A DNA stretch of 64,000 bases from Betaproteobacteria bacterium. Lineage in GTDB: Bacteria; Pseudomonadota; Gammaproteobacteria; Burkholderiales; SG8-41. Positions 1 through 64,000 of this stretch are shown piece by piece. Position 1 is the stretch's first letter; the number at the start of each line of letters is the position of its first letter. The notes under the pieces are model-generated. The model did no database searches. It worked only from the letters and a program-made list of their open reading frames with translations, and was not told the origin of the DNA. The DNA lies in NCBI GenBank assembly GCA_016868035.1, contig VGID01000011.1:1-64000 (forward strand). The letters run 5' to 3'. The position numbers and the translations under genes were made by a program.

Positions 1-58
1 CCGCCTCGGCCTCCTTCAGGAAACCGATGATCTGCTCCTCCGTAAACCGCTTCTTCAT
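1..58 (-). CDS. IS3-family transposase OrfA, N-terminal fragment (runs off window)
   Basis: Reading leftward from the ATG at 58, the 19 visible codons begin MKKRFTEEQIIGFLKEAEA. This is the N-terminus of the helix-turn-helix OrfA protein of many IS3-family elements, which binds the terminal repeats and is fused to OrfB by programmed frameshifting. A good ribosome binding site (GGGAGGT) lies just upstream of the ATG on the minus strand. The rest of the gene is outside the window, so intactness cannot be judged. Confidence 0.8.
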   Translation of the reverse strand, partial: MKKRFTEEQIIGFLKEAEA

Positions 59-110
59 GTCCGACCTCCCGTTGCATAATAGATCGGACTCTAATCTCAG
101 GTGCTACTAA
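1..110 (-). mobile_element. End of an IS3-family insertion sequence next to pilM
   Basis: The OrfA start codon is followed outward by about 50 nt of non-coding DNA, then by pilM codons without any start codon. This fits the left end of an IS3-type element. The exact terminal repeat cannot be fixed because the other end and the target duplication are not in view. The junction must lie before the first pilM-like codon (about 111); a TAA in the pilM frame sits at 108-110. The boundary is an inference. Confidence 0.65.
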
Positions 111-1184
111 TTTCGGGGATCACGTCGCAAGCCCCGAACGCCGCCGCTGATTGGTACCGACATCAGCTCCTCCGCGATCAAGATGGTCGAGATCGCGCAG
201 GGCGGCAAGGGCATCTACCGCGTCGAGCGCTACGCCATCGAGCCACTGCCCAAGGACTCGGTGGTGGAGAGCAACATCAACAACCTGGACGCAGTGAGCG
301 ACGCGCTCAGGCGCTGCCACAAGCGGCTCGGCAGCGGGGTGAAGAACCTTGCCCTCGCGCTGCCCAACGCCGCCGTCATCAGCAAGAAGATCCTGGTGCC
401 CGCGGGTCAGCGCGAGGAAGACCTCGAGCTTCAAGTCGAGACCGAGGCCAACCAGTACATTCCGTTCGCGCTCGACGAGGTCAACCTCGATTTTCAGGTG
501 CTGGGGCCCGCGCCCAACAGTCCGGAGGATGTCGAAGTGCTGATCGCGGCCTCGCGCAAGGAAAAGATCGAGGACCGCGTCGCCGCCGCCGAGGCAGCGG
601 GGCTCAAGGCGGTGGTCATGGACGTGGACATCTATGCCACCCAGACCGCACTCGAGCTGATCGAAAGGCAGTTTCCGGACAACGGCCAGGACCAGAACAT
701 CGCGATCGTGGACGTCGGGGCCACCGTGATGTCGGTCAACGTGCTGCGCAACGACCAGTCGGTCTACCTGCGCGAACAGCAATTCGGCGGCAACCAGCTC
801 ACGCAGGAGATACAGAGCCGTTTCGGCCTGTCGCCTGAAGAGGCCGAAGCTGCAAAGCGCTCCGGAGGGCTGCCGGAGAACTACGACACCGAGGTTCTGC
901 TACCTTTCATGGACACGATGGGCCTGGAGGTGGCGCGGGCGCTGCAGTTCTTCTTCAGTTCGACCCGGTTCAACCAGGTCAACCACATCGTGCTGTCCGG
1001 CGGTTGCGCGGCGATCCCCGGTGCTGACGAGGCCGTGACCAAGCGGGTCCAGGTCAACACGATTATCGCCAATCCGTTCGCGAACATGGCGCTGTCCTCG
1101 AAGATACGGCCGAAGAGCCTGACGCAGGACGCGCCCTCGTTGATGGTGGCGTGCGGCCTGGCGATGCGGAGGTTCGATTCATGA
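111..1184 (+). CDS. pilM: Type IV pilus assembly ATPase-like protein PilM, 5' end lost to an IS
   Basis: PilM is a cytoplasmic actin-fold, nucleotide-binding protein that docks on the N-terminal tail of PilN at the inner membrane. The pilM reading frame begins right after TAA 108-110 and encodes the actin phosphate-1 motif IGTDISSSAIK (codons 150-182), upstream of the first ATG at 183. Later motifs are VDVGATVMSVNV and the adenosine-site VLSGGCAAIPG. Between the TAA and codon 183 there is no ATG, GTG or TTG. The normal start and probably 1-5 codons were therefore removed by the adjacent IS. Starting at 183 would give 333 aa lacking the nucleotide-binding first strand. It overlaps pilN by ATGA. 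Confidence 0.85.
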   Translation, partial: FRGSRRKPRTPPLIGTDISSSAIKMVEIAQGGKGIYRVERYAIEPLPKDSVVESNINNLDAVSDALRRCHKRLGSGVKNLALALPNAAVISKKILVPAGQREEDLELQVETEANQYIPFALDEVNLDFQVLGPAPNSPEDVEVLIAASRKEKIEDRVAAAEAAGLKAVVMDVDIYATQTALELIERQFPDNGQDQNIAIVDVGATVMSVNVLRNDQSVYLREQQFGGNQLTQEIQSRFGLSPEEAEAAKRSGGLPENYDTEVLLPFMDTMGLEVARALQFFFSSTRFNQVNHIVLSGGCAAIPGADEAVTKRVQVNTIIANPFANMALSSKIRPKSLTQDAPSLMVACGLAMRRFDS

Positions 1185-1795
1185 TCAGGATCAACCTGTT
1201 GCCGCATCGCGAGATGCGGCGCAAACAGCAGGAGCAGCAGTTCTACATCCTGCTCGGCGGCGTTGTGGCGATCGGCGTCGCAATCTGGTTCATGGTCCAC
1301 ACCTATCTCAGCGACAGCCATACCAGCCAGCAGGCGCGAAACGGCTTCCTGGAGCAAGAAATCACCAAGCTCGATAAGCAGATCGAGGAGATCAAGAAGT
1401 TGAGGGAGCAGATCGCAGCGCTGCTCGCCCGCAAGAAGGTGGTCGAGGCGCTCCAGGCGAACCGTGCCGAGGTGGTGCACCTGCTCGACCAGCTGGTGCG
1501 GCAGCTGCCCGACGGCATGTACCTCAAGGGCATCAAGCAGACCGGGAACAAGGTGACCATCACCGGCTATACGCAGTCCCAGGCGCGGGTGTCCACGCTC
1601 ATGCGCAATCTCGAGGCTTCCGCGTACCTTAAGAATCCCGGGCTGGTGGAGATCCGCGCGACACAGCAGGCCGGCCAGCGCATCAACGAATTCACGATGA
1701 ATATCGACGTGACGCGCGCCGAGACCGAGGCCGCTGCGGCGAAGCCGGCGCCCGATCCGCGGAAACCCGTCATGAAGCCGGCTGCGAAAGGGTGA
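1181..1795 (+). CDS. pilN: Type IV pilus inner-membrane assembly protein PilN
   Basis: PilN is a bitopic inner-membrane protein that pairs with PilO and whose cytoplasmic tail binds PilM. The tail motif INLLPHRE is at residues 4-11 exactly as in the family. A single membrane segment follows at about 26-46, then a periplasmic coiled coil rich in K/E/Q (55-105) and a small ferredoxin-like fold. At 204 aa it has normal length. I start it at the ATG overlapping the pilM stop (ATGA), which places INLLPHRE at the N-terminus; an in-frame ATG 30 nt upstream would add ten non-conserved residues. Confidence 0.93.
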   Translation: MIRINLLPHREMRRKQQEQQFYILLGGVVAIGVAIWFMVHTYLSDSHTSQQARNGFLEQEITKLDKQIEEIKKLREQIAALLARKKVVEALQANRAEVVHLLDQLVRQLPDGMYLKGIKQTGNKVTITGYTQSQARVSTLMRNLEASAYLKNPGLVEIRATQQAGQRINEFTMNIDVTRAETEAAAAKPAPDPRKPVMKPAAKG

Positions 1796-1801
1796 TGCGC
1801 C

Positions 1802-2431
1802 ATGACGCTCGATGACCTGAGACGGCTGGATCCGAAGAAGGTCGGTTCCTGGCCGCTGATGCCCAAGCTGGGCTTGCTCGCGCTCACGCTGCTGCTCATC
1901 GTGTTCCTGAGCTACTGGTTCGACTGGCAGCACCAGTTAGCGCAGATCGAGGCCGAACGCCAGAAGGAAGAGCAACTGCGCACCGCGTTCCTCGACAAGA
2001 AGAAGCGCGCAATCGACCTGCCGGCATACCGCCAGCAGCTGCTCGACATCGAAAAGCAGTTCGGTGCCTTGCTCAAGCAGCTCCCGGGCCGGTCCGAGAT
2101 GGATGCGCTGCTCACCGACGTCAACCAGGCGGGCCTGGGCCGCGGACTGCAGTTCGAGCTCTTCAAGCCCTCGCCCACCGAAACCTTGCGCGATTTCTAC
2201 GCGGAGCTGCCGATCTCGATCAAGGTGACCGGTAATTACCACGATCTGGGCGCCTTCGCGAGCGACATCGGCAAGCTCTCGCGCATCGTCACGCTGAACG
2301 ACATCAATCTCTCGAGCACCAAGGAAACCCTGGTGCTGGAAGCGACGGCGAAAACGTTCCGCTACCTTGACGAGGAAGAGCTCGCCCAGCAAAGAAAGGC
2401 CGCGGCGGCGGCCAAGGGCGGGAAGAAATGA
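1802..2431 (+). CDS. pilO: Type IV pilus inner-membrane assembly protein PilO
   Basis: PilO forms the inner-membrane alignment complex with PilN and contacts PilP. The protein is 209 aa: a short cytoplasmic N-terminus, one membrane segment at about 22-40 (LGLLALTLLLIVFLSYW), a charged coiled coil (45-95) and a periplasmic ferredoxin-like domain containing the family-typical SIKVTGNYHDLGAF near 138-152. It starts 6 nt after pilN and overlaps pilP by 4 nt, so pilMNOPQ is translated as one coupled operon. Confidence 0.92.
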   Translation: MTLDDLRRLDPKKVGSWPLMPKLGLLALTLLLIVFLSYWFDWQHQLAQIEAERQKEEQLRTAFLDKKKRAIDLPAYRQQLLDIEKQFGALLKQLPGRSEMDALLTDVNQAGLGRGLQFELFKPSPTETLRDFYAELPISIKVTGNYHDLGAFASDIGKLSRIVTLNDINLSSTKETLVLEATAKTFRYLDEEELAQQRKAAAAAKGGKK

Positions 2432-2964
2432 GAGCGCGCTCCGTCGCCATCGCTCTGTCGTGCCTCGTGCTCGCGGGCTGCTCCGGGGAGCCGCACTCCG
2501 ATCTGCGGCAGTTCGTCCAGGATTCGGACAACCTGCCGCGCGGGCGCATTCCGCCGCTGCCCGAGGTCAGGCCCTATGAGCCCTTCTCCTACGAGGCATT
2601 CGACCTGACCGACCCGTTCAGGCCCCGCAAGATCGAACCGCCCCGGCCGACCAAGATTGCCGGGGGCATACAGCCACCCGATCCGACCCGGCGCAAGGAG
2701 CCGCTCGAAGCCTATCCGCTCGAGAATCTCAAGATGGTGGGCACCCTGCAGCAGAAGAAGGATGTCTACGCATTGGTCAAGACCCCGGACAACAACCTGT
2801 TTCGTGTGCGGTCGGGCAACTTCCTGGGGCAAAACTTCGGACGCATCATCGACATTTCGGAATCCATGATCAAGCTAAAAGAGTTGGTCCAGGACAGCGT
2901 CGGCGAATGGAAAGAGGAAGAGCGCACGCTGCAGCTACAAGATGAACAGGAGGCCAGACGATGA
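2428..2964 (+). CDS. pilP: Type IV pilus lipoprotein PilP
   Basis: PilP is an inner-membrane lipoprotein that links the PilNO complex to the N-domains of the secretin PilQ. The signal peptide ends in a lipobox LAGC with Cys18 as the lipidation site. It is followed by an extended proline-rich linker (about 25-85) and the compact beta domain (95-165) with LKMVGTLQQ and DVYALVKTPDNNLFRVR, both typical of the family. At 178 aa it has normal length. The ATG overlaps the end of pilO and its stop overlaps pilQ. Confidence 0.93.
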   Translation: MRARSVAIALSCLVLAGCSGEPHSDLRQFVQDSDNLPRGRIPPLPEVRPYEPFSYEAFDLTDPFRPRKIEPPRPTKIAGGIQPPDPTRRKEPLEAYPLENLKMVGTLQQKKDVYALVKTPDNNLFRVRSGNFLGQNFGRIIDISESMIKLKELVQDSVGEWKEEERTLQLQDEQEARR

Positions 2965-5111
2965 AACTCCAGCCCAAACTGATATCGCCGCTGCTGAACG
3001 TGCTGGCGGCATGGCTGCTCGCCGCCGCGAGCATCAGTGCCCATGCCCAGGCAAACAGCATCGAGGCGATCAACGTCTCGCCCCAAACGGGCGGCAAGGT
3101 AGTCGTGCGGGTCACGCTGAAGCAGGCGCCGGCCAACCCGCCCGCCGGGTTCACGATCAATAACCCGCCGCGCATCGCGTTCGACTTCCCGAACACCGGC
3201 AGCGCGCTCGGCCGCGCTCCGCAGGACGTCGGCGAGGGCGATCTGAGGAGCGTCAACGTCGTCCAGGCGGGCGACCGCACGCGGCTCGTGCTCAATCTCT
3301 CGCGGGCGATGAACTACGACACCCAGATCGACGGGCGTTCGCTGCTGATCACTCTGCAGCACCCCGCGGTCGCGGGCACCCCCGCGGGGATGACGACCCG
3401 CTTCGCCGAAGTGCGCCCCAACGACCAGCGCCACAGCCTGCGCGACATTGATTTCCGCCGCGGACGCGCCGGCGAGGGACGCATCATCGTGGATCTTTCC
3501 GACAACGCGGTGGGCATCGACCTCAAGCAGCAGGGCAGGACCATCGTCATCGACTTCATCAACACCGCGCTGCCCAAGAACCTCGAGCGGCGCTTGAACG
3601 TGACCGACTTCGGCACGCCCGTGCAGACCATCGATGCCTTCACGCAGGGGGGCAGCACGCGCATGGTGATCGAGCCGCGCGGGAACTGGGAGCACACGGC
3701 CTACCAGACCGACACCCGCTTCATCATCGAGGTGAAGCAGGTCGTGGAGGACTTGAGCCGCCTCGTGCGGCCGGGCTTCACGGGTGAGAAACTCTCGCTC
3801 AACTTCCAGAACGTTGAAGTGCGCGCCGTGCTGCAGGTGATCGCCGACTTCACCGGGCTCAACATCATCACCAGCGACACGGTCGTCGGCAATCTGACCC
3901 TGAGGCTGAAGGACGTGCCGTGGGACCAGGCCCTGGACATCATCCTCCAGAGCAAGGGCCTGGATATGCGCAAGACCGGCAACGTGGTGTGGATCGCGCC
4001 GCGCGATGAGCTTTCCACGCGCGAGAAGCTCGCGCTCGAGGCCCAGCAGCAGATCGCGGACCTGGAGCCCACCCGCACCGAGAGCTTCCAGTTGAACTAC
4101 CAGAAGGCGGCGGCGTTCCAGAAGCTGCTCACCGACGACAAGCAGCGCATCCTCTCCAAGCGCGGCAGCGCCGTGATCGACCCGCGCACCAACACGGTGT
4201 TCGTGCAGGACACCACTACGCGGCTTGAGGAGGTGCGCAAGCTCATCCGGCAGGTGGACGTGCCGGTGCGCCAGGTGATGATCGAGTCGCGCATCGTGGA
4301 GGCGGCGGACACGTTCAGCCGCAACCTCGGGGTGCGGCTCGGCCACACCGACCTTACCCAGATCCGGAACCCGGCCAGCACTCCGGGTGACCGGATCGCC
4401 CGCAGCGTCGGCAACGACGGCGTGCGAGTCATGATCGGCGGCAACATGTCGAGCGCCGGCGTGCAGACGCTCCAGACGCCGGACACCCCGACGAGCTTCC
4501 TGCCCGATTCGCTGCTCGTCAATCTGCCCTCGCCGGGGATTGCCGGCGCGCCGCCCGGCGTATTTTCGCTGCTTCTGTTCAACGACCGGGGCACGCGCTT
4601 CCTCAACCTCGAGCTCTCGGCGTTGCAGGCGGACGGCCGGGGCAAGATCATCTCGAGCCCGCGCGTGATCACCGCGGACCAGGTCGAAGCCAGCATCGAG
4701 CAGGGCACGGAAATTCCGTACCAGCAGGCGACCTCGAGCGGCGCGACCAGCGTTTCCTTCAAGAAAGCGACGCTCTCGCTGAAGGTCAAGCCGCAGATCA
4801 CCCCGGACGACAACGTGATCATGAACCTCAACGTGCACAAGGACAGCGTCGGGCAGAACACGCTCGCGGGGCCGTCGATCGACACCAAGCAGATCGTCAC
4901 CGAAGTACTGGTGGCGAACGGCGGCACGGTCGTGATCGGGGGCATCTTCACCCAGGAGGAGCGCTCGAGCACCAACAAGGTGCCGGTGCTGGGCGACTTG
5001 CCCTATGTGGGCTTCCTGTTCAAACAGAACCTCAGGGTGGACGACCGGCGCGAGCTGCTGATCTTCATCACACCGAAGATCATCAAGGACACCCTGACCC
5101 TGCGCCGGTAA
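2961..5111 (+). CDS. pilQ: Type IV pilus outer-membrane secretin PilQ
   Basis: PilQ is the outer-membrane ring through which the pilus passes and through which DNA can be taken up. The 716 aa show a signal peptide cleaved after about residue 30 (SAHAQ), two AMIN peptidoglycan-binding domains (about 34-135 and 150-255), a secretin/TonB short N-domain (275-335), an N1 domain (about 355-425) and the C-terminal secretin beta domain. The signature includes VVIGGIFTQEE and VPVLGDLPYVGFLF (about 650-685). This is the full domain set and length of a betaproteobacterial PilQ. It is the last gene of the operon, followed by a terminator. Confidence 0.96.
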   Translation: MKLQPKLISPLLNVLAAWLLAAASISAHAQANSIEAINVSPQTGGKVVVRVTLKQAPANPPAGFTINNPPRIAFDFPNTGSALGRAPQDVGEGDLRSVNVVQAGDRTRLVLNLSRAMNYDTQIDGRSLLITLQHPAVAGTPAGMTTRFAEVRPNDQRHSLRDIDFRRGRAGEGRIIVDLSDNAVGIDLKQQGRTIVIDFINTALPKNLERRLNVTDFGTPVQTIDAFTQGGSTRMVIEPRGNWEHTAYQTDTRFIIEVKQVVEDLSRLVRPGFTGEKLSLNFQNVEVRAVLQVIADFTGLNIITSDTVVGNLTLRLKDVPWDQALDIILQSKGLDMRKTGNVVWIAPRDELSTREKLALEAQQQIADLEPTRTESFQLNYQKAAAFQKLLTDDKQRILSKRGSAVIDPRTNTVFVQDTTTRLEEVRKLIRQVDVPVRQVMIESRIVEAADTFSRNLGVRLGHTDLTQIRNPASTPGDRIARSVGNDGVRVMIGGNMSSAGVQTLQTPDTPTSFLPDSLLVNLPSPGIAGAPPGVFSLLLFNDRGTRFLNLELSALQADGRGKIISSPRVITADQVEASIEQGTEIPYQQATSSGATSVSFKKATLSLKVKPQITPDDNVIMNLNVHKDSVGQNTLAGPSIDTKQIVTEVLVANGGTVVIGGIFTQEERSSTNKVPVLGDLPYVGFLFKQNLRVDDRRELLIFITPKIIKDTLTLRR

Positions 5112-5125
5112 GCGGCGGATCCGGG

Positions 5126-5154
5126 AAAAGGCGGCCCGCGCGGCCGCCTTTTTC
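5126..5154 (+). terminator. Rho-independent terminator of the pil operon
   Basis: The stem GGCGGCC (5130-5136) and GGCCGCC (5142-5148) has a 5-nt loop CGCGC. It is preceded by AAAA and followed by TTTTTC. It lies 15 nt downstream of the pilQ stop and before aroK, so aroK is probably transcribed separately. Confidence 0.85.
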
Positions 5155-5213
5155 TTGTACGGGCCGCGCGGCATCCTTTGGGCGGTGCCGCACGGTTCCG
5201 CTAGAATCGAGCC

Positions 5214-5810
5214 ATGGTGGACCGCGAACAGCCGCCGCACGCGAGCGAGCACATTCCCGAGAACATCTTTCTCGTGGGCCTGATGGGCGCCGGCAAAACC
5301 TCCGTCGGGAAGCTCCTCGCCAAGCGGCTCGGCAAGGCCTTCCACGATTGTGATCACGAAATCGAGCGTGCGACGGGAGTCAAGGTCGCGGTGATATTCG
5401 AGATCGAGGGAGAAGCCGGGTTCCGGGCGCGGGAGAGCAAGATCCTGTCCGAACTGGTGCTCCGGAGCAACATCGTGCTTGCCACCGGGGGCGGGGCGGT
5501 GCTCTCCGGGGCAAACCGCGCATTGCTGGCCGCGCGCGGCATCGTCGTCTACCTGCGCGCGGGCGCGGCCGAGCTGTGGAGCCGAACGCGGCACGACCGG
5601 AACCGTCCGCTGCTCAAGACGCCCGATCCGCTGGCCAAGCTCGAGCAGTTGCTCGCCGAGCGCGATCCGCTCTACCGCGAGATCGCTGATATCATCGTCG
5701 ACACCGGCAGGCAGAGCCCGGCCAGCCTCGCACACCGGCTGGAGCACAAGCTGCTGCAGTTCAAGTCCGGCGAAGGCGCGCACGAGGTCACCCCGTTGCG
5801 CAGCCGCTGA
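5214..5810 (+). CDS. aroK: Shikimate kinase
   Basis: AroK phosphorylates shikimate with ATP (fifth step of chorismate synthesis, cytoplasm). The P-loop GLMGAGKTS is at about 22-31. The shikimate-binding Asp motif is DCDHEIE, the conserved GEAGFRARE carries the catalytic Arg, and TGGGAVL forms the third substrate contact. The lid Arg lies in [12 protein letters not shown]. At 198 aa it is slightly longer than typical (about 175), with extra residues at both ends. It sits 25 nt upstream of aroB, the usual pair. Confidence 0.95.
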
Positions 5811-5835
5811 CCGGCATGCCCGCAGGCCGCTCGCT

Positions 5836-6924
5836 ATGCAGACATTGACCGTTGCCCTGGACGCGCGGAGCTACCCGATACACATCGGTGCGGGCCTGAT
5901 AGCCCGTGCCGAGCTGATCGCGGAGCGGCTTCCCCAGAAAAAAGTCGCCGTCGTCACCAACTCCACCGTCGCGCCGCTCTACCTCGCGCCGCTGCGCCGC
6001 GCGCTGGTGGCGGCCGGCGTCGCCGTCGTGCCGATCACCCTGCCCGACGGCGAGGCTCACAAGAATTGGGAAACGCTCAACGTGATCCTTGACGCGCTGC
6101 TCGAGCACCGCTGCGAGCGCAACACCGCCCTGATCGCGCTCGGAGGCGGGGTGATCGGAGACCTCGCGGGGTTTGCAGCGGCGGTATATCAGCGCGGTGT
6201 CCCCTATATCCAGGTTCCGACGACGCTCCTCGCTCAGGTCGACTCGGCGGTGGGGGGCAAGACCGCGATCAATCACCCGCTCGGCAAGAACATGGTCGGC
6301 GCGTTCCACCAGCCCCTGGCGGTCATCACCGACACCGACACCCTGGCGACCCTGCCCGACCGGGAGCTCTCTGCGGGACTCGCGGAAGTGATCAAATACG
6401 GGCTGATCCGCGACCCGCAGTTCTTCGCGTGGCTGGAAGCGAACATCGGGCGGCTCGTCCGCCGGGAGCCCGAATCGCTCGCCTACGCCATCGAACGGTC
6501 CTGCGCGAACAAGGCGGAGATCGTGGCGCTCGACGAACGCGAAAGCGGGCCGCGCGCGCTGCTCAACTACGGGCACACGTTCGGCCACGCGATCGAGGCG
6601 GGAGTCGGTTTCGGCACGTGGCTGCACGGAGAAGCGGTCGCCGCCGGCATGGTATTGGCGGCGCGGCTCTCGCTACGGCTCGGCTTGATTGCGGACGCCG
6701 ACCTCGCACGCATCACGGCGCTGATCAGCGCGGCGGGGCTGCCGCGGCACGCGCCCGCTCTCGGGCGCGAGCGCTACCTCGAGCTGATGGGACACGACAA
6801 GAAAGTGCAGGGAGGGCGCATCCGATTCATACTGCTCAGGCGCATCGGCGAGGCGCTCGTATCCGACGGAGTGCCGGAGGAGGCGCTTGTCGCGGTCCTG
6901 GGCGCGGCCGGGACGCATGCCTGA
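5836..6924 (+). CDS. aroB: 3-dehydroquinate synthase
   Basis: AroB converts DAHP to 3-dehydroquinate using NAD and a divalent metal. Start ATG 5836 gives 362 aa, the family length; a longer in-frame opening upstream overlaps aroK and is not needed. Seen are the NAD-binding [12 protein letters not shown], the [14 protein letters not shown] glycine-rich loop, [14 protein letters not shown], and the metal-binding histidines in [10 protein letters not shown] and HGEAVAAGM. Its last codons overlap the dgt start (ATGCCTGA), indicating translational coupling. Confidence 0.96.
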
Positions 6925-8038
6925 GCTCGCGGCGTACGCAGCACGGCCGGAGCATGGGCGCGGCCGGCGCCACCGCGAGCCGCCTGCGCGCGGGCGCACC
7001 GAGTATCAGCGCGATCGCGACCGCATCATCCATTCCACGGCCTTCCGGCGCCTCGAGTACAAGACCCAGGTATTCGTAAACCACGAGGGCGATCTCTTCC
7101 GCACTCGGCTCACGCACAGCCTGGAAGTGGCGCAGATCGCGCGCTCCGTTGCGCGCAGCTTGCGCCTCGATGAGGACCTCACCGAGGCCGTCGCGCTCGC
7201 GCACGACCTTGGACATACGCCCTTCGGGCACACCGGGCAGGAAGCGCTCAACGCGTGCATGAAGCCCTATGGCGGCTTCGAGCACAACCTGCAGAGCCTG
7301 CGGGTGGTGGATGTCCTCGAGCAGCGCTATGCGGCGTTCGACGGGCTCAACCTCACCTTCGAGACGCGCGAGGGCATACTGAAGCACTGCTCCCTGAAGA
7401 ACGCCCGCGAGCTGGGCGACGTGGGGCGGCGCTTCATCAAGAGGCGGCGCCCGCTGCTCGAGGCGCAGATCGCCAACCTCGCCGACGAGATTGCCTACAA
7501 CAACCACGACGTGGACGACGGCCTGCGCTCCGGTTTGCTGCAGCTGGAGCAGCTTTCGGAGGTCAGGATCCTCGCGCGGCACATGAAGGCGGTGTGGCGC
7601 GAGCATCCAAAGGTCGCGGGGCGGCAGCTGATTCACGAAACGGTGCGGCGCATGATCGACACGCTGGTCACCGACCTCATCCGCACGAGTGCCGCGAACA
7701 TCCGCGCGCACGCTCCGGCCTCTCCCGAAGAGGTCCGGCTCGCCCCTTCCCTCATCACCTTCAGCGCACGCGTGCGCGATGAGAGCCAGGAGCTGAAGCA
7801 GTTCCTGCGGCACAACCTCTACCAGCACTACCGCGTCCGGCGCATGAGCGCGAAGGCGCGGCGCATCGTGACCGAGCTGTTCGACGCCTTCGTGTCGGAT
7901 ACCCGTTTGCTCACGCCGGAATTCCAGGCGCGCGCGAGAGAGAATGCTCCGCGCGCCATCGCCGACTACATCGCCGGCATGACCGATCGCTACGCGATGC
8001 TCGAGCATCGGCGGCTGTTCGCGATCGAGGAAATCTAG
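6917..8038 (+). CDS. dgt: Deoxyguanosinetriphosphate triphosphohydrolase-like HD-domain protein
   Basis: Proteins of this family hydrolyse dNTPs to deoxynucleosides and triphosphate. Start ATG 6917, overlapping the aroB stop, gives 373 aa, typical of the short dGTPase-like subfamily. The HD metal site is clear: [11 protein letters not shown] (His) and [18 protein letters not shown] (His-Asp), preceded by [14 protein letters not shown]. The aroK-aroB-dgt order ahead of gltB is common in Betaproteobacteria. The true nucleotide preference cannot be told from sequence. Confidence 0.92.
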
Positions 8039-8128
8039 CCGCGCGGCCGGCTCGACGGCCGAATTTCCGGTTGAAGACAATTGTTTGTGCGGGTAAACTT
8101 CCCGGTTGCGCCCGATTTCGCGACAGTG

Positions 8129-8157
8129 TTGTCGCGGCGCAACATGTTGTCTATACT
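8129..8157 (+). promoter_or_regulatory. Predicted sigma70 promoter of gltBD
   Basis: A -35 element TTGTCG (8129-8134) and a -10 element TATACT (8152-8157) are separated by exactly 17 nt, 34 nt upstream of the gltB ATG. The spacer also contains CAACATGTTG, a perfect 10-bp palindrome (8140-8149) that could be an operator. The reading of promoter elements is by eye; the regulator is unknown. Confidence 0.6.
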
Positions 8158-8191
8158 ACGCTGTTTATAAAAGGATTCTGGGCTCAAGAGC

Positions 8192-12853
<4,662 letters not shown>

Positions 12854-12915
12854 CCGCCTACCGGGAAGGCGGGCGACCGCTCCGGGCGCCCCCGCCAATT
12901 GCAGACCTAGACCGC

Positions 12916-14379
12916 ATGGGCAAGATCACCGGATTTCTTGAGCACGGACTCGTGGACGAGCCCCACGAGGGGCCGGAGAGCCGCCGGCACCATTACCGGG
13001 AATTCATCGTGCACCTCTCGGACGAGGAGGCGCGCACGCAGAGCGCACGCTGCATGGACTGTGGCGTGCCCTTCTGCATGAGCGGCTGCCCGATCCACAA
13101 CATCATTCCGGACTGGAACGACCTCGTTTACCGGCAGGACTGGATGGCGGCGATCGAAACTTTGCATTCGACCAACAACTTCCCGGAATTCACCGGCCGC
13201 GTGTGCCCGGCGCCGTGCGAAGAGGCGTGCACCCTGCGTATCAACGACGATCCCGTCGGCATCAAGTCCATCGAGCACGCGATCATCGACAAGGCCTGGG
13301 AAGAAGGCTGGGTCCAGCCACAGGCGGCCGCTCACAAGACCGGGAAGAAGGTGGCGGTGGTCGGCTCCGGCCCTGCGGGGCTCGCATGCGCGCAGCAACT
13401 CGCCCGGGCCGGCCACGCCGTAACGGTCTTCGAGAAAAACGACCGCATCGGGGGGCAGCTCCGCTACGGCATACCCGACTTCAAGCTGGAAAAATGGCAG
13501 ATCGATCGCCGCATGGAGCAGATGCGGGCCGAGGGCGTCGAATTCCGCGCCGGCGTGTTCGTGGGCAGGGAGCCTCCCGGGAAGGGCGTCCCCAATCTCG
13601 CGCGCGAGACCGTCTCGCCGGGAAGCTTGCTCGCCACGTATGACGCGGTCGTGCTGGCGGGGGGCGCGGAGCAGCCGCGCGATCTTCCGATTCCCGGGCG
13701 CGGGCTCGACGGTATTCACTTCGCGATGGAATTCCTGTCGCTGCAGAACCGGCGGGTGGCGGGAGACAGCGACGTCGGGGACCTGTGCGCCACCGGCAAG
13801 CACGTGGTGATCATAGGCGGCGGGGATACCGGCTCCGACTGCGTGGGCACCTCCAACCGCCAGGCGGCCAAGTCCATCACCCAGTGCGAGCTGCTCCCGA
13901 TGCCGCCGGACACGGAGCACAACGCGGTATGGCCGTACTGGCCCGTGCGGTTGCGCACGTCCTCCTCGCACGAGGAAGGGTGCGATCGCGACTGGTCGGT
14001 CGCGACCAAGGAATTCATCGGCGAGAACGGCAAGGTCAAGGCGCTCAAGGCCGTGCGCGTGGAGTGGCGGGACGGCAAGATGAAGGAAGTCGCGGAGACG
14101 GAGTTCACGCTCGCAGCCGACCTCGTGCTGCTCGCGGCCGGCTTTCTCGGGCCGGTCCCGCAGGTGCTCCAGGCCTTTGGCGTGGAGCGCGACCCGCGCG
14201 GCAACGCAAGAGCGACGACCGACGGCGCCGGCTGCTACGCGACGTCCGTGCCCAAAGTATTCGCCGCCGGTGACATGCGCAAGGGGCAGTCGCTCATCGT
14301 GTGGGCGATCCGCGAAGGCCGCCAGTGCGCCCGCGCGGTGGACGAATTCCTGATGGGATCCTCGGAGCTGCCGCGCTGA
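12916..14379 (+). CDS. gltD: Glutamate synthase (NADPH) small subunit
   Basis: GltD passes electrons from NADPH through FAD and two [4Fe-4S] clusters to GltB. The 487 aa show the N-terminal cysteine clusters [17 protein letters not shown] and CPAPCEEAC, an FAD-binding [17 protein letters not shown] (about 151-167), an NADPH-binding GGGDTGSDC (about 305) and the C-terminal [21 protein letters not shown] contact. Length and motifs are those of a complete subunit. Operon with gltB. Confidence 0.96.
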
Positions 14380-14386
14380 TTGAACC

Positions 14387-14465
14387 AGGATTGAGCTACG
14401 AGGATTGAGGATTGCGCAGGTTATCCTGCAAGTTACTCAATCCTCGATCCTCAATCCTCGATCCT
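14387..14465. repeat. Long imperfect hairpin built of short tandem units, gltD-hemE spacer
   Basis: The left arm 14387-14414 and right arm 14438-14465 (28 nt each) pair imperfectly. Each is made of variants of GAGGATT/GAGGATC (or the complement AATCCTC). The loop contains a second perfect hairpin GCAGG-TTAT-CCTGC (14416-14429). The right arm ends one base before the hemE start codon, leaving no recognisable Shine-Dalgarno. No T-run follows, so it is not a classical terminator. See the findings for sister elements. Confidence 0.8.
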
Positions 14466-14466
14466 G

Positions 14467-15522
14467 ATGTTAAAGAACGACACGCTGATCCGCGCGCTGC
14501 TGCGGCAGCCCACGCCCTATACGCCGGTGTGGTTGATGCGCCAGGCGGGACGTTACCTTCCCGAATACAACAAGACGCGCGCGCAGGCGGGCAGCTTTCT
14601 CGAGCTCTGCCGCAATCCCGATCTCGCCACCGAGGTCACGCTGCAGCCGCTTGCGCGCTTCGCGCTCGATGCGGCGATCGTCTTCTCCGACATCCTCACC
14701 ATACCGGACGCCATGGGGCTCGGCCTTCATTTCGCGGATGGCGGGGGCCCGCGCTTCGAGCGGCCGTTGCGCGAGGAGGTGCAGATCCGCGATCTCGTCG
14801 TGCCCGAGCCGGACCGGCAGTTGCGCTATGTGCTCGACACCGTGCGCCAGGTGCGCAAGGCGCTGGCGGGTTCGGTACCGGTGATCGGGTTTTCCGGCAG
14901 CCCGTTCACGCTCGCCTGCTACATGGTGGAAGGTGGCGGCAGCGCCGATTTCCGCACGCTGAAAACGATGCTCTACAGGCGGCCCGATCTGTTGCATCAC
15001 ATCCTCGACATCAACTGCCGTGCGGTCATCGCGTATCTCAATGCGCAGGTGGAGTCGGGCGCCCAGGCCATCATGGTCTTTGACACCTGGGGCGGCACCC
15101 TCGGACCGGGCGAATACCGCGAATACTCCCTCGCCTATATGCGGCGGGTGGTGGAAGGGCTCGCGCGCGAGCATGCAGGCGAGCGCATCCCGATCATCCT
15201 CTTCACGAAAGGCGGAGGCGCCTGGATCGAGGACATCGCGGCCAGCGGCTGCGATGCGGTCGGGCTCGACTGGACGGTCGATCTCGGTGCGGCGCGCGCG
15301 CGCGTCGGGAAGCGGGTCGCGCTGCAAGGCAATCTCGATCCGGCAGTATTGCTGGCGGGCCCGGAGGCGGTCCGGGACCGCGCGGCGGCCGTGCTTGCCG
15401 CGTACGGCCGCGGCAACGGCCACGTCTTCAATCTCGGGCACGGCGTGTCCCAGCATACGCCGGTGGAGAGCGTCGCAGCGCTCGTGGAAATCGTGCGCCG
15501 ACTCAGCCCGCAATTTCATTGA
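14467..15522 (+). CDS. hemE: Uroporphyrinogen decarboxylase
   Basis: HemE decarboxylates the four acetate side chains of uroporphyrinogen III to give coproporphyrinogen III (heme pathway, cytoplasm). The 351 aa begin [14 protein letters not shown], the usual family start. They carry [10 protein letters not shown] (substrate-binding Arg), [12 protein letters not shown] with the essential Asp, [18 protein letters not shown] and [10 protein letters not shown]. The start codon is immediately preceded by the repeat hairpin, so translation may be leaderless-like, coupled or modulated by that structure. Confidence 0.96.
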
Positions 15523-15894
15523 ATTCGCGCGACGGCTGCCCCGAAACCCGCGCCAGTCCTCGTTTTGCGGGAAGTGCCGGCCGAAGACTTATGCACAGCA
15601 AGGCACTGCGGGGAATCGCACTTTGCTTGGGTTTTCCCGGCGTGCCTACCAAGCAGGTATATATATGAATATACACGCATTATTCTCCGTGAGGCCGCGC
15701 AATCTACCGGAACCGAGGACGACCGCGCTACCGTTCCCTAGGCGGGCGATCCCGTTAACTAACAGGGTTATCCACAAGGCGCTGTTGATAACATCGAATT
15801 TCGCCAGCGCGTAAACCGGTTGGCTGCTCCTCGCAGAATGCGCGTGAGCGCTTCACGCTAACTCTCCTGCCGCTCACAAAGAACTGGATTCCGG
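15523..15894. other. hemE-priA intergenic region with two DnaA boxes and an AT-rich tract
   Basis: This 372-nt gap holds no credible gene. It contains TTATGCACA (15589-15597), an AT-rich stretch with TATATATATGAATATACA (15658-15675), and the perfect DnaA box TTATCCACA (15768-15776), followed closely by GTTGATAACA. The arrangement box - AT-rich tract - box resembles a small DnaA-binding locus. The probable oriC is elsewhere (53.1-53.3 kb), so this may be a regulatory DnaA site; function is an inference. Confidence 0.55.
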
Positions 15895-18075
15895 ATGAAC
15901 GTCCTTCGCGTCGCGCTCGACGTGCCGGTAGCAACCCTTTTCGATTACCGCACAGAAGCCGCATCGCAGTCGGACGTCGGCCGCCGGGTCGTGGTGCCGT
16001 TCGGAAACAAGACGGCCGTAGGTGTCATCGTCGAAGTGACGGGCACGAGCACCATAGCCCCGGGGCGCCTGAAAAGCGCCGTGCGCATCCTGCGCGAGGA
16101 GCCGGGGCTCCGCGCCGCAGACCTTCGGCTCCTCGCCTTTGCGGCCGATTACTACCACCACGCGCTCGGCGCAGTCGTGATGGCCGCTCTGCCGGCGCCA
16201 TTGCGGCGGCTCAAGGCCCGGCGAGCACAACAGGACCAAGGACGCCTTGCGCTGACCGCGGCCGGTGCGGACGCATTCGAGCAGCTACCTACTCGCGCTA
16301 CCGCTCAGCGGCGCCTGCTGCAAGCCGTGCGGCGCGCGCCCCTCGACTACGCCACGATCAAGGCGTCCTCGCCGCAAGCTTCCCGGCTGGTCCCGCAGTT
16401 CCTCGCGCGCGGCTGGCTGCGCCGGGAACCGCCCGACAAGAAGCCCGTGCGCGGCGCGCCGATGTCTGTTTCTGGTCCGCCCTTGACCGGGGAACAGGCG
16501 CACGCGGTGGCCGAGGTGCTCGGCGCCCTCGGGCGCTTCCAGCCCGTATTGCTGCTCGGCATCACCGGCAGCGGCAAGACCGAGGTGTATCTGCATGCGA
16601 TGGCCGCAGCGCTGGCGGCGGGGCGGCAGGCGCTTCTGCTCGTGCCTGAAATCTCGCTGACGCCACAGCTCGAAGCGCTGGTGGGCACGCGCTTCCCCGG
16701 TACCGAGGTGGTCAGCCTTCACAGCGGGCTCGGCGAAGGCGAGCGCCTCGCGAACTGGGACGCGGCCCGGGCCGGCCGCGCCCGGATCGTGCTGGGAACC
16801 CGGCTCGCGGTCTTCGCACCGATCCCGGAACTCGGCATCATCATCGTGGACGAGGAGCACGACGCTTCTTTCAAGCAAGCCGATGGGTTCCGCTATTCCG
16901 CGCGCGATGTGGCGGTCGTGCGCGCGCGGCAGAACAATATCCCCGTGGTGCTCGGCTCGGCGACCCCGGCGCTGGAGTCGTATTTCAACGCGACGAACGG
17001 CCGCTACCGGTTGCTCACGCTGACGAGCCGCGTGGGATCGGCCCTGCCGCAGATCCTTTGCATCGATACCCAAAGCGAGAAGCTCACGGAAGGGCTGACT
17101 CCCGCCCTGCTTGCCGCCCTCGAGCGCAGCGTCACCCGGGGCGAGCAAAGCATGCTGTTTCTCAACCGTCGCGGCTACGCACCAGTGCTGATCTGCGCTG
17201 CCTGCGGATGGATGTCGGGCTGCCAGCGTTGCTCGGCGAAGCTCGTGCTGCATCTCAAGGACCGCCGGCTGCACTGCCATCACTGCGGGCACCGTGCGCC
17301 GGTGCCCGCAAGTTGCCCGACGTGCGGCAGCCCCCAGCTCGCGCCGCTGGGGCAGGGCACGCAGCGGGTGGAGGCGGCACTGAAAGAGCGTTTTCCCGCG
17401 GCACGGGTGCTGCGCATCGACCGCGACAGCGTGAGGCGCCGGGATGCCTGGCCGGAAATGCGCCGGCGCATCCACCAGCATGAAGTCGACATGCTGGTCG
17501 GCACCCAGCTTCTCGCCAAGGGTCACGATTTCCCGCACCTCGGGCTGGTGGGCGTGATCAACGCCGACGGCGTGCTCTACAGCAGCGACTTCCGCGCCTC
17601 CGAACGCCTGTTCGCGCTGCTCATGCAAGTCGCCGGCCGAGCCGGTCGCGGAGCCACACGGGGCACCGTCCTGATCCAGACCAGGTTTCCGCAGCACCCT
17701 GTCTATCAGGCACTCGCGCAACAAGATTACCGCGCTTTCGCCGAAAGCCTCCTCGCCGAGCGGCGGCAGGCCGGGTTTCCTCCGTTCGTGTACCAGGCGC
17801 TGCTCAAGGCCGAGGCGCCGAAGCTCGAAACCGCGCTCGGGTTTCTGGCGGAGGCAAGCCGCATCGGCGCGAAGTTGCAGCCTCGCGTCACCCTGTACGA
17901 CGCCGTGCCGGCCGCCATGCCGCGGCGCGCCGGCCGCGAGCGCGCGCAGCTGCTGGTGCAGTCGGACGCGCGTGCCCGGCTGCAACAGTTCCTAGTCGCG
18001 TGGCATGACGCGCTCTCGCGAGCGTCGTCCACACGGGCGCGCTGGTCGCTCGACGTGGACCCGCTCGAGTTCTGA
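15895..18075 (+). CDS. priA: Primosomal replication-restart helicase PriA
   Basis: PriA recognises stalled forks, unwinds the lagging arm and starts reloading of the replisome. The 726 aa have the N-terminal 3'-DNA-binding domain (1-100), a winged-helix region, then helicase lobes with Walker A GITGSGKTEVYL (about 222), the DEEH box VDEEHDASFKQ and VLGSATPALES. A zinc-binding insert with paired cysteines follows (CAACGWMSGCQRC, CHHCGH, CPTCGS). Motifs V-VI are VGTQLLAKGHDFPHL and QVAGRAGRG. Complete gene. Confidence 0.96.
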   Translation: MNVLRVALDVPVATLFDYRTEAASQSDVGRRVVVPFGNKTAVGVIVEVTGTSTIAPGRLKSAVRILREEPGLRAADLRLLAFAADYYHHALGAVVMAALPAPLRRLKARRAQQDQGRLALTAAGADAFEQLPTRATAQRRLLQAVRRAPLDYATIKASSPQASRLVPQFLARGWLRREPPDKKPVRGAPMSVSGPPLTGEQAHAVAEVLGALGRFQPVLLLGITGSGKTEVYLHAMAAALAAGRQALLLVPEISLTPQLEALVGTRFPGTEVVSLHSGLGEGERLANWDAARAGRARIVLGTRLAVFAPIPELGIIIVDEEHDASFKQADGFRYSARDVAVVRARQNNIPVVLGSATPALESYFNATNGRYRLLTLTSRVGSALPQILCIDTQSEKLTEGLTPALLAALERSVTRGEQSMLFLNRRGYAPVLICAACGWMSGCQRCSAKLVLHLKDRRLHCHHCGHRAPVPASCPTCGSPQLAPLGQGTQRVEAALKERFPAARVLRIDRDSVRRRDAWPEMRRRIHQHEVDMLVGTQLLAKGHDFPHLGLVGVINADGVLYSSDFRASERLFALLMQVAGRAGRGATRGTVLIQTRFPQHPVYQALAQQDYRAFAESLLAERRQAGFPPFVYQALLKAEAPKLETALGFLAEASRIGAKLQPRVTLYDAVPAAMPRRAGRERAQLLVQSDARARLQQFLVAWHDALSRASSTRARWSLDVDPLEF

Positions 18076-18176
18076 AGCCACTGCGCCACGGACCCGGCAA
18101 CACGATCCAATGCCATGATAAACTTGCTCTTTTTCCGACCTCGCCGTCACCGGACCGCGCGCGGCAGCGCCACCGC

Positions 18177-18938
18177 ATGCTGACACTGGACGAATACGAG
18201 AGGCTCGACCCGCGCTGCGAACTAGTGCACAACGGCGTCCCGATCGTGTACGTGACACCGACGCTGTTCACCAAGTGGCGCGTCGATTCGCTGTTCGAGA
18301 AGGAGCCGGTCACGATCAACTGGATTGCGGAGTTCGCGGAAAACGAGGTGCTCGTGGACATTGGCGCCAATGTCGGAATGTACACCGTCTGGGCTGCTAA
18401 GACGCGGGGCGCGATGGTGTTCGCCTTCGAGCCCGAGGCGCAGAACTACGCGCTGCTGAACCACAACATCATCATCAACGGTCTCGGCGCGCGGGTTAAG
18501 GCATATTGCCTCGCGCTGTCGGATGAGGCAGGCTACAGCGAGCTGCATCTCTCCGCCGTCCAGCTGGGCGGGTCCTGCCACTCGCTGGGCGAGCGCGTCG
18601 ACTTCAAGCACGAACCGATGAACCCCGCGTTCTCGCAAGGCTGTGTCGCCGCACGGCTGGACGACCTGGTAGCCTCTGGGGTGGTTCCGCTCCCGAATTA
18701 CATCAAGATCGACGTCGACGGATTCGAGCCGAAGGTGGTCGCGGGCGCGCGTCGCGTACTGCGGGACGGAAAGGTGCGTTCACTGCTGATCGAAACCAAC
18801 CAGAATCTGCCCGATCACCTGCAGATGGTCGCCGAGCTCGAATCGATGGGCTTCCGCTACGACCCGGCGCAGGTCGCGGCCGCGGAGCGCAAGAGCGGCA
18901 CGTTCAAGGGAGTTGCTGAATACGTGTTTACGCGTTGA
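18177..18938 (+). CDS. FkbM-family SAM-dependent methyltransferase
   Basis: A 253-aa protein with the SAM-binding motif I VDIGANVGMYTVWAA (about 60-74), an acidic motif II FAFEPEAQNYALLNHN and the FkbM-type IKIDVDGFEPKVVAGA (about 176-191). FkbM proteins O-methylate sugars, polyketides or other metabolites; the substrate here is unknown. It stands alone between priA and argS with about 100 nt upstream and no biosynthetic partners in view, so it may be an insertion into an otherwise conserved housekeeping block. Confidence 0.8.
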   Translation: MLTLDEYERLDPRCELVHNGVPIVYVTPTLFTKWRVDSLFEKEPVTINWIAEFAENEVLVDIGANVGMYTVWAAKTRGAMVFAFEPEAQNYALLNHNIIINGLGARVKAYCLALSDEAGYSELHLSAVQLGGSCHSLGERVDFKHEPMNPAFSQGCVAARLDDLVASGVVPLPNYIKIDVDGFEPKVVAGARRVLRDGKVRSLLIETNQNLPDHLQMVAELESMGFRYDPAQVAAAERKSGTFKGVAEYVFTR

Positions 18939-18984
18939 GAGCCCCTGCCGCAGTGCCTCCTGGTCTCGATAATACGAACCGGAT

Positions 18985-20730
18985 ATGATCCCGGCGCCCC
19001 CCGGCGACGCGCGAGCGCATCTCGCCGAAATCCTCGGCGCCGCCCTGCAAAAGGTGGCGCCGGGGCACCCCGATGTCGCCATCGTACTCGAGCGGCCGAA
19101 GCTCGCCGAGCATGGTGACTACGCCTGCAATCTCGCGCTGCAGCTCGCGAAGTCCCTCAAGCGTGCCCCGCGCGAGATCGCCGCGCAACTCGTCGCCCAC
19201 ATCCCCGCGTCGCCCTGTCTGGAAAAGGCCGAGGTGGCGGGAGCCGGATTCATCAACCTGTTTCTGAAGCGCTCATTCAAGCAGGACGCCGTCCACCGCA
19301 TCCTGCAGGCGGGCGATCGCTACGGCGCGGGCTCGTTTGGAACCGGCAAGAAAATGCAGGTCGAATTCGTATCGGCCAATCCGACGGGGCCGCTGCACGT
19401 CGGCCACGGCCGGGGCGCCGCTTACGGCGCGAGCCTGGCCAATGTGCTCGCGGCCGCCGGTTTCGAGGTCGCGCGCGAATACTACGTGAACGACGCCGGG
19501 CGCCAGATGGACATCCTCGCCCTCTCGACCTGGCTGCGTTATCTGGAGCGGACGGGAGAAGACGCGCCGTTTCCCCCCAACGCGTACCAGGGCGATTACG
19601 TGCGCGCCATGGCGCGCGCAATCCACGCACTCCATGGCGCGCGCTACCGGCATCCCGCCCGGGAAGCGTTGCGCGAGATCGAGCAGCGCGAGCGCGATGA
19701 GGAGGCGCGGCTCGACGCGCTGATCGCGTGGGCGAAGAAAACGCTCGGCGTGGACTACGACTACTTCCTGCGCTTCGCGCTGAACGAGCAACTCGAAGAC
19801 TGCCGGGCCGATCTCAGCGAGTTCGGCGTCATCTTCGATCACTGGTTTTCCGAGCGCTCGCTGCACGAATCGGGGATGGTCGAGCGCACCGCACGCACCC
19901 TGGAAGAGCGCGGGCACATCTACGTGCGCGACGGCGCCAGGTGGTTTCGCTCCACCGCCTTCGGCGACGAGAAGGACCGGGTGATTCAGCGCGAGAACGG
20001 ACAGTACACGTACTTCGCTTCCGACATCGCCTATCACCTCAACAAGTTCGAGCGCGGCTTCGACCTCGTAATCGACGTTTGGGGCGCCGACCACCACGGC
20101 TATATCGCCCGCGTGAAGGGGGCTCTTGCCGCGCTCGGCTTCAACCCGGAACTGCTCACCGTGACGCTGGTACAGTTCGCCGCGCTCTACCGCGACGGCC
20201 AGAAGATCCCCATGTCCACCCGCGCCGGCGAGTTCGTCACTCTCCGCGAGCTCCGGCAAGAGGTCGGCAACGATGCCGCGCGCTTTTTTTACGTCCTGCG
20301 CAAGAGCGACCAGCACCTCGATTTCGACCTCGATCTGGCGAAGTCACAGAGCAACGAAAACCCCGTCTATTACGTGCAATACGCACATGCGCGCGTCTGC
20401 AGCTTGCTGGAGCAGTGGGGGGGTGATGCCGAGAGTCTTGCGCAAACCGATCTCGCCGGGCTGGATTTGGACCATGAACTGGCGCTGCTTGCGCGCCTGA
20501 CCGAGTACCCGGAAGCCGTCGAAAATGCCGCGCGCGAGTTCTCGCCGCATCTCGTTGCCTTTTATCTGCGGGAGCTCGCGGCCGGGTTTCACAGCTACTA
20601 CAACGCGACGCGCATATTGATCGACGACGAGAACCTCAAGCGCGCGCGGCTTGCGCTTGCCGTTGCGGCGCGGCAGGTGCTGCGCAACGGTCTCGCGCTG
20701 CTGGGTGTTTCAGCTCCCGAAAAAATGTAA
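18985..20730 (+). CDS. argS: Arginyl-tRNA synthetase
   Basis: ArgS is a class I aminoacyl-tRNA synthetase. The 581 aa show the arginine-specific N-terminal additional domain (1-115) with HGDYACNLALQLAK, the HIGH motif as HVGH within PTGPLHVGHGRG, the late catalytic KIPMSTRAGEFVTL in the KMSKS position, and the C-terminal DALR anticodon-binding domain starting around NENPVYYVQYAHARVCSL. Normal length. It is followed after 9 nt by the SPOR gene. Confidence 0.96.
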   Translation: MIPAPPGDARAHLAEILGAALQKVAPGHPDVAIVLERPKLAEHGDYACNLALQLAKSLKRAPREIAAQLVAHIPASPCLEKAEVAGAGFINLFLKRSFKQDAVHRILQAGDRYGAGSFGTGKKMQVEFVSANPTGPLHVGHGRGAAYGASLANVLAAAGFEVAREYYVNDAGRQMDILALSTWLRYLERTGEDAPFPPNAYQGDYVRAMARAIHALHGARYRHPAREALREIEQRERDEEARLDALIAWAKKTLGVDYDYFLRFALNEQLEDCRADLSEFGVIFDHWFSERSLHESGMVERTARTLEERGHIYVRDGARWFRSTAFGDEKDRVIQRENGQYTYFASDIAYHLNKFERGFDLVIDVWGADHHGYIARVKGALAALGFNPELLTVTLVQFAALYRDGQKIPMSTRAGEFVTLRELRQEVGNDAARFFYVLRKSDQHLDFDLDLAKSQSNENPVYYVQYAHARVCSLLEQWGGDAESLAQTDLAGLDLDHELALLARLTEYPEAVENAAREFSPHLVAFYLRELAAGFHSYYNATRILIDDENLKRARLALAVAARQVLRNGLALLGVSAPEKM

Positions 20731-20739
20731 GATATCCGC

Positions 20740-21333
20740 GTGAGCAAGGACTACAAACGTAGCGAGCGCAGATCGGGGTCCCGCGGCGGCGGCTCGTTTC
20801 TGGCAGGGATGCTGCTCGGACTCGTGCTCGGGCTCGGGATCGCGCTCGGCGTCGCGTGGTACATCAACAAGATGCCGAGCCCGTTTCTGGCGCGCACCGC
20901 GCCGCCCGCGAAAAGCGATACCGTGAAGAACGGGGCGCCGTCCGCCACCCGGCCCGACGAGACGGTCAAGGCCGAGGTGAAGCCGCGCTTCGATTTTTAC
21001 AAGATTCTCCCGGGTACCGAGGAGCTCGCTACCGACCAGCAGATGAAGGAGGCGCAGAAAGCGTCCACCGCGGCCGCGAAGGAGGCCTTTTTCCTTCAGG
21101 CCGGCGCGTTCCAGAACCCGCCCGACGCCGACAATCTCAAGGCACGGCTGGCGCTGCTCGGTATCGAGGCCTCGATCCAGACCACGACGCTGCCCGAAAA
21201 GGGCGTCTGGCACCGGGTGCGGATCGGTCCTTACACCAGCATCGAGGAACTGAACCGCACGCGCGAAGCCCTGAAGCAGAACGGCGTGGAAACATCGCTG
21301 ATCCGGGTGCGTGACGCCGGCGAGAAACGATAG
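20740..21333 (+). CDS. SPOR-domain membrane protein, FtsN-like
   Basis: The protein (197 aa, GTG start) has a basic, Gly/Ser-rich cytoplasmic tail, one membrane helix at about 22-43 (LAGMLLGLVLGLGIALGVAWYI), a flexible periplasmic linker and a C-terminal SPOR domain (about 107-185) beginning FFLQAGAFQ and containing VRIGPYTS. SPOR domains bind denuded septal peptidoglycan, which fits an FtsN-like cell division role. The argS-SPOR-dsbA order is common in Betaproteobacteria. Whether it is the true FtsN is not shown. Confidence 0.85.
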   Translation: MSKDYKRSERRSGSRGGGSFLAGMLLGLVLGLGIALGVAWYINKMPSPFLARTAPPAKSDTVKNGAPSATRPDETVKAEVKPRFDFYKILPGTEELATDQQMKEAQKASTAAAKEAFFLQAGAFQNPPDADNLKARLALLGIEASIQTTTLPEKGVWHRVRIGPYTSIEELNRTREALKQNGVETSLIRVRDAGEKR

Positions 21334-21353
21334 ACCACAGTAGCGGAGCCCCT

Positions 21354-22010
21354 ACGCAACGGATTCGTCGCTTCCTTATCCTCGCGACGCTGCTCGCCGC
21401 GGCCGCGATTCCGTACGCCGCCGCCCAGGTCGCGGGCAAGGACTACCGGGTGATCGATCCGCCGCAACCGGCCGACAGCGGCGCGCGGGTGGAGGTGCTC
21501 GAGTTTTTCTGGTACGGCTGCCCCCATTGCAACAACATGCAGCCCTCGCTCAAGCGCTGGCTCAAGCGCAAGCCGGCGGACGTCGAATTCAAGCGGGTGC
21601 CCGCCGTGCTCTCCGAATCCTGGATCCCCCACACCCGGCTCTTCTACACGCTCGAGGCGCTCGGCCTGACCGACCGACTGCATCAGGACGTGTTTGCGGC
21701 GATCCACGAACAACAGCTCCGCCTGCAGGACCCGCGGATCCTCGCCGACTGGATCGCAAAGCGGGGCGTGGACCGGCAGAAGTTCATGGACGCGTACAAT
21801 TCCTTCGGAATCCAGAGCCGCGTGCAACGGGCGATCGAGATGACCCGCAACTACAACATCCCCGGCACGCCGGCCGTGACGGTGGACGGGAAGTACCTCA
21901 CCGCACCCTCGATGACGCTCAAGCCCGACAACAGCATCGACTACGACCGCTATTACCAGGTGCTCGACCAGGTGATCGCGATCTCCCGCAAGTCGCGCGT
22001 CGCGAAGTGA
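21354..22010 (+). CDS. dsbA: Thiol:disulfide interchange protein DsbA (CPHC), apparent ACG start
   Basis: DsbA donates disulfides to periplasmic proteins. The thioredoxin fold with CPHC active site (residues 56-59, FFWYGCPHC) and the cis-Pro loop GTPAVTVDG is clear. The reading frame continues upstream through a perfect signal peptide (QRIRRFLILATLL, then AAAAIPYAAA), but there is no ATG, GTG or TTG in frame between the preceding gene's stop (21333) and GTG 21450. The best initiation point is ACG 21354, 5 nt after GGAG (21345-21348), where an ancestral ATG would be expected. Starting at GTG 21450 would delete the signal peptide. Overlaps the next gene by 4 nt. Confidence 0.85.
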   Translation, partial: TQRIRRFLILATLLAAAAIPYAAAQVAGKDYRVIDPPQPADSGARVEVLEFFWYGCPHCNNMQPSLKRWLKRKPADVEFKRVPAVLSESWIPHTRLFYTLEALGLTDRLHQDVFAAIHEQQLRLQDPRILADWIAKRGVDRQKFMDAYNSFGIQSRVQRAIEMTRNYNIPGTPAVTVDGKYLTAPSMTLKPDNSIDYDRYYQVLDQVIAISRKSRVAK

Positions 22011-22678
22011 GCGTGCGGGCCGCAGCCGACCGCCTTTTGACCCTGCGGTGCCGGGTGTGGCTGCTTGCACTCGCGTGTGCGGCGGGCCCGGCGCTTGCGC
22101 AGGAGACGGTGCGCGCGCGGCAGAACATCGAATATCGCCTGATCGCGCCGCAACCCGTCGAAACGGGTGACAAGATCGAGGTGATCGATTTCTTCTGGTA
22201 CGGCTGCCCCTTTTGCGATGAATTGCAACCCGCCCTCGAGGACTGGATCCGGCGCAAACCCGCCGATGTCGCTCTGCGTCGGATCCCCGTGATTTTGCGG
22301 GATACCTGGGCCCCGCACGCCCGCATCTACTATGTACTCGAAGCACTCAACGAGGTGGAGCGGCTGCACCTGCGCGTCTACCACAGTTATCACGTCGAGA
22401 AGCTGCACATGAGCAGGCCCGATGTCATGGTCGAGTGGGCGGTGCGACACGGCATCGACCGCAAGAGATGGCTCGATGCCTATTACTCGCCCGAGGTGGA
22501 CGCCCGGGTCGAGCGCGCCCAGCGGCTCGTCCGCACTTACACCGTGGAGGGCACCCCGTCGCTGGTCGTGGACGGGCGCTACCTCACCTCCAGCAGCATG
22601 ACGAAAACGGTGCGTGACGTAATACCGGTGGTCGAGGATCTCGTGCGCATCGCGCGCCAAAAGCGCAGCGGCGGATAA
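22007..22678 (+). CDS. Second DsbA-family thiol:disulfide oxidoreductase (CPFC)
   Basis: Start GTG 22007 overlaps the dsbA stop (GTGA) and gives 223 aa with a signal peptide ending ALAQ at about residue 32. The active site is CPFC (67-70, FFWYGCPFC) and the cis-Pro loop is GTPSLVVDG. It is clearly a paralogue of the upstream DsbA, probably by tandem duplication. The different dipeptide between the cysteines (PF instead of PH) would be expected to change the redox potential. Its partner and substrates are unknown. Confidence 0.88.
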   Translation: MSVRAAADRLLTLRCRVWLLALACAAGPALAQETVRARQNIEYRLIAPQPVETGDKIEVIDFFWYGCPFCDELQPALEDWIRRKPADVALRRIPVILRDTWAPHARIYYVLEALNEVERLHLRVYHSYHVEKLHMSRPDVMVEWAVRHGIDRKRWLDAYYSPEVDARVERAQRLVRTYTVEGTPSLVVDGRYLTSSSMTKTVRDVIPVVEDLVRIARQKRSGG

Positions 22679-22704
22679 GCCGCTCTTTTTCTGCGCGGAT
22701 CTGC

Positions 22705-23487
22705 GTGGCGGCCATCCCCGAGCCAGCGCAACGCGTGATCATCACCGGCGCCTCAAGCGGCATCGGCGCCGCGCTCGCGCGCCGTTATGCGCGGCAGGGC
22801 GCCGTGCTCGGCCTCATCGCACGACGCGCGACCGCGCTGCAACAGCTCGCCGCGGAGCTCCCCGGACAGTGCGAGATCTACCCTGCCGACGTACGCGAGG
22901 CGCGTGCGGTCGCGGCTGCTGCACGGGATTTCCTGGAGCGGCACGGCTGCCCCGATATCGTCATCGCGAACGCGGGTGTCAGCATCGGCACGGCGACAGA
23001 ATTTTCCGAGGACATCGCGACGTTCGTGGAAGTCGTGGACATCAACGTTCTGGGCATGGTGAGGACGTTCCAGCCGTTCGTGCGCTGCATGCGCGAGCGT
23101 GGCCGCGGCACGCTGGTCGGCATCGCGAGCGTTGCAGGTTACCGGGGCATGCCCGGGGCGGGGGCCTACGCGACGTCGAAGGCCGCGGTCATTTCCTACC
23201 TCGAAAGCCTGCGCGTCGAGCTGCGCGGGAGCGGGGTGGCAGTGGTCACCGTCTGTCCGGGCTACGTCGCCACCCCGATGACCGAGCAGAACCCGTTTCC
23301 CATGCCGTTTCTGATGGGCGCGGATGAGGCCGCGCGAAAAATCGTCTCCATCATCGCGCGCGGCAAGACCATCGCGGTGATCCCGTGGCAGATGGCCCTC
23401 GTCGCACGTCTGCTGCACGTGATGCCGAACTGGCTCTACGACTGGCTGTTCTCCCGCGCGCCGCGCAAGCCCCGCCGGACCGGATAA
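22705..23487 (+). CDS. Short-chain dehydrogenase/reductase (SDR)
   Basis: A 260-aa classical SDR with GTG start. It has the cofactor-binding TGASSGIGAALARRY (about 13-27), the structural NAG of IANAGVS and the catalytic Ser and YATSK (about 150-160). The C-terminal part is hydrophobic (LVARLLHVMPNWLYDWLF), suggesting membrane association as in several bacterial SDRs of this type. Acts on an unknown carbonyl or hydroxyl substrate with NAD(P). It is the last plus-strand gene of this block, convergent with glmS. Confidence 0.88.
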   Translation: MAAIPEPAQRVIITGASSGIGAALARRYARQGAVLGLIARRATALQQLAAELPGQCEIYPADVREARAVAAAARDFLERHGCPDIVIANAGVSIGTATEFSEDIATFVEVVDINVLGMVRTFQPFVRCMRERGRGTLVGIASVAGYRGMPGAGAYATSKAAVISYLESLRVELRGSGVAVVTVCPGYVATPMTEQNPFPMPFLMGADEAARKIVSIIARGKTIAVIPWQMALVARLLHVMPNWLYDWLFSRAPRKPRRTG

Positions 23488-23538
23488 CGACCCCCAACCG
23501 CCGCTGCGCGGACGAACTCCGCTGGAGCGGCGACGCGG

Positions 23539-25380
23539 TCATTCCACGGTCACGGATTTGGCCAGATTACGCGGCTTGTCCACGTCGGTGCCCCGCAGCA
23601 CCGCCACGTGATACGCGAGCAGCTGCAGCGGTATCACGTGCAGGATGGGCGAGAGCTTTCCCGCGTGATCGACGAGCCGGATGACGTGCACGCCCTCGCT
23701 CTCCGCCACCTGCGCGTCGCGGTCGGCGAACACGTAGAGTTCGCCGCCACGGGCGCGCACTTCCTGCAGGTTGGACTTGAGTTTCTCCAGAAGCTGGTCG
23801 TTGGGGGCGACCGTGACCACCGGCATGCCGGCGTCCACAAGGGCGAGCGGGCCGTGCTTGAGCTCTCCGGCGGCGTAGGCTTCCGCGTGTACGTAGGAAA
23901 TCTCCTTGAGCTTGAGCGCGCCCTCCATCGCAATCGGAAAATGCGCACCGCGACCCAGGAACAGCGCATGCTGTTTCGGCTCGAACCGGCGCGCCCACTC
24001 GAGCACCTGCGGCTCGACCGCGAGCACCGCCTCCATCGCCCCGGGCAAGTGGCGCAGCTGCGCGATGAGCCGGCTTTCGTCGGGGCCGGTAAGCCGCTGT
24101 TTCACCTTGGCCAGCACCAGAGTCAGGACGAACAGCGCGGCAAGCTGGGTCGTGAACGCCTTCGTGGACGCGACCCCGATCTCCGGCCCGGCGCGCGTCA
24201 GAAAACGCAGCCTCGACTGGCGCATCAACGCCGACTCGGGCGCGTTGCAGACCGTGAGCGCGTCGTCGAGACCCCGCGCCTGCGCGTGCTTGAGCGCCGC
24301 GATGGTGTCGGCGGTCTCGCCCGACTGCGAGATCGTCACCACCAGGGTGCCCGGCGCGGCTACCGGATCGCGATAACGGTACTCGCTCGCGATCTCGGCC
24401 GTCGCCGGCACCCCCGCGATCGACTCCAGCCAGTAGCGCGCCACCAGGCCGGCATGGTAACTCGTGCCGCACGCGAGCAGCAGGACCTGCCGCGTGCGCG
24501 CAAGCACCTCGCCCGCCTCGACTCCAAAAAGGTTGGGCTGGAGCGCCTGCGCGTTGGCCACCATCTCGAGCGTGTTGGCAACCGCGCCGGGCTGCTCGAA
24601 GATTTCCTTCTGCATGTAGTGCGCGTAGGGGCCGCGCTCGACCGCACCCGCGCTCAAGCGGCTGCGCGTTACCGGGCGCCGCGCGATGTGCCCTTCGCCG
24701 TCGCAGATCGTGACCCCGGACGGCCGTATTTCCGCGACATCTCCGTCCTCGAGGTAGAGGATGTCGCGCGTTCTCGAGAGCAGCGCGCTCGCATCCGAGG
24801 CGAGGAAGTTCTCTCCGTTGCCGATGCCCACGAGCAGCGGCGAGCCCTTGCGCGCCCCGACCACGACGTCCGGCTCGCGATTCGACACGAATCCCACGGC
24901 AAATGCGCCTTCCCACTCGCGGCTCGCGGTCCGGACGGCCTCCCACAGGGTGAGCCCTTTCGCGGCCAGCGAATGGACGTGATGCACCATCACCTCGGTG
25001 TCGGTTTCGGAGGAGAACGCGTATCCGAGCCCCTTCATGCGCGCGCGGATCGGCTCGTGGTTCTCGACGATACCGTTGTGCACGATGGCGATCTCGACGC
25101 CGCTACCGTCGGAAAAATGGGGGTGCGCGTTGCTTTCAGTCGGCGCCCCGTGCGTCGCCCAGCGCGTGTGCGAGAGCCCGGTGCCGGCCTGCACGCCTCT
25201 GCCACGAGCAAGCTCTTCCAGGTGCGTCACGCGCCCGGTCGAGCGCAGCCGTTCCAGCCGCCCGTCCTTGATGAACGCCATCCCGGCGGAATCGTAGCCA
25301 CGGTATTCCAGCTTCTTGATGCCTTCGATCAGAAGGTCTGCGACGTTATTCCTGGAGGCTGCGCCGACGATGCCGCACAT
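23539..25380 (-). CDS. glmS: Glutamine--fructose-6-phosphate aminotransferase (isomerizing)
   Basis: GlmS makes glucosamine-6-phosphate, the first step toward UDP-GlcNAc. The 613 aa begin MCGIVGA, with Cys2 as the amidotransferase nucleophile after Met removal. [10 protein letters not shown] and the two SIS sugar-isomerase domains follow ([15 protein letters not shown] near 350; [20 protein letters not shown] near 480). The C-terminus ends KSVTVE, as usual. Downstream partner of glmU on the same strand. Confidence 0.97.
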
Positions 25381-25387
25381 AAATTCA

Positions 25388-25475
25388 GGGAGTCGTGAGG
25401 GGTGAGTCGTGTGTCGTGCCGCTGGTCATAACGTCCTCTCAGCGGGGGGCTGTCGCCGAATCACGAATCACGCCC
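25388..25475. repeat. Imperfect hairpin of short tandem units, glmU-glmS spacer
   Basis: The left part 25388-25418 is made of variants of GTGAGTCGT. The right part 25457-25475 contains two copies of CGAATCA separated by C (reverse complement GTGATTCG). The two can pair with mismatches. The right arm includes the glmU stop codon and last codons. Pairing is weaker than in the three related elements, so the assignment is less certain. Confidence 0.5.
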
Positions 25476-26837
25476 TTTCTTCCGGGGGCGTTTCCACCCC
25501 GGCCGGTGCTCCTGGGTCTTGGCATTGATGACCAGGCCACCGCGAGGGGTGTCCTTCCACACGGTGGTGCCGGCGCCCACCGTCGCTCCTTTTGCCACGG
25601 TTACCGGCGCCACGAGCTGCACGTCGGAGCCGATATGCACGCCGTCCTCGATCACCGTCCGGTGCTTGTTCGCGCCGTCGTAATTGCAGGTGATCGTGCC
25701 GGCACCGACGTTGACGTCGCGCCCCACGGTCGCGTCGCCGATGTAGGCGAGGTGGTTCGCCTTGGAGCGCGCCCCGATCTCGGCTGCCTTCACCTCCACG
25801 AAGTTGCCGATATGCACTTCTTCCGCCAGGCGCGTCCCCGGACGGATGCGCGCATAAGGCCCGACACGGCCGTGGGCGCCGATCCGTGCGTCCTCGATCA
25901 ACGTGAACGGCTCGATGCGGGTGCCCGCACCCACCTCGGCGTTCTTCAGCACGCAGTTCGCGCCGATCTGCACGTTGCTCGCCAGGCGCACGTCCCCTTC
26001 GAACACGCAATTCACATCGATGCTCACCTCCGCGCCGCAGCGCAGGTCGCCGCGCACGTCGAGCCGCTTCGGGTCGGCAAGCGTCACTCCCTGCTCGAGC
26101 AGCCGCGTCGCGTAGCGCCACTGGTAGAGGCGCTCCAGCTCGGCGAGTTGCGCGCGGCTGTTGACCCCGAGCGCCTCCCAGTTCGCGCCGGCCGTGACGG
26201 CGTGCACGTCCACCCGCTCGCCGAGCGCAAGCGGCACCACGTCGGTGAGATAGTACTCGCGCTGCGCGTTGCGATCCGTGAGGCGCGCGAGCCATCGCTT
26301 CAGGCGTGCGGTCGGCAGGGCCATGATGCCGGTGTTCACCTCGCGAATGCGGCGCTGCGCCGGGCGCGCGTCCTTTTCCTCGACAATGGCGGATACGGCG
26401 CCGCGCCGGTTGCGCACGATGCGCCCGTATCCGGCGGGATCATCGAGCTCGGCGGTGAGGATGGTAAGCCGGTCGCGTCCGCTCCCGGTCATGGCCGCGA
26501 GCGTTTCCGGCGCGACGAGCGGCACGTCCCCGTAGAGCACCAGCGTGAGACCGGAGCCGTCGAGATGCGGCAGCGCCTGCTGCAGCGCATGCCCGGTGCC
26601 GCGCTGCGGCCGTTGTCGCACGAACACGAGGTCTGGCGCTTCGATCGCGCGGGGCACCTGCTCGCCGCCATGGCCATAGACGACGCAGATCCGCCGCGGC
26701 TTGAGCGCGCGTGCGGTCGCGACCACATGCGCGATCAGTGGCCGGCCGGCAAGCGGGTGCAGCACCTTGGGCAGGCGCGAGCGCATGCGCTTGCCCTGGC
26801 CAGCGGCGAGTATCACCACATCGAGGCGTGTTGCCAC
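25461..26837 (-). CDS. glmU: Bifunctional GlcNAc-1-P uridyltransferase / GlcN-1-P acetyltransferase
   Basis: GlmU catalyses the last two steps to UDP-N-acetylglucosamine. The 458 aa have the N-terminal nucleotidyltransferase domain ([19 protein letters not shown] at about 11-29; metal-binding LYGDVPL) and a C-terminal left-handed beta helix of hexapeptide repeats from about 260 ([19 protein letters not shown] onward) with the acetyl-CoA site near NLHAY-type residues ([12 protein letters not shown]). Complete. Only 7 nt separate it from the glpD stop upstream. Confidence 0.96.
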
Positions 26838-26844
26838 GCAAAAA

Positions 26845-28353
26845 TTATCGCATAGCGCCCTGCCGGGCGCGCTGCGCGAGGTAGCGTGCCACCGCCTCGC
26901 GCTGTTCCGGCCTCATGTGCAGTCCGGCCTTGGTGCGCCGCCACAGCACGTCCTCCGCGGTACGCGCCCATTCGCGTTCGACCATGTAGTCGACTTCCCG
27001 GGCGTAAAGGCCTGCTCCGAAATCCTCGCCCAGCGCATCCACGCCTTGTGCCGAACCGAGCACTTCAATGGCGAACGCGCCATGGCGCCGCGCCAGCGCG
27101 GAGAGCAGCTGCCCCGGCAGCCCGGGATAGCGCTCGCGCAACTGCGCCTCCCAGGTGGCGAGCCCCCCTTCGGCGAGATCGCCCCCGGGCAGCGTGACCG
27201 AGGACGTCCATGCCCCCCGGGCCGCCGGAAGCCAGGGCGCCAGCTTGGCGAGTGCCTCCTCGGCCAGGCGCCGATAGGTCGTGATCTTGCCGCCGAACAC
27301 CGACAACACCGGCGCCTGCCCGGGCGAGCCGTCCACCCGCAGCATGTAGTCGCGCGTGATGGCGGAGGGGTCGGCCGAACCGTCATCGTACAGGGGCCGG
27401 ATGCCGCAGAAGCTCCAGGCGACGTCGGTCTCTTTGATCTGGCGCGTAAAATACCGGTTGGCGGCGCGGCACAAATAATGCACTTCCTCGGGGCTCGCGG
27501 CGCACGGAGCGGGCTCTCCCGCAAGCTCGACGTCGGTGGTCCCGATGAGCGTGTACCGGTGCTCGTACGTGTAGACGAACACCACGCGCCGGTCGTCGTT
27601 CTGCAGGATGTAGGCGTGGTCGCCATCGTACAGCCGCGGCACCACGATGTGGCTTCCCTTTACGAGTTTCAGGCCGAAGCTCGTCTGCTCTGCGAGCGCT
27701 TCGGCGAGAAACTGCCTGACCCACGGCCCGGTGACGTTGGCGATCGCCCGGGCCGCGACTTCCCGGTGTGAACCATCCGCCGCGCGCAAGGTGGCGCTCC
27801 ATGTTCCGTTGGCTCGCCGCGCCGCAGTACAGATCGTGCGCGGGAGCACCGTTGCGCCCAGCCCGGCGGCCGCGCGCGCAGTAAGCACGACCAGGCGCGC
27901 GTCGTCCACCCAGCAGTCGGCGTAGACGAAGCCGCGGCCGAACTCCGGCTTGAGGCCGGCGCCATATGGGCTCGTGCGCAGGTCCACCGCGCGCGAGCCG
28001 GGCAGGGTGTTCCGCCGCGCAAGGTAGTCGTAGAGGAGCAGGCCGGCGCGGATCATCCAGGCCGGCCGCAACTGCGGCACGTGCGGCATGACGAAGCGCA
28101 TCGGCCGCACGATGTGCGGTGCCGAATGCAGCAGGATCTCGCGCTCTGCGAGAGCCTCGGCGACGAGCCGGAACTCGTAGTGCTCCAGGTAGCGCAGCCC
28201 GCCGTGGATCAGCTTGCTGCTGGCGGAGCTGGTGGACGAGCCGAGATCGTCGCGCTCGACGAGCAGGACCTTCAGCCCGCGGCCTGCGGCGTCGCGCGCG
28301 ATCCCGGCGCCGTTGATGCCGCCGCCGACCACCAGGAGATCGTAGTGTTCCAT
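26845..28353 (-). CDS. glpD: FAD-dependent glycerol-3-phosphate dehydrogenase
   Basis: GlpD oxidises glycerol-3-phosphate to dihydroxyacetone phosphate and feeds electrons to quinones at the inner membrane. The 502 aa begin [24 protein letters not shown], the FAD-binding motif. They include [21 protein letters not shown] and the C-terminal alpha-helical domain. An in-frame upward extension to 28416 runs into repeat DNA and is not part of the gene. The IS91-type repeat begins 13 nt from the ATG and no Shine-Dalgarno is visible, so its native leader has been replaced. Confidence 0.94.
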
Positions 28354-28365
28354 CGACAAAAAAGG

Positions 28366-28712
28366 GCAGTCCGCCGCTTCCTGCCGCGAGTTGGCCCCGG
28401 CATGCCAACTTGCCACTGACCTATCACCCGGTGCCCGACATCGCCTGAGCTGCCGTACCGAAGCGACGCCTCGAATGAGCCGAGGTACGGGGAAGCGCTT
28501 GCCTTACCCTCGCGGTTGGAATAGATTGCGCGGTAATTGACCGCTGATCCCGCTCACGACCCGCCTGGATCGCGGTTTTCTCCCGGGGAGGAGAAAACCA
28601 GCATGAACATAAGGCCTATTATGCGCACTCGGCGAGCGCTGTCACACCGGCTCCCGGCGCACGGGCTCGGCGCCGCGAAATCGCAGGCGGATTGATTTTC
28701 TTATCGCTTCAC
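28366..28712 (+). repeat. Direct repeat, left copy: 3' end of an IS91-type element
   Basis: The first 84 nt (28366-28449) are identical to 35904-35987. They encode the last residues of the IS91-type transposase seen in the right copy, ending HPVPDIA and TGA. Homology continues imperfectly for about 260 nt (shared tracts ATAGATTGC, AGCATGAACATAAG, GGATTGATTTTC). This copy is truncated next to the glpD start and carries a strong hairpin that the right copy lacks. The stretch from 28354 to 28822 holds no other gene. Confidence 0.8.
28574..28599 (+). other. Perfect 10-bp stem hairpin in the left IS91-type end
   Basis: GGTTTTCTCC (28574-28583) and GGAGAAAACC (28590-28599) form a perfect stem with a 6-nt loop. 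It is followed by AGCATGAACATAAG, conserved in both repeat copies. Hairpins near the 3' end are typical of oriIS in IS91-family elements. The right copy has no equivalent stem. It could alternatively act as a terminator, but no T-run follows. Confidence 0.55.
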
Positions 28713-28822
28713 CTCACAACCCGGCCAAAGGGCCATCCCGGACGTATCCATGCTGCTGGGGGGACGGATGACGATGGTGTTCTCCCACATCGGAAGAGAA
28801 CAACCAACCTGAGGAAGTGACG

Positions 28823-30067
28823 ATGCCCGTGCGCAGCTACGCGTGGCCACCTGGCCATTGGGATTGGTATCAGCATTTGGCTTTTAAGCACGGCGTGCGT
28901 GCCGGCGACATGGTGTTTGTTGGGGGCCAGGTTGACAAGTCACCCGCTGGCGAGCCTTTGCACGCCTCTGATCTTGCTACCCAGACTGCTGTGGTCATCC
29001 GGCACATCGACACAGTCCTGCGGGAATTCGGGGCGGGGCTGGCCAATGTCGTCAAGCTGGTGGCTTTCTATGCCACTGATGGTCACGTGGACGAAACCGC
29101 CTTCCTCGCTGACATTGGACGGCACATTCTGGCACGCGGTGGGGTCCCGGACAACGGGGGGCCGGTCATTACTCTAGTACCCCTACCCTGTTTGGCGTTA
29201 CCCGGGATGATGGTGGAAATCGAGGCTATTGCAATGATCGGTATGGACGCGAAACGGCTCGCGAGAACGACCGCCAACCCCAGGGCTCTGTCTCCGCTGC
29301 CACCACCGTTCAGCCACGGCATACGCTGTGGTGAGCACATCTGGACCTCCGCGCAGTGGAGTTCGGCGGCAGACGGCACTCGCCAATATGCCCAGGATCT
29401 CGTGGGACAGACCGCCGTCGCCATGAAGCGTGTGGAGCAGATTCTCGCCGCTCTGGGTGTGGATCTTGATGACATCGTCAAGCTGGCCACGTGGTACCGG
29501 GGGGACGGCACGCGTGCCACTTGGGAGCCGGCGGCGCTTAAGCGGGCGACCTACTTCACAGCGCCGGGGCCCACGCTGAGCGCGTTGCCGACGCCCCGCC
29601 TCCCGCACGGGGACATGACACGGGTAGATGCGTGGGCTATGCGCGGCGCCGACGGCCATCGGCTGGCGCGCACCTATGCCCAGCTCCACGATGTCTCGCA
29701 GTGGCCTGCGGGTCTGCCTTCTGCCGCCGGACTGCAATGCGGCGAGTTCGTCTTCGTCGGCCAGCAGGTGGCCCTCGATAGCCATGGCCAGCCGGTCGCG
29801 CCTGGCGATCTCCTGGAGCAAACACGTCGTGTCATGGAGTCGACGCGCACGGTGTTGTCATCATTCGGACTCACGTTGGACGACATGGTCAAGCAGAACA
29901 GCTTCTACCAAGGCCAGGCGGATCCCGAGATCATCGTGAGTAACCAGCGCTATCGCTCATCGTTTTATAGCGAACCAGCAGGAGCCTCAACGGGCGTGCC
30001 CCTGCCGTGCCTGCCCCTCGCAGACCTATTGGTCTCGGTGGAAACGGTGGCGATGACGCCACGCTGA
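28823..30067 (+). CDS. Three-domain RidA-like (YjgF/YER057c/UK114) fusion protein
   Basis: The 414 aa contain three tandem RidA-like repeats, at about 20-139, 165-274 and 300-411. Each has the family features: a VFVGGQV/IWTSAQW/VFVGQQV strand, a VIRHIDTVLREFG-type helix, NVVKLVAFY/DIVKLATWY/DMVKQNSFY, and a C-terminal LP...VEIEAIA-like strand. RidA proteins are homotrimers with active sites at subunit interfaces, so this chain could fold as an intramolecular pseudo-trimer. The catalytic Arg of canonical imine deaminases (before the LP motif) is absent in all three repeats, so classical 2-aminoacrylate deaminase activity is unlikely. ATG 28823 is favoured by GAGGAAG 6 nt upstream; GTG 28817 is possible. 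Confidence 0.85.
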   Translation: MPVRSYAWPPGHWDWYQHLAFKHGVRAGDMVFVGGQVDKSPAGEPLHASDLATQTAVVIRHIDTVLREFGAGLANVVKLVAFYATDGHVDETAFLADIGRHILARGGVPDNGGPVITLVPLPCLALPGMMVEIEAIAMIGMDAKRLARTTANPRALSPLPPPFSHGIRCGEHIWTSAQWSSAADGTRQYAQDLVGQTAVAMKRVEQILAALGVDLDDIVKLATWYRGDGTRATWEPAALKRATYFTAPGPTLSALPTPRLPHGDMTRVDAWAMRGADGHRLARTYAQLHDVSQWPAGLPSAAGLQCGEFVFVGQQVALDSHGQPVAPGDLLEQTRRVMESTRTVLSSFGLTLDDMVKQNSFYQGQADPEIIVSNQRYRSSFYSEPAGASTGVPLPCLPLADLLVSVETVAMTPR

Positions 30068-30228
30068 ACGAACACCCAGACTGCGGGGGGTATACTGCGG
30101 CCATCTGGTTGGAAATCCGACCCTCTCCAAGCTTCTCTGTCATTGGAAGAAGGGCTCAAAATCGAGGAACACGGGCGTGTTACCTCTGTGTTTACGATTC
30201 ACGCCATCGCCTATCGAGGAGTAATGCT

Positions 30229-31230
30229 ATGCGATTCGGAGTTGGGATCTTCGGAAATCAACCGGTCACAACAATCGTGCGTCAGGTCCAGCTCGCCGAG
30301 GCTTTAGGCTATGACACAGCGTGGATCGTCGACTCGCAGCTCGTTTGCCGGGAGCTGTATGTCACACTGACGGCTTGCGTTCTCGCGACATCACGGATTC
30401 GGATCGGTCCAGGCATCACCGTGCCATACATCCGGCATCCTTCAGTGACGGCCAGCGCCATTGTGAGTCTCAACGAGCTGGCGGAAGGGCGGGTGCTGCT
30501 GGGCGTCGGCACCGGAGACAGCTCTGTAGGGACCCTGGGTGTGAAGCCAGCCCGCATTGCCGGGCTGGAGGAGTTTGTACGAACAACGCGCCGGCTTCTC
30601 GCTAACGAGTCTGTCACGTTCGAGGGCGGTCTCGAGGGCAAGATCGCCTGGCTCGAGCGCGCCCATGACATCCCAATCTATGTGGCCGCCTCGGGGCCCA
30701 AGATGCTCGAGGCCGCTGGTCGCCTGGGCGATGGTGTACTGATGCATTGCGGAATCGCACCGCCTATTCTCGAGGCCGGCTTAGCATATGTGCGTGCAGG
30801 TGCCCGCGCGGCGGAGAAGTCCATAGAGGATCTTGACGTGATCTGCTGGGCGCACACCTGTGTCGCCCGTGATCGCCGCGCAGCACGAGAGCATGTCCGC
30901 GGCCGGGTGACGGCCGCCTTGCGCCATCCGCTTCCGATCCCGCTCGGCGAGGAGGATCTGGCCGTCGTCCGGAAGATTCGGGAGGAGTACAATTTTTTCG
31001 AGCACGCCACGGCGGCGGCGAAGCACCGGACCCTCGCGCCTGACCGGTTCATCGACCTTCTCGCTCTGGCCGGCACGCCGGATGAGGTTGCCGAAACAGT
31101 GCGCGCGATTGCGCGCGTGCAGGGTATCGGCCACATTGTCATTACGCCGCAGGTCCCAGGGGATGGCTTCCCCGAACGCGAGGAGATCTTCCGACTCTTC
31201 GCCGAGGAAGTGATGAGCCGCATCGCCTGA
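30229..31230 (+). CDS. LLM-class flavin-dependent oxidoreductase
   Basis: A 333-aa luciferase-like (alpha/beta)8 barrel protein starting MRFGVGIFGNQP. Family features are TSRIRIGPGITVPYIRHP, SLNELAEGRVLLGVGTGD (about 83-100) and PIYVAASGPKMLEAAGRLGDGV (about 147-168). Members are FMN monooxygenases (SsuD, RutA type) or F420-dependent reductases such as MTHMPT reductase; the cofactor cannot be decided here. GAGGAG precedes the ATG at close range. It is 14 nt upstream of the ABC ATPase gene, so one transcription unit is likely and a role in metabolising the imported substrate is inferred. Confidence 0.88.
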   Translation: MRFGVGIFGNQPVTTIVRQVQLAEALGYDTAWIVDSQLVCRELYVTLTACVLATSRIRIGPGITVPYIRHPSVTASAIVSLNELAEGRVLLGVGTGDSSVGTLGVKPARIAGLEEFVRTTRRLLANESVTFEGGLEGKIAWLERAHDIPIYVAASGPKMLEAAGRLGDGVLMHCGIAPPILEAGLAYVRAGARAAEKSIEDLDVICWAHTCVARDRRAAREHVRGRVTAALRHPLPIPLGEEDLAVVRKIREEYNFFEHATAAAKHRTLAPDRFIDLLALAGTPDEVAETVRAIARVQGIGHIVITPQVPGDGFPEREEIFRLFAEEVMSRIA

Positions 31231-31244
31231 CCTACTGCATTCCA

Positions 31245-32033
31245 ATGGCGAGAATCGAGACGCAAAGACTTTCGCATCATTACATCGACGCAGCTGGAGG
31301 CACGGTGGCAACGCTCGACGACATCTCGTTGAGCGTCGAGCATGGACGCTTCCTCACCATCGTGGGACCGTCGGGATGCGGTAAGACGACACTCCTGAAC
31401 ATCATCGCAGGGTTCGTCACGCCGACCAACGGTGAGGTCTTGATTGATGGCCGACGCGTGACCGGTGCCGGCCCCGAACGGGGCGTTGTTTTTCAGGGCT
31501 ATGCACTCTTTGACTGGCTGACAGTCAAGAAAAACATCGAGTTCGGGCTGCGAATGCGTGGCATCCCGGAGCGCGAGCGGGCGGCAAAGGCTGATGAGTA
31601 CTTGGCGCTCGTCGGGCTACGAAAGTTCAGTCATCGTTACCCCTATGAGCTCTCCGGCGGCATGAAGCAGCGGGTGGCAATTGCTCGGGCACTGGCGAAT
31701 GACCCCGAGATTCTGCTGATGGATGAGCCGTTCGCCAGCTTGGACGCCCAAACCCGAGAGATCATGCAAGAGGAGCTGCTGCGCATCTGGGAGCGCACGG
31801 GAAAAACGATCCTTTTCATCACCCACTCCATTGAGGAGGCTATCTACCTCTCGACGGACGTCGCGGTCATGACGTTCCGACCTGGCCATCTCAAGTGTAC
31901 TTTAAGGGTGGAGTTGCCGTATCCGCGGGGGGATTTCAACATCCGCACGGCTCCGCGCTTCGTGGAGCTGGAAAAGGTCATTCACCACCTAATTCGTGAA
32001 GAGATCGCGAAGCATGAGATGGAAGACGAATAA
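31245..32033 (+). CDS. ABC transporter ATPase, NitT/TauT/SsuB type
   Basis: Cytoplasmic ATP-binding subunit, 262 aa, with Walker A GPSGCGKTT (about 43-51), Q-loop VVFQGYALF, signature LSGGMKQR (about 138-145), Walker B ILLMDEPFASLD and H-loop ITHSIEEA. The closest general class is the nitrate/taurine/aliphatic sulfonate importer family, judging also from its permease and binding protein. It overlaps the permease gene by 20 nt. Confidence 0.92.
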   Translation: MARIETQRLSHHYIDAAGGTVATLDDISLSVEHGRFLTIVGPSGCGKTTLLNIIAGFVTPTNGEVLIDGRRVTGAGPERGVVFQGYALFDWLTVKKNIEFGLRMRGIPERERAAKADEYLALVGLRKFSHRYPYELSGGMKQRVAIARALANDPEILLMDEPFASLDAQTREIMQEELLRIWERTGKTILFITHSIEEAIYLSTDVAVMTFRPGHLKCTLRVELPYPRGDFNIRTAPRFVELEKVIHHLIREEIAKHEMEDE

Positions 32034-32817
32034 CGTTCGCGTCGGTGGGTCCGACCGGTCGCGGACTCTGCTGATTGGAGCGGCGTCTGTGATCCTTGGC
32101 CTGGTGCTCTGGACGGCGGTGACGAAGAGCGGGCTGGTCTCGACGCGCTTTCTTGCCTCTCCGATCGAGATCGTCATCCAGTTCTGGCAGCTCCTCCAGA
32201 AGGGCTACGGCGGGACGCCGTTCTACGTACACGTCGGCGTCAGTCTGTACCGGACACTCCTGGGTTTCGCGCTTGCCGTCGTTGCGGGTGTTTCGCTAGG
32301 ACTCATGATCGGCTACGTGTCCGCCGTGGCCGCTGCCGTTTCCCCGTGGCTCGCCTTCCTCCGCCCCATCCCAGCCATCGCCTTTGTTCCACTTGTGATC
32401 CTCTGGTTCGGCATCGGTGAGTTTTCGAAGATTTCGCTGATTTTTCTCGCATCGTTCCTTTACATTACCCTCAACACCGCAGTCGGCGTAAAGAGTGTGC
32501 AACTTCAACTCCTACGGGCAGCCTCGAGCCTAGGCGCCGGCCAGCGACAAATGTTCTTGCACGTCATATTCCCAGCGGCGCTGCCGCAGATCTTCACCGG
32601 CATCCGGGTGGGTTGCGCGCTGAGTTGGGCCCTTGTTGTGGCCGCTGAGTTGGTCGCCGCTCAGAGCGGTCTTGGGTACATGATCATGGATGCTTCGACC
32701 TTCTTCCGGGTCACCGATGTCTACGTTGGCGTGATAACGATCGGAGTCATCGGCATGGTGCTGGAGGCTCTCATCGTCGCGATCGAGCGACGCGTCGTGC
32801 ACTGGCGGGGCAAATGA
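32014..32817 (+). CDS. ABC transporter permease, TauC/SsuC type
   Basis: Inner-membrane permease of 267 aa with about six hydrophobic segments (first at 18-37, last near 235-255). The cytoplasmic EAA-like loop that contacts the ATPase is LRAASSLGAGQRQMFLHVIFPAALPQIFTGIRVG (quoted by features: AASSLGAG then FPAALPQIFTG, about 172-200). I prefer ATG 32014; an in-frame GTG at 31996 would add six residues. The gene order ATPase-permease, with the binding protein beyond an intron relic, suggests one importer. Confidence 0.9.
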   Translation: MRWKTNNVRVGGSDRSRTLLIGAASVILGLVLWTAVTKSGLVSTRFLASPIEIVIQFWQLLQKGYGGTPFYVHVGVSLYRTLLGFALAVVAGVSLGLMIGYVSAVAAAVSPWLAFLRPIPAIAFVPLVILWFGIGEFSKISLIFLASFLYITLNTAVGVKSVQLQLLRAASSLGAGQRQMFLHVIFPAALPQIFTGIRVGCALSWALVVAAELVAAQSGLGYMIMDASTFFRVTDVYVGVITIGVIGMVLEALIVAIERRVVHWRGK

Positions 32818-32829
32818 ACTTCGGAGCGT

Positions 32830-33540
32830 CGAAGTAGGAGTAGGAATGATGATTACCATGCACCCTCCACAGATCCGGACGAGCGGCATTCGCGCGTCCG
32901 GCTGTTGCCTCACGGTGATGCGCCAAGGCGAAGATAAGGATGACACGCGCGCGCAGGAGGGGGCCAGCGCTTGAGCAGGCGGCGCATGCGTTCCCAGCGC
33001 GGGCACGCGTTGTGGCTGCGCCGACACAGCGCACGATACCACTACCGCCCGACGCAGAAGCGAAACAAATGCAACGTTGGGCTGTTCATGAGGCACACTG
33101 TAGTAGCCGATGTGTCCACGCACAACCGTGCCCTACCACTGTCCCACTGCGGGTGTGGGCTGATGCAGGCGTCGCCGCAGTTCGGCTTTCACCGCTCTGA
33201 GCTTCGCCTGCAAGCGCTTGCGCATCGTCTGCCGCAGCACCGTTAAGCATCCATTGCTTCGCTTGGTCGCGCGAATATGCATGAAGCCAAGGAAGTTGAA
33301 CGTGTCGGGCTTTCCCAAGGCGGCTTGCCTGCAATCGTTGGATCACAAAACGGCCGAACTCCAGCAGTTGGGTCTTTTTTGGGCTGCAGTTTCAGTGTAA
33401 ACTTGCTCTACCTTGGACGAGTTCCGCCCAAACCGCTCGGCGTCAGACTTAACTGGAATCCGAGCACGATATCGTGTGGGTCGCTGAGCCTTCACCGTAT
33501 AACTCTTTCGTTGGACCATACGTCGCCGGTTTAACCCGGC
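32830..33540 (-). pseudogene. Decayed group II intron reverse transcriptase/maturase fragment
   Basis: Read on the minus strand, pieces of a group II intron-encoded protein appear in order across several frames: DIVLGFQ just after the YADD position, DAERFG, KFTLKLQPKK, TQLLEFGRFVI, GKPDTFNFLGF (near 33310), TVLRQTMRKRLQAK and ELRRRLHQPTP (near 33190-33140), then the C-terminal maturase-like residues toward 32880. At least two frameshifts and one stop break it. The 5' part (about 33540-33475) resembles the leader found before such genes, joined directly to the YADD region, suggesting an internal deletion. It separates the permease from the binding-protein gene and fills the 739-nt gap. Confidence 0.7.
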
Positions 33541-33556
33541 GCAGAAGGAGAAAGAC

Positions 33557-34564
33557 ATGATGAGGCGAGCAATGGTCGTCATACTATCCGCGCTGGTGCT
33601 GACATCCGTATCACCCATAGCCCCCGCCGCGGACAACAAAGTTCGGATCGGCTTTCAGCCTGGCACGTCGCCGCGCTTTTTCGTGGCGCGGGACCACGGC
33701 ATGTTCAAGAAAGTGGGCTTGACCGCCGAGTACGTCCAGTTCATCGCGGGGCCCCCGATGCTATCGGCGTTGGAGACCGGGACGATCGACATGGCATTCA
33801 TGACGACGGCCCCGGCCATCTTCGGCTTGGCTCAGGGAATCGATTATCGTGTGTTCTTCGTCGAAGCTGATGCGTCCCAGTCTGTCGCGCTAGTGTCAAC
33901 GAAGCGCGCCGGCATCAAGACGCTCGCGGAGCAGAGAGGCAAACGCATCGGCGTGCAGTTTGGGACTTCTGCGCACTATGCCCTGCTCCGTTCGCTCGAA
34001 GCCGCCAAGCTCAAGGAGACTGACCTCAAGATTCTCGACATGCAGGCGAGCGTTATCGTTCCCGCTTTCCTCAAGGGGAATATCGACGGTGGATGGGCCT
34101 GGGATCCCTGGGTGGCGAGAATGCAAGCGGAGGGCGGCTCGATGGTGTGGGCGCTGTCGGATCAGCGGCTGCCAATGCCCCTCGTTTGGGTCGTGCGGAC
34201 CGCTTGGCTCAACAGCAACCGCGACACCGTGCAGTTGTTCATCAAGGCGATGGAGCTATCCCATGCGTACCTGATGGAAAACCCCAAGGAGGGGATAGCG
34301 TCGCTCGGCCAGGTGTTCGGCGTTAATGAGGAGCTCGCGAAGCAGATCTACAACCGTATTGAAGTCCCGAGCATCAAGGAGCAGGTTACAGGGTACGTCG
34401 GCGCCCTGGGAACATCGAGCACCAAGGCGACGTCCGGCATGGCGACGCACATGAGCGACTTGGCGAGTTTCTTCTTTGCGCTCAAGAGGATCCCTGTGAA
34501 GCCGGACGTCATCAGAGCTATTGACCCCGGCCCTCTGGAAGCGTACACAGCGAAGAAGCGCTAA
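33557..34564 (+). CDS. ABC transporter substrate-binding protein, TauA/SsuA type
   Basis: Periplasmic binding protein, 335 aa, with a signal peptide ending near PAAD (about residue 25). The NMT1/SsuA-like fold follows: KVRIGFQPGTSPRFFVARDHGMF (features FQPGTSP and ARDHGMF), SALETGTIDMAFM, GKRIGVQFGTSAHYAL and AFLKGNIDGGWAWDPW. The WAWDPW motif recurs in taurine/sulfonate-type binding proteins. Good ribosome site GAAGGAGAAAG ahead of ATG 33557 (ATG 33560 also possible). It presumably delivers the substrate to the 31.2-32.8 kb transporter, though it now sits behind the intron relic. Confidence 0.88.
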   Translation: MMRRAMVVILSALVLTSVSPIAPAADNKVRIGFQPGTSPRFFVARDHGMFKKVGLTAEYVQFIAGPPMLSALETGTIDMAFMTTAPAIFGLAQGIDYRVFFVEADASQSVALVSTKRAGIKTLAEQRGKRIGVQFGTSAHYALLRSLEAAKLKETDLKILDMQASVIVPAFLKGNIDGGWAWDPWVARMQAEGGSMVWALSDQRLPMPLVWVVRTAWLNSNRDTVQLFIKAMELSHAYLMENPKEGIASLGQVFGVNEELAKQIYNRIEVPSIKEQVTGYVGALGTSSTKATSGMATHMSDLASFFFALKRIPVKPDVIRAIDPGPLEAYTAKKR

Positions 34565-34621
34565 TGTGAACACCGAGAGTGTCCTGTCGCTCACATGGAG
34601 CGATAGTGGAGCGGTGATCCG

Positions 34622-34850
34622 ACGAAATCGACATCCGGGCGGTCTACATCGACGGCATCGGCATCGCCGGTCAGATGATTGTCGTTGCCGTGGGCTGGAT
34701 GTAGTGGGAAGCCAAGCACCTGCTCGGCATCAAACCGGGCGACACGGACAATGCCTTTGGTGGTGGAAGGCGCTGCTGGCGGATTTAGCCAGGCGGCGGC
34801 ATTGGCAGGACAGACGGGCCCGTTGGTGATCGACGGTGTCGCTGCCTGAC
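34622..34850 (+). pseudogene. Mutator/IS256-family transposase relic
   Basis: In the frame from about 34622 one reads AVYIDGIGIAGQMIVVAVG then, after an in-frame TAG, KHLLGIKPGDTDNAF. A shift of frame then gives GQTGPLVIDG. These match, in order, the central catalytic region of Mutator-type transposases (YIDG, VAVG.D..G.KH.LG, GDTENA, VIDG). Both ends are missing and the fragment is broken, so it is inert. Confidence 0.65.
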
Positions 34851-35622
34851 TCGCTCCGGCCCGACGAGGTCCGATGGCGCGCCTTTCGTCGAGCGGGGCC
34901 ATATCATTTTCGTCGACGGGACGACGGAGAATACTTCGTAGGGAAGCGGTGACGTCAGTGTTGATCGTAGTGGTCGGGTAGGTGGGCGCGGTCGCCCGCG
35001 CCCAGCCCCCTAAGACATCCGACCCGCCCTCAGCACGTTTCACAATGTAGCGAGCATCCCAAGGGGCGCCCATTGTGAGAGGCTGCTGAGAGGTGACGCA
35101 CAGGCCAACTTGCCTTCGGTATAGCTTCGCGCGACTTCCCCGCTGAGCTCAGCATTTTCTTACCCGGCGCTACTGGAAAACAGGAATGCACGCAGCCAGG
35201 CGTTCCTGCCGCGTCGAATTCTTCAGCACACCTTGGCTGTGCCTCGTCCGCAGTCTTTCGAGCGGATAGCCCTGCTTCCGCGTTGTGAAGACCACCTAGC
35301 ACATTGCTTCATGTATCAACGCCGTCCACGTCGGTCTTCTTCCACCGACTCAGCCAGAACCGATTGCGACGCGGAACACATCATTGTGGCTCGGCGCCGC
35401 CAAAGCGTGGTATGGCGCGACAGCGGACTCCGCCCGTGCAACGCCGGCAAGCTGAACGACCGACATCCTGATGGGGAACGCCAGCAACAGCTCCATCCAG
35501 AAAAATCAGCGGCGCAAAGCATTGCAGGTCACACGTTCCGCGCAGTCTTCAAGATTGTCTCTCCTGTCGTATCAGGCGCTCTAACGAAAAACAAGGCGAG
35601 CTTTCGCCAGGCCCGCACACGA
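34851..35622. other. Gene-free decayed stretch inside the island
   Basis: About 770 nt without a credible gene. Short open frames on both strands (for example plus 35233-35667 and minus 35030-35302) lack ribosome sites and family resemblance. The material looks like remnants of mobile DNA between the Mutator relic and the IS91-type tail, but I could not identify its source. Confidence 0.5.
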
Positions 35623-35778
35623 TCAATGCACACGTGCCGACTGTGGAAGCGCTGTCTCCGCGCGTAACCGCCTCACCTCGTCAATCAGCCGGCGCAAGGC
35701 GCGCATCGTCTGCGCATCTGCATCGCATTCGCCGTCCTTCAGTCGGCGTTCGATCTCCTGCAATTCCGCCTCGTCCAT
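35623..35778 (-). CDS. Small hypothetical protein, 51 aa
   Basis: The minus-strand ATG at 35778 is preceded by AAAGGAGACAGC, an excellent ribosome site. The product begins MDEAELQEIERRLKDGE and contains RRLIDEVRRLRAE. It is a highly charged, helical protein predicted to form a short coiled coil, with a pattern like other small betaproteobacterial hypotheticals having a C-terminal EVxRLR helix. No function is recognised. It starts head-to-head with the IS91-type transposase tail on the other strand. Confidence 0.55.
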   Translation of the reverse strand: MDEAELQEIERRLKDGECDADAQTMRALRRLIDEVRRLRAETALPQSARVH

Positions 35779-35986
35779 GCTGTCTCCTTTGGAATGTCCC
35801 AAGTGTAACGGACCAATGCGGGTCATTGCGTTCATCGAGGATCCGGGCGTCATCCGGCGCATCCTCGAACACCTCGGATTGTGGGCGCCGCTCGCCACCG
35901 AGCGCAGTCCGCCGCTTCCTGCCGCGAGTTGGCCCCGGCATGCCAACTTGCCACTGACCTATCACCCGGTGCCCGACATCGCCTGA
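35777..35986 (+). pseudogene. IS91-type (Y2) transposase, C-terminal remnant
   Basis: The last 69 codons contain ECPKCNGPMRVIAFIEDP and VIRRILEHLGLW. These are the zinc-finger-like and helical C-terminal signature of IS91-type putative transposases, ending HPVPDIA. The catalytic Y2 domain and everything upstream of the CPKC motif are gone. Its final 27 or so codons are duplicated at 28366-28449, which identifies the direct repeats as ends of this element. Confidence 0.65.
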
Positions 35987-36246
35987 GAACCGCCTCGAAA
36001 AACCCGCGGCGTAGGACAGCGCGTGCCACCGTCCCGCGGTTGCAATAGATTGCCCAGTAATTCACTGCGGATCCCGCTCATGACCCACGCGGATCGTGGT
36101 CGTGTGCACAGGGCGGGGAAGGCAGCATGAACATAAGACCGCGTATTGCGGCAGCTGTCCCGCCCCCGCTCCCGGCGCTTCAGCTTGGCGCGGCGGGATT
36201 GTGACCGGATTGATTTTCGGGTGGATTGATTTCCTTCGCTTTACCC
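35904..36246 (+). repeat. Direct repeat, right copy: 3' end of an IS91-type element
   Basis: Same orientation as the left copy: 84 nt identical (35904-35987), then about 260 nt of diverged homology ending with two versions of GGATTGATTT (near 36207 and 36223). It adjoins the end of the atp operon. The gap from 35988 to 36319 contains only this element end and no gene. Confidence 0.8.
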
Positions 36247-36319
36247 CTGCGGGTTGAACGGCGCACGCGTCCGTTCGAACTCGCGGAGATAAACCGGCGC
36301 CGTCAGGCGTCCGGATTTA

Positions 36320-36742
36320 TCACTTCTTCTGCCGCAGCTTCCGGATCGCGGCGAGCTGCGCCGCAAGCGTCGCGAGCTCCGCTTCGACCGCCGCGACCTC
36401 CTGCTTGTCGCGCGCCTTGGAGCGCGCCTGCTCGGCGCGCTTCTGCGCGTCCAATGCCTTCGCCTCGTCCAGATCGTGTCCGCGTATCGCGGTATCGGCG
36501 AGCACGGTGATCATCGTGGGCTGCACCTCGAGGACGCCACCCGCAACGAAGATCAGCTCTTCCGCGCCGCCGCCCGCGGGCTTGATCCGCACCGCGCCGG
36601 GCTTGATCCGCGTGATGAGCGGCGTGTGGCGCGGATAGATGCCGAGCTCGCCCGCCTCTCCCGGCAGGACCACGAACTCCGCCTCCCCCGAGTAGATGCT
36701 CTCCTCGGCGCTCACTACGTCGATGTGTATCGTGTTCGCCAT
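36320..36742 (-). CDS. atpC: ATP synthase F1 epsilon subunit
   Basis: Epsilon couples the central stalk to the c-ring and can inhibit ATP hydrolysis. The 140 aa have the N-terminal beta sandwich ([39 protein letters not shown]) and the C-terminal two-helix inhibitory domain (about 90-140, Ala/Arg/Glu rich). Complete; last gene of the atp operon, with a repeat hairpin between it and atpD. Confidence 0.96.
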
Positions 36743-36750
36743 TCAAAGCT

Positions 36751-38253
<1,503 letters not shown>

Positions 38254-38263
38254 TCAGACTCTT

Positions 38264-38353
38264 AACCGCAAAGACGCGAAGGCGCAAAGTATCCGCGAAG
38301 ATATTTGATAATCCTTTACGTGGTTTACTTTGCGTCTTTGCGCCTTTGCGGTT
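38264..38353. repeat. Long near-perfect hairpin of CGCAAAG-type units, atpG-atpD spacer
   Basis: Arms 38264-38291 and 38326-38353 (28 nt) pair with only three or so mismatches. Each is a run of CGCAAAG/GCGAAG-like units (complement CTTTGCG). The 34-nt loop is AT-rich. This is the best-formed of the four spacer hairpins. The element makes up most of the atpG-atpD gap. Confidence 0.88.
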
Positions 38354-38364
38354 TCCGTTTTTCC

Positions 38365-39228
38365 TTACACTGCGGCAGCTCCGCCGACGATCTCGGCGAT
38401 TTCCTTGGTGATCGCCGCCTGCCGGTTCTTGTTGTAGATGAGCGTGAGCTCGTCGATCACGCTCCCGGCATTGTCCGAAGCCGCCTTCATCGCCACCATG
38501 CGCGCCGATTGCTCGGAGGCCATGTTCTCGGCGACCGCCTGGAAGATGATCGTCTCGATGTAGCGGGTGAGCACGTGATCGAGAACCGCCTGCGCCTCCG
38601 GCTCGTAGATGTAGTCCCAGCTGCCTTCCGGCGCGCCGAGCCGCTCGCCGGCGAGAGGCAGCAGCTGCTCGCACACCGGCTCCTGCCTCATGGTGTTGAT
38701 GAAGCGGGTGTAGAACAGCGTCAGCCGGTCGAAACGGTCCTCGCTGTAGCCGTCGAGCATGATCTTGATCGCGCCGATCAGCTTTTCCATCTGCGGCCGG
38801 TCGCCAAGCTGGGTCACCTGCGAGATGATGTTGGCGCCGAGCCGCTGCATGAAGCCGAGCGCCTTGTTCCCGATGCAGCACACCTCGAGCTTCTCGCCCC
38901 GGCCTTCCCACTCCCGGATCGAGTTGAGCGCAAGCCGCAGCACGTTGGTGTTGAGGCCGCCGCACAGCCCCTTGTCCGTGCTGATGACGATGATGCCCAT
39001 GCGCTTGACAGTGTCGCGCATCACCAGGAAAGGGTGGCGGTATTCCGGATTGGCGTGGCTGATGTGCGCCGCGACGTTGCGGATCTTTTCCGCGTACGGA
39101 CGCGCCGCGCGCATGCGCTCCTGCGCGCGCCGCATCTTCGAGGCGGCCACCATCTCCATCGCCTTCGTGATCTTCCGGGTGTTCTGCACACTCCGGATCT
39201 TCATCCTGATTTCTTTCGTTCCCGCCAT
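38365..39228 (-). CDS. atpG: ATP synthase F1 gamma subunit
   Basis: Gamma is the rotating central shaft. Starting at the ATG at 39228 gives 287 aa, the E. coli length, beginning [24 protein letters not shown] (features [13 protein letters not shown]). The C-terminal helix retains [15 protein letters not shown] and [14 protein letters not shown]. The in-frame ATG 24 nt upstream is not conserved. Between atpA and atpG there are 100 nt of plain spacer. Confidence 0.96.
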
Positions 39229-39328
39229 CGTTTCTATCTCCAGCGCTTCCACTCATCCCGCGCGATGAACTGCGCGCATTGCGTCCGCTCGATCGCGCGG
39301 AGTTATTGCCGCGCGCCTTTCGCGTCGG

Positions 39329-40879
39329 TCAATAACTGCTGTTCTTCTTCCAGTCCTTGAGCGCTTCCCCCAGCTGCCCCTCGTCCTCCTTGGTGAGGTC
39401 CTTCTTGTCCTGCATCCGACCGACGAGCTCTCCGTACTTGGCCTTGATGTAGTCGCGCATCGAGCGCTCGGCAGCGAGCGCCTTCTTCACCTCGACGTCG
39501 TCAAAGTAGCCGTTGTTCACGGCAAACAGCGTCAGTGCCATCTCCCACACCTGCAGCGGCGCGTACTGCATCTGCTTCATGAGCTCGGTCACCATGCGGC
39601 CGCGCTCGAGCTGCTTGCGCGTGGTTTCGTCGAGGTCGGAAGCGAACTGGGCAAACGCTGCGAGCTCGCGGTACTGCGCGAGCGCGAGGCGCACGCCGCC
39701 GCCGGTGTCGCGGCGCTTCATGATCCGGGTCTGCGCGGCGCCGCCGACCCGCGACACCGAGACGCCGGCGTTGATTGCGGGGCGGATGCCCGCGTTGAAG
39801 AGGTCGGTCTCCAGGAAGATCTGGCCGTCGGTGATCGATATCACGTTCGTGGGCACGAACGCGGTCACGTCGCCGGCCTGGGTCTCGATGATGGGCAGCG
39901 CCGTGAGCGAGCCGGTCCTGCCCTTGACTTCGCCGCTGGTGAAGCGCTCCACGTATTCCGCGCTCACACGGGCGGCGCGCTCCAGCAGGCGCGAGTGCAG
40001 GTAGAACACGTCGCCGGGATACGCCTCGCGGCCGGGGGGCCGGCGCAACAGCAGCGAGATCTGCCGGTACGCCCACGCCTGCTTGGTCAGGTCGTCGTAG
40101 ATGATGAGCGCGTCCTGGCCCCGGTCGCGGAAGTATTCACCCATGGTGCAGCCCGAGTACGGCGCGATGTACTGCATCGCCGCCGACTCGGAGGCGGAAG
40201 CCGCGATCACGATGCTGTACTCCATCGCGCCGTGCTCCTCGAGCTTGCGCACGACGGTGGCGATGGTCGAAGCCTTCTGTCCGACGGCAACGTAGACGCA
40301 GATGAGATCCTTGCCCTTCTGGTTGATGATGGTGTCGACCGCCACCGCGGTCTTGCCGGTCTGCCGGTCGCCGATGATGAGCTCCCGCTGGCCGCGGCCG
40401 ATCGGCACCATCGAATCGATCGCCTTGAGGCCCGTCTGCACCGGCTCGCCCACGGACTTGCGCCAGATCACCCCCGGGGCCACCTTCTCGATGACGTCCG
40501 TCATCTTGGCCTTGATCGGCCCCTTGCCGTCGATCGGCTGCCCGAGAGCGTTCACGACGCGCCCGAGCAGCTCGGGGCCGACGGGCACTTCGAGGATCCG
40601 ACCGGTGCACTTGACCGCGTCCCCCTCGGAGATGTGCTCGTAATCGCCCAGGATCACGGAGCCCACCGAGTCGCGCTCGAGGTTGAGCGCCAGCCCGAAC
40701 GTGTTCTTCGGGAATTCCAGCATTTCGCCCTGCATGACGTCGGAGAGTCCGTGGATGCGGCAGATGCCGTCGGTCACCGTCACCACCGTGCCCTGGGTGC
40801 GGATGTCCGCCGCGAGCGCCAGGCTCTCGATCTTGCCGCGGATGAGCTCGCTGATCTCGGAAGGTTTGAGCTGTTGCAT
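39329..40879 (-). CDS. atpA: ATP synthase F1 alpha subunit
   Basis: Alpha holds the non-catalytic nucleotide sites and alternates with beta in the F1 ring. The 516 aa begin [18 protein letters not shown] and contain P-loop GDRQTGKTA (about 170), the [16 protein letters not shown] segment with the conserved Arg that reaches the beta active site, and the full C-terminal helical domain. Complete. Confidence 0.97.
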
Positions 40880-40898
40880 ATCAGGTTTCCTCGATTGC

Positions 40899-41435
40899 CT
40901 AGGTCATTAATTCAGCGGCCATCGCGGCGAGCTTGCCGCGCACCGAGCCGTCGATCACCTCGTCGCCCACCTGCACGCGCACGCCGCCGATGAGCTCCTT
41001 GTCCACCTCGACCCGGGGGTTGATCTTGCGCTTGAAGCGCCGCTCCAGGTCGGCTACCAGCGAACCCACCTGTGACGGGTCGAGCGCGAACGCGCTGGTG
41101 ATCATCGCCTCCACCACGCCCTCCCGCTCGTTCTTGAGTTGCAGGTAGATGTCGCGAATTTCCGGCAGCAGGGCGAGCCGCCGGTTCTCGATCAGCACGC
41201 GCAGGAGGTTCTGCGCCTCGGCGCTGAGAGCGCCGCCGCACAGAGAGGCAAACAGCTCGTAGAGTTGCGCGACGGCAAGATTGGGGTTGCCGATCGCCGC
41301 GCGCACCTCGTCATGTGCCGCAACGTCTGCCATGGCGTCGAGCATCCGCGACCACCCCGCGAGCGTCCCGCCCGCGTCGGCGAGCCTGAAGACCGCTTCG
41401 GCATAGGGCCGCGCTACCGTGACGTTCTCGGCCAT
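40899..41435 (-). CDS. atpH: ATP synthase F1 delta subunit
   Basis: Delta joins F1 to the peripheral stalk (b subunits). The ATG at 41435 gives 178 aa beginning [19 protein letters not shown], typical of the family. The C-terminal conserved [27 protein letters not shown] region is seen (features [18 protein letters not shown]). The upstream extension to 41492 overlaps atpF and is not needed. It lies 4 nt from atpF. Confidence 0.95.
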
Positions 41436-41439
41436 CGGG

Positions 41440-41913
41440 TTACCGCATCTCCTGCGTAAGCTGCGCCAGCAGGCCGGCGTGCGCCTTCGCATCGACCTCG
41501 CGCCGCAGAATTCTTTCCGCGCCGGCGACGACCAGCGCCGAGATCTGCTCCCGGAGCATCTCCTTGGCGCGAGACACCTGCTGATCGATCTCCGCCTGCG
41601 CGGCCGTTTTCTCGCGGTTGCCTTCTTCCTTGGCCTGAGCCCGCGCTTCCTCGATCATCTGCGCCGAGCGGCGCTCCGCCTGGGCAATGATTTCGGCGGC
41701 GCGCTCGCGCGCCTCCTGGATACTCTCTTCGGCGCGCCGGGTGGCGCTGTCGAGCTCGAGCCGGCCGCGCTCCGCCGCGGCGAGCCCGTCGGCAATGTCC
41801 TTCTGCCGCTCCGCGATGACGCGCTGGAAAAACGGCCAGACGATCTTCGCCACGAACCAGACGAAGAACGCAAACCAGATGACCTGCCCCAGCAAGGTCG
41901 CATTGATGTTCAT
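41440..41913 (-). CDS. atpF: ATP synthase Fo subunit b
   Basis: Subunit b is the peripheral stalk, present as a dimer. The ATG at 41913 gives 157 aa: an N-terminal membrane helix ([20 protein letters not shown], about 5-26), then a long charged helix rich in A/E/R/K forming the right-handed coiled coil to the C-terminus. Normal length; the longer opening to 41976 is not required. Confidence 0.95.
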
Positions 41914-41980
41914 ACCGATATCCCGCCTTCCGACACAGTGCCTGCGTCCGCCCGCTCCGGCGCGGGCCCCCGCCAACCGC

Positions 41981-43141
<1,161 letters not shown>

Positions 43142-43492
43142 TTAGACGAAAAGCAGTGCCACCCAATAGACGGCGAGCGTCGCGATATAAGTCAACAGCA
43201 ACGGCAACGTGGCAACCTCCCGGTACAGACCGAAAGCTGCCGCAAACAATATGACGGTGAAAGCGAGCTTGAGCACCTCGGCGCGATACTGCGCCTTCAC
43301 CAGTTCCTTCGGCTCCTCGCTCCGCGCCGCGAACGCCTTGCGCGCGTAGATCCACGCAGTGGAGAACCCGATACCGCCGCCGATCAGCGCCGAGTACGCG
43401 GCATGGACGTTTTCGCTCAGCAGAAACGCCAAAGAGCCCGCCGCCAGTGTCACCGCGATTTGCGCGCCGATGATCCGGTTGATCGTTTTCAT
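43142..43492 (-). CDS. atpI: ATP synthase subunit I (c-ring assembly factor)
   Basis: A small membrane protein (116 aa from the ATG at 43492) with four hydrophobic segments: 10-28, 34-52, about 73-90 and 95-115. AtpI helps c-ring assembly and magnesium handling in other bacteria. It occupies the usual first place of the operon, next to parB. Sequence conservation in this family is weak, so the call rests on position and topology. Confidence 0.85.
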   Translation of the reverse strand: MKTINRIIGAQIAVTLAAGSLAFLLSENVHAAYSALIGGGIGFSTAWIYARKAFAARSEEPKELVKAQYRAEVLKLAFTVILFAAAFGLYREVATLPLLLTYIATLAVYWVALLFV

Positions 43493-43559
43493 CCAGCGGC
43501 CGCTTCGTCGATCGGCGATGCGGGCGGCGGCGGACGGCAGCGAGCCCAAAAAGAGCTGG

Positions 43560-43590
43560 ATTTTATCATCTTCGCGCACGCTGCTGTCAA
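43560..43590 (-). promoter_or_regulatory. Predicted sigma70 promoter of the atp operon
   Basis: On the minus strand a perfect -35 TTGACA (43590-43585) is followed by a -10-like TAAAAT (43565-43560) after 19 nt, or GATAAA after 17 nt. It lies between the parB stop and the atpI start, about 70 nt upstream of atpI. Confidence 0.5.
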
Positions 43591-43616
43591 CGACAACGCG
43601 CCGCGCCGCCCGTGTT

Positions 43617-44459
43617 TCAGAGCCTCGCAAGCAGCCTCTCGAGTTCATCGAGCGTGCGATAGCCGATGATGAGTTTGCCGCCGCCCTGCCTGGATCCCGG
43701 CCTGATCTTGACGGTCGTGCCGAGCCGCTGCGAGGTTTCTTCCTCGAGCCGCGCGACGTCGCGGTCTGGCGCGGCGCGGTGCCGCGCCCCCGGCCGCGCC
43801 ACCGCCCTCGCGACACGGCCCTCCACCTGCCGCACCGAGAGCTGCTTGGCGGCGGCCTCGCGCGCGAGTTCGATCTGCCGCAGCATCGGGAGAGCCAGCA
43901 GCGCCCGCGCGTGTCCCATGTCGATCTTGCCGTCGCGCAGCAGCTCCTGCACCGGAGGCGCAAGCTCGAGCAGGCGCAGCGCGTTCGTGATGCTCGCGCG
44001 CGAGCGGCCCAGCGCCTCGGCGGCCTCGGCGTGCGTCATGCCGAATTCCTCGATCAAACGCTTGACCCCGGCGGCTTCCTCGAGCGGGTTCAGGTCCTCG
44101 CGCTGGATGTTCTCGATCAGCGCGATCGCGAGCGCGTTGCGGTCCGGCACCTCGCGTACCAGCGCAGGCACGCTGGCAAGCCCCGCGAGGCGCGCCGCCC
44201 GCCAGCGTCGCTCCCCCGCCACGATCTCGTAGCGCCCGTCGCCGCCGGGTCGCACGAGGATCGGCTGCATCACGCCCTGCGCCTTGACCGAGTCGGCGAG
44301 CTCGGCGAGCGCGGCCTGGTCCATACGCGTGCGCGGCTGGTAGCGCCCGGGTTGCAATGCGTCGACCGGAAGCGTAGTGAGCGTATCCCTCGCCAGCGCC
44401 GCCTCGTCGGTGCCGAGCAGCGCGTCGAGTCCGCGTCCCAGTCCTTTCACCTTGGCCAT
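43617..44459 (-). CDS. parB: Chromosome partitioning protein ParB
   Basis: ParB binds parS and spreads using CTP. The 280 aa start MAKVKGLGRGLDALLG. They contain the CTPase/ParB motifs LQPGRYQPR and AGERRWRAARLAG (about 90-103, arginine-rich patch), IENIQREDLNPLEEA, and a helix-turn-helix (TQAELAEAV-like region reading MTHAEAAEALGRSRASITNA, about 140-160). parS sites lie 3.4 kb away at 47.9 kb. Second gene after parA. Confidence 0.96.
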   Translation of the reverse strand: MAKVKGLGRGLDALLGTDEAALARDTLTTLPVDALQPGRYQPRTRMDQAALAELADSVKAQGVMQPILVRPGGDGRYEIVAGERRWRAARLAGLASVPALVREVPDRNALAIALIENIQREDLNPLEEAAGVKRLIEEFGMTHAEAAEALGRSRASITNALRLLELAPPVQELLRDGKIDMGHARALLALPMLRQIELAREAAAKQLSVRQVEGRVARAVARPGARHRAAPDRDVARLEEETSQRLGTTVKIRPGSRQGGGKLIIGYRTLDELERLLARL

Positions 44460-44469
44460 AAGCTTCTCC

Positions 44470-45240
44470 TCACCCTGCAGCAGCGCGACTGAGCATCTCC
44501 CCTGCGAGCGCGAGGTAAGCCTGCGCGCCCTTCGAGTTCTTGTCGAACTTGATCGCCGGCACGCCGTGGCTCGGCGCTTCGGCGAGCCGGATGTTGCGCG
44601 GGATCACGGTCCGGTAGACCTTGTCGCCGAAATGCTCGAGCAGTTGCGCCGACACTTGCTGCGCCAGCGTGTTGCGCGCATCGTACATGGTGCGCAGCAA
44701 GCCCTCGATCTCGAGCGCCGGATTGAGGTGCGTGCGCACTTTCTTGATCGTCTGCACGAGATCGCTCAGCCCCTCGAGCGCATAGTACTCGCACTGCATC
44801 GGGATCATGACCGCTTGCGCGGCAGTCAAGCCGTTCACCGTGAGCAGGTTCAGCGCGGGCGGGCAATCAATGAGTACAAAATCGTAGTCGGCGGCGATCT
44901 CGCCCAGCGCCTCTTTCAGGCGCGCCTCCCGCCGCTCGAGCCCGACCATCTCGACCTCCGCCCCCGCAAGCTCGCGGTTCGCGGGAACCAGATCGTACTC
45001 GCCGTTCTCCGAGCGCCGGCGCACTTCGCCGATGCGCCGGGTGCCCAGCAGCGCGTGGTAGACGGTATCGGCGAGCACGCGCTTGTCCACACCGCTGCCC
45101 ATCGTGGCGTTGCCTTGCGGATCGAGGTCCACGAGCAGCACGCGCCGGCGCGCAGCAGCAAGGCTCGCCGCGAGATTGACTCCCGTGGTCGTCTTGCCCA
45201 CACCGCCCTTCTGGTTGGTGATGGCGAGGATGCGGGTCAT
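44470..45240 (-). CDS. parA: Chromosome partitioning ATPase ParA (Soj)
   Basis: ParA is a deviant-Walker ATPase that positions origins by dynamic DNA binding. The 256 aa carry the Walker A' motif KGGVGKTTTGVNLA (about 10-23), a Walker A'' aspartate in VDLDPQGNATMGSG, and IDCPPALNLLT. It is 10 nt upstream of parB and 3 nt downstream of rsmG, matching the usual order rsmG-parA-parB. Confidence 0.96.
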   Translation of the reverse strand: MTRILAITNQKGGVGKTTTGVNLAASLAAARRRVLLVDLDPQGNATMGSGVDKRVLADTVYHALLGTRRIGEVRRRSENGEYDLVPANRELAGAEVEMVGLERREARLKEALGEIAADYDFVLIDCPPALNLLTVNGLTAAQAVMIPMQCEYYALEGLSDLVQTIKKVRTHLNPALEIEGLLRTMYDARNTLAQQVSAQLLEHFGDKVYRTVIPRNIRLAEAPSHGVPAIKFDKNSKGAQAYLALAGEMLSRAAAG

Positions 45241-45243
45241 GGC

Positions 45244-45873
45244 TCAATCCCGGGCGGGCTCCAGCACCACCAGGTGGCGCTCCGCGCGCAGTCCCGGCAC
45301 CGCGAGCGCGACAACGCGCTTCACACGGAATGTTCGCGGAATCTGCTTGAGCTCCGCCTCGGGAAAGCGCCCTTTCATCGCCGCGAGTTCACCGCCCGCC
45401 GCGACCAGATGGCCGGCGCTCGCGACGTATCGCGGGAGCTCCGAGAACGCGCGCGAGATGACCAGTTCGAAGCGGCGTGCGGGCCGCCAGCTCTCGGCCC
45501 GCTCGCAGACCACCTCCGCGTTTGCGATCCCCAGCTCGATCGCCGCCTGCCTCAAGAACGCCGCCTTCTTCTCGCTCGAGTCGAGCAGCGTGACCTGCGC
45601 AGCCGGCAGCGCAAGCGCGAGCGGAATGCCGGGCACGCCGGCCCCGCTGCCTACATCCAGTATCGTCGCGGCCGACACGTGCGGCGCGAGCGCCAGGGCA
45701 TCCAGCAGATGGTGCGTCACCATCCTCGGCGCGTCGCGCACGCCGGTCAGGTTGTAGACCTTGTTCCATTTCTGCAGCAGCGCGAGGTAATCGAGCAGGC
45801 GCGCCTGCGTCGGGCTTGGCAGCGTGAGTCCGGATTGAGCGACCCCTTGCGCGAGCTCCTCCGCGAGGCTCAT
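45244..45873 (-). CDS. rsmG: 16S rRNA (guanine527-N7)-methyltransferase RsmG
   Basis: RsmG (GidB) methylates G527 of 16S rRNA. Start at 45873, overlapping the mnmG stop (ATGA), gives 209 aa. The N-terminal helix region [19 protein letters not shown] is typical and the SAM motif is [17 protein letters not shown] (about 67-83). The longer opening upstream lies inside mnmG and is rejected. Confidence 0.95.
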
Positions 45874-47804
45874 GCCAGGCCGCCAGCCGCGCGGTCGGCC
45901 CCGCCCGCTCCGGCGTTGCCGGAGCGCGCCGCGGCAAAACCCCTTTTCACGTGCACGAGCAACACCGAGATCGCGGCCGGCGTCACGCCCGAGATGCGCG
46001 CCGCCTGCCCCAGCGTCTCCGGACGGTGGCGGTTCAGTTTTTGCTGCACTTCCACCGAGAGTCCGCGCACCTTGGCGTAGTCGATGTCGCCCGGCAAGGG
46101 CGTGCTCTCGTGATGTTCGTGCCGCGCGATCTCTTCGCGCTGGCGGTCGATGTAGCCCTGATACTTGGCCTGGATCTCGACTTGTTCCGCAGCCTGCGCG
46201 TCCGTAACGCCCGGACCCGCTCCCGGCAGTGTCATGAGTTCCACGTAGCCCACGTCGGGCCGCCGCAGCAACTCGTCGAGCGTGTGCTCGCGCGCGAGCG
46301 GCTGGCCGAGCACCCGCTCGGCAGCGCCCGGCGCCAGCGCGCGCGGATGGATCCACGTCGACTTGAGCCGCTCTTGCTCGCGCGCGATGGCCTCGCGCTT
46401 GCGGCAGAACCGCTCCCAGCGAACGTCATCCACCACGCCGAGCTCGCGCCCGGCCTCGGTCAGCCGCAAATCGGCGTTGTCCTCGCGCAGGCTCAGGCGG
46501 TATTCAGCCCGGCTGGTGAACATCCGATAAGGCTCGGATACTCCGCGCGTGATCAGATCGTCCACCAATACGCCGAGGTACGCCCGGTCGCGCCGCGGGC
46601 ACCATGGCGCGCGCTCGCGGACGAACAGCGCGGCGTTGATGCCGGCGAGTATGCCCTGCGCCGCCGCCTCTTCGTAGCCGGTCGTCCCGTTGATCTGGCC
46701 CGCGAAGAACAGGCCCGCGATGGCCTTGGTTTCGAGCGAGCTTTTCAGACCGCGCGGATCGAAATAGTCGTACTCGATGGCATATCCGGGCCGCGTGATA
46801 TGCGCGCGCTCCAGTCCGCGGATCGAGCGCACGAGCGCGCACTGTACATCGAACGGCAGGCTGGTCGAGATGCCGTTCGGATAGTACTCGGTAACCGTCA
46901 GGCCCTCGGGCTCCAGGAAAATCTGGTGCGAGCTCTTTTCCGCGAAGCGCGTCACCTTGTCCTCGATCGACGGACAGTAGCGCGGACCGATCCCCTCGAT
47001 TACCCCGGTGTAGAGCGGCGAACGGCCGAGCCCGCTGCGTATGATCTCGTGCGTGCGCGCGTTGGTGTGCGTGATCCAGCACGGCAGCTGCCGGGGATGC
47101 TGCTCGCTGCGGCCGAGGAACGAGAACACCGGCGTAGGCGCGTCGCCCGGTTGCTCTTCCATCGCGGAAAAATCGATGCTGCGCCCGTCAATGCGCGGCG
47201 GCGTGCCGGTCTTGAGCCGCCCCACCGGCAGCGCGAGATCGCGCAGCCTGCGCGCGAGCGTGAGCGCCGGCGGGTCGCCGGCGCGCCCCGCCGGGTAGTT
47301 CTGCAGTCCGACGTGGATCAGGCCGGCGAGAAAGGTGCCGGCCGTGAGCACGACGGCGCGCGCATCGAAGCGCACGCCCGTCTGCGTGATCACGCCGGTA
47401 ACGCGGTCGCCCTCGAGCAACAGATCGTCGACCGCCTGCTGGAAGACGCGCAAGTTCGAATGATTCTCCAGCCGGCCGCGGATGGCTTGTTTATAGAGCA
47501 GGCGATCGGCCTGCGCGCGCGTCGCGCGCACCGCGGGTCCTTTGCGCGCATTCAGGATCCGGAACTGGATGCCGGCTTCGTCCGTCGCCGAGGCCATCGC
47601 GCCACCCAGTGCGTCGATCTCCTTGACCAGGTGCCCCTTGCCGATGCCGCCGATGGAAGGGTTGCATGACATTTGGCCCAGCGTTTCGACGCTATGGGTC
47701 AGCAGCAGGGTCGCACAGCCCATGCGCGCCGCCGCGAGTGCCGCTTCCGTGCCCGCGTGACCTCCGCCTACGACAATAACATCATATTTTTCAATGAGTT
47801 GCAT
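45870..47804 (-). CDS. mnmG: tRNA uridine-5-carboxymethylaminomethyl modification protein MnmG (GidA)
   Basis: MnmG with MnmE builds cmnm5U34 in tRNAs, using FAD and methylene-tetrahydrofolate. The ATG at 47804, preceded by GGCGGAGAAGTC, gives 644 aa. The FAD motif is [19 protein letters not shown] (about 11-29), followed by [24 protein letters not shown] (features [14 protein letters not shown]). Also seen are [11 protein letters not shown] and the C-terminal helical tRNA/MnmE-binding domain. The upstream extension through the parS region is not coding. Confidence 0.96.
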
Positions 47805-47880
47805 GACTTCTCCGCCACCGTAGGCTCCATGATAGCGGAAAATCCGCTTCAAAAGTATCGCGGACGGTGCAAAAAGTAGT

Positions 47881-47896
47881 CGTTTCACGTGAAACA
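47881..47896. promoter_or_regulatory. parS-like centromere site 1
   Basis: CGTTTCACGTGAAACA differs by one base from the near-universal parS consensus TGTTTCACGTGAAACA. It sits in the mnmG-mnmE spacer, 3.4 kb from parB and about 5 kb from oriC, as parS sites commonly do. Confidence 0.88.
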
Positions 47897-47957
47897 TGGC
47901 TGGTCGGTAGTTGCCTGGTAAACCAGTCGTGCTAATGGTGCGGCGCAACATTACCCT

Positions 47958-47973
47958 GGTTCCACGTGAAACA
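47958..47973. promoter_or_regulatory. parS-like centromere site 2
   Basis: GGTTCCACGTGAAACA matches the parS consensus TGTTNCACGTGAAACA except at the first base. It is 61 nt from site 1, just past the 3' end of mnmE. A close pair suggests a strong ParB nucleation locus. Confidence 0.85.
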
Positions 47974-47979
47974 CGGCCC

Positions 47980-49320
47980 TCATTTGCCTACGCAAAACCG
48001 AGAGAAGATCTCGCCCAGTAAATCGTCCGCATGGTATTCGCCGGTGATTGCCCCCAGCGCCTCTTGGGCGAGGCGTAATTCTTCAGCAAACAGTTCTAGT
48101 TGGGGGCCGACCTGGACTGCTTGCTCCAGATGCCTCCGCGCCCGGTGCAAAGCCTGCAGGTGGCGCTCCCGCGCCATGAACAATCCTTCGCCGCCGCCGT
48201 GCCACCCCACCGTGTCGAGCAGCGCCTGGCGCAACAGGTCCACCCCCGCCCCGGTCTTGGCCGAAACCCACGCTGCAGTGGCTCCGCTCGCACGCTCGAC
48301 CCCAGGCGCCCGCCCGATGAGATCGATCTTGTTCATGACCCGTATGCAAGGCAGCGCGCCCGGCAGCTGCGCGAGTATCGCGCGGTCCTTCGCGGTCTCG
48401 CCTTCGGTGCAGTCCACCACGAGCAGCATGACGTCGGCCTTTTCGATCGCGGCCCAGGTCCGTGCAATGCCAAGTTTCTCGACCGGGTCGTGCGAGTCGC
48501 GAAGCCCCGCCGTATCGATGATGTGCGCCGGCACGCCATTGACGTCGATGCTCTGGCGGATCGCGTCGCGGGTGGTGCCGGGTATATCGGTGACGATCGC
48601 AAGCTCCTCGCCCGCCATGCGGTTGAGCAAGCTCGATTTGCCGACATTGGGTTGCCCCGCGAGCACGACGTGCATGCCCTCGCGGAGCAGGCTTCCCTGC
48701 TGCGAGGCCTCCAGCACGGCATCGAGCCTGGTGCGCACGCGTGCGAGCCGGCCTTCTGCGTCCGCCCGCTTGAGGAAGTCGATCTCCTCTTCTGGAAAAT
48801 CGAGCGTCGCTTCCACCAGCGTGCGCAGCTCGACCAGCGCGCGGCTCAGTTCGCCCACGCGCTCGGAAAACGAACCCTGTAGCGAGCGCAGCGCGCAGCG
48901 CGCAGCTTGGGCCGTGGTGGCGTCGATCAGGTCCGCCACGCTCTCGGCCTGCGCCAGATCGAGCTTGTCGTTGAGGAAGGCGCGCTTGGTGAACTCGCCC
49001 GGCTCGGCCAGCCGCGCACCGAGCTCGAGGCAGCGTCTCAACAGGAGCTGCAGCACGACCGGGCCGCCGTGTCCCTGCAGCTCGAGCACGTCCTCTCCCG
49101 TGTACGAATGCGGTGCGGGAAAGTGCAGCGCGATGCCCTGATCGATCGCCTCGCCCCGCGCGTCGAGAAAATTGGCAAGAACGGCGCGGCGCGGCGCGAG
49201 GCGGCGCCCCAGCAGCTGCACGATGAGAGATCCGAGGTCCGATCCGGAGATGCGGACGATGCCGATGCCGCTGCGCCCGACAGCGCTCGCAATTGCTGCG
49301 ATGGTGTCGTTCTTGGTCAT
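47980..49320 (-). CDS. mnmE: tRNA modification GTPase MnmE (TrmE)
   Basis: MnmE works with MnmG on U34 of tRNAs. The ATG at 49320 gives 446 aa: an N-terminal folate-binding domain ([16 protein letters not shown]), a helical domain, and an inserted GTPase domain with [12 protein letters not shown] (about 223-234), DIPGTTRD and the DTAG and NKID motifs. The C-terminal catalytic Cys is in FCVGK (family F-C-[IV]-G-K). Complete. Confidence 0.96.
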
Positions 49321-49372
49321 CGCCGCCGCACGCCCCGCGAACACCCGCGCGGCATTCGTTGCCGCCGCGCCG

Positions 49373-51043
49373 CTAGCTCTTGCGCGCCTGCGTGGCGGCG
49401 TGCTCCATCGCGTACGTGATCTGCCACTGCTGCGCGATCGAAAGCACGTTGTTGACCAGCCAGTACAGCACCAGCCCCGCGGGGAAGAAAAAGAAAAAGA
49501 TGCTGAAGACGATCGGCATGATCTTCATGACTTTGGCCTGCACCGGATCGGGCGGCACAGGATTGAGCCAGGTCTGCACGATCATCGTCAAGCCCATGAG
49601 GATCGGCAGTATGAACCATGGATCGGGCGTGGAGAGATCGTCAATCCACAGCATGAATGGCGCATGTCGCAATTCGACGCTGGCCAGCAGCACCCAATAA
49701 AGTGCAATAAAAACAGGTATTTGTATCACTATCGGCATGCAGCCGCCCAACGGGTTGACCTTTTCGCTCTTGTAGAGCTCCATCATCGCCTGCTGCATCC
49801 TCTGACGATCGTTGCCGTACTGGTCCTTGAGCTTTTGCATCTTCGGGGCGAGCACCCGCATCTTCGCCATCGAGCGATAGCTCGTCGCCGAGAGCGGATA
49901 GAACAACAGCTTGATGATGACGGTGAGCAGGATGATCGCGACACCCCAGTTGCCCACCCACTGGTTCAGCCAGGCGAGCACCCAGAACAGCGGCGCTGCG
50001 ATCACCGTCAGCCAGCCGTAGTCGATGGTCAGATCGAGTCCCGGCGCGATCTTCGCGAGCTTCTCCTGCTCTTGCGGCCCCGCGTACAGCGGCACGGAAA
50101 ACGACGCGCTGGCGCCCGCGGCTACGCTGCCTACCGGCACGATGACCCCTGCGGCATAGAGATCGCCCTGCAGCCGCCGGGTATAGAACTCGCGCGCCTT
50201 CCCGTTCGGTGGCAGCCACGCACTCAGGAAATAATGCTGCAGCATGGCGATCCAGCCGTCTTCGCTGTTCTTCGGATAGGGCGCTTTGCCTTTTTCGATG
50301 TCGGAAAAGGCGACCTTCTGGAATTTTTCCTTGTCCGTATACACCGCCACGCCGGTGAACGTCGGCAGCATCGCCGAATCCCCTACCGGCGGCTTGCTGT
50401 CGCGCACAATCTGGAAATAGGCGTAGGGCTGAATCGCGCTTGCGCTCTTGTTTTCAAGCTCGAAACCCACATCGATGAGATAGCTCCCGCGGTGGAACCG
50501 GTAGACCTTCATGACTTCGACGCCGCCGCTCGCTGGAGCACGCAACCGCACTTCTGTCTGCGCGTCGCCGTCGGCAAGGCGATAAGTCTCCGCCGTGGCC
50601 GTAAACAACGTCTGGTGGTTCGCGAGTTCGCCGCCGATCAGCCCGGACTGCGCAAGGTAGGTGCGCTCGGGCGTGGTCTCCAGCAGCACGAAGTCCTTTT
50701 TCTTGTCGACGAGATCACGGTGCTTCTTGAGCTGCAGGCGCCGCAAATCGCCTCCGTGGGTATTGAGCTCGGCAATGAGCACGTCCGTCTCGACCCGGAT
50801 CGCGCCCCCCGGCTCGACCGCACGCCGCCCTTCCTGAGGCACGGCCGCCTGGGTGGCGCGCAGCTTCTCTCCGGGCACCAGTGGCGCGCCCGATGCGGCG
50901 GGCCCGGCCTGCTCCGCCTTGGCGGCCTTCTCGGGCCCGCTCGCCGCGGACGGTTTGGGCTGCTGATCCCGCTGCCACGCATCCAGCAGCAGAAATACCG
51001 AGAAGGAGAAAACGAAGAAAAGAATGAGCCGTTGCGGGTCCAT
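49373..51043 (-). CDS. yidC: Membrane protein insertase YidC
   Basis: YidC inserts and folds inner-membrane proteins, alone or with Sec. The 556 aa have an N-terminal signal-anchor helix ([18 protein letters not shown], about 6-23), a large periplasmic domain (about 60-340) and the five conserved C-terminal membrane segments (about 355-550) with the hydrophilic-groove region [19 protein letters not shown]. Normal length for Gram-negatives. A yidD gene, usually between rnpA and yidC, is absent: only 30 nt separate rnpA and yidC. Confidence 0.96.
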
Positions 51044-51073
51044 ACTCAGACGTTGTTCGAGCAGCCATTTAGC

Positions 51074-51430
51074 CTAGATGCCGCGTTCGCGCAGGCGCGC
51101 GTCGAGCTCGCCGAACAGCTTCGCGAGCTCGGTGCGCGCCGCGGCGGCGCCATCCCGTGGCGGGCAGCGCCGCACCTGTACGACCACATCCACACCGCCA
51201 AAACGGTGCCGGTTGAGCCGAAACGCCTCCCGCACCCAGCGTCGCGCCCGGTTGCGGTCCACCGCGTTGCGCACCGCCCTTCTGCCGGCGATGATTCCGA
51301 TTCGGGCCTGGCCGAGACCGTTGCTCCGAGCATACAACGCAAAGTGGCGGCGGATCCCGACGGCGCCCGCCGCAAGCGCCCCAGAAAATTGATCACGGTG
51401 CCGTAGCCGCGCCGCGCGCGGCAGAGTCAA
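51074..51430 (-). CDS. rnpA: Ribonuclease P protein component
   Basis: RnpA assists the RNase P RNA in cutting 5' leaders from tRNA precursors. The 118 aa contain an early RLRHRDQFSGAL region and the RNA-binding RNR motif AVRNAVDRNRARRWVREAFR (about 52-71; RNAVDRNRARR is the core). It follows rpmH by 17 nt, the standard order. Confidence 0.93.
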   Translation of the reverse strand: MTLPRAARLRHRDQFSGALAAGAVGIRRHFALYARSNGLGQARIGIIAGRRAVRNAVDRNRARRWVREAFRLNRHRFGGVDVVVQVRRCPPRDGAAAARTELAKLFGELDARLRERGI

Positions 51431-51447
51431 CCGGCGGGATGGCGCGC

Positions 51448-51582
51448 TCAGGCGCTCAGGCGCCTGCGGCCCTTGGCCCGCCGCGCGCGCAGAACGGCGC
51501 GCCCGCCACGGGTGCGCTTGCGCACTCGAAAGCCGTGGGTGCGCTTGCGGCGCTTCACTGACGGCTGGTACGTTCGTTTCAT
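51448..51582 (-). CDS. rpmH: 50S ribosomal protein L34
   Basis: A 44-aa, extremely basic protein starting [18 protein letters not shown] and ending [10 protein letters not shown], an unmistakable L34. The opening reaching 51651 is an artefact of in-frame leader codons; the conserved MKRTYQPS gives the start at 51582. It heads the minus-strand operon rpmH-rnpA-yidC-mnmE. Confidence 0.97.
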
Positions 51583-51621
51583 TTCAGATTTCAGCCTGGA
51601 ATGGTTCGTGAAAAACTCTTT

Positions 51622-51651
51622 ATTACAACCTTTCAGGCCGCCTTCTGTCAA
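51622..51651 (-). promoter_or_regulatory. Predicted sigma70 promoter of rpmH-rnpA
   Basis: On the minus strand a perfect -35 TTGACA (51651-51646) and a -10 TGTAAT (51627-51622) are separated by 18 nt, about 40 nt upstream of rpmH. Strong promoter as expected for a ribosomal protein gene. Confidence 0.7.
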
Positions 51652-51694
51652 ACTGCGCCTTCCCGCTCGCCGCCCCGTCCGCAGCTGCTTTGTC

Positions 51695-51703
51695 TGTGGA
51701 TAA
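51695..51703 (-). promoter_or_regulatory. DnaA box upstream of dnaA
   Basis: TGTGGATAA is the reverse complement of the perfect DnaA box TTATCCACA. It lies in the rpmH-dnaA spacer, suitable for DnaA autoregulation or as an outlying part of the origin. Confidence 0.75.
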
Positions 51704-51782
51704 CCCGCCCCAAAAAGGCTAAAATCTCACTTCGAAAATGCACCTCTCCCAGCTTCCGTATCCAACCCCCACCGCCACACCG

Positions 51783-53111
51783 ATGACCAGCTTCTGGCGC
51801 CATTGTCTGACCCAGTTCGAGAAGGAACTTCCGCCTCAGCAGTTCAAGACCTGGATCAAGCCCCTCAAGCTGCGCGTCGACGGCGACACCGTGACGCTGG
51901 TTGCACCGAACCGGTTCGTCCAACAGTGGATCCGCGAAAAGTTCCTGCCGCGCATCGAGGCATTGGCCCAGGAGCACCTGCAGCAGCGAGTGCGGGTGCA
52001 CGTGGTATTGGGCGAGAAAGACACCGGTGCGGTCGGGCCTCCGCCCCGGGCGGCCGCGGAGAGCGGCGGCGCCAAACCCAGCAGCCGCGAGATATCCAGA
52101 CTGAACCCGGGCTTTACCTTTGAGACCTTCGTCACCGGCAAGGCCAACGAGCTCGCCCGCGCCGCGGCCACCCAGGTCGCCGAGCGACCCGGTACGGCGT
52201 ATAACCCGCTATTCGTCTATGGGGGCGTCGGGCTGGGCAAGACGCACCTGATCCACGCGATCGGCAACCATCTTCGCAACCGCGCACCCGAGACCAAGAT
52301 CCGCTACATCCACGCCGAGCAGTACGTCTCCGACGTCGTGCGTGCCTATCAGCACAAGGCTTTCGATGACTTCAAGCGCTACTACCATTCGCTCGATTTG
52401 CTGCTGATCGACGACATCCAGTTCTTCAGCGGCAAGAGCCGCACACAGGAGGAGTTTTTCTACGCGTTCAACGCGCTGATCGAATCCCACAAGCAGGTCG
52501 TGATCACCTGCGACACCTATCCGAAGGAAATCTCGGGGATCGAGAACCGCCTGATCTCGCGGTTCGGCTGGGGGCTTACGGTGGCGGTGGAGCCTCCCGA
52601 ACTGGAGATGCGGGTGGCGATTCTGCTCAAGAAAGCAGCGGCCGACGGCGTCAAGCTCGACGAGGCCGTGGCCTTCTTTCTCGCAAAACACATCCAGTCG
52701 AATGTGCGCGAACTGGAAGGTGGACTGAAGCGAGTGCTCGCTTTCGCACGATTCGCGGGCCGCGACCTCTCCGTCGAACTGTGCCGGGAAGCCCTGCGCG
52801 ATCTGCTCGCCATCCAGCACCGCCAGATCTCCATCGAGAACATCCAGAGGACCGTTGCCGACTACTACAAGATCAAGGTCTCCGAGATGTATTCCAAGAA
52901 GCGCGCCCGCAACGTCGCGCGGCCGCGCCAGGTCGCAATGGCTCTCGCCAAGGAGCTGACGCAACTGAGCTTGCCGGACATCGGCGAAGCGTTCGGCGGG
53001 CGCGATCACACCACTGTGCTTCATGCCTGCAGGAAAATCGCCCTGCTGAAGTCGACCAACAGCGAAATCACGCGCGATTTCAACTCGCTACTCAAGGTGC
53101 TGCGCAGTTGA
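51783..53111 (+). CDS. dnaA: Chromosomal replication initiator DnaA
   Basis: DnaA opens oriC. From ATG 51783 ([20 protein letters not shown]) it has 442 aa; an in-frame ATG at 51738 would add 15 residues not typical of the family. Domain I occupies the first 85 residues (FKTWIKPL). The AAA+ domain has Walker [16 protein letters not shown] and Walker [14 protein letters not shown]. The C-terminal DnaA-box-binding signature is [21 protein letters not shown] (features [14 protein letters not shown]). Complete. Confidence 0.97.
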
Positions 53112-53307
53112 TGGATGTATCGCAACTTGTGGACAACCGGCCGCCGGCGAAACCGCGCGGTTTTTATCCACAAATTCCCCACACGCCCTCTGCCGCTTTT
53201 TCCACCGTGTCTACGGTCTAGGGACCATTGATCCCGCATCGGAAATGACGTTATCCACAGAGCCCGAGCGACCTTATTAGCCCTACTATGTTCTAAGAAA
53301 ACAACTT
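53112..53307. other. Predicted chromosomal origin oriC, dnaA-dnaN intergenic region
   Basis: This 196-nt spacer contains two perfect DnaA boxes TTATCCACA (53164-53172 and 53251-53259) and a one-mismatch box on the other strand TGTGGACAA (53128-53136). A weaker TTCCCCACA near 53176 and an AT-rich tract before dnaN (53271-53305) that could be the unwinding element are also present. With the DnaA box upstream of dnaA and nearby parS sites this is the best oriC candidate. Confidence 0.82.
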
Positions 53308-54417
53308 ATGAAACTCGTTGAGCTCGAACGCGACGCATTGCTCCGACCACTGCAAGCGGTAACCGGAATCGTCGAGAAACGGCACACGTTGCCCATACTC
53401 TCGAACGTTCTGATCGAGAGAAAGCAGGGATGTCTGCACCTGCTAGCAACCGACCTCGAGATCCAGGTGGCTACTCGCACGGAGCCCGGGACCGCCTCCG
53501 GCGAGGACGTCGGGCTGACCGTTTCGGCACGCAAGCTCCAGGACATACTGCGCGCACTTCCGGAAGCCGTCTCGGCGGCGCTGGATGTCCAGAACAACCG
53601 CCTGCAGGTTCGCGCCGGCAAGAGCCGCTTTAACCTGCAGACGCTGCCAGCGGCCGATTTTCCGACGCTCGCGGAGCCCGGCGCGGCGCTCGCCTCCCTG
53701 GTCATACCGCAGAAGGCGCTGCGCGAGCTGCTGCTGCTGGTCCAGTACGCGATGGCCCAGCAGGACATCCGCTATTACTTGAACGGGCTGCTCCTGGTGC
53801 TCGACGACGGACGCCTGAGGGTCGTCGCGACCGACGGGCATCGCCTGAGCTACGCCGCGCGGCCGCTGGGAGACAAGCACGAGAAGCGCGAGGTGATCCT
53901 TCCGCGCAAGGCCGTGCTGGAGCTGGGCAAGCTCCTGGGCGAAAGCGACGACCCGGTGAAGATCGACATCTACGCGGGGCAGGTCCGGTTCGCTTTCGGC
54001 AACGTGGTGCTCACGACGAAGATCATCGACGGAAAGTTTCCAGATTACACCCGCGTGGTCCCGACGAACTACCAGAAGCGCTTCACGGTGAACCGCCTCA
54101 CGCTCCTGCACTCGCTGCAGCGCGCCGCCATCCTCGCCAACGAGAAGTTCCGCGGTGTGAGCTGGGCGCTTTCCGCCAAGAGCCTGCGGATCTCGTGCAC
54201 CAATAATGAGCAGGAAGAAGCGCAGGAGGAGATCGAGGTCCCTTACGAGGCCGAACCCATGGTCATCGGCTTCAACATCACCTATCTGCTCGACGTGCTG
54301 AACAACGTGCACGCCGAGACGGTCGAATGTTCATTTGGTGACCAGAACAGCAGCATGCTGATGACCGTGCCCGAACAGCAGGAATTCCGGTATGTCGTGA
54401 TGCCGATGCGCATCTGA
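53308..54417 (+). CDS. dnaN: DNA polymerase III sliding clamp (beta)
   Basis: DnaN forms the dimeric ring that tethers polymerase III to DNA. The 369 aa begin MKLVELERDALLRPLQAVTGIVEKR and end YVVMPMRI, the typical C-terminal M-P-M-R-[IL]. Three similar clamp domains fill the length, and ATDGHRLSYA lies in the middle domain. 16 nt upstream of gyrB. Confidence 0.97.
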   Translation: MKLVELERDALLRPLQAVTGIVEKRHTLPILSNVLIERKQGCLHLLATDLEIQVATRTEPGTASGEDVGLTVSARKLQDILRALPEAVSAALDVQNNRLQVRAGKSRFNLQTLPAADFPTLAEPGAALASLVIPQKALRELLLLVQYAMAQQDIRYYLNGLLLVLDDGRLRVVATDGHRLSYAARPLGDKHEKREVILPRKAVLELGKLLGESDDPVKIDIYAGQVRFAFGNVVLTTKIIDGKFPDYTRVVPTNYQKRFTVNRLTLLHSLQRAAILANEKFRGVSWALSAKSLRISCTNNEQEEAQEEIEVPYEAEPMVIGFNITYLLDVLNNVHAETVECSFGDQNSSMLMTVPEQQEFRYVVMPMRI

Positions 54418-54430
54418 AAGCAGGGGATAG

Positions 54431-56860
<2,430 letters not shown>

Positions 56861-56863
56861 CGC

Positions 56864-59389
56864 TCACGAGGCGGCGCGCTTGCGTGCCTTTGCGGTGCCC
56901 TTGGGCGACTTTGCTTCGCGGGGCGCGAACTCGAAACCGACCCTGCCGTCGGCTCCGCGCACCAGGTACGCGGAGAACGGGCGCCCCTTTCTCGAGATGA
57001 AGCGATGCAGCAGTTCGGTCTTGCCCTCGGCGAGCAGCTTTGCCATCTGCTCGGGCTCGATCGCGCGCTGCAGGATGATCTTGCCCGAGCGGAAGTCGCA
57101 GCGCCGCTCGGCGCCCACCGCCTTTTCGCACGCGTAGGCCATTCCCGCGTCGAACACGCGGGCGCCGCATTTGGGGCAGGCCCCCAGCGGCTTCTGCCCC
57201 GAGAAGTCGACGGCTTCGCCGCTCGCGCGGCTCGGCCCGAAGTCGAACTCGGTCTTGAATTCCGGAGTGAGCCGGATGATCGCCGCGAACGGCTTGCCCA
57301 GGCGGCTGCGGAAGCCCTGCAGCGGGCCTACCGCCCGCTTCGTGACGAGTTCCTCGATTTCGGCGGGCTCGAACTGGCGCCCCGAGAGGATGCGCCACAA
57401 CGCGAAGTCACAGCGCCCGCACTCGAACTTCTTGTAGCTCTCCTTCACGACGCCGCCGCACTTGGGGCACGGCGTCTTGAGGGTCGCGTAGTCGCCCGGC
57501 ACGGGAGTATTGCGGTGCTTCTTGACCTGCGCGACCATGCGCTGGGTCATCTGCTTGATCTCGCGCATGAACTCGGCGCGCTTCAGCTCCCCGTGCTCGA
57601 TCTGGTTGAGCTTGTACTCCCAGTGGCCCGTGAGCTCCGGCGAGGAGAGCTCGGGGATGTCGAGGCCGCTCAACAGATTGATGAGCGAAAACGCCTTCGG
57701 CGTGGGCTGCAGCTCGCGGCCGTTGCGCACGAGGTATTCCTCGTCGAGCAATTTCTCGATGATGACCGCGCGCGTGGCCGGCGTGCCGAGCCCGCGCTCC
57801 TTCATGGCCTCGCGCAGCTCTTCGTCCTCGACCAGCTTGCCGGCGCCCTCCATCGCGGTGAGCAGCGTGGCCTCGGTGAACCGCGCCGGAGGCTTGGTCT
57901 GGTTGGCGAGCACGTCGACCGACTGCGTCGCTGCGCGCTCGCCCGGCCGCACCGCCACCAGGCTCTGCGCGCCGTCCTCGTCGGCCTGCTTGCCGTAGAC
58001 CTCGAGCCAGCCCGGCTCGACGATCACCCGGCCCTCGCTCCTGAACGCTTCGCCCGCGACGCGCGTGATACGCGTGGTGACGAGAAATTCGGCGGCGGGA
58101 TAGAACACCGAGAGAAACCGCCGCACCACCAGGTCGTAGAGCTTTGCTTCCGCCTCGTTCAGGTGTTTGGGCGCAAGGGCGGTCGGAATGATCGCGAAGT
58201 GGTCTTTGCCCTGAAGCTTCTGGTTGTTGAAGATGCGCTTGTTCGGTTTTACCCAGCCTTGCTTGAGCACACGCGCGGCGAACGACGCATAGGTCCCGCC
58301 CGGGCCCGCCGCCTTGGCGCGCCCCCCCCCGCGCAGCATCTCCAGGGCCTCTCGAGCGGTGACGGGATAGTCTTCCGGAAGAAAGCGGGCGTCGGTGCGA
58401 GGATAGGTGAGGACCTTGTGTTTTTCGTAGAGCGCCTGGGCAAGCGATAGCGTCATCTTCGCCGAGAACCCGAAGCGCGAGTTCGCCGCGCGCTGGAGGC
58501 TGGTCAAATCGAAGAGCAGCTCGGAGAGCTGGGTGGAAGGCTTGCTCTCCTCGCTTACCTCTGCGGGCTTTCCGAGACAGCGCTCGCGTATCGCGACCGC
58601 CTGCTGCTCTTCCCAGATGCGCTCCGGCCGGAGATCGCTGTCCTCCTCGCGCGCACTCTTGTCGAAACGCTCGTCGAACCAGCGTGCCGCGTACTCGCCG
58701 GCAGCCACCGCGAACGATGCCTGCACTTCCCAGTACTCCTTGTGCACGAAGCGCCGGATCTGCGCCTCGCGCTCGACGAGGATCGCGAGCGTCGGGGTCT
58801 GCACGCGTCCGGCGGGCGTCTTGTGAAAACCGCCTTCCTGTGAATTGAATGCGGTCATCGAGCGCGTTGCATTGATGCCCACCAGCCAATCGGCTTCCGA
58901 CCGGCACACCGCGGCGTCGGCGAGCGGCAGCAGTTCGCGGTCCTCGCGCAGCTTCGCGAAGCCCTCGCGGATCGCGGCTGGAGTCATGGACTGCAACCAC
59001 AGGCGGCGGATCGGCTTGGCGCTCTTCGCGTGGCGCACGATGTAGCGGAAGATGAGCTCGCCCTCGCGGCCGGCGTCGCATGCGTTGATGAGGCCCGACA
59101 CGTCCTTGCGCTTGATCAGACGCTGCAGGAGCTTCAGGCGCGGCTCGTTTCTCTCGATCGGCTTCAGATCGAAGTGCGGCGGGATCACCGGCAGGTTCTC
59201 GAGCTTCCATTTGCCGCGCTTGACTTCGTGCTCTTCGGGCGCCGCGAGCTCGAGCAGGTGGCCGACCGCCGAAGAGAGCACGTAGCGGTCGCTTTCATAG
59301 TAGTCGGCGTGCCGCTTGAACGCGCCGAGCGCGCGCGCGATGTCGGCGGTCACCGAGGGCTTCTCCGCTATGATCAGTTGTTTAGCCAT
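56864..59389 (-). CDS. topB: DNA topoisomerase III (type IA)
   Basis: A single-strand-passing topoisomerase that decatenates. The 841 aa begin MAKQLIIAEKPSVTADIARALG, carry TOPRIM residues DAGREGELIFRYI and the catalytic tyrosine in VLTYPRTDARFLPEDY (about 330). Beyond about 650 there are two C-terminal zinc-ribbon-like modules, each starting CPKCG, and a lysine/alanine-rich tail. Longer than the E. coli enzyme (653 aa) because of this extra tail, as in many Betaproteobacteria. Tail-to-tail with gyrB. Confidence 0.94.
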   Translation of the reverse strand: MAKQLIIAEKPSVTADIARALGAFKRHADYYESDRYVLSSAVGHLLELAAPEEHEVKRGKWKLENLPVIPPHFDLKPIERNEPRLKLLQRLIKRKDVSGLINACDAGREGELIFRYIVRHAKSAKPIRRLWLQSMTPAAIREGFAKLREDRELLPLADAAVCRSEADWLVGINATRSMTAFNSQEGGFHKTPAGRVQTPTLAILVEREAQIRRFVHKEYWEVQASFAVAAGEYAARWFDERFDKSAREEDSDLRPERIWEEQQAVAIRERCLGKPAEVSEESKPSTQLSELLFDLTSLQRAANSRFGFSAKMTLSLAQALYEKHKVLTYPRTDARFLPEDYPVTAREALEMLRGGGRAKAAGPGGTYASFAARVLKQGWVKPNKRIFNNQKLQGKDHFAIIPTALAPKHLNEAEAKLYDLVVRRFLSVFYPAAEFLVTTRITRVAGEAFRSEGRVIVEPGWLEVYGKQADEDGAQSLVAVRPGERAATQSVDVLANQTKPPARFTEATLLTAMEGAGKLVEDEELREAMKERGLGTPATRAVIIEKLLDEEYLVRNGRELQPTPKAFSLINLLSGLDIPELSSPELTGHWEYKLNQIEHGELKRAEFMREIKQMTQRMVAQVKKHRNTPVPGDYATLKTPCPKCGGVVKESYKKFECGRCDFALWRILSGRQFEPAEIEELVTKRAVGPLQGFRSRLGKPFAAIIRLTPEFKTEFDFGPSRASGEAVDFSGQKPLGACPKCGARVFDAGMAYACEKAVGAERRCDFRSGKIILQRAIEPEQMAKLLAEGKTELLHRFISRKGRPFSAYLVRGADGRVGFEFAPREAKSPKGTAKARKRAAS

Positions 59390-59547
59390 GCGTGAAGGAA
59401 ACCGGCGGCTCCGTGAAAATAGCGCAAGATGATAAGAACAAACGATAGCCCGCGCAAGCGCGGCGGGAATCTTCGATCCTGTTCATTCGACCACGGATGC
59501 GTTCCGGAGTTGACAGGGATTGCTGAATGCGCGATCGCAGCGAGCGA

Positions 59548-60642
59548 TTACGCGCGGCGCACGCGCTGCGCGAGCCCGCCGGGCAACATGGCGACGACGC
59601 CGGCGAGCTCGAGTTGCGTGAGCAGCGCGGACACCTCGGCTGCTGCGAGCCGGCTGCGCGCGGCGAGAGTGTCGACGTCACACGTCTCGTCTCCCATGGC
59701 ATCGAGCAGCCGCTGCGCGTTTCCTTCCACGACGTCCTCCGGCGCCGACTCTGCTGCGGGAGGCGGTGGCGGCAGGCGCAGCTCCGCGAGGATGTCTTCG
59801 GCGCTCTCGACGAGTTTTGCGCCCTGTTTGATGAGCGCGTGGCAGCCCTTCGCGAGCGCGGAGTGTATGGAGCCGGGGATCGCGAACACCTCGCGACCCT
59901 GTTCGAGCGCGAGTCGCGCGGTGATCAGCGATCCGCTCGCGGCCGCCGCCTCCACCACCAGGCAGCCGAGCGCGAGCCCGCTGATCAGGCGATGTCGGCG
60001 CGGGAAATTTCCGGCGACCGCGGCGGTGCCGAGCGCAAACTCGGAGACAAGGACGCCACGCGCGGCGAGCTCGTGTGCGAGCGCGCGGTTGCGCCCCGGG
60101 TAGACAATGTCCGCGCCGGTGCCGAGCACCGCGATGCTGCTCGCGCGCCCGGCGAGGCCGCCACGGTGCGCGGCGGCGTCGATCCCGAGCGCGAGCCCGC
60201 TGACGATGGTGAGCCCCGCATCGCTCAGGGCCGTGGCAAAGGCCTCTGCGTTTGCCGCGCCTTGCGCCGTGGCGTTGCGGCTGCCGACGATGGCGAGCGC
60301 GGGGCGGGCGAGCAGATCCAAGCGCCCCTTCACGTAGAGGAGGGCCGGCGGGTCGGGAATTTCGAGCAGCTGCGCAGGGTAATCCGCGTCGCCCAGGGTC
60401 AGGATGCGGTTGCCGGGATCTTCGAGCCAGGTGCCGACGAGCGCCAGCGCTTCCTCGGCCGTGCTGAGCTTGATGGCCGACGCGAGGGCGCCGGGAACGT
60501 GGCGGGCGAGAGCGGATTGGCTCGCCTGCAGCACCTGCTGCGGCTCACCGAAGGCGCCGAGCAGCTTGCGCAGCGCGTGGCCGCCGAGCCCTGGTGTGAG
60601 GCTCAGGCGCAGCCACGCGGCGAGGCGTTCATCGAGCGGCAT
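59548..60642 (-). CDS. dprA: DNA processing protein DprA
   Basis: DprA protects incoming single-stranded DNA and loads RecA during natural transformation. The 364 aa have an N-terminal helical region (LRLSLTPGLGGHALRKLLG), the Rossmann-like DprA fold with IVGSRNATAQG (about 114-124), SGLALGIDAAAHRG and GTGADIVYPGRN, and a C-terminal winged-helix domain (about 310-364). With the pilMNOPQ operon it indicates potential for DNA uptake. The smg gene, often next to dprA, is not found in the 158-nt gap toward topB. Confidence 0.94.
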   Translation of the reverse strand: MPLDERLAAWLRLSLTPGLGGHALRKLLGAFGEPQQVLQASQSALARHVPGALASAIKLSTAEEALALVGTWLEDPGNRILTLGDADYPAQLLEIPDPPALLYVKGRLDLLARPALAIVGSRNATAQGAANAEAFATALSDAGLTIVSGLALGIDAAAHRGGLAGRASSIAVLGTGADIVYPGRNRALAHELAARGVLVSEFALGTAAVAGNFPRRHRLISGLALGCLVVEAAAASGSLITARLALEQGREVFAIPGSIHSALAKGCHALIKQGAKLVESAEDILAELRLPPPPPAAESAPEDVVEGNAQRLLDAMGDETCDVDTLAARSRLAAAEVSALLTQLELAGVVAMLPGGLAQRVRRA

Positions 60643-60720
60643 GGCGCGGGAGAGCGGCGCCGCGCGCGCCGCGGCGCGGATCGCCGGCGCGCCGTGCGCG
60701 GCGAAAGGCGTCGTCCGCCG

Positions 60721-61866
60721 TCAGGGGTTGGTTACGATATCGAACATCGCCACCGGGCGCGAAGCCTGCATGACGAGCGCGAATGCCGCGCGGTCGAACG
60801 TACGGAAGATCATGACCAGGCCGTAACGCTCGTCGGGCAGCCGGGCGAGGTCTGCCTCGTTGATCACGGGTGCGCGTGAGTACAGGGGCGCATCGCGCGG
60901 GACGATATCGGTCCCATGGTAGGGCCGGCGTGAATCGTCCCCGCTCAGACCCTGCCGGCCGTAGAGCGCCCCGGTGCGCAGGTCGTAGCGCGCGCGGCCC
61001 TGGCTGCGGTAGATGGCGAGCACGTGCCCGACCTCCAGGCCGTCGCGGCTGCCCTTGGACAGCGCGACGACCGCGTTCGGACCGGTCTCGCCCAGATTGC
61101 CATAGGCCGACACGATATGGCCGCGCAGCGGCTTCTTCGGCGCGTGCGGCACGTAGGCGAACACCGGCTGCTCCTTGCGAGCGGGAAGCAGGCGATCGCC
61201 CACGTAGATCTCGCGCGTGGACCTCGTGATTTCTATGGTGCTGGGGTCGCCGAACGTGAGCACGCGCGCCTCGCCGAGATAGACGCCCTCGTAGCCGAGC
61301 GCTTCCTTCGTGTCGGGGTCGATCAGCGCGTCGCCGCGGCGGAAGACCTGCCACACCTCACCCTGGTCCTTTGTGAGCCCCCCTACGTAGGCGATGTTTC
61401 CCGCCCCGATCGCCACGCGATTCTCCTCGGTGGCACGGATCGCGGGTGCGCCGTCGAGCTCGGTCTGGCCCACCACGAGAGGCCGCGACAGGAAAGGCTC
61501 GATTACCGACGGCGGGATGCTCGGGATTTCGCGGGCGGGGATCGACTCGACGCGGACCTTCGGCGCCAGGCTCACGGTATCGAGCTGGAGTACCCGCAGC
61601 CGCATTTCCTCCGCCGCCCGGTCCAGCACCAGCACGTCGCCGGGGTAGATCCGGTGCGGGTTCTTGATCTGATCCTGGTTCATTTTCCACAACTCGGGCC
61701 AGCGCCACGGATCCTTCAGATACCGGCCCGAAATGCTCCACAACGTGTCGCCTTCGACCACGATGTAGCGGTCGGGAGCCCCCTCCTTCAAGGCGGCGGC
61801 CTGCGCGGCGAGCAGCGATCCGACCGGAGTCAGTAACAAAATCAGGGATATAATTGCTTTGTGCAT
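60721..61866 (-). CDS. LysM-domain exported protein
   Basis: A 381-aa secreted protein: signal peptide (MHKAIISLILLLTPVGSLLA), then one LysM peptidoglycan-binding domain at about 33-83 (YIVVEGDTLWSISGRYL ... IYPGDVLVL), and a long C-terminal domain of unknown function. This family is usually found between dprA and def in Betaproteobacteria. It is likely a periplasmic cell-wall-associated protein; no catalytic motif is visible. Confidence 0.85.
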   Translation of the reverse strand: MHKAIISLILLLTPVGSLLAAQAAALKEGAPDRYIVVEGDTLWSISGRYLKDPWRWPELWKMNQDQIKNPHRIYPGDVLVLDRAAEEMRLRVLQLDTVSLAPKVRVESIPAREIPSIPPSVIEPFLSRPLVVGQTELDGAPAIRATEENRVAIGAGNIAYVGGLTKDQGEVWQVFRRGDALIDPDTKEALGYEGVYLGEARVLTFGDPSTIEITRSTREIYVGDRLLPARKEQPVFAYVPHAPKKPLRGHIVSAYGNLGETGPNAVVALSKGSRDGLEVGHVLAIYRSQGRARYDLRTGALYGRQGLSGDDSRRPYHGTDIVPRDAPLYSRAPVINEADLARLPDERYGLVMIFRTFDRAAFALVMQASRPVAMFDIVTNP

Positions 61867-61968
61867 AGCACGCCCTCAGCGGTTTAGGGCGCGACACCAC
61901 GCCGGCGCCGCGCCCGTAGATATTGGTTTAAATTCTGCATATAGCTGGTTAAATTAGCAAGCTTTTCT
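61867..61968. promoter_or_regulatory. Divergent promoter region between LysM gene and def
   Basis: The 102-nt divergent spacer turns AT-rich next to def (61919-61968), with TTGGTT (61924-61929) and TTAAAT (61949-61954) toward def 19 nt apart and TTGCTA toward the LysM gene on the other strand. Exact elements are not firm. def has no clear Shine-Dalgarno. Confidence 0.35.
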
Positions 61969-62499
61969 ATGGCTTTATTGCACATTTTGCGCTATCCGGA
62001 TCCGCGGCTCCATAAAGTGGCGGAGAGAGTGGATCGGGTCGATGACAGGATTCGCAAACTAATCAAGGACATGGCTGAGACCATGTACGCCGCGCCGGGG
62101 ATAGGCCTCGCCGCCACACAGGTCGACGTCCATCAGCGCGTTATCGTGATCGATGTCTCGGAAACGCGCGACCAACTGAGGGTCTTCGTCAACCCCGAGC
62201 GGGTCGCGATCAGCGGCGAGGCCGAGTGGGAGGAGGGCTGCCTGTCGGTGCCCGGCGTGTTCGAGAAAGTGCAGCGTGCGGGGAAAATCACGGTGCGTGC
62301 TCTCGGCGCGGACGGCGAGCCCTACACGCTCGAAGCGGAGGGGCTGCTCGCCGTGTGCATACAGCACGAGATGGATCATCTCGAGGGCAAGGTGTTCGTC
62401 GAATACCTCTCGAGGCTCAAGCAACAGCGCATCCTCGCCCGGATCAAGAAGCAAGAACGGCAGACCCCCGGCCCCGAGGGCCGCCGGGTCGTGCTCTGA
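61969..62499 (+). CDS. def: Peptide deformylase
   Basis: Def removes the formyl group from nascent N-termini. The 176 aa show all three metal-site motifs: GIGLAATQ (about 44-51), EGCLSVPG (about 88-95, metal-binding Cys) and HEMDHLEGK (about 132-140, two His and catalytic Glu). The C-terminal KQEROT-like basic tail is normal. Upstream partner of fmt. Confidence 0.96.
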
Positions 62500-62626
62500 G
62501 GCGGGCGTACCCGCTTGCGCGCCGTGGCCGGCACGGGCAGAGTCCGCGAGCCGGACAGGCCGGCGGTTTCCCGATAAATTCATAAGCGTTGTGCTGGCCG
62601 CCTGAGCCGACTCGCGCCCTGATTCG

Positions 62627-63553
62627 ATGAGAATCGTATTCGCCGGAACGCCCGAGTTCGCAGCAGTGTCGTTGGATGCCCTGCTGCGCGCAAGGCACGA
62701 AGTCGCACTCGTGCTGACCCGGCCCGACCGGCCCGCCGGCCGCGGGCTGAAGACGCAGCCATCCGCAGTGAAGTCGCTTGCCCGGCGCCACGGGCTTGCG
62801 CTGTTGCAGCCGGCGACGCTCAAAGACGCCGCCGTGCAGGAAGCAATCGCGGCGGCCCGGCCCGATGCGATCGTGGTCGCCGCGTACGGGTTGATGGTGC
62901 CGCCCGCCCTGCTTGCGCTCCCGCCGATCGGTTGTCTCAACGTGCACGCTTCGCTGCTGCCGCGGTGGCGCGGCGCCGCGCCGATACAGCGCGCCATACT
63001 CGCCGGCGACGAGACGACCGGCATCACCATCATGCGCATGGACGAGGGCCTCGACACCGGGCCGATCCTGTCGCAGGAGGCGACCGCGATCGCGCGCACG
63101 GACACCGCCGGCACGTTGCACGACCGCCTTGCCGCGGTGGGTGCGAGACGGATCCTCGAGGCGCTCGCCGCTCCGCGAGCCCCGCGCCCGCAGGACGAAG
63201 CCCTGGCCACCTACGCGGCACGCATCGAAAAGCAGGAAACCGAGATCGACTGGTGCGGCACGGCAACCGAGATCGAGCGCAGCATCCGTGCTTTCGATCC
63301 GGTACCCGGGGCGCAGACGCGGCTCGACAGCACCGCGCTCAAGATCTGGCGCGCCCAGGTCGAGCGCGGCGTCAGCGCCGCTCCGGGCACGGTGTGCGAA
63401 GCCGGCCCCGAGGGGATCGTCGTGGCCTGCGGCACTGATGCCCTGCGCGTGACGGAGCTGCAGCGCGCGGGAAGCAAGCGCTTCGCGGCGCGCGCGTTTC
63501 TCTCCGGATTCCGGCTCGCGCCGGGGATGCGGCTCGGGGCGCGCGATGGATGA
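62627..63553 (+). CDS. fmt: Methionyl-tRNA formyltransferase
   Basis: Fmt formylates initiator Met-tRNA using 10-formyl-tetrahydrofolate. The 308 aa begin MRIVFAGTPEFAAVSLDALL and contain the catalytic LNVHASLLPRWRGAAPIQRA (Asn/His, about 105-125), then IMRMDEGLDTGPIL. The C-terminal OB-like domain starts near 205. Complete; its stop overlaps the rsmB start by 8 nt. Confidence 0.96.
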   Translation: MRIVFAGTPEFAAVSLDALLRARHEVALVLTRPDRPAGRGLKTQPSAVKSLARRHGLALLQPATLKDAAVQEAIAAARPDAIVVAAYGLMVPPALLALPPIGCLNVHASLLPRWRGAAPIQRAILAGDETTGITIMRMDEGLDTGPILSQEATAIARTDTAGTLHDRLAAVGARRILEALAAPRAPRPQDEALATYAARIEKQETEIDWCGTATEIERSIRAFDPVPGAQTRLDSTALKIWRAQVERGVSAAPGTVCEAGPEGIVVACGTDALRVTELQRAGSKRFAARAFLSGFRLAPGMRLGARDG

Positions 63554-64000
63554 GATCCAGCGCCTCGCGGCCACGGTGGTCGGGCGCGTGCTTTCCGGTC
63601 GCAGCCTGGATGCGGAGCTGGGGATGGTATCGCGCCGCAACACCGATCTCGCCGCGCGCGAGCGCGCGGCGATCCAGGACCTCGCATACGGGACACTGCG
63701 TTTTCTCGGGCGGCTCGAAGCTCTGCTCGAAGCTCTGCTCGACAAACCGCTGCGCGATGCCGGGCTGCGCGTCTTGCTGCTGGTGGCGCTCTACCAGCTT
63801 GCCTACACGCGCGCCGCGCCGCACGCGATCGTGGACCACGCGGTGCGCGCGTGCGGCGCGCTCGGTGTCCCGGCGGCAAAAGGACTGGCCAATGCGGTGC
63901 TCCGCAACTTCCTGCGGCGCGGCGCGGCGCTCTCGTCCCCGGCGCAGCGCGAGGATCGCGCGCGCTATTCGCACCCGCAATGGTGGATCGACCGGCTGCG
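63546..64000 (+). CDS. rsmB: 16S rRNA (cytosine967-C5)-methyltransferase RsmB, N-terminal part
   Basis: The gene starts at ATG 63546, overlapping fmt, and runs off the window after about 151 codons. The visible part is the NusB-like helical RNA-binding domain: MDEIQRLAATVVGRVLSG, LAARERAAIQDLAYGTLRF, LALYQL-type LLVALYQLAYTRA, HAIVDHAV and ANAVLRNFLRR, ending in RYSHPQWWIDRL. The catalytic SAM domain is outside the window. The dprA-LysM-def-fmt-rsmB order supports the call. A 12-bp tandem duplication (63717-63740) repeats LEAL. Confidence 0.92.
   Translation, partial: MDEIQRLAATVVGRVLSGRSLDAELGMVSRRNTDLAARERAAIQDLAYGTLRFLGRLEALLEALLDKPLRDAGLRVLLLVALYQLAYTRAAPHAIVDHAVRACGALGVPAAKGLANAVLRNFLRRGAALSSPAQREDRARYSHPQWWIDRL

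Follow-up and report, generated by a model that had tools for sequence, protein, structure and literature searches.

The window, by which we mean the whole 64,000-nucleotide stretch of DNA analysed here, encodes a protein of three diverged Rid domains that, judging from structure models, very likely folds as a single-chain pseudo-trimer. Triple-Rid architecture as such is already known, since a '3x-RidA' protein (EF_0115) was named in 2015 and read as presumably covalently linked trimer units (PMC4433059). The linked-trimer idea of the original prediction is thus not a novelty, although in the literature searched we did not find the term '3x-RidA' beyond that paper. What is new is probably the family itself: a distinct group of triple-Rid proteins that lacks the classical Arg and carries an HWxW motif, and that would constitute a separate, undescribed branch with a different chemistry. 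The member in the window lies on an acquired catabolic island.

Three Rid domains in one open reading frame

The open reading frame of the triple-Rid protein (Table 1) is not interrupted by any internal stop. A GTG at position 28817, 6 bases upstream of the ATG at 28823, is also open; we favoured the ATG as the start because it is aligned with M1 of the homologues. Pfam PF01042 matched three stretches of the translation with a whole-protein E-value of 1.5e-32 and 112.6 bits, which exceeds the gathering score of 27.3 and places the protein in the Rid (YjgF/YER057c/UK114) domain family. A Rid profile built without members of the triple-Rid family identified domains at amino acids 22-139 (38.4 bits), 147-272 (32.0 bits) and 299-411 (42.6 bits), and the maximum score of the shuffled window protein (n = 300) against this profile was 1.8 bits. 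The repeats share 28-32% identity with one another and 21-24% with E. coli RidA. The succession strand-strand-helix-strand-helix-strand-strand was seen three times in the DSSP assignment of the predicted model. Pfam, the independent profile and the secondary structure confirm the coordinates and the three Rid repeats in 414 residues that had been proposed before, and the protein shares with 3x-RidA the fusion of three Rid domains in one chain.

Table 1. Positions of the triple-Rid gene, its parts and the accompanying island features in the window.
Feature	Position	Strand	Evidence or remark
Left direct repeat of island	28364-28700		Starts just upstream of glpD start codon
Triple-Rid protein, 414 aa	28823-30067	+	ORF translation, PF01042, Rid profile, model
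HWDW motif, aa 12-15, N-terminal to repeat 1	28856-28867	+	Homologue alignments
Rid repeat 1, aa 20-140	28880-29242	+	Phe at Tyr17, Ile at Arg105 position; Gly31, Glu120 kept
Rid repeat 2, aa 147-272	29261-29638	+	Leu at Arg105, Arg267 at Glu120 position
Rid repeat 3, aa 299-411	29717-30055	+	Ser at both Arg105 and Glu120 positions
LLM-class oxidoreductase, Mer-like, 333 aa	30229-31230	+	PF00296, 1.1e-57
ABC transporter ATPase, taurine/nitrate type	31245-32033	+	Domain matches
ABC transporter permease, TauC/SsuC type	31996-32817	+	Domain matches
Substrate-binding protein, SsuA/NMT1 type	33557-34564	+	Domain matches
Right direct repeat of island	35904-36218		Sequence comparison with left repeat

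The predicted fold matches single-chain YjgF-like proteins

The window protein was modelled with AlphaFold2 without templates, using an alignment of four homologues, which resulted in a pTM of 0.81 and a mean pLDDT of 72.5. A template-free model of a homologue with 35% identity (L029) reached a pTM of 0.81 and a pLDDT of 73.2. Foldseek searches of the PDB with both models placed chorismatases (FkbO/Hyg5/XanB2; PDB 5a3k, 5ag3 and 4bps) at the top, over the full length and with E-values of about 1e-12 to 1e-14. These alignments spanned ~363-413 columns, with TM-scores of 0.51-0.56 by query and 0.61-0.66 by target. The models are of medium confidence (pLDDT 72-73 from four-sequence alignments), a TM-score of ~0.55 is moderate, and the N-terminal HWDW segment has a pLDDT below 50. 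The next ranks were taken, again for both models, by cyanuric acid hydrolases, barbiturase and related Toblerone enzymes, followed by RutC/RidA monomers. Among the matches listed, the only full-length solved folds were those of chorismatases and Toblerone hydrolases. Chorismatases are single-chain YjgF-like pseudo-trimers, and Toblerone enzymes also consist of concatenated YjgF units. Since both match over the full length, the single-chain pseudo-trimer is supported as a prediction, and the intramolecular trimer suggested originally stands as a predicted fold.

The likeness to these enzymes lies in the fold. Identity to chorismatases is only 13-17%, and none was matched in PDB sequence searches; the Rid chains that these returned were all single-domain, without a triple-Rid chain among them. 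The second-best fold match, the Toblerone enzyme AtzD (cyanuric acid hydrolase/barbiturase), likewise has three concatenated YjgF-like units in one chain (PMC3758960), but its units are four-stranded, its Ser-Lys active site is central, it contains a metal site, and its TM-score to the model is only ~0.4. In Pfam, with E-values up to 0.001, the window protein matched PF01042 only and not the cyanuric acid hydrolase/barbiturase family.

The three pockets have diverged and lack Arg105

Seven pocket residues are conserved in Rid proteins, namely Tyr17, Gly31, Asn56, Asn88, Arg105, Pro114 and Glu120 (PMC1884159), and most of them are lost from the window repeats. While repeat 1 retains two of the seven, repeats 2 and 3 retain Pro114 only; Tyr17 is replaced by Phe in repeat 2 as in repeat 1, and Asn88 is absent from all three. 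The repeats differ in the pocket residues that they keep or lose, and the alignment thus supports the earlier expectation of three non-equivalent pockets. Gly, Leu and Ser had been named for the Arg105 position of repeats 1-3; Leu and Ser proved correct, and Gly was rejected in favour of Ile. The loss of Arg in all three repeats, also part of the original prediction, extends to the whole family: an alignment of ten members showed Arg at position 105 in 0 of 30 repeats.

A different basic residue is conserved. The Glu120 position of repeat 2 is occupied by Arg or Lys in nine of the ten members (Arg267 in the window, codon 29621-29623), and every one of the ten retains Glu120 in at least one repeat, which in the window is repeat 1. 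In TdcF, Glu120 is bonded to residue 107 across the subunit interface, so a basic residue at position 120 would point towards the wall of a neighbouring repeat from which Arg105 has been lost. By this analogy, the repeat-2 residue could take over carboxylate binding from Arg105, from the opposite wall of the pocket. Mainly because of this conserved Arg/Lys we do not conclude that the protein is a non-deaminase outright. The loss of Arg105 still favours the earlier view that it is probably one, but the strict form of that argument is weakened.

A family separate from canonical 3x-RidA

The closest full-length homologue (L028) shares 54% identity with the window protein in the alignment. Others share 33-35% (L029 and L030), 36% (L036, plasmid-borne, in Sinorhizobium) and 26-28% (L037 and L042 in Mesorhizobium and the rhizobial L038, L039 and L041), and an HWxW-type motif ahead of the repeats is common to the homologues. 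Neither 60 relatives nor the other genomes among 250 of the order contained a full-length orthologue. The 369 genomes of the class yielded two members, both in the same genome (L072/L076 and L075/L077), together with an N-terminal fragment (L074/L079) and a more distant triple-Rid protein (L073/L078). No further member was found in 398 genomes of the phylum, in which only two loci of the canonical 3x-RidA type were detected.

When a tree was built from single repeats, the repeat-2 sequences of nine members formed a clade of their own (support 100/97). The triple-Rid family was placed apart from canonical 3x-RidA (clade support 100/99), which grouped with E. coli RidA. According to this tree, the family seems to have been triplicated separately from 3x-RidA, and its repeats appear to have diverged before it spread. 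Both kinds of protein are chains of ~415 amino acids with three PF01042 domains and are interpreted as a linked trimer. However, canonical 3x-RidA has Arg at position 105 in five of the six repeats checked (Lys in one) and Gln at position 120, whereas Arg105 is missing from all repeats of the window family, the HWxW motif is present and the window repeats, with Ile, Leu and Ser, fall outside the clade of RidA and 3x-RidA. From these sequence comparisons the HWxW triple-Rid family looks rare and of separate origin.

In one Mesorhizobium homologue (L037:7959-9155) the repeat-2-like unit comes first, with 69 bits vs 37 and 49. This is suggestive of a circular permutation only, because repeats 1 and 3 are alike and any placement amounts to a rotation. 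The genome of the window contains three more triple-Rid open reading frames of other types (L009:6393-7718, L010:5802-7106 and L011:3591-5108), none of which has Arg105; each adjoins a TctC-type binding-protein gene or lies close to one.

Neighbouring genes point to nitrogen-compound catabolism

The best NCBIfam models for the LLM-class oxidoreductase of the window were F420-dependent Mer types, with scores below their cut-offs. CofD (TIGR01819) was detected above its NCBIfam cut-off in the same genome (L071:1940-3073, contig C40), which makes F420 plausible as the LLM cofactor, and the organism probably makes this coenzyme. PF01933 had been considered as an F420 marker and was rejected as unspecific, since it matches E. 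coli too; TIGR01819 was used instead. RutC of the E. coli pyrimidine pathway is comparable as a Rid protein of nitrogen catabolism that shares its operon with an LLM-class oxidoreductase, but it is single-domain and keeps Arg104. RutA was absent from the matches of the window LLM, which resembles Mer.

A constant linkage to LLM genes, which had been envisaged, was not observed: apart from the window, the identified genes in the family neighbourhoods read included no LLM oxidoreductase. Recurring neighbours are flavin/F420 or Rieske oxidoreductases, amidases, hydantoinases and transporters or importers. L028 and L076 both adjoin a pipecolate-oxidase-like FAD oxidoreductase, while L029 and L030 have a hydantoinase/carbamoylase-family amidase directly upstream. 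The neighbours of L036 are a LacI regulator, a deacetylase-family protein, a Rieske oxygenase and HyuA; those of L037 and L042 are an M24-type Xaa-Pro peptidase, an amino-acid importer and a threonine dehydratase. M20 amidase, aminotransferase and MttB-type genes occur as well. Judged by the encoded protein families, the theme common to these neighbourhoods is nitrogen-compound catabolism by oxidation and C-N hydrolysis. The more distant triple-Rid protein of the class is encoded in a same-strand run with MmgE/PrpD and CoA-transferase genes (L078:2800-7668), with an LLM oxidoreductase close upstream.

The gene lies on an acquired island

In the window genome, 7.9 kb (28364-36218) separate glpD from atpC. 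These two genes are adjacent, ~40-240 bases apart, in all six same-genus genomes with contigs spanning the junction, and also adjacent in one genome from another family of the order. The G+C content of the inserted stretch is 61%, compared with 65-67% in the flanks, and GC3 of its main genes is 0.67-0.78, compared with mostly 0.82-0.93. Imperfect direct repeats of ~330 bp were found at its two ends (~85 nt almost identical, the remainder 70-75%), and related copies occur elsewhere in the genome, on contigs C59, C9 and C53. Neither an integrase nor a transposase was identified within the island, and the few open frames tested in the ~1.3 kb downstream of the binding-protein gene (34565-35900) had no family match. 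By gene order and composition, the 7.9-kb stretch is an acquired island gained as a unit. A binning artefact is made less likely by the native sequence on both sides.

Proposed function and alternatives

In our best reading, to which we give an even chance, the protein is a pseudo-trimer of the HWxW family that acts as a pathway-specific hydrolase or tautomerase on an LLM-derived intermediate; we infer its chemistry, substrate and pocket roles. The linkage of three Rid units would leave the pockets free to specialise, none with the carboxylate-binding Arg105, repeat 1 with the retained Glu120 and repeat 2 presenting Arg at position 120. The adjacent SsuABC-like transporter would import a nitrogenous or sulfonate-like compound, and the Mer-like LLM oxidoreductase would act on it to produce an unstable imine, enamine or ring-opened C-N intermediate, which the triple-Rid protein would hydrolyse or tautomerise within this pathway. 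LLM genes are not a conserved neighbour, so a single locus stands behind the proposed pathway. A more tentative proposal, possible though we do not favour it, is that the separate Rid concatenation created a new enzyme family in which the basic residue of repeat 2, a Glu of another repeat and the HWxW motif form one new active site, and which was spread by horizontal gene transfer in catabolic islands and plasmids. Such a site would parallel those of chorismatases and Toblerone hydrolases.

It is rather unlikely that the protein is a non-catalytic, ligand-binding or chaperone-like Rid that senses or carries a pathway metabolite. That Arg105, Asn88 and the majority of the seven pocket residues are gone would fit this role, and since no deaminase activity has been shown for the Arg105-less subfamilies Rid4-7 (PMC8113886, PMC4433059), whose pockets have diverged as well, Rid-type catalysis may be absent here too. 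Rid4-7 are homotrimers of one domain and not three mutually diverged ones. Both the Glu at position 120, retained in at least one repeat of all ten members, and the enzyme-like recurrence of triple proteins in diverse catabolic clusters speak against a non-catalytic role. The architecture shared with the E. faecalis and Vibrio-type proteins, and the PLP dehydratases or amine oxidases beside some homologues, would agree with a typical 3x-RidA imine deaminase, in which a RidA trimer linked into one chain pre-empts 2-aminoacrylate-type damage. We consider this reading improbable, given the split between the two families in the tree and the lack of Arg105 and Asn88 in the window repeats; RidA Arg-to-Ala variants and RutC R104A have little or no activity (PMC4433059, PMC8113886). 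We are similarly sceptical of a ring-opening or C-O/C-N lyase that followed the Toblerone/chorismatase route to one new active site to which all three repeats contribute: the full-length fold matches and the hydantoinases and carbamoylase-type amidases near L028, L029 and L036 are consistent with it, but identity to chorismatases and Toblerone hydrolases is only 8-17%.

The fusion of homotrimer subunits, which form three identical pockets, lets every pocket evolve alone. With the classical catalytic Arg gone, the triple-Rid family would offer a natural test of this route, beside chorismatases and cyanuric acid hydrolases, and its function can be tested directly because members recur next to amine oxidases, amidases and importers.
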